Positions 1-38,434 of a stretch of DNA of 38,434 nt are shown here, one piece after another (position 1 is the first letter of the stretch; each line of letters starts with the position of its first letter). The position numbers were made by a program, and so were the translations under genes. Location of the stretch: the NCBI GenBank assembly GCA_013359225.1, contig JABWCG010000005.1, forward strand, positions 1 through 38,434. The letters are read 5' to 3'. A model generated the notes under the pieces. That model did no database searches and was not told the origin of the DNA. It was given only the letters and a program-made list of their open reading frames with translations. This stretch comes from Candidatus Buchananbacteria bacterium. GTDB taxonomy: Bacteria > Patescibacteriota > Patescibacteriia > Buchananbacterales > UBA6539.

Positions 1-1
1 C

Positions 2-193
2 TCGATGATGATGTTGCAGACCGACGGCAGTTGGTGGACGTGGAGTCTGACGCACCCCAATGATTACAACTATTCGGAAATCCGTTGCTATGTCGTGCCA
101 AAAGACACAAATCCGCCGGATTGCTATCCGCAGCTCCAGCTTGAGCCGCCCGTCATCCCTTCAGCCGTGGCGATTGCGACCGCGACGCGCTGA
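2..193 (+). CDS. 3' end of an unknown protein, truncated by the window edge
   Basis: An open frame runs in from the left edge (TCG, then three ATG codons at 5-13) to TGA at 191-193. The visible 63 residues are rich in Trp, Tyr and Pro and include WWTWSL and a two-Cys segment; I recognise no family. Codon use is GC-rich, like the reverse gene 334-777 and unlike the AT-rich gene at 928. A strong terminator follows directly, which supports a real gene end. Whether translation starts at one of the ATGs at 5-13 or upstream cannot be seen. Confidence 0.5.
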   Translation, partial: SMMMLQTDGSWWTWSLTHPNDYNYSEIRCYVVPKDTNPPDCYPQLQLEPPVIPSAVAIATATR

Positions 194-217
194 CCAGGCC
201 AAACCGTTCTTTTGTGA

Positions 218-255
218 CCCTCACCTTGTAGGCTTAAGGTGAGGGATTTTTATTT
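218..255 (+). terminator. Rho-independent terminator of the first gene
   Basis: CCCTCACCTT (218-227) and AAGGTGAGGG (236-245) form a perfect 10-bp stem with an 8-base loop, followed by ATTTTTATTT. It begins 25 bases after the stop at 193. Confidence 0.9.
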
Positions 256-257
256 AC

Positions 258-298
258 CAAAAATGAAAAAGCAGGTGTCTAAGACTTCAGACACCTGC
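258..298 (-). terminator. Rho-independent terminator of the reverse gene 334-777
   Basis: GCAGGTGTCT (271-280) pairs with AGACACCTGC (289-298) over 10 bp with an 8-base loop. On the reverse strand it is followed by TTTTTCATTTTTGG. It faces the forward terminator at 218-255, so the two convergent genes end with separate, adjacent terminators. Confidence 0.88.
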
Positions 299-333
299 AG
301 GGTTGGTTTGGGATTGGTTGTTGGTGTGCTCGC

Positions 334-777
334 CTAGACGACAGCGAGGACTTCGTGAACGCGCTTGCCGCGTTTCCCGGTGACGACGATGCGCGTCGCG
401 GCGTCGGCCATGATACGGGTGGTGCCGTTGTTGGCGACGATCGCGTTGACGATGTTGACGTCCGACCATGGTTCCAGACCGAGGATCACGCGACGGATTG
501 AGTCGTCATAGCAGACTTTATCCGTCACCGGACCGCCGTCGCCTTTCTGCAACGTTTCGCGTACCCGAAAGCCGTTGCCCTCGGGCATTTGGCAGAAAAA
601 GACCTTGGTCGGCCCAACACTGGCAGTAACCGGCTGGCCCTCTTCTCGGTAGACGACCGGCTTGCTGGTGTGAGCGCCGATGATGTCGGCGCGGACTGTG
701 GCCCCGTGTGTGACGCCTGCTTCTTCCATGCGGTCACGCAACACGTGGGGCTGCTGGTATCGGCTTGCTCGTGCCAT
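334..777 (-). CDS. Orphan hypothetical protein, 147 residues, GC-rich, strong SD
   Basis: The start is set by AAAGGAGG about 10 bases upstream of the ATG at 777-775; a longer frame back to 837 would put this SD inside the gene. The product is a soluble, mildly basic protein with no signal peptide or membrane segment. Its N-terminus is MARASRYQQPHVL and its C-terminus holds TGKRGKR. I recognise no domain. It is monocistronic, divergent from the gene at 928, with its own terminator. Composition and SD use differ from neighbouring core genes and match the small gene 4895-5053 and the pur genes, suggesting a distinct gene class or transfer. A reverse promoter probably lies around 854-887 (TTGACT at 882-877, or TATAAT at 887-882), but no pairing of boxes is ideal. 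Confidence 0.75.
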   Translation of the reverse strand: MARASRYQQPHVLRDRMEEAGVTHGATVRADIIGAHTSKPVVYREEGQPVTASVGPTKVFFCQMPEGNGFRVRETLQKGDGGPVTDKVCYDDSIRRVILGLEPWSDVNIVNAIVANNGTTRIMADAATRIVVTGKRGKRVHEVLAVV

Positions 778-890
778 AAACTGGTTTCCTCCTTTTCCAG
801 TTGACCAACTTTCGATTTTTTTGTTTGCCCAAACCAAACCCTAAGATATTGATACTGTCCCACATTGTTTGGCCAAAGTCAATTATAATC

Positions 891-920
891 TTGAAATTTT
901 GGCTAAAATATTGTTATAAT
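891..920 (+). promoter_or_regulatory. Promoter of the secreted protease-like gene, predicting a leaderless mRNA
   Basis: TTGAAA (891-896), an 18-base spacer and TATAAT (915-920). The ATG is at 928, only 7 bases after the -10 box, so the expected transcription start falls at or next to the start codon. There is no SD. Confidence 0.8.
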
Positions 921-927
921 AATTACA

Positions 928-2514
928 ATGAAAATTCGTTGGCAAAAGTCTGCTTTAACCTTTTTAGGCCTAGCGTTAGTTCTAGGCAATTTTTTATTGA
1001 CCACGCCGGTTCGGGCTGAATTACAGCTGGTGCGTTCGGCGGACTTTGGCACTATCTATTATATTGATAGCCGCGGCGTGCGCCACCCGTTTCCTAATGA
1101 AATTACTTATCGCAGTTGGTATGGTGCTGATTTTTCTAAAGTCGTCACGGTTGGCAACGAATTTTTAGCGAATTATCCGCTGGGCGAGAATATCACCATT
1201 AGACCGGGAACATATTTGGTAAAAATTAGAACCACCTCGCCGGTTTATGCTGTTGAGCAAGGCGGGGTGTTGCGAGAAATTCAAAACGAAAGTATTGCGG
1301 AAAGTATTTATGGCGCCGACTGGTCAAAGCGGGTGGTGGACGTACCCGACGTATTTTTTGAAAATTACCAAATTGGTCAACCAATTAAGCACGATTACAC
1401 GATTCCCGAAAGCGTCTTATATTTTAATTCCGACCTAAAAAAATATTTCTATAAAAATGCAGGCTTACTCCGGGCGTTTGCCGACGACGAGGCGCTAGCA
1501 AAAAATTATTTTGATAAAAGTTTTGCAATTAGTGCCAACCGAACGTTTTATGAACGGGAAAAACCGATTCAGGGTTTTGATAAAAATGTTTTTGATCCGA
1601 TTGCTTTGCCGATTGCGGACCGCCGTGACTGCGAAAACAAAAAATTAAAGGCCGCTGTTATTCTTTTGGCCGACGAAGAATATTCGTCCGACGAAGTGGC
1701 GAAGGTTCAACTGATTAAAAATGCGGCGAGTGAAAGGTATCACTGGGCCACGGACGGTTTTGGTGAAATTGATTTTGATTATCCAACCACCATTTTATTA
1801 GACGACGGCTATTTGATCCGCAAACGAAACGACGGCACCACGGAAGTCCGCAACGAAGCGATCAATACATTTTATGATAATAATCCGGATGAGTTTGATT
1901 TCATTTTTGTCTGGACTAATTTTAAAATCCCAACCGAAGACACTAACGAGATTGCGCATTTTGTGCCAGTGACAAATAAATGGGAGGGTATTAATAAAGG
2001 TTCGCTGGACCGCTCATCAATTTTTGGCAGCCAGGGCAAACTTAAAGGCGTGGTGATGATGGGCAATATTAATAAATATAATCCGGGCACCACGGAAGGT
2101 TTGGATGCCGCATTAAACGTGGTGTTGCACGAAATTTTGCATCAATGGTCGGCATACATTAATTTTGATGACGACGGCAAAAACAACAATGCGCTTCTGA
2201 GAAACGACGATTTTTTCCATTGGAGCATTTACGCCGGATTCATTTCGCCGCTTGGCGGCAGCGGCTGGATTGATAACGGCGACGGAACGTTTACTTCCGG
2301 CTTGACCAAATTGGCAAATACGAACCGCCGCGCATACAGCCAACTTGATTTGTATCTGATGGGGCTTGTTGATAAAAGATATGTAACGCCTATAATGTAT
2401 TTAGAGCCACTGATTAAGGATGAGGTTGCTAATACCATTAAAGCTACGCCTCAGTATGTGACAATTGACCAGATTATCAAGGCTAATGGTCCGGTCAAGT
2501 GTAGTATTGATTAA
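928..2514 (+). CDS. Secreted HExxH metallopeptidase-like protein with two N-terminal surface repeats
   Basis: The 528-residue product begins with a signal peptide (basic start, hydrophobic 9-25, cleavage probably near A30). Residues about 35-150 hold two copies of a repeat of the form RSADFGTIYYI...YRSWYGADFSKV...NYPLG and YAVEQGGVLREI...YGADWSKR...NYQIG, which I associate with exported proteins of Patescibacteria. The C-terminal half contains HEILH (H401, E402, H405), a zinc-peptidase HExxH signature, within a segment that resembles secreted metalloproteases; a third metal ligand is not obvious. The start is supported by the -10 box 7 bases upstream and by the signal peptide. argS begins 4 bases after the stop, so the two are probably co-transcribed. 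The substrate is unknown, and peptidase activity is inferred from the motif alone. Confidence 0.85.
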   Translation: MKIRWQKSALTFLGLALVLGNFLLTTPVRAELQLVRSADFGTIYYIDSRGVRHPFPNEITYRSWYGADFSKVVTVGNEFLANYPLGENITIRPGTYLVKIRTTSPVYAVEQGGVLREIQNESIAESIYGADWSKRVVDVPDVFFENYQIGQPIKHDYTIPESVLYFNSDLKKYFYKNAGLLRAFADDEALAKNYFDKSFAISANRTFYEREKPIQGFDKNVFDPIALPIADRRDCENKKLKAAVILLADEEYSSDEVAKVQLIKNAASERYHWATDGFGEIDFDYPTTILLDDGYLIRKRNDGTTEVRNEAINTFYDNNPDEFDFIFVWTNFKIPTEDTNEIAHFVPVTNKWEGINKGSLDRSSIFGSQGKLKGVVMMGNINKYNPGTTEGLDAALNVVLHEILHQWSAYINFDDDGKNNNALLRNDDFFHWSIYAGFISPLGGSGWIDNGDGTFTSGLTKLANTNRRAYSQLDLYLMGLVDKRYVTPIMYLEPLIKDEVANTIKATPQYVTIDQIIKANGPVKCSID

Positions 2515-2518
2515 TTAT

Positions 2519-4273
2519 ATGGCAAACGAACATCAAAAAATTCAATCGCAAGCAGTTGCCTCTTTGGCCGAGCAGGTGCTTGAAATTTTTAAGAAAGTTT
2601 CCCCGGAAGTTTCGGCCGGCGATATCAATCTTGAATTTCCGCCGGACGCTACGCTGGGCGATTATTCAGTGCCATGTTTTATTTTGGCGAAAAAAATAAA
2701 AATGGCTCCGGCGGCTTTAGCCCAGCAAGCAGCGGAAGCCTTTGTGCCCACGCCGTTTATTAGTCAGGTGAAAGTCGCCGGGCCGTATTTTAATTTTTTT
2801 GTTAATCGGCAAAATTTCATGGCGGCGGTTTTTGCGGAAATTGGCAAAGCCAAAAGTGGTTATGGTGGCTCAAAAATTGGCAAAGGCCAAAAAGTAATGG
2901 TGGAATATTTTTCGCCAAACACCAATAAGCCATTGACGGTTGGACACGTTCGAAACATTTGTTTGGGTTCTACGATTGCTAATCTCTTTAGATTCAGCGG
3001 CTATAAAGTAATCACTACGACACTATATAATGATCGCGGCATTGCGATTGCCAAGGCAATGTTGGGATATCAAAAATGGGGCAAAAATAAAACGCCGAAA
3101 TCAGCCAAGATGAAGCCGGATCATTTTGTCGGCAGTTTTTATGTTCGATTTTCACAAGAAGAAAAAACTAATGAGCAATTGAGCAAAGAAGCTTTGCGGA
3201 TGTTGCAAGCATGGGAGAATGACGATAAAACCGCGCGCGAATTGTGGCAGAAGCTAATGACGTGGGTTTTGGAAGGTTTTAAGCAGACGATCAAGAAATT
3301 TGGCATTGAACGGTTTGACGAGGAGTATCACGAAAGCGAATTTTACGATAAAGGCAAGCAAGTAGTAGAAGACGGTTTGAAGAAGGGGGTGTTTGTTAAA
3401 AATCAGGAAGGGTTAGTGTATGCTGAATTGGAAAAGTTTAAGCTGCCAAACAAAATTGTGCTGCGGCCGGATGCCACCAGTCTATATATTACCCAAGATT
3501 TATACCTCGCCTATTTAAAGGATAAGCATAATGCCGACTCATCAATTTACGTGGTCGGTTCGGAGCAGGATTTATATTTTCAGCAGCTATTTAAAATTTT
3601 GGAGCTGCTTGGTTTTAAAAATGCTGAGCGGTATCATCATTTGTCGTATGGGATGATTCGTTTACCGGAAGGCAAAATCAAATCCCGCGAAGGCCTGGCG
3701 GAAGGAACTGGCGCAGATGACTTATTGGCTGAACTTGAATCATTGGCTAAAGAAGAAATTGTTAAGCGTTCGCCGGAATTGGATGAAAAAGAAATCGGCG
3801 CGCGCGCCGAACAAATTGCTTTAGGGGCGCTGAAATTTTATATTTTGGCGGTTGATCCGAAAACGACAATGATTTTTAATCCCAAACAGTCAATCGCTTT
3901 TACCGGAAAGACCGGACCGTATCTGCAGTATGTCTATGCCAGAATCAACAGCATTTTTGCCAAAGCACAGGTAAAGCCAAGCGCCAAAGTTGATGCCAAA
4001 CTTTTGACTGAGCAAGTGGAGTTTGATTTGGTAAAGCTGTTGGCAAAATTCCCTGAAGTGGTTAGTCAGTCGGTTAAACGGTTTGATCCGTCTGAACTTT
4101 CAAGTTATCTTTTTGATCTGGCAAAAACTTTTAGTTTGTTTTACGAGCAGGTGCCGATTTTACAAGGCGATAAAAAGATTCAAAAAACTAGACTGCTTTT
4201 GATTAAAGATATTCAGTTGGTATTGGCAACGGGGTTGGGGCTTTTGGGAATCACCACGTTGGAAAAAATGTAA
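2519..4273 (+). CDS. argS: Arginyl-tRNA synthetase
   Basis: Class I synthetase that charges tRNA(Arg) with arginine. Seen: an N-terminal Add1-like domain (about 1-110); the class I signature in SPNTNKPLTVGH with H143 (HIGH variant, first His replaced by Thr); the ArgRS-specific YNDRG segment; and KIKSREG (386-392) in place of KMSKS. The C-terminal anticodon-binding helical domain includes TGKTGPYLQYVYAR. At 584 residues the length is typical. The ATG at 2519 is chosen because the frame extended to 2465 lies inside the upstream gene and the protein family starts here. The 4-base gap to the upstream gene and the absence of an SD suggest translational coupling. No promoter was seen directly upstream. 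Confidence 0.97.
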   Translation: MANEHQKIQSQAVASLAEQVLEIFKKVSPEVSAGDINLEFPPDATLGDYSVPCFILAKKIKMAPAALAQQAAEAFVPTPFISQVKVAGPYFNFFVNRQNFMAAVFAEIGKAKSGYGGSKIGKGQKVMVEYFSPNTNKPLTVGHVRNICLGSTIANLFRFSGYKVITTTLYNDRGIAIAKAMLGYQKWGKNKTPKSAKMKPDHFVGSFYVRFSQEEKTNEQLSKEALRMLQAWENDDKTARELWQKLMTWVLEGFKQTIKKFGIERFDEEYHESEFYDKGKQVVEDGLKKGVFVKNQEGLVYAELEKFKLPNKIVLRPDATSLYITQDLYLAYLKDKHNADSSIYVVGSEQDLYFQQLFKILELLGFKNAERYHHLSYGMIRLPEGKIKSREGLAEGTGADDLLAELESLAKEEIVKRSPELDEKEIGARAEQIALGALKFYILAVDPKTTMIFNPKQSIAFTGKTGPYLQYVYARINSIFAKAQVKPSAKVDAKLLTEQVEFDLVKLLAKFPEVVSQSVKRFDPSELSSYLFDLAKTFSLFYEQVPILQGDKKIQKTRLLLIKDIQLVLATGLGLLGITTLEKM

Positions 4274-4284
4274 AAATTTTGATT

Positions 4285-4313
4285 TAGACTTTTTAGTAAA
4301 AAAATATTATACT
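4285..4313 (+). promoter_or_regulatory. Promoter of the lone response regulator
   Basis: TAGACT (4285-4290), a 17-base spacer and TATACT (4308-4313). The ATG at 4324 is 10 bases downstream, so the leader would be only 0-4 bases long. Confidence 0.6.
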
Positions 4314-4323
4314 AGAAAGCGGT

Positions 4324-4713
4324 ATGGCCAAAAAGAAAATAAAAATTTTAGTGGTTGAAGATGAGGAATTTTTGTTGGAGCTCTACGAGATGAAATTACG
4401 CGAGTCGGGTTACGATGTTTTTATTGCCAGTAACGGCCAGGAAGGCTATGGTTTGGCGGAGCTAGAAAAGCCGGATTTAATTTTACTTGATTTGTTAATG
4501 CCGGAAGTCGATGGTTATGATATGTTGCGTAAATTAAAAGAAAACCCTGCCACCAAGCAAATTCCGGCAATTATTTTTTCCAACCTGTCGCAAAAAGAAG
4601 AAATTGAAAAAGGTTTAAAACTTGGTGCAAAAGATTTTATTATCAAGACCAGTATTACGCCGTCGCAACTGGAAGCAAAAGTTAAGGAATTTTTGCGGAA
4701 ATATAAAAAGTAA
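4324..4713 (+). CDS. Single-domain response regulator (CheY-like receiver)
   Basis: The 129-residue protein is a receiver domain only. It has the acidic pocket (E12, D13), the phosphoacceptor D56 in LILLDLLMP, Ser in FSNLS at the Thr/Ser switch position, and the conserved Lys in IIKTSI. There is no output domain, so it would act by protein-protein interaction, as in phosphorelays. No histidine kinase is nearby, and the partner is unknown. It has its own promoter and a strong terminator and is therefore monocistronic, with no SD. Receiver identity is secure; the pathway is not. Confidence 0.93.
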   Translation: MAKKKIKILVVEDEEFLLELYEMKLRESGYDVFIASNGQEGYGLAELEKPDLILLDLLMPEVDGYDMLRKLKENPATKQIPAIIFSNLSQKEEIEKGLKLGAKDFIIKTSITPSQLEAKVKEFLRKYKK

Positions 4714-4729
4714 TTTTTTAAAAAAATAT

Positions 4730-4753
4730 AGCTAGCGGTCAGCTAGCTTTTTT
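4730..4753. terminator. Bidirectional terminator between the response regulator and the reverse small-peptide gene
   Basis: AGCTAGC (4730-4736) pairs with GCTAGCT (4742-4748) around GGTCA. T runs follow on the forward strand (4746-4753). On the reverse strand it is followed by ATATTTTTTT, so it can end transcripts from both sides. Confidence 0.85.
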
Positions 4754-4780
4754 GTATCGGTTGTTGCTAATTAAGTAGAG

Positions 4781-4840
4781 AGGGCCAGCCGCAGTCCTCT
4801 CTCGAAAGTGAAAAGTGAGATGTGGATGTTGGCTGGCCCT
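4781..4840 (-). repeat. 10-bp inverted repeat in the 3' region of the small-peptide transcript
   Basis: AGGGCCAGCC (4781-4790) and GGCTGGCCCT (4831-4840) are perfectly complementary across 40 bases that include a weaker TCTC/GAGA pairing. No U tract follows immediately on either strand, so it looks like a folded 3' end or stability element ahead of the terminator at 4730-4753. Confidence 0.6.
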
Positions 4841-4855
4841 GTTTGGCCTCGTGGT

Positions 4856-4903
4856 GTGATCCTGGCGTTAGCCAGGGGAAACCCGCGTCGTGGGTTAGAT
4901 CAC
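4856..4903 (-). other. Predicted three-way-junction RNA element overlapping the stop codon of the small-peptide gene
   Basis: GTGAT (4856-4860) pairs with ATCAC (4899-4903). They enclose two hairpins: CCTGGC/GCCAGG (4861-4866 with 4871-4876, loop GTTA) and AACCC/GGGTT (4880-4884 with 4892-4896). Nearly all bases are used, and the second hairpin contains the TAA stop of the reverse gene (4897-4895). The fold is seen in the sequence; a function is inference. Confidence 0.45.
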
Positions 4904-5053
4904 GTTGAGGCCGGCCGCGTTCGCCAGGTTGTTCGTCATCGCGCCGATGTCGTCGTTCTGCTTGCCGACGGGATTCTTCGCATTCGCGTTGCCGATGTCT
5001 TCGTTCAGCGGATTCAGCGTCTGCGGCGTGTTGGCGTTGCGATTCGCGTGCAT
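4895..5053 (-). CDS. 52-residue Asn/Ala-rich peptide with a strong SD
   Basis: AGGAGG lies 9 bases before the ATG at 5053-5051, with a good promoter upstream, so this short frame is well supported. The peptide begins MHANRNANTPQ and is rich in Asn, Ala, Asp and Gly, with no Cys, no hydrophobic segment and no clear charge block; it looks disordered. I recognise no family. Its leader of about 90 bases can form AGCC-GCAA-GGCT, a stem with a GNRA loop, just before the SD. It is divergent from ileS, whose promoter overlaps this region, and is followed by a predicted junction fold, an inverted repeat and a terminator. A longer frame back to 5137 would start upstream of the SD and is rejected. It could be a small regulatory or secreted-by-other-means peptide; no function is claimed. 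Confidence 0.65.
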   Translation of the reverse strand: MHANRNANTPQTLNPLNEDIGNANAKNPVGKQNDDIGAMTNNLANAAGLNVI

Positions 5054-5148
5054 AGTTTGGTTCCTCCTGGATCCTTGTCTGGGAGCCTTGCGGCTTTCCG
5101 TGTGCAGTTTTGGTTTGGGCGCTCTTGTGGCCCGCACCTATAAAAATA

Positions 5149-5177
5149 AAGATAGCAAAATGGCTTTTAAAAGTCAA
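5149..5177 (-). promoter_or_regulatory. Promoter of the 52-residue peptide gene
   Basis: On the reverse strand: TTGACT (5177-5172), a 17-base spacer and TATCTT (5154-5149). The predicted start near 5142 gives a leader of about 88 bases. Its -35 box is back to back with that of ileS, 8 bases apart. Confidence 0.8.
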
Positions 5178-5185
5178 CAACTTAG

Positions 5186-5214
5186 TTGACCAAGCGGGGA
5201 ATTTTGGTTAAAAT
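5186..5214 (+). promoter_or_regulatory. ileS promoter, predicting a leaderless mRNA
   Basis: TTGACC (5186-5191), a 17-base spacer and TAAAAT (5209-5214). The ATG at 5224 is 9 bases after the -10 box. GTTGACC here and AGTCAAC at 5172-5178 form an inverted pair, so two polymerases could compete for the site. Confidence 0.85.
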
Positions 5215-5223
5215 AACCTCATT

Positions 5224-8109
5224 ATGGAGTCAAAATTTTCCCAACAAGAAGCCGAGATTTTAAAGTTTTGGCGGGATAAAAAAATTTTTGAGCAGACTTT
5301 AACGAAAAAGGCACCGAAAGGTGACTATGTTTTTTATGATGGCCCGCCATTTGCCACCGGTACGCCGCACTACGGCCATATTGTGGCGAGTCTGATGAAA
5401 GACGTGGTGCCGCGTTACTGGACGATGAACGGCTACCGCGTTGAACGAAAGTGGGGCTGGGATTGCCACGGCCTGCCGATTGAAAATATTGTTGAAAAAG
5501 AACTTGGGTTTAAATCGAAAAAAGAAATTGAAGCTTACGGCATTGATAAATTTAATGAAGCTTGTCGGAGCAAGGTTTTGGAATACGCATCAGAATGGGA
5601 AAAAACAATTCCGCGTCTGGGGCGCTGGGCGGATATGGCAAATCCATATAAGACAATGGACTTGTCGTATATGGAAAGTATTTGGTGGGTATTCAAGGAA
5701 CTTTGGGATAAAGGCTTGATTTACCAGGATTACAAATCAATGCATGTGTGTCCGCGGTGTGAGACAACGCTTTCTCAACAGGAAGTTAGTGAAGGCTATA
5801 AAGATATTAAAGATTTGTCAGTGACGGCCAAGTTTGAATTAGCAGACGAGCCGGGAACGTTTGTGTTAGCGTGGACCACAACGCCCTGGACATTGCCGGG
5901 CAATGTCGCATTAGCCTTGGGGCCGGATATTAAGTATGGAAAATTTAAAATTAAAGATAATAAAGATAATCAGTTTAATTTTAATGACAAAGATTATTAT
6001 ATTACTGCAATTACTGATAAGGTTCCTTTAGAAGGATCCTCTGTTGGAGAATATGAGGTGACATTAACTAATAAAAAAGTAATCCTAGTTAAGGATTATC
6101 AAGAAATTAAAGCTAAAGATTTAGTAGGTAGAAAATATAAACCGTTATTTGATGATTATTTAAATCAAAATTTGGAACATCAGGAAAATTTTTATACCAT
6201 TGTGGCTGATGATTTTGTGACTACCCAAGAGGGTACGGGCGTGGTGCATATCGCGCCGGCGTTTGGTGAAGACGATATGCGGATTGGCAAAGAACAACAC
6301 TTGCCGTTTGTGCAGCATGTGCGTCTGGACGGACATATTAAAGATGAAATTAAAGACTTGGCCGGGTTAAACGTTAAGCCAATTGAGGACCATCAGTCAA
6401 CTGATGTAGCAGTCATTAAAATTTTAGCCGGAAAAAATTTACTGTTTAGTAAAGACAAGTACGAACATAGCTATCCACATTGCTGGCGCTGTGATACGCC
6501 GTTAATCAACTATGCGACAAGTTCCTGGTTTGTGAATGTGACTAAAGTTAAAAGCAAGGCCTTGCGACTGGCGGCCAAAATTAACTGGTCGCCCCAACAT
6601 ATCAAAGCTGGCCGGTTTGGCAAGTGGCTGGAAGGCGCGCGCGATTGGTCAATTTCGCGCCAGCGGTTTTGGGCCTCGGTAATGCCAATTTGGGTTTGTG
6701 ATACATGCGGCGAGAAAAAAGTGTATGGCAGTGTGACGGAATTAGCAAAAGATAGTGGTAAAAAAATTACTGATTTACATAAACATATTATTGATCAAGT
6801 GACAGTGCCTTGTCAGTGCGGCCAAACAATGAAACGAGTGCCGGATGTGTTGGACACCTGGTTTGACTCCGGTTCAATGCCATACGCCCAAATGCATTAT
6901 CCGTTTGAGAATAAAAAGAAGTTTGAACAAAATTTTCCAGCGGAGTTTATTGCTGAAGGCGTTGATCAAACGCGAGCGTGGTTTTACTATTTGCACGTCA
7001 TCGGCGCGGCCATCAAGGGCAAGGCGGCATTTAAGAACGTGATTGTCAATGGTATTGTGTTGGCCGAAGACGGCAAAAAGATGAGTAAGAAATTAAAAAA
7101 TTATCCCGATCCTAATGAAGTGATTGATAAGTATGGCGCTGATGCGTTGCGCTACTATTTATTAACCACGCCGGTGATGGAAGCAGAAAATTTAAATTTT
7201 TCCGAAAAGGAAGTTAAGGAAGCGTTGCAAAAAAATATCATGCTGATTGGCAATGTGCTGAGTTTTTATTTGATGTATAAGACAACTATTGGTCCAGATG
7301 CGCCAAAAACCAAAAATGTCTTGGATCGTTGGATTTTAGCCAAACTCAACGTTTTAAACCAAGAGATTACGGAAAAAATGAATAGTTATCAGATTGTTAA
7401 GGCAGCGCGGCCGATTACGGAGTTTATTAATGAACTTTCAACGTGGTATCTGCGCCGCAGCCGTGAACGTTTTAAGGATGGCGACGAACTCGGGGTTCAG
7501 ACCTTAGGGTTTGTCTTGCGGGAGTTTGCCAAAGTGGCGGCGCCGTTTATGCCATTCGTGACTGAAGAAATTTATCGTCAGATTGGCGGGGAAAAAGAGT
7601 CTGTTCACTTAGAAACTTGGCCAAAGGTTAACAAGAAATTGATTGATGAAAAATTATTGACGGAAATGAAACTGGTGGGCCAGATTGTCGAGCGCGGCTT
7701 GGCAGCTCGAGCAAACGCCGGCATTAAAATCCGCCAACCGCTATTGAGTTATACAACCTCCTTAGCCGATAAGCTTGCCGATGATTTAGTAGATATTATT
7801 AAAGATGAATTAAATATTAAAGAATTGCAATTCGGTAAAACTGATAACTTAGATATAACTATTACTGACGCCTTGAAGTTGGAAGGGTTGGCGCGAGAAT
7901 TAATCAGGCAAATCAACCAGTTGCGCAAAGATTCCGGCTTGACGGTTAACGATCGAGTTATTATTTATCAGCAAGGGTTAGATGAATTGTTCTCGGCACT
8001 CGGTGCAGACATCGTTAAGGCAACTTTAGCAATAGAAGTCAAACGGGAGTCTGTTGACAACATGAAAGAAACCGGTGGTGGGTTCGTTGGAATTAAAAAA
8101 ATTAATTAA
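5224..8109 (+). CDS. ileS: Isoleucyl-tRNA synthetase, type 2
   Basis: Charges tRNA(Ile); class I, 961 residues. Seen: PPFATGTPHYGH (HIGH signature at H49-H52), GWDCHGLPIE, editing-domain signature AWTTTPWTLPGN, the TWFDSGSMPYAQ segment, and KMSKKLKNYPDP (K619-K622). The HYGH and KMSKKLKNYPDP forms are those of type 2 (eukaryote-like) IleRS. In other bacteria type 2 enzymes are associated with low mupirocin sensitivity; that property is inferred, not shown here. Cys pairs lie in CDTCGEKK and CQCGQ in the middle region. It is first in a transcript with the NIF3-like gene, which starts 12 bases after its stop. No SD. Confidence 0.97.
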   Translation: MESKFSQQEAEILKFWRDKKIFEQTLTKKAPKGDYVFYDGPPFATGTPHYGHIVASLMKDVVPRYWTMNGYRVERKWGWDCHGLPIENIVEKELGFKSKKEIEAYGIDKFNEACRSKVLEYASEWEKTIPRLGRWADMANPYKTMDLSYMESIWWVFKELWDKGLIYQDYKSMHVCPRCETTLSQQEVSEGYKDIKDLSVTAKFELADEPGTFVLAWTTTPWTLPGNVALALGPDIKYGKFKIKDNKDNQFNFNDKDYYITAITDKVPLEGSSVGEYEVTLTNKKVILVKDYQEIKAKDLVGRKYKPLFDDYLNQNLEHQENFYTIVADDFVTTQEGTGVVHIAPAFGEDDMRIGKEQHLPFVQHVRLDGHIKDEIKDLAGLNVKPIEDHQSTDVAVIKILAGKNLLFSKDKYEHSYPHCWRCDTPLINYATSSWFVNVTKVKSKALRLAAKINWSPQHIKAGRFGKWLEGARDWSISRQRFWASVMPIWVCDTCGEKKVYGSVTELAKDSGKKITDLHKHIIDQVTVPCQCGQTMKRVPDVLDTWFDSGSMPYAQMHYPFENKKKFEQNFPAEFIAEGVDQTRAWFYYLHVIGAAIKGKAAFKNVIVNGIVLAEDGKKMSKKLKNYPDPNEVIDKYGADALRYYLLTTPVMEAENLNFSEKEVKEALQKNIMLIGNVLSFYLMYKTTIGPDAPKTKNVLDRWILAKLNVLNQEITEKMNSYQIVKAARPITEFINELSTWYLRRSRERFKDGDELGVQTLGFVLREFAKVAAPFMPFVTEEIYRQIGGEKESVHLETWPKVNKKLIDEKLLTEMKLVGQIVERGLAARANAGIKIRQPLLSYTTSLADKLADDLVDIIKDELNIKELQFGKTDNLDITITDALKLEGLARELIRQINQLRKDSGLTVNDRVIIYQQGLDELFSALGADIVKATLAIEVKRESVDNMKETGGGFVGIKKIN

Positions 8110-8121
8110 CGAAATAAAAAT

Positions 8122-9132
8122 ATGAATCTTAAACAAATTTATGAGTTAGGCGTTACGCTTGGGATTGAAACGGACCTGCGCGGCAAGAAGGCAGTATTAA
8201 AACACTTGAAACGCCGAAAGGAAAAATATGATCGCTTGGATGCTAAATCAAAAAAACGTTTTGATTTAGAGAGTTTAACTAACCCATATTCAGACACTAG
8301 AGTTTTTGTGGATCCAAAACGAGAAATTAAAAAAGTGCTTGCCGGCATTGACATCGGTCCAGCGGAAATTTTGATGGCTAAAGCGTTGGGAGTTGATGCG
8401 GTAATTGCCCATCATCCGGTTGGCAGCGCGTTGGCGGATTTGGGGGACGTGATGCATTTGCAGGCAGAAGTTTTGGCCGGCTACGGCGTGCCAATTAATA
8501 TTGCTCAGTCGCTAACCAAAGAACGAATTTCTGAAGTAGCGCGCGGGATGTCGCCGATTAACCATTACCGCGGCGTGGATACGGCTGAGCTGTTTAATAT
8601 CGGTCTGATGTGTATCCATACGCCGACTGATAATATGGTTGCCAGTTTTCTTGACACTCATCTAAAAAAAGCTAAGCCAGAATTTGTTGGCGATGTTGTG
8701 GACGCTCTAGAAGAAATTCCGGAATACCAAAAAGCCATTGAACAAAAGACCGGACCAAAAGTTTTTGTCGGCAGCCGAGATAACTTTATTGGCAAGTTGG
8801 TTTTAACTGAAATTACCGGCGGTACCGAAGGCGCGGTGGGAATCTATGAAAAAATGGCGCAGGCCGGTATTGGTACGATCGTTGGCATGCATATGGCTGA
8901 AGATCGTAAAAAGGAAGCGCAGAAAAATCATGTGAACGTGGTGATCGCCGGGCACATGTCTTCAGATTCGCTTGGTATGAATTTGTTTTTAGATGAACTA
9001 GAGCGCCGGGGCGTTGAAATTATTCCTTGCTCAGGACTGATTCGGGTTAGCCGGATTAAACGGCGAACTCCTGCGAAAAAGAAGCTGGTTGCTAAAAGTA
9101 AACCAAAACCTAAAGCCCGCAAGAAAAAATAA
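8122..9132 (+). CDS. NIF3/DUF34-family metal-binding protein
   Basis: The 336-residue protein carries the family's metal-site motifs: AHHPVG (H97, H98), HTPTDN in the middle, and AGHMSSDSLGMN in the last quarter. The family binds a dinuclear metal centre; its cellular role is debated (GTP cyclohydrolase I-like or general conserved hydrolase proposals). The N-terminus has an unusual basic lead-in of about 50 residues, and the last about 25 residues form a Lys/Arg tail (KPKPKARKKK) that could bind nucleic acid. It lies 12 bases behind ileS, has no SD, and a strong terminator follows. Confidence 0.88.
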   Translation: MNLKQIYELGVTLGIETDLRGKKAVLKHLKRRKEKYDRLDAKSKKRFDLESLTNPYSDTRVFVDPKREIKKVLAGIDIGPAEILMAKALGVDAVIAHHPVGSALADLGDVMHLQAEVLAGYGVPINIAQSLTKERISEVARGMSPINHYRGVDTAELFNIGLMCIHTPTDNMVASFLDTHLKKAKPEFVGDVVDALEEIPEYQKAIEQKTGPKVFVGSRDNFIGKLVLTEITGGTEGAVGIYEKMAQAGIGTIVGMHMAEDRKKEAQKNHVNVVIAGHMSSDSLGMNLFLDELERRGVEIIPCSGLIRVSRIKRRTPAKKKLVAKSKPKPKARKKK

Positions 9133-9142
9133 TTGTTAAAAA

Positions 9143-9171
9143 AGCGAGCCTGGAGTAAGGCTCGCTTTTTA
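9143..9171. terminator. Terminator after the NIF3-like gene, usable in both directions
   Basis: AGCGAGCC (9143-9150) pairs with GGCTCGCT (9159-9166) around TGGAGTAA, flanked by A and T runs on both sides. It ends the ileS-NIF3 transcript and could back up the reverse non-coding transcript. Confidence 0.9.
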
Positions 9172-9179
9172 TTTTTGAA

Positions 9180-9362
9180 AAAAGGAAAGGGCAGGCTGGC
9201 TTAGGAACTCGACCAAAGAGTGTCTCAAGTCAGCACTGCCCCTACGGAATCGGGTTAGAGGTTGTGGCGCTTCAGAAGCACTGCACTCGCCTGATGGGTG
9301 AAAGGCCCTCCTTTTTGATGCCCAGGCAAGGCTGCACATATCGTTAGCGCTACCCTTTCCGC
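9180..9362 (-). ncRNA. Candidate structured non-coding RNA, about 180 bases, rod-like
   Basis: This gene-free stretch has its own consensus-like reverse promoter (9369-9397) and a 3' terminator hairpin. The hairpin is GGGCAG-U-GCTG (9241-9231) with CAGC-CTGCCC (9198-9189), with ACTTGA/TCGAGT inside, then TTTCCTTTTTT. The body folds end to end: CGGAA (9361-9357) with TTCCG (9249-9245), GGGT (9355-9352) with ACCC (9255-9252), GCGC (9350-9347) with GCGC (9270-9267), TGCA (9336-9333) with TGCA (9285-9282), and TTGCCTG (9329-9323) with CAGGCGA (9293-9287). An apical AAAGG-AGGG-CCTTT hairpin (9314-9301) contains an SD-like GGAGG. The rod recalls 6S RNA in size and shape, but identity is inference; I see no tmRNA, SRP or RNase P signature. 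Confidence 0.55.
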
Positions 9363-9368
9363 GTTCAA

Positions 9369-9397
9369 AACTTATCGTAGCAGTAAAATTTTGTCAA
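9369..9397 (-). promoter_or_regulatory. Promoter of the candidate non-coding RNA
   Basis: On the reverse strand: TTGACA (9397-9392), a 17-base spacer and TAAGTT (9374-9369). It starts just 5 bases past the terminator of the upstream reverse gene, as expected for an independent unit. Confidence 0.8.
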
Positions 9398-9401
9398 GTA
9401 A

Positions 9402-9433
9402 TAAAAAAACTCCGTGGATTTTCCAGAGGGAGT
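9402..9433 (-). terminator. Terminator of the inositol-monophosphatase-family gene
   Basis: On the reverse strand ACTCC (9433-9429) pairs with GGAGT (9413-9409). An inner TGGA/TCCA stem lies between them, and TTTTTTT follows (9408-9402). Confidence 0.8.
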
Positions 9434-9444
9434 CGGGTGAGTGA

Positions 9445-10314
9445 CTAACCATTCAGTTCACTAATGCGTGAGCGATGAATAATCAGCCATTCGTGTTCGG
9501 TGAACACTGTTTGCTTTTGCGGTTTAGGGTCGTCAATGGCCCAAGTGTCGCCAGCGTGGTCGGACCGAAGAAATTCAAATCCGAGTTTTTGGCTGATGCC
9601 TAAAATCGGACAAAAGTCCCAGGGCGTGTTTGGCCCTGGTTTGAGAACCGCGCCGCCAACTTCGCCTTTCCAAAGCCGAGCCATGCTCAAACCAATACTG
9701 CCTTCCGCCATGCTGACGTTTTTGAAAACTTGGCGGTCAATGACGTCACGGACGTGTTGGGAATGCTCGCTTGGCAACTCCCGAAGCAAAAGCCATTGGT
9801 TAGCCAGCTTGTGAGCTGGATTAATGGTCAGTGTTTCAGCGATATGAAATTCGCTGATGCGGTGAGCTTGATCGGAATCCGGACGAAAACCGAATATCTC
9901 TTGGGTCATGACGTCGCCGATGTACGCGGCAATAACTTCGCCGTTGCATACCAGCGAAATCATCGTTCCGATTCCAAACGATTGTCTTCGGCCGAACGCT
10001 TTTGTACCGTCAAGCGGGTCAACGGTAAACCAAATATCGGTGTCCGGCAAAGAGCATTCAATCCGCAGATTGTTTTCTTCACCAACCGCGCCAAAGTTGG
10101 GAAAACATTCGGTGATCATTCGCACATAAACTTCTTGTGCGAGTTTGTCGGCCGTCGTGACCAAGTCGTCCATTTCGCCGGAGTAGCCTTGTTTGGCCTC
10201 GGCTTCAAAGATGAAACGTTGTTGCCGAATCACTTCGATCGCTCGGCGAACCGCTCCCTTCATGATGATCGCGATGGCGTGACCATTCATACTACCAAAA
10301 ATTCTTGGTTTCAT
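9445..10314 (-). CDS. Inositol monophosphatase-family phosphatase
   Basis: Mg-dependent sugar/inositol phosphatase fold, 289 residues from the chosen start. Seen: the metal-site motifs GEE (78-80), DPLDGTKAF (D99, D102) and WDFCPILG (W232, D233). Substrate cannot be told from sequence; family members act on inositol-1-phosphate, 3'-phosphoadenosine-5'-phosphate, fructose-1,6-bisphosphate or histidinol phosphate. ATG 10314 is chosen because AAGGA lies about 10 bases upstream and because the longer frame back to TTG at 10383 would start inside the -35 box of its own promoter. It is divergent from ruvA, with a shared -35 region. It has its own terminator and is somewhat richer in GC than ruvA. 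Confidence 0.88.
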   Translation of the reverse strand: MKPRIFGSMNGHAIAIIMKGAVRRAIEVIRQQRFIFEAEAKQGYSGEMDDLVTTADKLAQEVYVRMITECFPNFGAVGEENNLRIECSLPDTDIWFTVDPLDGTKAFGRRQSFGIGTMISLVCNGEVIAAYIGDVMTQEIFGFRPDSDQAHRISEFHIAETLTINPAHKLANQWLLLRELPSEHSQHVRDVIDRQVFKNVSMAEGSIGLSMARLWKGEVGGAVLKPGPNTPWDFCPILGISQKLGFEFLRSDHAGDTWAIDDPKPQKQTVFTEHEWLIIHRSRISELNG

Positions 10315-10354
10315 TGAACTTGATTCCTTATCGGGTTGGTTAAAGAGCATTTTA

Positions 10355-10383
10355 TCTGTATCATTGGAAATGAGTTTTGTCAA
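10355..10383 (-). promoter_or_regulatory. Promoter of the inositol-monophosphatase-family gene
   Basis: On the reverse strand: TTGACA (10383-10378), a 17-base spacer and TACAGA (10360-10355), giving a leader of about 35 bases. The -35 box overlaps the ruvA -35 box by 5 bases on the opposite strand. Confidence 0.65.
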
Positions 10384-10405
10384 TCCGCAAAATTTAGGCT
10401 AGAAT
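10377..10405 (+). promoter_or_regulatory. ruvA promoter, predicting a leaderless mRNA
   Basis: TTGTCA (10377-10382), a 17-base spacer and TAGAAT (10400-10405). The ruvA ATG at 10412 is 6 bases after the -10 box, right where transcription should start. The 7-base TTGTCAA serves as -35 box for both strands. Confidence 0.82.
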
Positions 10406-10411
10406 AACCAT

Positions 10412-11011
10412 ATGATTGCATCACTTCGAGGAACAGTAACTTATAAAAGTCCGGAGCTTCGTAAAGACTCCTATTTTGTCGTTGAAGCCGCGGGCGTTGG
10501 CTATAAAGTCTATTCGCCCCTAAGCAATTTGCAGCGAATTTCGGAAGGTGCGGAAGTGGTTGTGTACACCTATTTAGCAGTATCAGAGAATGCGATGGAT
10601 TTGTATGGTTTCTTGGATCCGGCCGACAAAACATTTTTTACTTTATTGCTGGAAGTCCCGGGTATTGGTCCTAAATCCGCCATTGGCATTTTGGGAAAAA
10701 CCACCATGAGTGATGTTCAACAGGCGATCTTCAGTGATGATCCTTCGGTATTAACTAAAATTTCTGGACTAGGACAAAAGACCGCTGAAAAAATTATTAT
10801 TACGCTGAAAGATAAAGTTGAGAGTCTGACGAGCCGACATAAAGATAAAAGACAAACCGACTCTCAGGCAGTTGATGCCGATGTGTTTGATGCACTAGTC
10901 AGCTTCGGTTATTCTGCGGCTGAAGCTAGGAAAGCCTTAACCAAAATTGATCCGGCAATAACGGATACCTCACAAAAGATAAAAGAAGCGTTAAAAATTT
11001 TAGGCAAGTAA
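10412..11011 (+). CDS. ruvA: Holliday junction branch-migration protein RuvA
   Basis: RuvA tetramers bind four-way junctions and load the RuvB motor. Seen in the 199 residues: an N-terminal OB fold starting MIASLRGTV; two helix-hairpin-helix motifs, VPGIGPKSA and ISGLGQKTAEKI; and a flexible linker (about 140-150) before the C-terminal RuvB-binding domain, VFDALVSFGYSAAEA. The length is normal. The start is fixed by the family N-terminus and the promoter. ruvB and ruvC are not in this window. No SD. Confidence 0.97.
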   Translation: MIASLRGTVTYKSPELRKDSYFVVEAAGVGYKVYSPLSNLQRISEGAEVVVYTYLAVSENAMDLYGFLDPADKTFFTLLLEVPGIGPKSAIGILGKTTMSDVQQAIFSDDPSVLTKISGLGQKTAEKIIITLKDKVESLTSRHKDKRQTDSQAVDADVFDALVSFGYSAAEARKALTKIDPAITDTSQKIKEALKILGK

Positions 11012-11020
11012 AGTTTTGTC

Positions 11021-11049
11021 TTGCCGTTAAAATTTTTAGGTGGTAAAAT
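11021..11049 (+). promoter_or_regulatory. Promoter of the murE-like gene
   Basis: TTGCCG (11021-11026), a 17-base spacer and TAAAAT (11044-11049), placed in the 49-base gap after ruvA. The ATGs at 11061 and 11064 are 11 and 14 bases downstream, so the leader is at most a few bases long. Confidence 0.65.
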
Positions 11050-11060
11050 GTTTTTATAAT

Positions 11061-12392
11061 ATGATGACCATCCTAAAAAAAATTATTCCGTCACCGCTGA
11101 TAAAAATTTATCATTATTGGTTAGCACTTATTGCTAACTTTTTTTATCGTAGTCCGTCTGATAAGTTGATTGTTATTGGCGTAACCGGAACTTCGGGCAA
11201 ATCCACTGTGGCCTATCTAATCAGTAAAATTTTAGAAAACGCCGGCTACCGCGTTGGTTGCGCTTCTACGATTCAATTTAAAATTGATAAAAAAGAATGG
11301 ATTAATAAAACTAAAATGACCATGATTGGTCGGTTTGCGCTACAAAGTTTAATTAAACAAATGGTTAAAGCTAATTGTCAGTATGCGGTGATTGAAACAA
11401 CTTCACAGGGCATTGAACAGTTCCGCCACCTTGGTATTAATTATGATATTGTGGTGTTTACTAATTTATATCCTGAGCATATTGAGGCTCACGGCAATTT
11501 TGAAAATTATAAAAATGCCAAATTAAAGCTGTTCAAAAAGTTAAAAACGGAAACCCCGAAATTGATTGCTAATCAAAAAGTTAAAAAGACGATTATTGCT
11601 AACCTTGATGATGAACACAGCACGGATTTTATCGATCAATGGGCTGAAGAAAAATTCGTTTTTACACTATCTTCAGAAAAATCGAGTTCCGAAGCGAGGG
11701 TAATTCGGGCTGATGATCCACAGGCTACCGGTCAAGGCGTTGGGTTTAAAATTAACGGCCATCCGTTTGGTGTAAAACTTTTTGGTCGACACAATATTTA
11801 CAATTTGTTGGCGGCGATTACCGTTGGCTTAACCCAAGGAATTAGTCTAGAAAGCATGGCGCGAAATTTGGCGGCAATTTCTGGCATACCCGGACGAGTG
11901 GAATTTATTGATGAAGGTCAACCCTTTAAAGTAATTGTTGATTACGCCTTTGAGCCACAAGCCGTCACTGCACTGTATGAGATTGTTAAAATGATTGAAC
12001 ATCACCGAGTGATTCACGTTTTAGGATCGGCTGGTGGCGGCCGCGATAAATCACGCCGGCCGAAGCTTGGTAATCTTGCCGGGGTTAATGCCGATGTGGT
12101 TATTATTACTAACGAAGACCCGTATGACGAAAACCCTCAGGATATTATTGATCAGGTTGCCGTAGGTGCTTTAGAAGCCGGCAAAAAACTTGATAAAAAT
12201 TTGTTTAAAATCTTAGACCGCCGTGAAGCAATTAAAAAAGCCCTTAAGGTTGCTAAGGCAGACGATCTTGTTTTGATCACCGGTAAGGGTAGTGAGCAGG
12301 CGATTGTCGTTGAACATAATAAAAAAATTGCCTGGGATGATCGCAAAGTCGTCCGGGAACAGCTGTCGGCGCTTAAACCTAAGGCTCGCTAG
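11061..12392 (+). CDS. Mur ligase, MurE-like, lacking the usual N-terminal UDP-binding domain
   Basis: ATP-dependent ligase of peptidoglycan precursor synthesis. Seen: P-loop GVTGTSGKST (40-49); the central-domain signature TNLYPEHIEAHG; HNIYNLLAA; and in the C-terminal domain GIPGRVEFI, VDYAFEP (usual VDYAHTP), GGGRDKSRRP and GKGSEQ. At the diamino-acid site the segment is TNEDPYDENP, not the DNPRxE of diaminopimelate-type MurE, so the third residue added is uncertain. The N-terminus (about 1-33) is a basic and hydrophobic helix (WLALIANFFY) instead of the about 90-residue domain that holds UDP in MurE. ATG 11061 is used; ATG 11064 is equally possible. A longer GTG frame from 11040 overlaps the promoter. 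It is coupled to the next gene by a 1-base gap. Confidence 0.85.
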   Translation: MMTILKKIIPSPLIKIYHYWLALIANFFYRSPSDKLIVIGVTGTSGKSTVAYLISKILENAGYRVGCASTIQFKIDKKEWINKTKMTMIGRFALQSLIKQMVKANCQYAVIETTSQGIEQFRHLGINYDIVVFTNLYPEHIEAHGNFENYKNAKLKLFKKLKTETPKLIANQKVKKTIIANLDDEHSTDFIDQWAEEKFVFTLSSEKSSSEARVIRADDPQATGQGVGFKINGHPFGVKLFGRHNIYNLLAAITVGLTQGISLESMARNLAAISGIPGRVEFIDEGQPFKVIVDYAFEPQAVTALYEIVKMIEHHRVIHVLGSAGGGRDKSRRPKLGNLAGVNADVVIITNEDPYDENPQDIIDQVAVGALEAGKKLDKNLFKILDRREAIKKALKVAKADDLVLITGKGSEQAIVVEHNKKIAWDDRKVVREQLSALKPKAR

Positions 12393-12393
12393 T

Positions 12394-12645
12394 ATGGACT
12401 ACTGGTCACGAATATTTATTTCTATTATTTTGGGAGTTGCCGCTGGTATTAGTATCGGACACTTCTTTGGCGACACGGTTTTTTGGGTATTTATCGCAGT
12501 GGCAGTTTCATTGGCCACTGAGACTAGTCTACGAACCATAAAAAACGTTAAAGGGCCGATTAATCCAGTTTTAGAAAAAACATCAAGAGGCCAATTATCG
12601 GGCCAAAATATTGAGTTGCCAAAAGCGAAGAAACCAAAGTTTTGA
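12394..12645 (+). CDS. Small membrane protein, 83 residues
   Basis: The frame begins with ATG one base after the murE-like stop. Two hydrophobic segments (about 7-25 and 28-43, IFISIILGVAAGISIG and FWVFIAVAVSLATE) are followed by a basic cytoplasmic-type tail ending KAKKPKF. I recognise no family. Tight coupling suggests a membrane role alongside peptidoglycan precursor synthesis, but that is inference. It ends with TGA, which confirms TGA as a stop here. A longer frame from 12292 merely overlaps the ligase gene. Confidence 0.75.
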   Translation: MDYWSRIFISIILGVAAGISIGHFFGDTVFWVFIAVAVSLATETSLRTIKNVKGPINPVLEKTSRGQLSGQNIELPKAKKPKF

Positions 12646-12734
12646 TAAGTTGTGGATAAGTTTATTATTTTTGGTTAAAAATTCTCTTAATTTAGCTAAA
12701 TTTTAACCCAGTCTTGACAATTTCCAAAAAAGAT

Positions 12735-12763
12735 TTGACAAAGATGCAAAATCTTGATAAGAT
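12735..12763 (+). promoter_or_regulatory. rpoBC promoter
   Basis: TTGACA (12735-12740, full consensus), a 17-base spacer and TAAGAT (12758-12763). Predicted start near 12770 gives an unusually long leader of about 220 bases. Confidence 0.85.
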
Positions 12764-12780
12764 TTCAGAGTTATTTTGTT

Positions 12781-12864
12781 TTTTGGTCCTAAGTCCAAAA
12801 TACCCCGCTATTGCGAACCAACGTAACATTTTTTAAGCAAAAATCGTAGTGGGATTCTTTTTTT
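12781..12864 (+). terminator. First terminator-like hairpin of the rpoBC leader (possible attenuator)
   Basis: A small stem TTTTGG/CCAAAA (12781-12786 with 12795-12800) precedes CCCGCTA (12804-12810) paired with TAGTGGG (12847-12853, one G-U). An inner TTGC/GCAA stem is present, and TTCTTTTTTT follows (12855-12864). It lies between the promoter and rpoB, so only read-through reaches the gene. Confidence 0.65.
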
Positions 12865-12897
12865 CTCAAAATTAAAACAAATAAAATAAATCTCGCA

Positions 12898-12936
12898 TCC
12901 CAAAAATTAGGGTTGGGAGGCATTTTTGTTGTCTTT
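12898..12936 (+). terminator. Second terminator-like hairpin of the rpoBC leader (possible attenuator)
   Basis: TCCCAA (12898-12903) pairs with TTGGGA (12913-12918), followed by ATTTTTGTTGTCTTTT. The rest of the leader to 12990 is AT-rich with no SD; TATTAT- and TATATA-like boxes at 12965-12973 could be a second, proximal promoter. Confidence 0.5.
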
Positions 12937-12990
12937 TCCGGTACTATTACTTAGCTTATTTATCTATTATATAAAACTATCTAATAATCT

Positions 12991-15900
12991 ATGGCGATAA
13001 AGACTTCACCTCGCAAAACATTTTCGATGATCAAGGAAGCGGTACCGATGCCCGACTTGATCGAAGTCCAGAAGGATTCCTATAAGTGGTTTTTGGAACA
13101 CGGACTTCAGGAATTGTTTGAAGAAATTTCTCCGATCCGAGATTTCATTGGTCGGGATTTTGAATTATCAATCGGTAAATACTATTTAGACGATCCTAAA
13201 TTTGATGAAGTCACTAGTAAAGCCAAGAATTTGAGTTATGAAGCGCCTCTGCGCGTCATGGCTAAGCTTTCAAACAATAAAGCTGATAAAGTAATTGAAC
13301 AAGAAGTATACCTCGGGGACTTTCCACTCATGACAGACCGAGGCACTTTTATTATTAATGGTATTGAGCGGGCAGTCGTGTCCCAGTTGATCAGATCGGC
13401 TGGTATTTTTTTCACTTCAGAATTTTTTGGTGAACGACGTTACTATGGCGCCAAAATTATTCCTAACCGCGGTTCGTGGTTGGAGTTTGAAACGGATATC
13501 AATAATGTTATTTGGGTTAAAATCGACCGCAAGAGAAAAATTTCTGTTACAGCACTGCTTCGAGCTTTCGGCCATCCGACCGATGAAGAAATTCTGGAAA
13601 TTTTTAAAGATGTTGATACTCATCCGGAAGTTTCCTACATTCAAAACAGTTTAGCCAAAGACCCTTCAAGCAATGAAAGCGAAGGGTTGCTTGAGGTTTA
13701 TAAAAGAATACGGCCCGGCGACCTGGCAACAACCGATAACGCGAAGTCTTTGATCTATGCGATGTTCTTCAACTTTGACCGCTATGACTTTGGCAAAGTT
13801 GGACGGTATAAAATTAATCAGCGTTTCAATCAGAATTTAGCTATCACTAAAGAAAACAGAGTTTTGCGTGTTGAAGATATCATTCAGGTTGTTAAAGAAA
13901 TTATTAAATTAAATATTTCTCAAAAAGAGGCTGATGACATTGACCACTTGGGCAACCGACGCGTTCGAGCTATTGGTGAATTGGTACAGAATAAATTCCG
14001 AGTCGGTTTGGCCCGAATGGAGCGCATTGCCAAAGACCGCATGAGCACGCTGGACATTTCGGAAATTACCCCAAACCGTTTGATTAATGCGCGGCCAGTG
14101 ATTGGCTCAGTGAAAGAATTTTTCATGTCATCCCAGTTGTCCCAGTTCATGGATCAAACTAACCCGTTGGCGGAACTTGAACACAAACGACGTTTGTCAG
14201 CTATGGGTCCGGGCGGATTGTCACGAGAACGAGCTGGTTTTGATGTTCGCGACGTACATCCGACTCACTACGGTCGAATTTGTCCGATTGCAACTCCAGA
14301 AGGACCAAACATCGGTTTGGTTGGACACTTGGCAACCTACGCCAAAGTCAACGAATACGGTTTTATTGAAACGCCATTCCGTCGCGTTAAGCATGATGTT
14401 GAAAATAAAGCTGCAGAAACTGAAGGTGAGATTAGTCGTGTAGACTTGGTTGACCCTTCTTCAAAACAAGTGATTGTTAAAGCTGGTGAAACCATTAGTG
14501 CCAAGCAGGCTAAAGATTTAGAAAAAATTTCGGCTTTAGCGACGATCCCGGTTAAATCCCGAGTGACTAAGGAAGTTAAATATTTGACTGCTTTTCAAAG
14601 TGAGAACGCCATTACCACGGCGGCAACTACTCCGATTGATGAAAACGGATACTTTTTGCGCGAACGAGCCGAGGTGCGAAAATATGGCGAACCGGAAATT
14701 GAACACGTTGATAATGTTGATTATATGGACGTCGCACCAAACCAGATTGTTAGCGTGGCGACATCATTAATTCCTTTCTTGGAACATGACGACGCGGTCA
14801 GGGCGTTGATGGGCTCAAACATGCAGCGCCAGGCAGTACCTTGCATTAAGCCTGATGCGCCGATTATCGGAACGGGGCTTGAAGCTAAAGCCGGCGAAGA
14901 TTCAGGACATGTGGTACTGGCTCAGGCCGACGGTAAGATTAAAGAAGTTCAGGCAAACAAAGTTGTGATTGCCTATGACAACGGCAAAGAAAAAGAATAT
15001 CGTTTGAATAAATTTGTCCGATCAAACGCGTCAACTTGTATTGATCAGCGACCAACGGTTGAAAAAGACCAGATCGTTAAGAAGGGTGATGTTTTAGTTG
15101 ATGGTCCGGCGACTGACAAAGGAGAGTTGGCACTGGGGCAAAATATTTTATGTGCGTTCATGGCCTGGGAAGGCTATAACTATGAAGACGCGATTGTTAT
15201 TTCGGAACGGCTAGTTCAGCAGGATCGCTATACTTCAATTTACATTGAAGACTTTCAGGTGGAAGTTCGTGACACCAAGCTTGGACCGGAAGTGGTTACG
15301 GCCGACATCCCAAATATCGGGGAAGAAAAATTAAAAGATTTAGACGCTGAGGGCGTGGTTCGGATTGGTGCTTCTGTTTCTTCGGGCGATATCTTGGTTG
15401 GTAAGATTACTCCAAAAGGTGAAACAGAATTATCCGCTGAGGAAAAATTGTTGCGGGCGATTTTCGGTGAAAAGGCCCGTGATGTTCGCGACTCTTCCTT
15501 GTATCTTGAACATGGTGAAAAAGGAAAAGTCGTTGATGTTAAAGTTTTCTCGCGTGAGAATGGCGATAAACTTTCTTCGGGTGTGATTAAGATGTATCAA
15601 GTCTCAATTGCTAACTTACGAAAAATTCAGGTCGGCGACAAAATGGCCGGTCGTCACGGTAACAAGGGTGTGGTCTCAATCGTATTGCCGGTTGAAGACA
15701 TGCCGTTTTTGGAAGACGGTACACCGGTTGATATTGTGTTAAGTCCCTTGGGAGTTGTTTCTCGTATGAACCTAGGACAAATTTTGGAAACTCATTTGGG
15801 CTTAGCCGCCAAAAAACTTGGTTATAAGGTTAAAACCCCGGTTCTTAATGGTGTTAGCGAGGAACAGATTTCAGCTGAATTAGTGAAGGCCGGGTATGCT

Positions 15901-16422
15901 CCAGATGGTAAGATGACTGTTTACGATGGCCGCACTGGCGACAAATTTGAAGAGCGCGTGACTGTTGGACAAATTTACATGTTAAAACTCAACCACATGG
16001 TTGAAGACAAAATTCACCAGCGCAGTATTGGTCCATACTCATTGATTACACAGCAGCCGTTGGGCGGTAAGGCGCAGTTTGGCGGACAGCGATTTGGTGA
16101 AATGGAAGTCTGGGCTTTGGAAGCATATGGCGCCGCCCACACTTTGCAAGAGATTTTGACGATTAAATCCGATGACGTTGCCGGCCGATCAAAAGCATAC
16201 GAATCAATTATCAAAGGTGAACCAATTAAACGGTTGAATATTCCTGAATCGTTTAATGTGCTGTTGCGAGAATTAAATGGTTTAGGATTAAATATTGAAC
16301 TAGTCAGCACCCCGGGGAACAAACACCGTCGGGTGGTGATTGATGATGACCCCGAACCGGTTCAAGCCGACGAGGAACCAAAGGCCGAAGCTAAGGAAAA
16401 GAAAGCTAAAGTCAAAAGTTAA
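12991..16422 (+). CDS. rpoB: RNA polymerase beta subunit
   Basis: The 1143-residue catalytic subunit. Seen: the rifampicin-pocket segment [20 protein letters not shown] followed by [10 protein letters not shown], with the usual Asp, His and Ser present; [32 protein letters not shown] near the active centre; and the C-terminal [20 protein letters not shown] that packs on beta prime. A Lys/Glu-rich tail of about 25 residues ends the protein. The length is at the short end for bacteria. There is no SD before the ATG. It stands apart from rplJ-rplL, its common neighbours in other bacteria, and is preceded by its own promoter and long leader. rpoC follows after 11 bases. Confidence 0.98.
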   Translation: [1143 protein letters not shown]

Positions 16423-16433
16423 TTTCCAAATTT

Positions 16434-19400
16434 ATGCAAGAAGAAAAAAAAGTCATTGATTTCGACGCCTTGAAACTGAGCCTGGCCTCTCCGGCCCAAA
16501 TTCAGGAGTGGTCTCATGGTGAAGTCACAAAACCGGAAACGATTAACTACCGAACTCAAAAACCAGAAAAAGACGGATTGTTCTGTGAAAGAATTTTTGG
16601 TCCGTCAAAAGACTGGGAATGTTATTGTGGTAAGTACAAAAAAATCCGGTACAAGGGCATCGTTTGTGATAAGTGTGGCGTTGAAGTAACCCGATCAGTT
16701 GTCCGCCGTGAACGGATGGGACACATTAACTTGGCGGCCCCAACTTCTCACATTTGGTTTTTGCGCGGCGTGCCGTCAAAGATTGGCTTGATGCTTGATC
16801 TTTCCCCTCAGGCTTTGGAAAAAGTAATCTATTTTGCCGATTTCATTATTACCGATGTTGATGAAGATTTGAAGAAGGAAACACTGGAACAAATTCGCCA
16901 GGAGTTTAAGGCAAAAAAGAAAAAGATTGAAACGGATTTCGCCCGGCAGCTTAATGTGGTTAAGAGCAAAGCTGGTGAAGAAAAGAAAGCGAGTGAAGAT
17001 GCTAGTCCGGCGATTGATAAAGAATTACATATCATCGAAAAGACTAAACAGGAAAAAATCAAAGAATTAGAAAACATCATGAAAGTCGCTGAGCAAGAGC
17101 TCAAGGACTTGAAGCCGATGAAAATTATTTCTGAGCATGTGTATCAGGATTTGTCTTTGAAATACGGCCATATTTTTGAAGCTAATATCGGGGCCGAAGC
17201 AATTCGATATTTGTTGGAAAAAATTGATCTGGAAAAGTTAATTCATGAGCTGGAACAGGAGTTAAAAGCTGCTGAGCAATCGCAAGGAGAAGAAAAAATT
17301 TCTAAACGCTTACGATTGGTTACCAATTTCCATAAGAATAATTTGCGTCCGGAATGGATGATTATGACCACGGTGCCGGTTATTCCTCCAGATTTACGGC
17401 CGATGGTGCCGCTGGACGGTGGTCGGTTTGCCACTTCTGACTTGAACGATTTGTACCGTCGGATTATCAACCGAAATAATCGTTTGAAGCAACTTAAGGA
17501 GTTGAACGCTCCGGAAGTCATTGCACGAAACGAAAAGCGTATGTTGCAGGAAGCGGTTGATGCGCTGATTGACAATTCGGCCCGACACGGCAAAACCGTG
17601 GTTGCTTCAACCGGCCAGAAGCGCATGCTCAAATCATTGGCTGATATTTTGAAAGGTAAACAGGGACGTTTCCGCCAGAACCTACTTGGAAAACGTATCG
17701 ACTACTCTGGTCGAAGCGTTATTGTCGTTGGACCAAAACTACGATTGGGCGAATGTGGTTTGCCAAAAAAGATGGCATTAGAATTATTCAAACCGTTTGT
17801 TATCAGCAAATTAATTCAGCAGGAGTTTGTTCACAACGTTCGCAGCGCTAACCGTTTTATTGAAAGCGGACGCAATGAAGTCTGGGATATTTTAGAAGAG
17901 ATTGTTAAGGACGCTCACGTTCTCTTGAACCGCGCCCCAACCTTGCACCGTCTTGGCATTCAGGCATTCAAACCCGTTCTGATTGAAGGAAAAGCGATCC
18001 AGGTTCATCCGTTGGTGTGTGAAGCGTTTAACGCCGACTTTGACGGTGACCAGATGGCCGTTCATGTTCCGCTGACTGAAAAAGCGAAGTGGGAAGCAGA
18101 AAATTTGATGCTTGCTTCACGAAATATTTTGAAACCGGCAACCGGCGACCCGGTCGCGCGACCAACCAAAGACATGGTTTGGGGCTGCTACTATATGACA
18201 GCAATTATTGATCGTGAAGGACAGATTGTAAAATCATTTTCTAGTCCGAAAGAAGCCATTTTAGCCTATAATTTGAATAAAATTAAAATCCGTGACCGAA
18301 TTAAAGTGAAACCGGATGAACCGATGGCGCGCCGACTAAAAGCCGCCGGCATTAAAGACCGGGTTTTTGAGACTTCGGTTGGCCGAATTTTATTCAACCA
18401 AACACTACCCGAGGATTATCCGTATGTTAATGAAGTAGTTGGCTCAAAAGGTTTGCGCGTTATTGTCGCTGATGCACTAGAGCGATATGATTTTGAATCG
18501 GTTGCCAGACTGCTTGATGAAATTAAAAAATTAGGATTGAAATATTTGACATTGTCCGGCTACTCCTGGGGTATGGGTGACATGCCTAAGATGGAAGAGC
18601 GAAAAGAGATTATTGAACAAGGTGAAAAGGAAGTTGACGCTGTTGAAAATCAGTATAATATGGGGCTTTTGACGGATAGTGAACGCCACACCAAGATCAT
18701 TGAAATTTGGATGAATGTTAAAGAGCGGATCGTTAAGATCAGCCAGAACAAACTGGATCCGACCGGACCGGTTTCAACTATGGTTGAATCAGGTGCTCGC
18801 GGTAGCTGGAGTCAGCTGATCCAAATTATTGGTATTAAAGGTTTGGTAACAAACCCGGCTGGTGAAATTATTGAATTGCCTGTTAAAGGTAACTTTAAGA
18901 GCGGGTTTGATGTATTGGAATACTTTATTTCAACGCACGGCGCACGAAAAGGTTTGTCTGATACAGCCCTTCGAACCGCAAACGCCGGTTATTTAACTCG
19001 ACGTTTAATTGATGTCTCTCAGGATGTGATTATTGCTGAAGAAGATTGTGGTGACACTGAAGGAATAATTTTGACCAAGAAAAACAGCGAAGCCATCAAC
19101 ATGAATTTAGCCGACCGAGTGAAGGGGCGAGTGACGCTTGAAAAGATTGTTGACCCAAAGACTAAAAAAGTAGTGATTAATGAAGGCGAAATTATTGACT
19201 CCAAAAAAGTTGAAGAACTAAAGAAACTTGACTTGGCCGAAATTAAAATCCGGTCCGTTATCAGTTGTAGAACTAAGCGAGGGGCATGTCAAAAATGTTA
19301 CGGTTGGGACTTGGCATACAATCGACCAGTTCAAATTGGTACCGCCGTTGGTATTATTGCAGCACAAAGTATTGGTGAGCCGGGTACTCAGCTGACCATG

Positions 19401-20348
19401 AGAACCTTCCATACGGGAGGTGTCGCCGGACTTGACATTACCCAAGGTTTACCGCGCGTTGAAGAAATTTTTGAAGCCCGACCGCCAAAACATAAAGCAT
19501 TTATTGCTGAGTTTGATGGCAAGATTGCAATTGAAAAACCGAAAGATCAAAATATCAACCGTCTGAAAACTGTTAAGGTAATTTATGAGCATGTTGACCA
19601 GGATATATATCCTTTGTCCAAAGAAGATAAGGACAAGAAACAAAAAGTTTTAGTGAAGGATGGTCAGAAAATTAAGAAGGGCGATGATGTAATGGTTGAT
19701 TCATCCGGCGAAAAAATTCCGGCAAAACATGACGGAGTTGTAAAAATTGAAAAAGATAGAATTGTTGTAGGAACTAAGGAAGAGAAATCTCACGTGTATC
19801 AGATTCCGCCAGAGTTTCATTTGTTGGTTAGCGACGGTGATTTAGTGTCTAAGGGCGACGCTTTGACAAATGGTAGTATGGATTTGCGACAACTGCATCG
19901 TTTGCGCGGCAAAGACGAAACCATGCGCTACGTTATCGATGAGATTCAGCAGATTTACTCCTCGCAAGGACAAAAATTGGATAATCGCCATATTGAATTA
20001 ATTGTTCGACAAATGTTTTCGCGTGTGTTGGTAACGGCTTCCGGCGACACGGAATTGCTGCCTGGCCAAAAGATTGAAAAGGATGAGCTGATTGCTGCTA
20101 ACGAGCTGGCCGTTAAAAATGGCGGCGCACCGGCTGAGGCCGAAGAGTTATTGCTCGGTATCTCTAAGGTGTCATTATCAACTTCAAGCTTCCTTTCCGC
20201 TGCTTCCTTCCAGGAAACTTCCCGAGTGCTTATTAATGCTGCTGTTGAGGGTAAAATTGATGAGCTGCGTGGTTTGAAAGAAAACGTTATTATTGGACGT
20301 TTGATCCCGGCTGGTACCGGATTTATTCCTGAGACTGAGGAAAAATAA
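16434..20348 (+). CDS. rpoC: RNA polymerase beta prime subunit
   Basis: The 1304-residue catalytic subunit. Seen: the N-terminal zinc site (C63, C65, then CDKCG); a Lys/Glu-rich coiled insertion at about 150-230; the clamp and bridge region with RQNLLGKRIDYSGRS; the Mg-binding NADFDGDQ (D535, D537, D539); the second zinc site CRTKRGACQKC; and the trigger-loop/bridge segment GEPGTQLTMRTFHTGG. Co-transcribed with rpoB. There is no SD in the 11-base gap, in line with most core genes here. A strong terminator follows. Confidence 0.98.
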   Translation: MQEEKKVIDFDALKLSLASPAQIQEWSHGEVTKPETINYRTQKPEKDGLFCERIFGPSKDWECYCGKYKKIRYKGIVCDKCGVEVTRSVVRRERMGHINLAAPTSHIWFLRGVPSKIGLMLDLSPQALEKVIYFADFIITDVDEDLKKETLEQIRQEFKAKKKKIETDFARQLNVVKSKAGEEKKASEDASPAIDKELHIIEKTKQEKIKELENIMKVAEQELKDLKPMKIISEHVYQDLSLKYGHIFEANIGAEAIRYLLEKIDLEKLIHELEQELKAAEQSQGEEKISKRLRLVTNFHKNNLRPEWMIMTTVPVIPPDLRPMVPLDGGRFATSDLNDLYRRIINRNNRLKQLKELNAPEVIARNEKRMLQEAVDALIDNSARHGKTVVASTGQKRMLKSLADILKGKQGRFRQNLLGKRIDYSGRSVIVVGPKLRLGECGLPKKMALELFKPFVISKLIQQEFVHNVRSANRFIESGRNEVWDILEEIVKDAHVLLNRAPTLHRLGIQAFKPVLIEGKAIQVHPLVCEAFNADFDGDQMAVHVPLTEKAKWEAENLMLASRNILKPATGDPVARPTKDMVWGCYYMTAIIDREGQIVKSFSSPKEAILAYNLNKIKIRDRIKVKPDEPMARRLKAAGIKDRVFETSVGRILFNQTLPEDYPYVNEVVGSKGLRVIVADALERYDFESVARLLDEIKKLGLKYLTLSGYSWGMGDMPKMEERKEIIEQGEKEVDAVENQYNMGLLTDSERHTKIIEIWMNVKERIVKISQNKLDPTGPVSTMVESGARGSWSQLIQIIGIKGLVTNPAGEIIELPVKGNFKSGFDVLEYFISTHGARKGLSDTALRTANAGYLTRRLIDVSQDVIIAEEDCGDTEGIILTKKNSEAINMNLADRVKGRVTLEKIVDPKTKKVVINEGEIIDSKKVEELKKLDLAEIKIRSVISCRTKRGACQKCYGWDLAYNRPVQIGTAVGIIAAQSIGEPGTQLTMRTFHTGGVAGLDITQGLPRVEEIFEARPPKHKAFIAEFDGKIAIEKPKDQNINRLKTVKVIYEHVDQDIYPLSKEDKDKKQKVLVKDGQKIKKGDDVMVDSSGEKIPAKHDGVVKIEKDRIVVGTKEEKSHVYQIPPEFHLLVSDGDLVSKGDALTNGSMDLRQLHRLRGKDETMRYVIDEIQQIYSSQGQKLDNRHIELIVRQMFSRVLVTASGDTELLPGQKIEKDELIAANELAVKNGGAPAEAEELLLGISKVSLSTSSFLSAASFQETSRVLINAAVEGKIDELRGLKENVIIGRLIPAGTGFIPETEEK

Positions 20349-20371
20349 GAGGTTTTTAACCACCCATTATT

Positions 20372-20405
20372 AAAACCCCCGCCTGAAAAAGCGGGGGTTT
20401 TTTTG
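20372..20405 (+). terminator. rpoBC terminator
   Basis: AAAACCCCCGC (20372-20382) pairs with GCGGGGGTTTT (20391-20401) around CTGAAAAA, with a T run to 20404. A textbook intrinsic terminator. Confidence 0.95.
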
Positions 20406-20407
20406 GA

Positions 20408-20436
20408 TTTACTGAGGTGTATTTTTATGGTAAAAT
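20408..20436 (+). promoter_or_regulatory. Promoter of the ftsK-recA operon
   Basis: TTTACT (20408-20413), a 17-base spacer and TAAAAT (20431-20436), directly after the rpoBC terminator. The leader would be about 73 bases and has no SD before the ATG at 20516. Confidence 0.65.
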
Positions 20437-20515
20437 ATATTCGTTCTATGCCTTATTACTAAAGGCAACTTAGCTTTATATCAACTTAAATTTTACCTAA
20501 AAACACAATTAGCGT

Positions 20516-22921
20516 ATGGCCAGAAAAAAAGCAAAAACAAACCGAGTTAAAGGGCTTCGGGATCTGAATATCGGACGACCAAATATTGAAGTTTCTGATG
20601 AAACTAGGCGATGGATTGGTATTATTTTATTGTTCGTCGTGGGCATTATCTCGTTGTTGAGTCTGTTTGATGCGGCAGGCACAATCGGCGTATACCTAAA
20701 CAATTTTTTCAAGCTGCTTTTTGGTATTAGCAGGTGGTACATCCCGGTCTTGCTGATTATTATGGCGTACTTTATGTGGCGCCCGGCTGAACATAATTTT
20801 AAGAATTCAAATATTGTTGGCGCGGTGCTTTTTATTTTAAGCTTTAATGGATTAATTCATATTATTTTTCATCAAAATGATCTTATTGATGCTGCTCGGT
20901 ATGGGCTAGGCGGTGGCTATAGCGGTGTATTGTTTTCGTGGTTGTTTTTAAAATTTTTAGGATTTTGGGCCGGAATGATTTTGGCGCTAGCGTTAGCAGT
21001 TATTGGTTTTATCTTGATGTTTGAAAGTTATATCGTTGCAGCCTTGGAGCGCCGTTCATCGCGCGTAACTGAGGAAGATGAAGAAGTTGCTGGATTATTG
21101 TCAAAAATAAAGAATTATTTTTCCGAACGCAGCTATCAGAAAGCTCAAGCGTCACGTGATCGTCGCCAGGCTGAAGAGGATGAAGCATATGAGTATCCTG
21201 AGGATGAAGAAGAAGTGGCTGAAGAGGATGAAGAAGACGAGCCTTCCTTTTTTAACAGAGCGGTTGGTGTAGAAAAACATGGCGGCAAGAAGAATTTGTC
21301 TGCCGGCGCTGCTGAAGATGAAACGGATAATTCTAACGATGAGGAGGACCAGGAAACCAAAAAAGATTCTGCGGAACTTACTTCAGGAGTCAGAAAGTTT
21401 AAACAGATTCCCGTTGATTTGCCTCTAAGCCTGCTTGATGGCAAGACAACAACCCCTAAGGGCGGCGACCTTAAGGCGAACAAGATTATTATTGAAAAGA
21501 CACTTAAAAATTTTGGTATCAATGTTGAAATGGGAGAGGCTCAGGTCGGCCCGACTGTTACGCAATATACTTTAAAGCCCGCCGAAGGCGTGAGACTGTC
21601 AAAGATTGCTGGATTGAGTGACAATTTAGCTCTGGCTTTGGCCGCTCATCCGATTCGAATTGAAGCGCCGATTCCTAACAAGTCATTAGTTGGTATTGAA
21701 GTGCCAAACCAAGCAACTGCGATTGTACCGCTGAAAGATATTTTGGTTAGTGATGTTTTTAAAGCCCGGCGGTCTAATTTGTCAATCGCTTTAGGTATGG
21801 ACGTGATGGGAAAGCCTTGGCTGGCTGAACTTGAGAAAATGCCGCATCTTTTAATTGCCGGCGCCACCAACTCAGGAAAAAGCGTCTGTATTAACGCGGT
21901 TATTTTAAGTCTGCTATTCCAAAATGGTCCGGGCGAATTGAAGTTTATTATGGTGGACCCTAAGCGAGTTGAACTGCCGATTTATAACAACATCCCTCAT
22001 TTGCTAACGCCGGTTATCACCGACACTAAAAAAACAGTCAATGCGTTGCGCTGGGCAATCAAGGAAATGGAAAAGCGCTTTGATATGTTGTCGGCCGCTC
22101 ACCATCGTAATATTCAATCATACAATGAAGCTCATGAAGAAAAAATTCCTTACATTGTGATTGTTATTGATGAAATGGCTGACCTGATGGCGGCCTCTGG
22201 GCCGGAGGTTGAAGCCGCGATTGTACGATTGGCACAAATGTCACGGGCGGTTGGCATTCATTTGATCTTAGCCACTCAGCGGCCGTCGGTTGACGTTTTG
22301 ACCGGGTTAATTAAGGCTAATATTCCGGCCAGGGTAGCTTTTTCGGTCACTTCTTTAGTTGATTCAAGGACAATTTTGGATCAATCGGGTGCGGAAAAAT
22401 TGCTTGGTAAAGGAGATATGTTGTTTGTTTCAGCTGAAATGTCAAAACCAAAACGATTGCAGGGTGCGTTTGCATCAGATGAAGAAATTAAGAGAATTAC
22501 TGCTCATCTTAAAAAACAAGCTGAACCAGATTATATGGAAGAAATTATTGATAAGCCACAGGCTAGTTTTGGTGATTTTTCCGCTGGTGATGGCGGTGAT
22601 GGCGGCGACCCGCTATTGCAGGAGGCTAAAGAAATCATTTTTCGAGCTAAAAAAGCTTCAGCCTCTTTGCTTCAGCGCCGGCTACGGGTTGGATATGCGC
22701 GGGCAGCTAGAATTTTAGATTTACTTGAGGAGCAGGGCGTGATTGGTCCGGGCGACGGCGCTAAGCCGCGGGAGGTGTTGATTACGAGTTTGGAAGATGA
22801 TACAATAAAAGACTCCTACGAAGAGGATGAAACTGATGAGCCGTATGAAGAAGATGAAGATTTTGAAGAGGATGAGATGGAAGAAGATGAAGATGATCAG
22901 TCGGATGATCGATATAAATAA
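20516..22921 (+). CDS. ftsK: DNA translocase FtsK/SpoIIIE
   Basis: Membrane-anchored ATPase that moves chromosomal DNA through the division site. In order in the 801 residues: a basic N-terminus; about four membrane segments (35-190); a linker dense in Asp/Glu (about 215-300); the alpha/beta motor with Walker A GATNSGKS (449-456), VDPKRVELPIY and Walker B IVIDEMADLM (D552, E553); and a C-terminal winged-helix gamma domain (about 695-765, LLQRRLRVGYARAARILD) that reads orienting DNA sites. It ends in a second very acidic tail of about 30 residues, which is unusual after the gamma domain. It heads an operon with the RodZ-like gene (8-base gap) and recA. Confidence 0.96.
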   Translation: MARKKAKTNRVKGLRDLNIGRPNIEVSDETRRWIGIILLFVVGIISLLSLFDAAGTIGVYLNNFFKLLFGISRWYIPVLLIIMAYFMWRPAEHNFKNSNIVGAVLFILSFNGLIHIIFHQNDLIDAARYGLGGGYSGVLFSWLFLKFLGFWAGMILALALAVIGFILMFESYIVAALERRSSRVTEEDEEVAGLLSKIKNYFSERSYQKAQASRDRRQAEEDEAYEYPEDEEEVAEEDEEDEPSFFNRAVGVEKHGGKKNLSAGAAEDETDNSNDEEDQETKKDSAELTSGVRKFKQIPVDLPLSLLDGKTTTPKGGDLKANKIIIEKTLKNFGINVEMGEAQVGPTVTQYTLKPAEGVRLSKIAGLSDNLALALAAHPIRIEAPIPNKSLVGIEVPNQATAIVPLKDILVSDVFKARRSNLSIALGMDVMGKPWLAELEKMPHLLIAGATNSGKSVCINAVILSLLFQNGPGELKFIMVDPKRVELPIYNNIPHLLTPVITDTKKTVNALRWAIKEMEKRFDMLSAAHHRNIQSYNEAHEEKIPYIVIVIDEMADLMAASGPEVEAAIVRLAQMSRAVGIHLILATQRPSVDVLTGLIKANIPARVAFSVTSLVDSRTILDQSGAEKLLGKGDMLFVSAEMSKPKRLQGAFASDEEIKRITAHLKKQAEPDYMEEIIDKPQASFGDFSAGDGGDGGDPLLQEAKEIIFRAKKASASLLQRRLRVGYARAARILDLLEEQGVIGPGDGAKPREVLITSLEDDTIKDSYEEDETDEPYEEDEDFEEDEMEEDEDDQSDDRYK

Positions 22922-22929
22922 TTCTAATT

Positions 22930-23622
22930 ATGGCCGGCTTTAGCTATAAAAAAATTTCTAATCCGCTGAGTCTGGGTCAAGAGCTGTCAGAGCGACGTAA
23001 AAAACTTGGACTAGAACTTGCCGATGTTGCCCACCAGATTAATGTCTCAGTCAAATATTTAGAGGCAATTGAAGAGGGGCGATATGATCAATTGCCCGGT
23101 GAGGTGTATGCTAAAAATTTTTTAAGGTCTTACACCAAGTATATTGGTTGCGATTATTATGATTTTTTGAAACGGTATCAAAGCGAACACACGGTATACA
23201 AAAAAACTAAATTGCGAGGAGTGGCTGATTTCAGTAAACCGGTTGAGCGGATTTCGAAAATGCATTTGATTGTGACGCCAAGACTTATTAGAACATTTAT
23301 TGTACTGCTGTTGGTGATGAGCTGTTTTGGGTATTTGGGAATAAAAGTAAAAGCGATTGTGACGCCTCCAGAATTAGTGGTTGCTACTCCAGAAGATAAT
23401 TTAAAGACGGATAAAAATTTTATTGAAGTGGCTGGACAGATTGAGGCGGAGTCAACGCTGGAAATAAACGGACAGCAAGTATTAACTGATCAGGACAGTC
23501 GTTTCAATGAAACAATTGATTTAAAGCCGGGCGTTAATATTATTGAAATTACCGCCAAGAAACGCCATGGTCAGCAGACTAAAGTGTATCGGCAGGTTGT
23601 GTTATTGGGTCAGGAGGGTTAA
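22930..23622 (+). CDS. RodZ-like membrane protein with N-terminal helix-turn-helix
   Basis: The 230 residues show an N-terminal HTH of the RodZ/HTH_25 type (about 14-75; LGQELSERRKKLGLELADVA, then YLEAIEEGRYDQLPG). Next come a basic juxtamembrane stretch, one membrane helix (about 117-135, FIVLLLVMSCFGYLGI) and an extracytoplasmic beta-rich domain (about 150-225) that resembles a Big/FecR-type module (ESTLEINGQQV, GVNIIEITA). RodZ links cell-shape machinery to the membrane in other bacteria; no mreB is present here. It lies between ftsK and recA with no SD. Confidence 0.85.
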   Translation: MAGFSYKKISNPLSLGQELSERRKKLGLELADVAHQINVSVKYLEAIEEGRYDQLPGEVYAKNFLRSYTKYIGCDYYDFLKRYQSEHTVYKKTKLRGVADFSKPVERISKMHLIVTPRLIRTFIVLLLVMSCFGYLGIKVKAIVTPPELVVATPEDNLKTDKNFIEVAGQIEAESTLEINGQQVLTDQDSRFNETIDLKPGVNIIEITAKKRHGQQTKVYRQVVLLGQEG

Positions 23623-23654
23623 GATAAAAATTAATTAAGTAATAAACAGAAATT

Positions 23655-24689
23655 ATGGTAAAAAAAGACGACAAATCAACAGGCGCAACGATGTCCGATC
23701 GTCTCAATGCCGCGCAGCAGGCGATCGAACAGATTAAACAGAAATTTGGCGACGGCTCAATAATGAAATTAGGGGAGGCAAAGCGCATGGAAGTTGATGC
23801 AGTATCAACCGGTTGTTTGTCGCTTGATGTTGCTTTGGGTGTCGGCGGTGTACCGCGCGGCAGAATTATTGAGATTTTTGGTCCGGAAGCTTCCGGTAAA
23901 ACCACGCTTGCCCAACATATTGTCGCCGAAGTTCAAAAAGAAGGTGGTTTAGCGGCGTTTGTGGACGCTGAGCATGCGCTTGATCCTGATTATGCCAAAA
24001 GAATTGGCGTGAATATTAAAGATTTATTGATTTCCCAACCCGACACCGGCGAACAGGCTTTGGAAATTGTTGAGACACTGGTTCGTTCCAATGGCGTTGA
24101 TGTAATTGTAGTTGACTCGGTGGCGGCCTTAACACCAAAGGCTGAAATTGAAGGAGACATGGGAGACACTCATATGGGTTTGCAAGCTCGGTTAATGAGC
24201 CAGGCCTTACGAAAGCTAGCCGGCATTGTTTCAAAGAGCCACACAACAGTTATTTTTATTAACCAGGTTCGTCATAAGATTGGTGTCTTTTTTGGTAACC
24301 CTGAAACTACTCCAGGTGGCAACGCGTTGAAATTTTATTCTTCGGTTAGGATTGAAGTGAGGCGCGCGGCCCAAATTAAGATGGGAGAAAAAATAATTGG
24401 TAACCGCGTGAAAGCAAAGATTGTTAAAAATAAAGTGGCGCCGCCATTTCAAGCCTGCGAGTTTGACATCATGTATAATGAAGGAATTTCAATTGCCGGT
24501 GATGCGCTTGACCTTGGTGTTGAACATGGTGTCATTAACAAATCAGGCAATAGCTACAGTTTTGGCGAAGAAAAATTAGGTGTTGGTCGAGAAAACGCCA
24601 AAGCGTTTTTGAAAGAGAATACTAAGTTGCTCAAGGAAATTAAAAAACAAATTTGGCAGAAGATAAAAGCAGTTGATAAAAAGGAATAG
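23655..24689 (+). CDS. recA: Recombinase RecA
   Basis: Strand-exchange ATPase for homologous recombination. Seen in the 344 residues: Walker [10 protein letters not shown] (from G76), catalytic AEHALDP, Walker [13 protein letters not shown], and L1/L2 loops with [18 protein letters not shown] and [20 protein letters not shown]. The C-terminal domain ends in mixed Lys/Glu residues, not the strongly acidic tail of E. coli RecA. Last gene of the ftsK operon, 32 bases after the RodZ-like gene; no LexA-type operator was seen nearby. ATG 23655 starts a 12-residue polar lead before [13 protein letters not shown] 23691 is an alternative start. Confidence 0.98.
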
Positions 24690-24716
24690 TTAAACGGTTT
24701 AGACCAAAATATAAAA

Positions 24717-24745
24717 AAATCAGCCGCTTTAGCGGCTGATTTAGT
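24717..24745. terminator. Bidirectional terminator between recA and the convergent rpsF operon
   Basis: AAATCAGCCGC (24717-24727) pairs perfectly with GCGGCTGATTT (24732-24742) around TTTA. A/T runs on each side let it serve both strands. Confidence 0.93.
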
Positions 24746-24746
24746 T

Positions 24747-24872
24747 TTACCCTTTGACTTTGCGGCCCTTACGGCGGCGAAGTTCTTTGGTTTTGGAGGC
24801 GAGCTCACGTCCCTTTTTGGTATTTTTTTGGGCGTGTTTGACTCGAGCCTTTTTGGCACTATTCATTCCCAT
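24747..24872 (-). CDS. Small highly basic protein, 41 residues
   Basis: The reverse frame starts at ATG 24872 (or ATG 24866, two codons later) and ends at TAA 24749-24747. The product is about 40 percent Lys/Arg, with KKARVKHAQKNTKKG near the start and RRRKGRKVKG at the end, the composition of a ribosome- or RNA-binding peptide. I do not recognise a named ribosomal protein: it lacks bL36 Cys residues and a bTHX pattern. It is the last gene of the rpsF-ssb-rpsR-efp operon, 14 bases after efp and directly before the terminator. Genomic company of two ribosomal proteins and EF-P supports a translation role by inference. Confidence 0.65.
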   Translation of the reverse strand: MGMNSAKKARVKHAQKNTKKGRELASKTKELRRRKGRKVKG

Positions 24873-24886
24873 AGTTTTGAAAGTTA

Positions 24887-25453
24887 TTATTCAGTCACCC
24901 GTTCGACGTATTCGCCGGTATCGGTGTTTACTTTAATTATATCACCTTCTTTGACAAAAAGGGGAACATTAATTTCGTGACCGGTTTCAATTTCTGCGGT
25001 TTTTGTAACTTTGCCCTGAGCTGAATCACCCCGCACCCCCTCTGGGGTGCTGATAACTTTGTAATCAACTTTAATTGGCAATTGGATGGTCAGCGGCTGA
25101 TCGTCTGTCTTTAGCAAAGTGACGGTTAATCCTTCTTTAAGGAAATATTTTTTATCGCCGATTTTGTCTTCATCAAAGGTAAACTGTTCGTAGGTTTCAT
25201 TATCCATAAAGTTGTAGCCGGATTGGTCGCTGTACAAAAAGTTTACTTTACTTCTGGTTAAGTCGGCGTCATCAAGGCTGTCAGAACCCTTTAAGGTTTT
25301 TTCTAAGACTTTACCATCAACCAAGTTTTTAACTCGTAACCGCAAAATCGCTCCGCCACGGCCCATCTGGACATGTTGAGTCCAGATGACTTCGTAGGGT
25401 TGGCCGTTGATTTTGCAGATGGTTCCTTGTTTAATGTCGCTAATTGAGAGCAT
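24887..25453 (-). CDS. efp: Elongation factor P
   Basis: EF-P enters the ribosomal E site and rescues stalling at polyproline. The 188 residues hold the three beta domains: a KOW-like N-terminus (ISDIKQGTICKINGQPYEVI), a central OB domain and a C-terminal OB domain with the signature TAEIETGHEINVPLFVKEGD. The tip loop reads HVQMGRGGA, with Arg at position 32 where many EF-Ps have a modifiable Lys (KPGKG) and where rhamnosylated EF-Ps have Arg. It lies 6 bases after rpsR. No SD. Confidence 0.96.
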   Translation of the reverse strand: MLSISDIKQGTICKINGQPYEVIWTQHVQMGRGGAILRLRVKNLVDGKVLEKTLKGSDSLDDADLTRSKVNFLYSDQSGYNFMDNETYEQFTFDEDKIGDKKYFLKEGLTVTLLKTDDQPLTIQLPIKVDYKVISTPEGVRGDSAQGKVTKTAEIETGHEINVPLFVKEGDIIKVNTDTGEYVERVTE

Positions 25454-25459
25454 AGGAAT

Positions 25460-25690
25460 CTATTTGTTGGTAAATGGTAAAAGTGACATAATCCGTGCGC
25501 GCTTGATAGCGGTGGCTAGTTTGCGCTGATGACTAGAGCAAACAGCACTTCGTTTGCGCGGCACAATTTTACCATAAGAGGAGATAAACCGGCGCAGCGT
25601 CTGGATATCTTTGTAATCAATGTCATTGACGTCGTTGGTGCAGAAATGACATGTTTTTGGTTTGGTTAGTAAGGTGTTAGTTTTTGGCAT
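25460..25690 (-). CDS. rpsR: 30S ribosomal protein bS18
   Basis: The 76-residue protein has the bS18 core: DIDYKDIQTLRRFISSYGKI, then PRKRSAVCSSHQRKLATAIKRARIMSLLPF. Cys pairs CHFC and the later C and H form the zinc-binding (C+) version. It pairs with bS6 on the 16S platform; rpsF lies upstream in the same operon with ssb between them, the classic rpsF-ssb-rpsR order. Confidence 0.97.
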   Translation of the reverse strand: MPKTNTLLTKPKTCHFCTNDVNDIDYKDIQTLRRFISSYGKIVPRKRSAVCSSHQRKLATAIKRARIMSLLPFTNK

Positions 25691-25706
25691 ATCGTAAAAT
25701 GTTTAA

Positions 25707-26147
25707 TTAGAACGGAATATTTTCAACCTGAATTTCATCTTCACTGGTTGGTTCTGGCTGACTAAAGTCGTTTGAGCCCGAACCCTGATCGCTTGGACCG
25801 CCGAAGCCGGAGGTGGTGCCTTTGGTATCAAGCATAATCATGTTGTCGGCAATAATTTCAGTGCGATAGCGTTTAACACCGTCTTGGCCTTCCCAATCTC
25901 TGGTTTGGAGGCGACCTTCAATATAGACTTTATTACCCTTTTTCAGATACTGAGAACAAATCTCTCCAAGTTTTCGCCAGGCAACAATATTATGATACTC
26001 GGCTCGCTTTTGCTTTTCGCCGTTAGCATCAGTCCAAACAAGGTTGGTAGCAACACTGAAACTACAAACAGTTTGGCCGGAAGGGGTAGTTCTGGTTTCC
26101 GGATCTCGGGTTAAGTTGCCGATGATCATGGCTTTATTTAAGTTCAT
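25707..26147 (-). CDS. ssb: Single-stranded DNA-binding protein
   Basis: The 146 residues start with the OB fold (about 1-106; NKAMIIGNLTRDPETRTTPS, FSVATN, WRKLGEICSQYLKKGNKVYI, EGRLQTRDW). A Gly/Ser/Gln-rich linker follows, ending in ENIPF, a version of the DDIPF tip that recruits replication and repair partners. It lies between rpsF and rpsR as in many bacteria. No SD. Confidence 0.97.
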   Translation of the reverse strand: MNLNKAMIIGNLTRDPETRTTPSGQTVCSFSVATNLVWTDANGEKQKRAEYHNIVAWRKLGEICSQYLKKGNKVYIEGRLQTRDWEGQDGVKRYRTEIIADNMIMLDTKGTTSGFGGPSDQGSGSNDFSQPEPTSEDEIQVENIPF

Positions 26148-26189
26148 AGGATTATTATTATGAGTTAACGCGCTTGTTGATTGAGTTAA

Positions 26190-26648
26190 TTACATGATGT
26201 CGCCTTCAAGAATTTGATCTAGTTTCTGATCAAGGTCTTCAAGCTTGAGACGATCTTTGTCGTCTGGCGCTTTTTCGTCGGCTGGTTTACTAGCACCGTC
26301 GGCGGATGTCAAAGCAGGTTTTGCTTTGGTGATGTTAGTTTTGATAACCGTTTTTCTGCTCAAACTGCGCTTAACAATAATGTGGCGCAATAATTCTGAA
26401 CTGAGTTTTAGATTGCGGCTTAAGTCTTTTAGCTTACTGCCTTCAAGATCAAATTCATACAGCAGATAGTAGCCCTGATGATTTTTACTGATTGGATAGG
26501 CAAGCTTTTTTTTGCCCAAACTTTCTTCAAGGGTAATCTGGCCACCGAATTTTTTGATTTCGTCAGCCACTTTTTGTTTGATCGGCTCCAACTCTTCTTC
26601 AGTGTAGTTGGCGGCGACCAAATACAACAATTCATAGTGATTGGTCAT
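26190..26648 (-). CDS. rpsF: 30S ribosomal protein bS6
   Basis: The bS6 fold occupies about residues 1-105 (HYELLYLVAANYTEEEL; KKLAYPISKNHQGYYLLYEF; LLRHIIVKR). A C-terminal extension of about 45 mostly Lys/Asp/Glu residues makes the protein (152) longer than usual for bS6, and the final LEDLDQKLDQILEGDIM looks helical. It is the first gene of the operon, behind a leader of about 150 bases with competing hairpins. The start MTNHYELLY matches the family; no SD precedes it. Confidence 0.95.
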   Translation of the reverse strand: MTNHYELLYLVAANYTEEELEPIKQKVADEIKKFGGQITLEESLGKKKLAYPISKNHQGYYLLYEFDLEGSKLKDLSRNLKLSSELLRHIIVKRSLSRKTVIKTNITKAKPALTSADGASKPADEKAPDDKDRLKLEDLDQKLDQILEGDIM

Positions 26649-26798
26649 AGTTTTTTATAAAAAATGCCCAAGGTGTTTCCTTGCGCTATGTAACTACGGT
26701 TACGTATTGTGAGAAAGACACCTTTCCTTATCTCTAGGTTGGATAAGGATATTGTCCCTGCAGTAAAGGCGGGACTGGAAAAGGCTTAATTGTTAAGT
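26649..26798 (-). promoter_or_regulatory. Structured leader of the rpsF operon, possible S6:S18 control site or attenuator
   Basis: On the reverse strand the leader can form CCTTATC/GATAAGG (26748-26742 with 26732-26726). AAGGTGT (26724-26718) can pair with ACACCTT (26676-26670), enclosing GTAAC-CGTA-GTTAC (26703-26690). The competing hairpin CAAGG-AAACA-CCTTG (26683-26669), followed by GGGCATTTTTT, uses the same CCTT bases, so the two folds exclude each other. An AACCG triplet lies at the inner stem-loop. In several bacteria the S6:S18 dimer binds a CCG-containing leader structure of this operon; applying that here is inference. Confidence 0.5.
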
Positions 26799-26804
26799 AT
26801 GAGC

Positions 26805-26833
26805 ATAGTATCATGATTTTCCGGAGTCGTCAA
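26805..26833 (-). promoter_or_regulatory. Promoter of the rpsF-ssb-rpsR-efp operon
   Basis: On the reverse strand: TTGACG (26833-26828), a 17-base spacer and TACTAT (26810-26805), giving a leader of about 150 bases. It overlaps the divergent promoter of the methyltransferase gene. Confidence 0.8.
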
Positions 26834-26845
26834 GTGTGCTATACT
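26817..26845 (+). promoter_or_regulatory. Promoter of the Trm11-like gene, predicting a leaderless mRNA
   Basis: The -10 box TATACT (26840-26845) is good; the -35 at 26817-26822 (TTTTCC) is poor. The ATG at 26854 is 8 bases past the -10 box. Confidence 0.55.
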
Positions 26846-26853
26846 CATGGTAT

Positions 26854-27957
26854 ATGAAATACGTTTTTATCTTAGGGCACAACCCTAAATTATCAACGGC
26901 CGAAGTTTTGGCGGTATTACCGACCTCTAAGATTGTCCGAGAAACGGGGTCTTTTTTGATTATTGATAGTTCAGAGATTGATTGCCAAAAAATTCAGAAT
27001 CGGCTGGGAGGAACGGTTAAAGTCGGCAAGATTTTAGCGGAGAAAATTGACAAGAATTTGATGGTTGAAATATTAAAACAGCTTAAGAAAGATAACAAAT
27101 TAAATTTTGGATTGAGTTATTATAATAGTAATAAAGATAAACTTGGCATGGAAATCAAAACCCAATTAAAGGAAGCGGGCGTCAGTTGCCGCTTGGTGGT
27201 GAGTAAAGACAAGGCTTTGTCGTCGGTGGTGGTGACTAAAAATCGGGTTGTTGATTTTTTAATTTTAGAGAATCGTTGGCTGGGATTGACCGAAGCGGTG
27301 CAGGATTTCGAAGACTATGGCAATCGTGATTTTGGCCGGCCGTCGCGCGATATGTATTCGGGCAGTTTGCCGCCAAAATTAGCAAAGATTATGATTAACC
27401 TCGCTCAGTTGCCGCTTGGTGCGAGAATTTTAGATCCGTTTTGCGGCTCTGGCACTGTTTTGCAAGAAGCGATTTTGCTTGGGTATGAGAACGCTATTGG
27501 CGCTGACGTTTCGGATAAAGCAATAAAGGATACTAAAGATAATCTACAGTGGCTGAGCCATAACCTCAACGTGGCTATTGATAAAGTAAAAGTTTATCAT
27601 CATGATGTCAGAAGCATTTCTCAGGTTGTAACAAGCGTTGATGCTGTTGTTACAGAACCATTTTTAGGCCCGCCATTGCGTGGAAATGAAAAAGAGTATG
27701 CCATTAAAAAAAACATTGAAGTGTTATCAGAACTTTATTTGTCGGCATTTCACGAATTTGCAAAGATAGTGGATCGTGAAGGCAAGATAGTGATGGTGTT
27801 GCCGGAATTTCGGCTTGGTCGCGAAGAATTAAAAATGCCTATTTTGGATAAAATAAAAAAGATGGGTTTTTCCCAGCTTAATAAGGACAGATTGGTGTAT
27901 GGTCGGCCCGACCAAAAAGTTTGGCGTCAGATTTATGTGTTTAAGCGCCAACTTTGA
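26854..27957 (+). CDS. Trm11-family SAM-dependent RNA methyltransferase (probable)
   Basis: The 367-residue protein has an N-terminal region (about 1-155) that may hold a THUMP-like RNA-binding domain, then RDFGRPSRDMYSGSLPPKLA and the Rossmann methyltransferase with the SAM motif DPFCGSGTVLQEA. The catalytic position reads VVTEPFLGPPLRG, in place of the NPPY/DPPY of most N2-guanine tRNA methyltransferases. Modification of tRNA G10 or a similar base is plausible, but the target is not proven. ATG 26854 is preferred over GTG 26836, which lies upstream of or inside the -10 box. The 3' end overlaps the end of ychF by 17 bases, tail to tail. Confidence 0.85.
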   Translation: MKYVFILGHNPKLSTAEVLAVLPTSKIVRETGSFLIIDSSEIDCQKIQNRLGGTVKVGKILAEKIDKNLMVEILKQLKKDNKLNFGLSYYNSNKDKLGMEIKTQLKEAGVSCRLVVSKDKALSSVVVTKNRVVDFLILENRWLGLTEAVQDFEDYGNRDFGRPSRDMYSGSLPPKLAKIMINLAQLPLGARILDPFCGSGTVLQEAILLGYENAIGADVSDKAIKDTKDNLQWLSHNLNVAIDKVKVYHHDVRSISQVVTSVDAVVTEPFLGPPLRGNEKEYAIKKNIEVLSELYLSAFHEFAKIVDREGKIVMVLPEFRLGREELKMPILDKIKKMGFSQLNKDRLVYGRPDQKVWRQIYVFKRQL

Positions 27958-28990
27958 AGATGACCACGTCACCGTCTTGCATAATGTAGTCTTTACCTTC
28001 AAGCCGGACCAGGCCTTTTTCTTGAGCAGCGTGCCAGCTACCGGCCGTCAATAAATCCTGCCAGTTGACAATTTCGGCTTTGACGAATTTTTTTTCAAAA
28101 TCGGTATGAATCACACCAGCCGCCTGTGGAGCTTTGGTGCCGATCGGAATGGTCCAAGCCTTAGTTTCTTGAGGCCCAGTGGTCAGAAACGTCATTAACC
28201 CTAAAATAGCAAAAGCTTTTTTGATTAATTTATCCAGCCCGGACGATTCAATTTGTAATTCTTTTAGCATGGCTTTAGCGTCGTCAGAGGAAAGTTCGGA
28301 AAGTTCAGCTTCAATTTTGGCGGAAACGGTTAAGTAATCAGTTTCTTGATATACTTTATCTTCATCAACGTTCAAAACATAAATCATTGGCTTCATTGTC
28401 AACAGGTTCATATCTTTGATCAATTCTTTTTCTTCTTTGCTAGTGATAATTTGTGACGCCAATTGACCGGACTCAAGTCCGGTTTTTAGTTTTTCCAAAA
28501 TTGGTTGAATGGCTTTAGCGTCTTTGTCATTGGCATGCAATCCCTTAATATTTTTTGAGAGACGTTTTTCTAATGTTTGCAAATCAGCGAAGATCAACTC
28601 TAGGTTAATTGTTTCGCGGTCAGATTCCGGATCAACTTTATTAGCGACATGAATGACATTGCTGTCGCTAAATTGCCGCATTACTTGAACAATTGCATCT
28701 ACCTCGCGGATGTTAGCCAGGAATTGGTTGCCAAGCCCTTCGCCTTTGTGAGCATCTTTAACCAAGCCGGCGATATCAACAAATTCAATGGTGGTTGGCA
28801 AAGTTTTTGCCGATTTAGACATCGTGGCCAACTGATCAAGCCGTGCGTCTGGCACTGGAACGACACCAACGTTTGGGTCAATGGTACAAAACGGATAATT
28901 AGAAGCATCGACCTGTTTTTTAGTCAGGGCTTTGAAAAGGGTGGATTTTCCGACGTTGGGCAAGCCAACAATGCCAATTGAAAAACTCAT
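27941..28990 (-). CDS. ychF: Ribosome-binding ATPase YchF (Obg family)
   Basis: P-loop NTPase of the TRAFAC class that prefers ATP. Seen in the 349 residues: P-loop GLPNVGKST (9-17); the switch region FVDIAGLVKDAHKGEGLGNQF; a coiled-coil insertion (about 125-200); VLNVDED; and a C-terminal TGS domain (TGPQETKAWTIPIGTKAPQA to the end). The usual NKxD specificity motif is NKVD followed by PESD, and the coiled coil starts directly afterwards. It is monocistronic, convergent with the methyltransferase gene and divergent from purB. No SD; the -10 box is 9 bases before the ATG. Confidence 0.96.
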   Translation of the reverse strand: MSFSIGIVGLPNVGKSTLFKALTKKQVDASNYPFCTIDPNVGVVPVPDARLDQLATMSKSAKTLPTTIEFVDIAGLVKDAHKGEGLGNQFLANIREVDAIVQVMRQFSDSNVIHVANKVDPESDRETINLELIFADLQTLEKRLSKNIKGLHANDKDAKAIQPILEKLKTGLESGQLASQIITSKEEKELIKDMNLLTMKPMIYVLNVDEDKVYQETDYLTVSAKIEAELSELSSDDAKAMLKELQIESSGLDKLIKKAFAILGLMTFLTTGPQETKAWTIPIGTKAPQAAGVIHTDFEKKFVKAEIVNWQDLLTAGSWHAAQEKGLVRLEGKDYIMQDGDVVIFKVGA

Positions 28991-28999
28991 AACTTCCCT

Positions 29000-29028
29000 A
29001 GTGTAGCAGATGTTGGAAGTTTGTTCAA
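29000..29028 (-). promoter_or_regulatory. ychF promoter, predicting a leaderless mRNA
   Basis: On the reverse strand: TTGAAC (29028-29023), a 17-base spacer and TACACT (29005-29000), 9 bases from the ATG at 28990. The purB -35 box begins 9 bases away on the other strand. Confidence 0.78.
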
Positions 29029-29037
29029 TGATTCTGG

Positions 29038-29066
29038 TTGACTTTTTGGCTTATTTTTGCTAGTTT
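29038..29066 (+). promoter_or_regulatory. Promoter of the purB-purH operon
   Basis: TTGACT (29038-29043), a 17-base spacer and TAGTTT (29061-29066). The leader to purB is about 88 bases and carries a possible attenuator. Confidence 0.7.
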
Positions 29067-29077
29067 TAAATCGCATT

Positions 29078-29113
29078 ATGGTCTTTTCGGAAGGGAAAGA
29101 CTTGTTTTTTTGA
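29078..29113 (+). promoter_or_regulatory. Possible leader micro-ORF lying across a terminator-like hairpin upstream of purB
   Basis: An 11-codon frame (MVFSEGKDLFF, stop TGA 29111-29113) starts 11 bases after the -10 box, the spacing seen for leaderless genes here. It coincides exactly with GTCTTTTC (29081-29088) paired with GGAAAGAC (29094-29101, one G-U), followed by TTGTTTTTTT. Translation of the frame would open the hairpin, and stalling or absence of a ribosome would let it form. Sequence features are seen; attenuation is inference. Confidence 0.42.
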
Positions 29114-29160
29114 CAACTTGAAACTAGTGTTGGAACTACTAAAAGGATGAAAGCCGGCTT

Positions 29161-30618
29161 ATGACTGAACTGCAACAAAAGCTACGAACAGATTTGCCTG
29201 GCAACCCCAGGTACCAACCCCAGGTTTTGGTTCCGTATTTTGGTTATGACCGCCTCTGTCGTTTCATCGGTGAGGTGGAAGTTGCCAATCTGCAGGTGCT
29301 CGGCGAGATCGACGTGATTCCACCAGAGGACGCCAGATTTTTGACCGAAGAAATGATTGCGGCGATTTTGGACATTGCGACAACGCAAGTTGACAAAGTT
29401 GAACGCGAAATCACTAAGCACGACATTCGGGCGTGGGTACGGTGTGCCCAAGAAGTGGTGGCGCTTAGATTGCATCCACCGGAATTGTTGAATCGCTGGA
29501 TTCACGTGCCGCTGACCAGCTACGACCCGATTGAAACGGCACGCGTACTCCAGCTGGTTCGGGCGTTTGACGGCGTCATTAAGCCGTTGACCAAAGAAGT
29601 GATTTTGATTTTGGCCGAACTGGCCGAACGTTTTGCTCACCAATTGCAGGTTGGACGGACCCATGGCCAACATGCGCTGCCAATCACCGTTGGCTTTTGG
29701 CTGGCAACGATTTTGAGTCGTATCATTTATAACTACCGGAAGCTGGAAGAGCATGCTTCGCAATTGGTGGGAAAAATCTCGGGTGCGGTCGGCGCTCACA
29801 ACGCGCAGATTTGCCTGGGATTAAATGATCGCTGCGGCGGTAAAAGCTATGAAGAACTGGTGCTTGCTAAGCTTGGTTTGAAGCCAGCGCGAATCAGCAC
29901 CCAAATCATGCCGCCGGAACCAAGCGCGTATTTCTATTTTTCGGCGCTGATGTTGTCGGCTAGTTTTGGCCAGCTTGGTCGTGACGGTCGGCACCTGATG
30001 CGTACGGAGATCAACGAGATTGCCGAAGGGTTTGAGCCGGGGCAGGTTGGTAGCTCAACCATGGCGCAGAAGCGTAACCCCATCAACTTCGAGAATCTTG
30101 AGGGGATGTTTTGGCGGACCAAAAATGAGTTCGGCAAAGTGCTTGATACGGTGATTTCTGAACATCAGCGGGACTTGGTCGGCAGTTGCGTGGCGCGCGA
30201 CTTTCCGATTATCATTGTTAATTTGTGTCAGCAGCTTTCAACGTTGCTACGCAAAAACAAACCGGGCGTGGAATTTCTGCGCTGCCTGACGGTGAACGCC
30301 GACGCCTGCGAGGCGAATTTAGCCAAGAGTGCAAATACCATTTTGGCCGAACCGTTGTATATTGCGTTGCAGATGGCCGGTTATTCGGGCGACGCGCATG
30401 AATTGGTGAATCGGGAGCTCGTGCCCCTGGTTAACCAGACCGGCCGGCCGTTGATTGAAGTGGCACAACTGCAAGCCGCTTCGAATTCGGAATTAGCTGC
30501 TGCGTTAGAGTTGATTCCTGGTGACGTCAAAGATTTACTTGGTCAACCTGAGCGCTACATTGGCGACGCGCCGGCCAAGACCATGGAAATTGTTACGCTC
30601 GCCCGAACAATCGTGTAG
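29161..30618 (+). CDS. purB: Adenylosuccinate lyase family protein, probably PurB
   Basis: The enzyme cleaves SAICAR to AICAR and adenylosuccinate to AMP, releasing fumarate. In the 485 residues: KHDIRAWV near 80; the His region VGRTHGQHALPITVGFW (catalytic His); and the superfamily signature GSSTMAQKRNP (297-307, usual form GSSxMPxKxNP). The C-terminal third differs from better-known PurB proteins. A weak SD-like AAGGA lies 13 bases upstream, and a five-codon frame (ATG 29146) ends in a TGA overlapping the start ATG. Codon use is GC-richer than in ychF next door. purH follows after 18 bases in the same transcript, which supports a purine role over argininosuccinate or other lyases of the superfamily. 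Confidence 0.9.
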   Translation: MTELQQKLRTDLPGNPRYQPQVLVPYFGYDRLCRFIGEVEVANLQVLGEIDVIPPEDARFLTEEMIAAILDIATTQVDKVEREITKHDIRAWVRCAQEVVALRLHPPELLNRWIHVPLTSYDPIETARVLQLVRAFDGVIKPLTKEVILILAELAERFAHQLQVGRTHGQHALPITVGFWLATILSRIIYNYRKLEEHASQLVGKISGAVGAHNAQICLGLNDRCGGKSYEELVLAKLGLKPARISTQIMPPEPSAYFYFSALMLSASFGQLGRDGRHLMRTEINEIAEGFEPGQVGSSTMAQKRNPINFENLEGMFWRTKNEFGKVLDTVISEHQRDLVGSCVARDFPIIIVNLCQQLSTLLRKNKPGVEFLRCLTVNADACEANLAKSANTILAEPLYIALQMAGYSGDAHELVNRELVPLVNQTGRPLIEVAQLQAASNSELAAALELIPGDVKDLLGQPERYIGDAPAKTMEIVTLARTIV

Positions 30619-30636
30619 AACACGGGAGGTAGAAAC

Positions 30637-32319
30637 GTGAAAAGTACGAAACCGCAAAAACCATTGGCGCTATTAAGCGTCACCGATAAGTCGGGTCTTG
30701 CCGACTTTGCCCGCGGTTTGGCTGAATCGGCCGGGCTGCGGATTGTTTCAACCGGCGGTACGTTCAAGACGCTTAAGCAGGCCAATGTGGCGTGCTGGCC
30801 GATTGAGAAAATCACCGGTGTGAAAGAGTTTTTGGACGGACGGGTTAAAACCATTCATCCGAAAGTGGCGGCGGGCATTCTAGCCCGGCTCAACAAACAG
30901 CATGAGCGTCAGCTCAGAGCACGGCACATCCAGCGTATCACGCTAGTGTGTGTCAATTTGTATCCGTTCGCGCAAACGGTGAAAAAGCCTGGTGCGACGT
31001 TTGACGAAATCATTGAGCAGATCGATATCGGCGGCATTCTGCTCCTTCGCGCTGCGGCCAAGAATCATGCCGACGGCGTGGTGGTGGTTTGCGATCCGGC
31101 TGATTACGATTTGGTGCTCGAGGCCTACCGCGCTGACGGCGGACCAAACGACGAGTTCCGGCTGGAGCTCGCCCAAAAGGCGATGCAGCTGACGGCAACC
31201 TACGACGCGATCATCGCCGAGTACTTAGCGCGCCAGCTTGATATTGACCTGACGTTTCTGGCCTTGCGCGGCGATAAGGTGTTGCGCAAGCCGGAGAACA
31301 ACTATCAGGGACGCTCGGTTTTGTGCCAGAACATTTTGGCCGAACCCGATTTGTTGGCTTGGTCAAACTGGACGATTGTGGCAGGTAACCCCGGCCACAT
31401 CAACATCTGCGGCGGCGATAGCGCGCTGCGGGTGATGTGTCGGCTGGCTGAAGCGTTCCGGAGGAATTTCGGCCGGGTGCCGTTCATCGCAATCGCGTGT
31501 AAGCACGGCAATCCGTGCGGGCTCGGCGTTGACTGGGTTGAACCAGCACGCGCAGTGCAGCGCTGCATGACTGGCGATAAAGACGCGGTCATGGGCGCGG
31601 AAGTGATGACGAACTTTGAGGTTGATGCTGAAACCTCAATCTGGATTCACGTTGTTTCCGACGACATTCGCGATCAGGTTGGGCGACCCTACTGGGGCGC
31701 GGATGTAGTGTTTGCTCCGTCGTTTACTTCGGCGGGCAGATCACTATTGAACACTCGTTCACCCGAACGCCATCTGTTGGCCAATCCGGCCTTGCTTGAT
31801 CCGCAATTGCCGAGCCAACGGTATGAGATTCGACCGGTACGGGGCGGCGCGCTCATTCAGGGTGCGGCTGATTTCATCTTTGATTCCCGAAAGGTTTCGG
31901 AATGGATCGGCGGGGAACTGTCCGGTGATGACTTGGCAACGTTGTTAGTTGCCTGGGCTGTTGCGTGGGAAGGGGTGAGCAATTCGGTCGTACTGGCGAA
32001 AAACCTGCAATTGATTGCGGCCGGACTCGGCCAGCAAGATCGGCGCGGCGCTACGAAACTGGCGCTGATGCGGGCTGCTGACGCCGGTCACGACGTCGCA
32101 GGAAGCATGTTTGCGTCAGACGGCTTTTTCCCATTTGCCTTCTCGGCAACCGGTTCGGCGTTGCTTGAAGCAACAGAGCTATTGTGTGATGCGGGCTGTT
32201 GTGGCGGCGTGGTCCCAGCCGACGGCAAACGTTGGCAGGAGGTTCGACAGTTTTTCTTCGCCAAGCAGATGATCGTCGCCGCGCTGGAGTCGCAGTATCG
32301 TGGCTTTGCCAAACACTAG
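30637..32319 (+). CDS. purH: Bifunctional AICAR formyltransferase / IMP cyclohydrolase
   Basis: Last two steps to IMP. The N-terminal MGS-like cyclohydrolase domain (about 10-205) has SVTDKSGLADFARGL, STGGT, GRVKTIHPKVAAGIL and NLYPF. The C-terminal formyltransferase domain has the catalytic KHGNPCG (289-295), VFAPSFTSAG and SDGFFPFAFSATG near the end. At 560 residues it is slightly longer than usual (about 510-530). It uses 10-formyl-tetrahydrofolate, which connects it to folD and glyA. The start is GTG with a strong GGGAGG 8 bases upstream. GC-rich, second gene of the purB operon, followed by a terminator. Confidence 0.94.
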   Translation: MKSTKPQKPLALLSVTDKSGLADFARGLAESAGLRIVSTGGTFKTLKQANVACWPIEKITGVKEFLDGRVKTIHPKVAAGILARLNKQHERQLRARHIQRITLVCVNLYPFAQTVKKPGATFDEIIEQIDIGGILLLRAAAKNHADGVVVVCDPADYDLVLEAYRADGGPNDEFRLELAQKAMQLTATYDAIIAEYLARQLDIDLTFLALRGDKVLRKPENNYQGRSVLCQNILAEPDLLAWSNWTIVAGNPGHINICGGDSALRVMCRLAEAFRRNFGRVPFIAIACKHGNPCGLGVDWVEPARAVQRCMTGDKDAVMGAEVMTNFEVDAETSIWIHVVSDDIRDQVGRPYWGADVVFAPSFTSAGRSLLNTRSPERHLLANPALLDPQLPSQRYEIRPVRGGALIQGAADFIFDSRKVSEWIGGELSGDDLATLLVAWAVAWEGVSNSVVLAKNLQLIAAGLGQQDRRGATKLALMRAADAGHDVAGSMFASDGFFPFAFSATGSALLEATELLCDAGCCGGVVPADGKRWQEVRQFFFAKQMIVAALESQYRGFAKH

Positions 32320-32339
32320 CATTTCGTTTCTTTGACCTT

Positions 32340-32386
32340 AACCGCAGCAATTTTTTCAAAAGTTGTTCTGCGGTTTTTTATTTTTT
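32340..32386 (+). terminator. purBH terminator
   Basis: AACCGCAG (32340-32347) pairs with CTGCGGTT (32368-32375), extended inside by CAA/TTG, with a long T-rich run to 32386. Confidence 0.92.
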
Positions 32387-32389
32387 GCG

Positions 32390-32418
32390 TTGACTTTTTG
32401 GCGATAATTTGGTAATTT
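32390..32418 (+). promoter_or_regulatory. purCE promoter
   Basis: TTGACT (32390-32395), a 17-base spacer and TAATTT (32413-32418), placed directly after the purBH terminator. Confidence 0.75.
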
Positions 32419-32432
32419 TGGCAAAGCAATTT

Positions 32433-32462
32433 AGAAAGGTTTTCACGTGAAAAAGCCTTTCT
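32433..32462 (+). promoter_or_regulatory. 30-base hairpin with a 14-base palindrome in the purCE leader
   Basis: AGAAAGG (32433-32439) pairs with CCTTTCT (32456-32462). Between them lies TTTTCACGTGAAAA (32440-32453), itself a perfect palindrome. It sits at the predicted 5' end of the mRNA, about 10 bases after the -10 box. It could be an operator for a dimeric repressor or an RNA-stabilising hairpin; no U tract follows, so it is not a terminator. Confidence 0.55.
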
Positions 32463-32487
32463 AAAGAAACCGTGGAGGTACCTTACA

Positions 32488-33948
32488 ATGGCGAAATTGC
32501 CGCCGAACGTGCAGTACATTGGCCCTGAGAGTTTGGGGCTACCATTGGCAACCGGTAAGGTGCGAAACACCTATGCCGTGCCTGGACATGACGATTTGCT
32601 GTTGCCGCTGGCAACCGACCGTCTTTCCATTTTCGACTTTGTGCTTAACGCACTGGTCAAAAACAAAGGCGAGATTTTAAACGCCATGAGTGTTTTTTGG
32701 CGCTTACGCCTGTTGGCTGATCGGTGTCCGCATGACCTAGTGGCGTGCGGCGCAGCGATTGATGATTTTTTGTTGCCCAGTCTGCGCGGCAACATTGAAC
32801 TGCAAAAGCGCGCCGTTGTGGTGCGTAAACTCAAGATGGTTCCCCGCGAGATGATCGTGCGCGGATACCTGACCGGCTCTGGCTGGCCAAAGTATCAAGA
32901 GACCGGAGAGGTCTGTGGCCATAAGTTGCCGCCTGGGTTGCACGACGGTTCAAAGTTACCGTATCCGATTTTCACACCAACCAGCAAGGCGACAGTGGGA
33001 CACGATGTTCACGTTGACGCCAACAGCGTGGTGGCGGAATTTGGTTTCGGTTACGAGCGGACCGTGCTACAACTGTACGGATTGGCACGCGACTTTTGCG
33101 CCGAACGTGGCATTCTTTTGGTTGATACCAAGTTTGAGATGGGCGAAGGCGTTGTCTTTGGCGACGAACTGTTGACGCCCGACTCCAGCCGATTTTGGTC
33201 GCGTGACGCCTGGCTTGCGGCCCAAGCCAAAGGCAAGGTGCCACCAGCGTTTGACAAGGAATTTGTCCGCACTTGGGGCAAGGGTCTTGGCATTGACAAA
33301 CGCAATCCGGAAAATCCCGATGATGTTGATTGGGTGCACGCGCAAGTCGTTCCGCCAGAGATCTTGGCGACAACGACTCAGATTTACCGCTACATTTTCT
33401 GGCGCCTGACCGACAAGAAGCTGGAAGTGTTTCAGGCTGACGAGATGGGTATTGACGTTGACCAGCCCGAAATCAACGTCGACGTTGTCGTTGGCAGCGA
33501 AAGCGATTTGCCGCAGGTTACCAGCGCGGTTGAAGAGGTGCGGGAGCTGTCTGGTGCCGGACAAGTTCGGTTGCACGTGTGCAGCTGTCATCGCAACCCC
33601 GACATGCTGCGAATGTACATTGAACAGCTCAAGGATGTTGACGTCATCGTAGCCGGTGCTGGCAAAGCGGCGGCGCTACCGGGCGTTGTCAAGAGTTGGC
33701 TTGGCCATTTCGGCAAAGATCATATTCCTGTCATTGGCGTGGCGTTGGAGGGGTCTGACTATGCCGACAATGACGCGGCGGAACTGTCCATTGCTCAGTT
33801 GCCCGGCCAGCCGGTTGAACTTGACGCCGAAGGCAGGGTTTATTTTGGGGCGCAAGGGATGCGTCGGGCGCTCAAGGCGGCGGTGGAGGATGAATTCCTG
33901 CCGCGTAAGATTTCGCCCAAGGAGGCAAAGTTCAATATCGGTGCGTGA
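32488..33948 (+). CDS. purC-purE: Fused SAICAR synthetase (PurC) and PurE-type AIR carboxylase/mutase
   Basis: One 486-residue chain. Residues about 10-320 are PurC: ATDRLSIFDFVL, PREMIVRGYLTGSGWPKYQ, PIFTPTSKATVGHD, DTKFEMG and LTPDSSRFW. Residues about 330-480 are PurE: VVVGSESDLP (from V332), the catalytic-His motif in CSCHRNPD, and AGAGKAAALPGVV, where class I enzymes read GGAAHLPGM, so a conserved His is Ala. Domain order matches the animal PAICS fusion, but the PurE half resembles bacterial class I more. Together it converts AIR to SAICAR. No purK is in the window. Start ATG 32488 with GGAGG 10 bases upstream. GC-rich, own promoter and terminator. Confidence 0.92.
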   Translation: MAKLPPNVQYIGPESLGLPLATGKVRNTYAVPGHDDLLLPLATDRLSIFDFVLNALVKNKGEILNAMSVFWRLRLLADRCPHDLVACGAAIDDFLLPSLRGNIELQKRAVVVRKLKMVPREMIVRGYLTGSGWPKYQETGEVCGHKLPPGLHDGSKLPYPIFTPTSKATVGHDVHVDANSVVAEFGFGYERTVLQLYGLARDFCAERGILLVDTKFEMGEGVVFGDELLTPDSSRFWSRDAWLAAQAKGKVPPAFDKEFVRTWGKGLGIDKRNPENPDDVDWVHAQVVPPEILATTTQIYRYIFWRLTDKKLEVFQADEMGIDVDQPEINVDVVVGSESDLPQVTSAVEEVRELSGAGQVRLHVCSCHRNPDMLRMYIEQLKDVDVIVAGAGKAAALPGVVKSWLGHFGKDHIPVIGVALEGSDYADNDAAELSIAQLPGQPVELDAEGRVYFGAQGMRRALKAAVEDEFLPRKISPKEAKFNIGA

Positions 33949-33965
33949 AGCATCGTTATCGTTAC

Positions 33966-34004
33966 CGGCCAGATTGATACATGGGTATCGCTGGCCGTTT
34001 TTAT
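33966..34004 (+). terminator. purCE terminator
   Basis: CGGCCAG (33966-33972) pairs with CTGGCCG (33991-33997), with an inner GATAC-ATGG-GTATC stem, followed by TTTTTATTT. Confidence 0.92.
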
Positions 34005-34034
34005 TTGACTTTCGCTTTATTTTTAGCCTAAGAT
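34005..34034 (+). promoter_or_regulatory. Promoter of the bifunctional-nuclease-family gene
   Basis: TTGACT (34005-34010), an 18-base spacer and TAAGAT (34029-34034). A second -10-like GATAAT overlaps at 34032-34037. The promoter abuts the purCE terminator. Confidence 0.7.
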
Positions 34035-34068
34035 AATCCCATGGACCTTAACCGTGGAGGAGGCCACC

Positions 34069-34629
34069 ATGATGCCAGAAGAAAGTTACCGTCTGGTGCG
34101 TCTAGTTTGTGTGATGAACACAAACCAAGGCCCGGCCTTAATGCTTTCTGACGAGCAGTCGGACCAGTCTTTTTTGATCATGATTTTGGTGCAAGACGCG
34201 GACATGATCAGCCAGATATTATCTTTGCGTGAGCAAGGCGTCACGTTGCCGGTGCCAACAACCTATGAACTCTTTGAGTTAATGCTTGAAAAATTTGACG
34301 CGCGGGTTTCTTCCGTGCGCATTACGGGCATTACTCCGGAGGGCAGGTTTTGCGCCGAGCTGGACATGTATCGTGGTGACGATTACTATCCGACAACAGC
34401 GCGCGTGTCTGACGCAATTGGCTTGGCCGTAGCGTTTGATGTGCCCATTCTGGCGGCGGAAGAAGTATTCGATCGAGTGAACATTATTAGGTTTGAAGTG
34501 ATTGATCACGCCGAACCTGACGACGGTATTGCTGGATTGCCCGATGGCGGGTTGTCGCCAGCTTCTTTGGACGGGTCAAGCGTATTGCAGACGCTTGACG
34601 ATGCTAATCGCGACGGACATTTGAATTGA
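34069..34629 (+). CDS. Bifunctional nuclease family (BFN, DUF151) domain protein
   Basis: The 186 residues from ATG 34069 match the BFN pattern from about 10 to 135: ALMLSDEQSDQSFLIMILVQ; PTTYELFELMLEKFDARVSSV; a central FCAEL strand; TTARVSDAIGLAVAFDVPIL; and AAEEVFDRV. The family is named for DNase/RNase activity shown for a few members; many are of unknown role. The last about 45 residues are Asp/Gly-rich and probably disordered. GGAGGAGG (34056-34063) sets the start at ATG 34069 or ATG 34072. GTG 34054 would overlap the SD and is rejected. GC-rich, own promoter and terminator, so it belongs to the same class as the pur genes. Confidence 0.82.
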   Translation: MMPEESYRLVRLVCVMNTNQGPALMLSDEQSDQSFLIMILVQDADMISQILSLREQGVTLPVPTTYELFELMLEKFDARVSSVRITGITPEGRFCAELDMYRGDDYYPTTARVSDAIGLAVAFDVPILAAEEVFDRVNIIRFEVIDHAEPDDGIAGLPDGGLSPASLDGSSVLQTLDDANRDGHLN

Positions 34630-34653
34630 AGGGTTAGAAGCTAACCCTTTTTT
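34629..34653 (+). terminator. Terminator after the bifunctional-nuclease-family gene
   Basis: AAGGGTTAG (34629-34637) pairs with CTAACCCTT (34641-34649) around AAG, followed by TTTT. Confidence 0.93.
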
Positions 34654-34659
34654 ATTTGG

Positions 34660-34689
34660 TTGACTTTTGAATGGTAGTGAAGGTATTAT
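34660..34689 (+). promoter_or_regulatory. Promoter of the lipoprotein gene
   Basis: TTGACT (34660-34665), an 18-base spacer and TATTAT (34684-34689). The ATG at 34699 is 9 bases downstream. Confidence 0.78.
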
Positions 34690-34698
34690 TAATATTGT

Positions 34699-35088
34699 AT
34701 GGAGGATAAAAAATTGGGATATTTAAAAACAGCAATGCTTTTGGTGTTTTCTTTTTTTATTTTAACCGGCTGCGGTGTGGTTGTTGAAATGTCAAAAACA
34801 ATTACTCAAAAAACGCAGATTGAGCAGCTTAAGCAATCTCAAAAAACCGCCGCGATTATCAACTGTCAGGAGCTGTGTCAGGATAAACTTTCCACTAACG
34901 GTATTGAGGCTGATGACAGCCCCTGTTTAAGCAATCAGATTATTGAAGACTGGGTATGTGATATTGCCCATTCGCCGCGTCAAGAAATTGATAATCTGCC
35001 GGAAAATCAATGCGAGGCTTTTCGTACGGGGCAGGCGCATCACTTTGTTGAACTTGACGGCAATTGTAATGTAATCAAAGTGTACTAA
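34699..35088 (+). CDS. Small Cys-rich lipoprotein of unknown function
   Basis: The 129 residues carry a lipoprotein signal peptide: basic start, hydrophobic core AMLLVFSFFI and lipobox LTGC. The mature part has about six further Cys (NCQELCQDK, SPCL, WVCDI, NQCEAF, GNCNVI), suggesting disulfides or metal binding outside the membrane. I recognise no family. Two starts compete. ATG 34699 fits the leaderless pattern (9 bases after the -10 box). TTG 34714 lies 8 bases after GGAGG (34701-34705) and would give a tidier signal peptide, MGYLKTAMLL. Own promoter and terminator. Confidence 0.78.
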   Translation: MEDKKLGYLKTAMLLVFSFFILTGCGVVVEMSKTITQKTQIEQLKQSQKTAAIINCQELCQDKLSTNGIEADDSPCLSNQIIEDWVCDIAHSPRQEIDNLPENQCEAFRTGQAHHFVELDGNCNVIKVY

Positions 35089-35110
35089 TATTTAGTTATT
35101 AGTAAATAAA

Positions 35111-35147
35111 AAAACGAACTAATTTTTTGATCAGCTCGTTTTTTATT
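35111..35147. terminator. Bidirectional terminator between the lipoprotein gene and the reverse VIT gene
   Basis: AAAACGA (35111-35117) pairs with TCGTTTT (35136-35142), plus CT/AG inside, with T runs on both strands' 3' sides. Confidence 0.82.
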
Positions 35148-35152
35148 TTATC

Positions 35153-36022
35153 TTAAACCTCAACACCAAAAATGATTTTGACAATCCAGCCGACGCCAAA
35201 AGAAAGCGAGGCAATACCAAGACTGATAATAGTCATTTCTAAAAATCTTTTTTTGAATGGCAGGTTTTGGGCGATGGAAGTATAAAAAGTAAAAAGCAAA
35301 ATGACGATAATAGCATTAAAAATAGTCCAGACTAGCGACAGATAAATGTTCTTGACGATTAAATATGGAGCGATCAAAAATAATACGGTGATAACGTAGG
35401 TAATGCCGGTATAAATTGACGCTCGAAGCGGCTCTTTGCCGTCATTTTCTGATTTGGTTGATAAATATTCAGAAGCGGCCATAGAAAATGAAGCGGCGAT
35501 ACCAGTGATAAGACCAGTGACGGCAATAAGTTGAGCGTTTTGCAGGGCAAAGGTTAAACCGGCCAGCGCGCCAGTTAGTTCAACAAGCGCATCGTTTAAA
35601 CCAAGAACAATTGAGCCGACATATTTTAATCTTTCCTCATTTAAAAGATTGATGAGTGCACCTTCGTGTCGGTGTTCGTCTTTGATGACTTGATTTGCTT
35701 CCGGTAACACCTGAGCAATTTCTTGGTAGAGTTTTTGGGCTGATTTTTCACCCTTTTCCATGAGGCGGATACCAAACGTAATGCCAAGTATCCGTGAAAT
35801 AATATAATATTTAAGAATGTTAAACCGGCTGGGGCCGACTTTGACGCCAGAATACTGTTCCCAAAAGTGATAATGTCCAAGCTCGTCTTCGGCAATTTCT
35901 GCCAGAATTCTTTCATTGCCATTTTGTTTAATTTTTTGAGATAATTTGCGGTAGACGTAATACTCAGTGATCTCGTTTTTCTGGGCTTTTAAAATAAGTT
36001 TTTTAGTCTGTTGGTCAATCAT
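35153..36022 (-). CDS. Rubrerythrin-like/VIT-family membrane protein (probable Fe/Mn transporter)
   Basis: The 289 residues join a ferritin-like domain (about 1-130) to a VIT/CCC1 transporter (about 130-289). Ferritin-like metal ligands are visible as NEITEYYVYRK, AEIAEDELGHYHFW and KDEHRHEGAL. The VIT half starts GSIVLGLNDALVELTGALAG and has about five membrane helices. Related ferritin-VIT proteins export iron or manganese in other bacteria; the metal here is inferred. Third gene of the glyA-folD operon, 3 bases after folD; no SD. Confidence 0.9.
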   Translation of the reverse strand: MIDQQTKKLILKAQKNEITEYYVYRKLSQKIKQNGNERILAEIAEDELGHYHFWEQYSGVKVGPSRFNILKYYIISRILGITFGIRLMEKGEKSAQKLYQEIAQVLPEANQVIKDEHRHEGALINLLNEERLKYVGSIVLGLNDALVELTGALAGLTFALQNAQLIAVTGLITGIAASFSMAASEYLSTKSENDGKEPLRASIYTGITYVITVLFLIAPYLIVKNIYLSLVWTIFNAIIVILLFTFYTSIAQNLPFKKRFLEMTIISLGIASLSFGVGWIVKIIFGVEV

Positions 36023-36025
36023 ACA

Positions 36026-36856
36026 TTATAGGCTTAGTTGATAAGTATTTTCTAATAACATGGCAACGGTTAATGGGCCAACGCCGCCAGGCACGGGGGT
36101 AAGCCAGGAGGCAACTTCAACAACATCTTTAGCAACATCACCTTTCCAGGTATTTTTGCCAACAAGTGTGGTCCCAAGATCAATAACGATGGCACCGGGC
36201 TTGACCATTGATTTATTAATAAGTCCGGGTTGTCCGACAATAGAAATTAAAATATCGGCTTGCACGGTCTCTTGCGATAAATTGGCATCCGGTGTGACAA
36301 TCCTTGTTTTTAGGCCGAGAGCAGAGAGATTTTTTTTAAGCGGCTGAGAAAAAATTGGATTTTTTGCCAGCACTACCGCCTGTTTATTTTGTAGGCTTTC
36401 TTTTGTTTCTCGTAAAACAAGATCAATAGCTTTAATTAATGGTGAATTAACTGCCGCCTGGTCTAAATTTTTGGGGTGAAAGCCGTCAACATCTTTTTGG
36501 GGACTGATTCGGTTGATGATTGTTTGGGTATTAAATTTTTTTGGAATTGGTACCTGAATGATAATCGCATCAATTTCCGGATCCTTGTTAAGCCAATCAA
36601 TCATTTCAAGAATTTCAGCTTCGGTAATGTTTGGGTAAAACTCACCACCACAAAAATAACCATGAAAATTGATGCCAACTTTTTGGCAGGCTAATTTCTT
36701 TTTTTCAACGTAGCGCCGGGAAGCCGGATCATCACCAATTAAAATCACCGCCAAACCGGGGTGGTGTTTTGATTGGCTGATTTTATTTTTTAGTTCCAGT
36801 AGTAGTTCCTGGCTGATTTTGTCGCCGTCGATTAATTGGGCGGTTTTTTTTGACAT
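36026..36856 (-). CDS. folD: FolD-family methylenetetrahydrofolate dehydrogenase/cyclohydrolase with degenerate cofactor motifs
   Basis: The 276 residues align end to end with FolD, which interconverts 5,10-methylene- and 10-formyl-tetrahydrofolate. Kept: the catalytic Tyr/Lys (Y49, K53 in RRYVEKKKLAC), QVPIP (Q101), KDVDGFHP (D122, D124) and PVPGGVGPLTVAMLLENT. Changed: the usual PCTPxG reads NSPLIKA (138-144), and the NADP-loop pattern GxSxxxGxP reads AKNPIFSQP (164-172), losing the conserved Gly and Ser. It may use a different cofactor mode, keep only cyclohydrolase activity, or be weakly active. It lies 6 bases after glyA. Confidence 0.9.
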   Translation of the reverse strand: MSKKTAQLIDGDKISQELLLELKNKISQSKHHPGLAVILIGDDPASRRYVEKKKLACQKVGINFHGYFCGGEFYPNITEAEILEMIDWLNKDPEIDAIIIQVPIPKKFNTQTIINRISPQKDVDGFHPKNLDQAAVNSPLIKAIDLVLRETKESLQNKQAVVLAKNPIFSQPLKKNLSALGLKTRIVTPDANLSQETVQADILISIVGQPGLINKSMVKPGAIVIDLGTTLVGKNTWKGDVAKDVVEVASWLTPVPGGVGPLTVAMLLENTYQLSL

Positions 36857-36862
36857 GGCAGT

Positions 36863-38110
36863 TTACATCCCTTCGTAAATCGGAAATTGCTTAACCAGTT
36901 CGGCGACAGTTGCTTTTAGCTCAGCGTGAATATTAGTATCTTTAATATTCTTTAACTGTTTGGCAATAATGGTGCCGATAATTTTCATTTCTGACTCCTT
37001 CATGCCACGGGTGGTGAGCGCCGGAGTACCAAGACGGATACCCGTTGGTTCAAAAGCTGAACCGGGGTCGTAGGGGATGGTGTTACGATTAGTGTAAATG
37101 CCGCCATCGGCTAAAACTTCGGATGCAGTTCGGCCGGTAATCTTTAGCGGGTTACAATCAATTAACATAAGATGGATATCAGTGCCGCCGGAAACCAAAC
37201 GAATACCTTCGTTGAGCAGGGCATTTGCCAACGCTTTGGCATTTTTAACAATTTGGTTGCCGTATTGTTTAAATTCCGGTTTTAGAGCTTCATTAAAGCA
37301 GACTGCTTTGGCGGCAATAACGTGTTCGAGTGGCCCACCCTGCATGCCGGGGAAAATTGCTTTATCAATGTCTTTGGCAAATTTTTCTTTGCTTAAAATG
37401 ACGGCGCTGCGCGGACCACGCAATGTTTTATGTGTTGTGGTCATGACAAAATCAGCATGCGGAAATGGTTGAGGGTGATCGCCGGAAATGCATAAACCGA
37501 CAAAATGAGAAATGTCGGCTAAAAGCAGGGCGCCAACTTCGTCGGCAATGTCTTTCCAAATTTTAAAATCAAAAATTCTCGGGTAAGCCGTGGCGCCGGT
37601 GACGATTAATTTTGGTTTTTCTTTTTTAGCCATGGCACGTACCTGATCATAATCAATCATTTCAGTTTTTTGGCTAACGCCATATTGGACAAAATGATAG
37701 AGCTGGCCCGACAGATTAACCGGGTGGCCGTGTGTTAAGTGTCCACCCTGATCAAGTTTCATACCCATAACGGTATCGCCTGGCTTGAGTGTTGCTAGAT
37801 AAATTGCCAGGTTAGCCGGACTGCCGGCATTCGGCTGAACATTGGCATGTTCGGCGTTAAACAATTTTTTAGCGCGGCTGATTGCTAAGTCTTCAACTTG
37901 ATCAATATATTGGTTGCCGGTGTAATAGCGTTTGTGTGGGTAGCCCTCGGCATACTTATTTGATAGAGTGCTGGCCATTGCTTCCAGGACGGCAATGGAG
38001 GCGTGGTTCTCGGAAGGAATCATCGCCAGACCGTCTTGCTGACGCTTGGTTTCTTGATTGATTAGGTCGAAAATTTCAGGATCTTGTTGTGCTAAGTGTT
38101 CGTATTTCAT
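36863..38110 (-). CDS. glyA: Serine hydroxymethyltransferase
   Basis: PLP enzyme making glycine and 5,10-methylene-tetrahydrofolate from serine. In the 415 residues: MIPSENHAS, GYPHKRYYTG (usual YYGG), the PLP-region NAGSPANLAIY, HLTHGHPVN (usual HGSPVN), DISHFVGL, the PLP lysine K228 in TTTHKTLRGPR, and PGMQGGP. Length is typical. First gene of the glyA-folD-VIT operon; no SD and no convincing promoter, though AATACT sits 6 bases before the ATG. Confidence 0.97.
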   Translation of the reverse strand: MKYEHLAQQDPEIFDLINQETKRQQDGLAMIPSENHASIAVLEAMASTLSNKYAEGYPHKRYYTGNQYIDQVEDLAISRAKKLFNAEHANVQPNAGSPANLAIYLATLKPGDTVMGMKLDQGGHLTHGHPVNLSGQLYHFVQYGVSQKTEMIDYDQVRAMAKKEKPKLIVTGATAYPRIFDFKIWKDIADEVGALLLADISHFVGLCISGDHPQPFPHADFVMTTTHKTLRGPRSAVILSKEKFAKDIDKAIFPGMQGGPLEHVIAAKAVCFNEALKPEFKQYGNQIVKNAKALANALLNEGIRLVSGGTDIHLMLIDCNPLKITGRTASEVLADGGIYTNRNTIPYDPGSAFEPTGIRLGTPALTTRGMKESEMKIIGTIIAKQLKNIKDTNIHAELKATVAELVKQFPIYEGM

Positions 38111-38131
38111 AGAGGTAGTATTTATTTAAGC

Positions 38132-38195
38132 TTATCAAATAAAAAACCGCCTGTAAATTTAGCTAAAAGTAGCTTGGTCTAAAACAAGGCGGTTT
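38132..38195 (-). terminator. Terminator of the reverse surface-protein gene, upstream of glyA
   Basis: On the reverse strand AAACCGCCT (38195-38187) pairs with AGGCGGTTT (38152-38144), with AGCT/AGCT inside, followed by TTTTTTATTT. Between the hairpin and the stop at 38257 I see only AT-rich sequence. Confidence 0.85.
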
Positions 38196-38256
38196 GAAAG
38201 TTATTTGAATTCCAGAGACTCAAAAATCATGTTTTTATCTTAGCAATTTTAAATTA

Positions 38257-38434
38257 TTATAGCAAATCATCTGGACCCCCTACCGGGTTTTCTTCATCCA
38301 CTACCACTGGCTGGGGTTCGGGTTCTGCGACTTCTTCTTCCTGTTGTACCACCTCGTCAGTTGGGTATTCGCAGGTACCGTCATCATTCGTAGCGTCTTG
38401 GCTGTAGTTAGTGGCAGTTTGATCCGTACAGCCA
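38257..38434 (-). CDS. C-terminal end of a probable surface protein with a DDGTC repeat, truncated by the window edge
   Basis: A reverse frame enters from the right edge and ends at TAA 38259-38257. The 58 visible residues start GCTDQTATNY and continue DATNDDGTC, a copy of the Cys-bounded repeat GCTDxxAxNYxxxAxxDDGSC found in secreted and cell-surface proteins of several bacterial groups. A tail rich in Glu, Pro and Val follows (EEEVAEPEPQPVVVDEE) and ends PDDLL. An extracellular location is inferred from the repeat. The start and the rest of the protein are outside the window. Confidence 0.8.
   Translation of the reverse strand, partial: GCTDQTATNYSQDATNDDGTCEYPTDEVVQQEEEVAEPEPQPVVVDEENPVGGPDDLL

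Follow-up and report, generated by a model that had tools for sequence, protein, structure and literature searches.

A candidate orphan small RNA gene downstream of a NIF3-like gene in a Candidatus Buchananbacteria genome

The 38,434-nucleotide stretch of DNA analysed here (the window) comes from an ultra-small bacterium with a 1.01 Mb Patescibacteria assembly, whose nearest named relatives carry the labels Patescibacteria or Candidatus Buchananbacteria. At positions 9133-9444 it contains a 312-base gap, flanked on one side by a NIF3/DUF34 protein gene (8122..9132, plus strand; Pfam PF01784) and on the other by an inositol monophosphatase family gene (9445..10383, minus strand; Pfam PF00459). 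An earlier note read into this gap a stand-alone, rod-shaped non-coding RNA gene, possibly 6S-like. Is there an RNA gene in the gap and, if so, of what kind? We give a probability of roughly one half to the reading that the stretch 9178-9362 (minus strand) is an independently transcribed, ordinary orphan small RNA gene, probably trans-acting.

The unit opens with a −35 hexamer TTGACA (9392..9397) and, 17 bases further on, a −10 hexamer TAAGTT (9369..9374), both on the minus strand and both recognised by direct reading, by pattern search and by comparison with promoters of relatives. For TTGACA-N17-TANNNT, 0.33 occurrences are expected in the window and two are found; the second copy (12735-12763, plus strand) lies ahead of rpoB. 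In relatives, TTGACA-17-TAAGTT or TTGACA-17-TAATAT precedes genes, and three of their stretches (L003, L005 and L013) likewise have TAAGTT at 17 bases. Matches of the DNA search to query bases 1-36 proved to be promoters of unrelated genes, which supports the validity of the minus-strand promoter. The reverse-strand promoter claimed in the earlier note is thus upheld and, judging from these sequence comparisons, belongs to a type that this lineage uses.

From this promoter to the U run, the predicted RNA (9178..9362, minus strand) measures about 185 nt, its start being placed from the promoter to within ±2; the earlier estimate of about 180 bases agrees with this. Its G+C content is 55%, compared with 44% for the window and 38% for the flanks of the gap. 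Structured RNAs are usually hunted in long G+C-rich intergenic regions (PMC8723152). The whole RNA (taken as 9170-9375) has a minimum free energy (MFE) of −74 kcal/mol and a z of −3.45 against dinucleotide shuffles. The gap 9133-9444 ranks first for structure among the non-coding gaps of the window (best z −6.4), with two coding-related gaps coming close in score.

The MFE structure of the RNA consists of two domains, a 5′ domain and a separate terminator hairpin. The 5′ domain (118 nt, 9245..9362, minus strand) is closed by GCGGAA/UUCCGU with a predicted closing stem probability of 0.87-0.99 and, taken alone, folds with a z of −2.5. Two alternative shapes are predicted for it: one irregular rod (−43.3) and a multibranched fold (−44.1). 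Two of its segments are unpaired in the prediction: the anti-Shine-Dalgarno-like CACAACCUCUA (9256..9266, minus strand), a possible seed, and a pyrimidine-rich CACCCA. The apical loop had been described as presenting GGAGG; the predicted loop is AGGG, but the leading GG is paired, with an unpaired probability of 0.02-0.03 in the predicted ensemble, which leaves GGAGG exposed by half.

The 3′ hairpin (9187..9244, minus strand; −27.5 kcal/mol, z −3.7) is followed by the tail UCCUUUUUU (9178..9186, minus strand). Stability and tail both fit the strong terminator described earlier, but a simple terminator scan does not list this hairpin; the U run starts three bases beyond its stem.

Each neighbouring gene has a terminator of its own. 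That of the phosphatase gene (9403..9433, minus strand) was found by direct reading as ACTCC..TGGA AAA TCCA..GGAGT followed by T7; it separates this gene, which lies upstream on the same strand, from the RNA. That of the convergent NIF3-like gene (9139..9170, no strand assigned) has T runs on both strands and was found by the terminator scan of the plus strand and by direct reading. The RNA unit therefore stands alone. A frame check of 9133-9444 found no credible reading frame across the gap.

Thus, the unit shows what is generally expected of an independent small RNA: a host-type promoter, a 3′ intrinsic terminator and no translated frame. With a promoter and a terminator of its own around a folded RNA of some 185 bases, the stretch probably encodes a small regulatory RNA. 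The claim of a stand-alone non-coding RNA gene gains further support from a similar unit in one relative (described below). Going by this anatomy, we consider it quite probable that RNA 9362-9178 is a real transcript.

The rod shape was examined by permitting a 5′ part to pair solely with a 3′ part, with 60 shuffles for each test and E. coli 6S RNA as the control. The control retained −80.4 of −80.5 kcal/mol (z −7.4). Forced into a rod, the full candidate RNA reached −52.6 kcal/mol, 19 above its MFE of −71.9, and did not outperform shuffles (z −0.9). The 5′ 118-nt domain, in contrast, kept −43.3 of −44.1 (z −3.7). The rod announced by the earlier note is therefore found in the 5′ domain but not along the whole length. 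An 11-bp end-to-end complement, GGAAAGGGUAG/CUGCCCUUUCC, does exist, with a predicted pairing probability of about 0.003, and it probably gave rise to the rod idea.

These results bear directly on the 6S question. The candidate resembles 6S RNA (RF00013, ssrS) in its length near 180-190 nt, its single copy, its sigma-70-type promoter and its intergenic position. At about 185 nt it lies within the 6S range of roughly 160-200 nt; the similar unit of the relative is about 138 nt long. It differs from 6S RNA in having no full-length rod and no covariance-model match. The central open bubble between closing and apical stems, a 6S trait with two arms, is also absent, as the closing stem has a probability of 0.003 and the MFE structure is two-domain. 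The 6S covariance models (RF00013 and related 6S families) matched neither the window at gathering nor the gap at E≤10. A 6S-like identity is thus unlikely. We consider it very unlikely that the RNA acts as an open-promoter mimic that sequesters RNA polymerase: length, single copy, promoter type, the end-to-end complement and a host genome with no detected 6S would all suit such a function, but a full-length rod at shuffle level, in a test that E. coli 6S passes, the closing stem probability and the missing Rfam match at E up to 10 speak against it. Among 55 relatives, 6S RNA was not detected by covariance model, while control genomes matched.

None of the other families searched accounts for the RNA. 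Rfam gave no family at gathering score in the whole window, and a permissive scan of the gap (E≤10) returned chance-level matches alone, so the Rfam search that the earlier note had proposed, 6S families included, yielded no credible match. The best Rfam score, 27.2 bits for RsaE/RoxS (RF01820) against a gathering score of 79, fell mainly over the NIF3 terminator outside the RNA and was rejected. As a working analogy, RsaE/RoxS and other C-rich, Shine-Dalgarno-targeting small RNAs of Firmicutes are also stand-alone and also combine a terminator hairpin with pyrimidine-rich segments left unpaired, although the score stays below gathering. The bacterial SRP RNA (RF00169) is likewise an elongated small RNA, but no SRP match appeared in the gap at E≤10. 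Neither covariance models nor ARAGORN found SRP RNA, RNase P RNA or tmRNA in the gap; RNase P RNA is located elsewhere in the source genome.

We then consider relatives of the RNA. A DNA search of 191 relatives gave no recognisable homologue, all matches beyond the window itself being promoter-like or due to chance, and a covariance-model search of 35 relatives found the window as the sole match. The order of the source genome comprises just 12 genomes. With no second member from either sequence or structure models, covariation cannot be counted. For the same reason, the suggestion of a new family was not sustained, and the comparison of related genomes proposed in the earlier note offered no compensatory changes to count. 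Neither phages nor plasmids matched the RNA stretch, and the gap sequence is single copy in the source genome.

Gene neighbourhood nevertheless led to a similar unit in genome G002 of the same family (stretch L032). Its NIF3 is 78% identical, and the unit lies in the NIF3-ruvA gap, where its position and strand match those of the candidate. It is about 138 nt long and has a TTGACT-17-TAGGAT promoter and a 91-nt rod plus terminator hairpin (z −5.1), followed by CUCCUUUUUU. A T run follows the closing stem on the plus strand too, and the strand of this unit is therefore likely rather than certain. The gaps of the source genome and G002 have in common the 14 identical bases TCCTTTTTTCAAAA, which include the tail UCCUUUUUU, at the 3′ end of the RNA; 1 of 300 shuffles reached this length. 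The 5′ domains show no such agreement: 323 of 400 shuffles scored as well, and neither domain's covariance model finds the other. A significant-looking pairwise alignment of the two RNAs was set aside, since its signal is confined to the 3′ tail and the bodies have no detectable likeness. From sequence and position, the two units are possibly homologous. In G003 (L033) the gap holds a different gene and no such RNA unit, and 20 further stretches downstream of NIF3 had no comparable minus-strand unit.

Among structured RNAs that BLAST fails to follow between genera, the best precedent is Ms1 of Actinobacteria, which was missed by cross-species BLAST and traced via gene neighbourhood (PMC9130861), as was the counterpart in G002. 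Ms1 is longer (about 300 nt), has a central bubble plus extra hairpins, is phylogenetically conserved and was found by experiment to be bound to RNA polymerase (PMC9130861).

The realistic rival of an RNA gene is a gap with no RNA function at all: the convergent genes would be separated by a structured spacer or a reinforced terminator that contains a promoter by chance. We regard it as somewhat unlikely. The body sequence lacks conservation, the neighbours are convergent and gene ends commonly carry hairpins, but each neighbour is already terminated, the promoter type matches genuine promoters, and G+C content and folding go beyond what terminators alone explain; the similar unit in G002 also argues against a mere spacer. 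That unit could belong to a fast-evolving class of stand-alone RNAs which keep their place by NIF3, the promoter, the rod-plus-terminator layout and the 3′ tail while the body turns over, and which would act as a global regulator. This is improbable; if true, it would mean body turnover between genera of this Patescibacteria family, in a lineage where 6S is undetected.

As the unit points toward the 3′ end of NIF3 in both genomes, a cis effect on the ileS-NIF3 operon was also weighed, in which the operon's 3′ end would be disturbed or shielded, whether by transcription from the convergent promoter or by the RNA. RNA positions 9244-9258 are complementary to NIF3 mRNA 9036-9050 at 13 of 15 bases, but this complement lies within predicted stems, is no larger than chance would give and was not seen in G002 by eye; given also a terminator on each side, we hold this effect to be quite improbable. 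A palindromic mobile or repeat element instead of a gene would agree with DNA that is G+C-rich and strongly self-complementary and with the absence of the adjoining phosphatase gene from this position in G002 and in G003; single copy, no phage or plasmid match, and the presence of promoter and terminator make it highly improbable. A small protein gene is scarcely credible: a 56-aa ATG frame (9339-9169) does span the region, but its stop codon comes after the U run, no ribosome-binding site is near, and no counterpart was seen in L032.

For an ordinary small RNA, the following course of events can be proposed. Housekeeping RNA polymerase would start at about 9362 on the minus strand, as the sequence anatomy suggests, and the transcript, ending at 9178, would adopt a rod-like 5′ domain followed by a terminator hairpin. 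The unpaired, pyrimidine-rich CACAACCUCUA and CACCCA might then lower the translation of a few mRNAs by pairing with their G-rich ribosome-binding sites. C-rich small RNAs have segments directed at ribosome-binding sites, and both of these stretches, like the C-rich loop in the L032 unit, are similar to those. Against the start regions of the window (n=25), CACAACCUCUA gave a duplex energy of −7.7 versus −6.3±0.8 for shuffled sequences, a value that is at best suggestive, for one of seven segments, uncorrected. The gene at 32488 is among the predicted targets. The apparent lack of a Shine-Dalgarno site in most genes here counts against this reading. Provided that the transcript is real, a base-pairing mode is possible but doubtful.

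Small RNAs of Patescibacteria are hardly described, and the literature searched yielded nothing relevant to them. As it stands, this is one orphan candidate and no new mechanism, yet with its clear promoter and terminator it offers a concrete target for RNA-seq of uncultured cells.

Several further observations were made in the course of the analysis. Going by their start regions, most genes in the window seem to do without a Shine-Dalgarno site, and a TATAAT-like box lies near the ATG in several of them, which suggests leaderless mRNAs. G002 and G003 do not have the phosphatase gene 9445-10383 at this position; NIF3 and ruvA otherwise lie near each other in them, and from this arrangement the gene looks like an insertion in the source genome. 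The small bacterial SRP RNA model (RF00169) matched neither the source genome nor G002, while 11 of the 14 controls matched. For tmRNA (source genome and L161), the source genome gave no match over the cut-off and tRNA-like partial matches alone, which may reflect an assembly gap; G002 has a clear tmRNA. Downstream of NIF3 and one small frame, L034, from another relative, has a non-coding stretch of about 370 nt (4690-5070, plus strand) that ends in a hairpin plus T7 and has no Rfam match; it contains AGTAGCGGCGAGCGAACGGGG, which we take to be reminiscent of 23S rRNA. Finally, a structured leader with a z of about −4 and no Rfam match at gathering was seen in the window at 26649-26835 (minus strand); the gene downstream of it (26190-26648) looks like rpsF.
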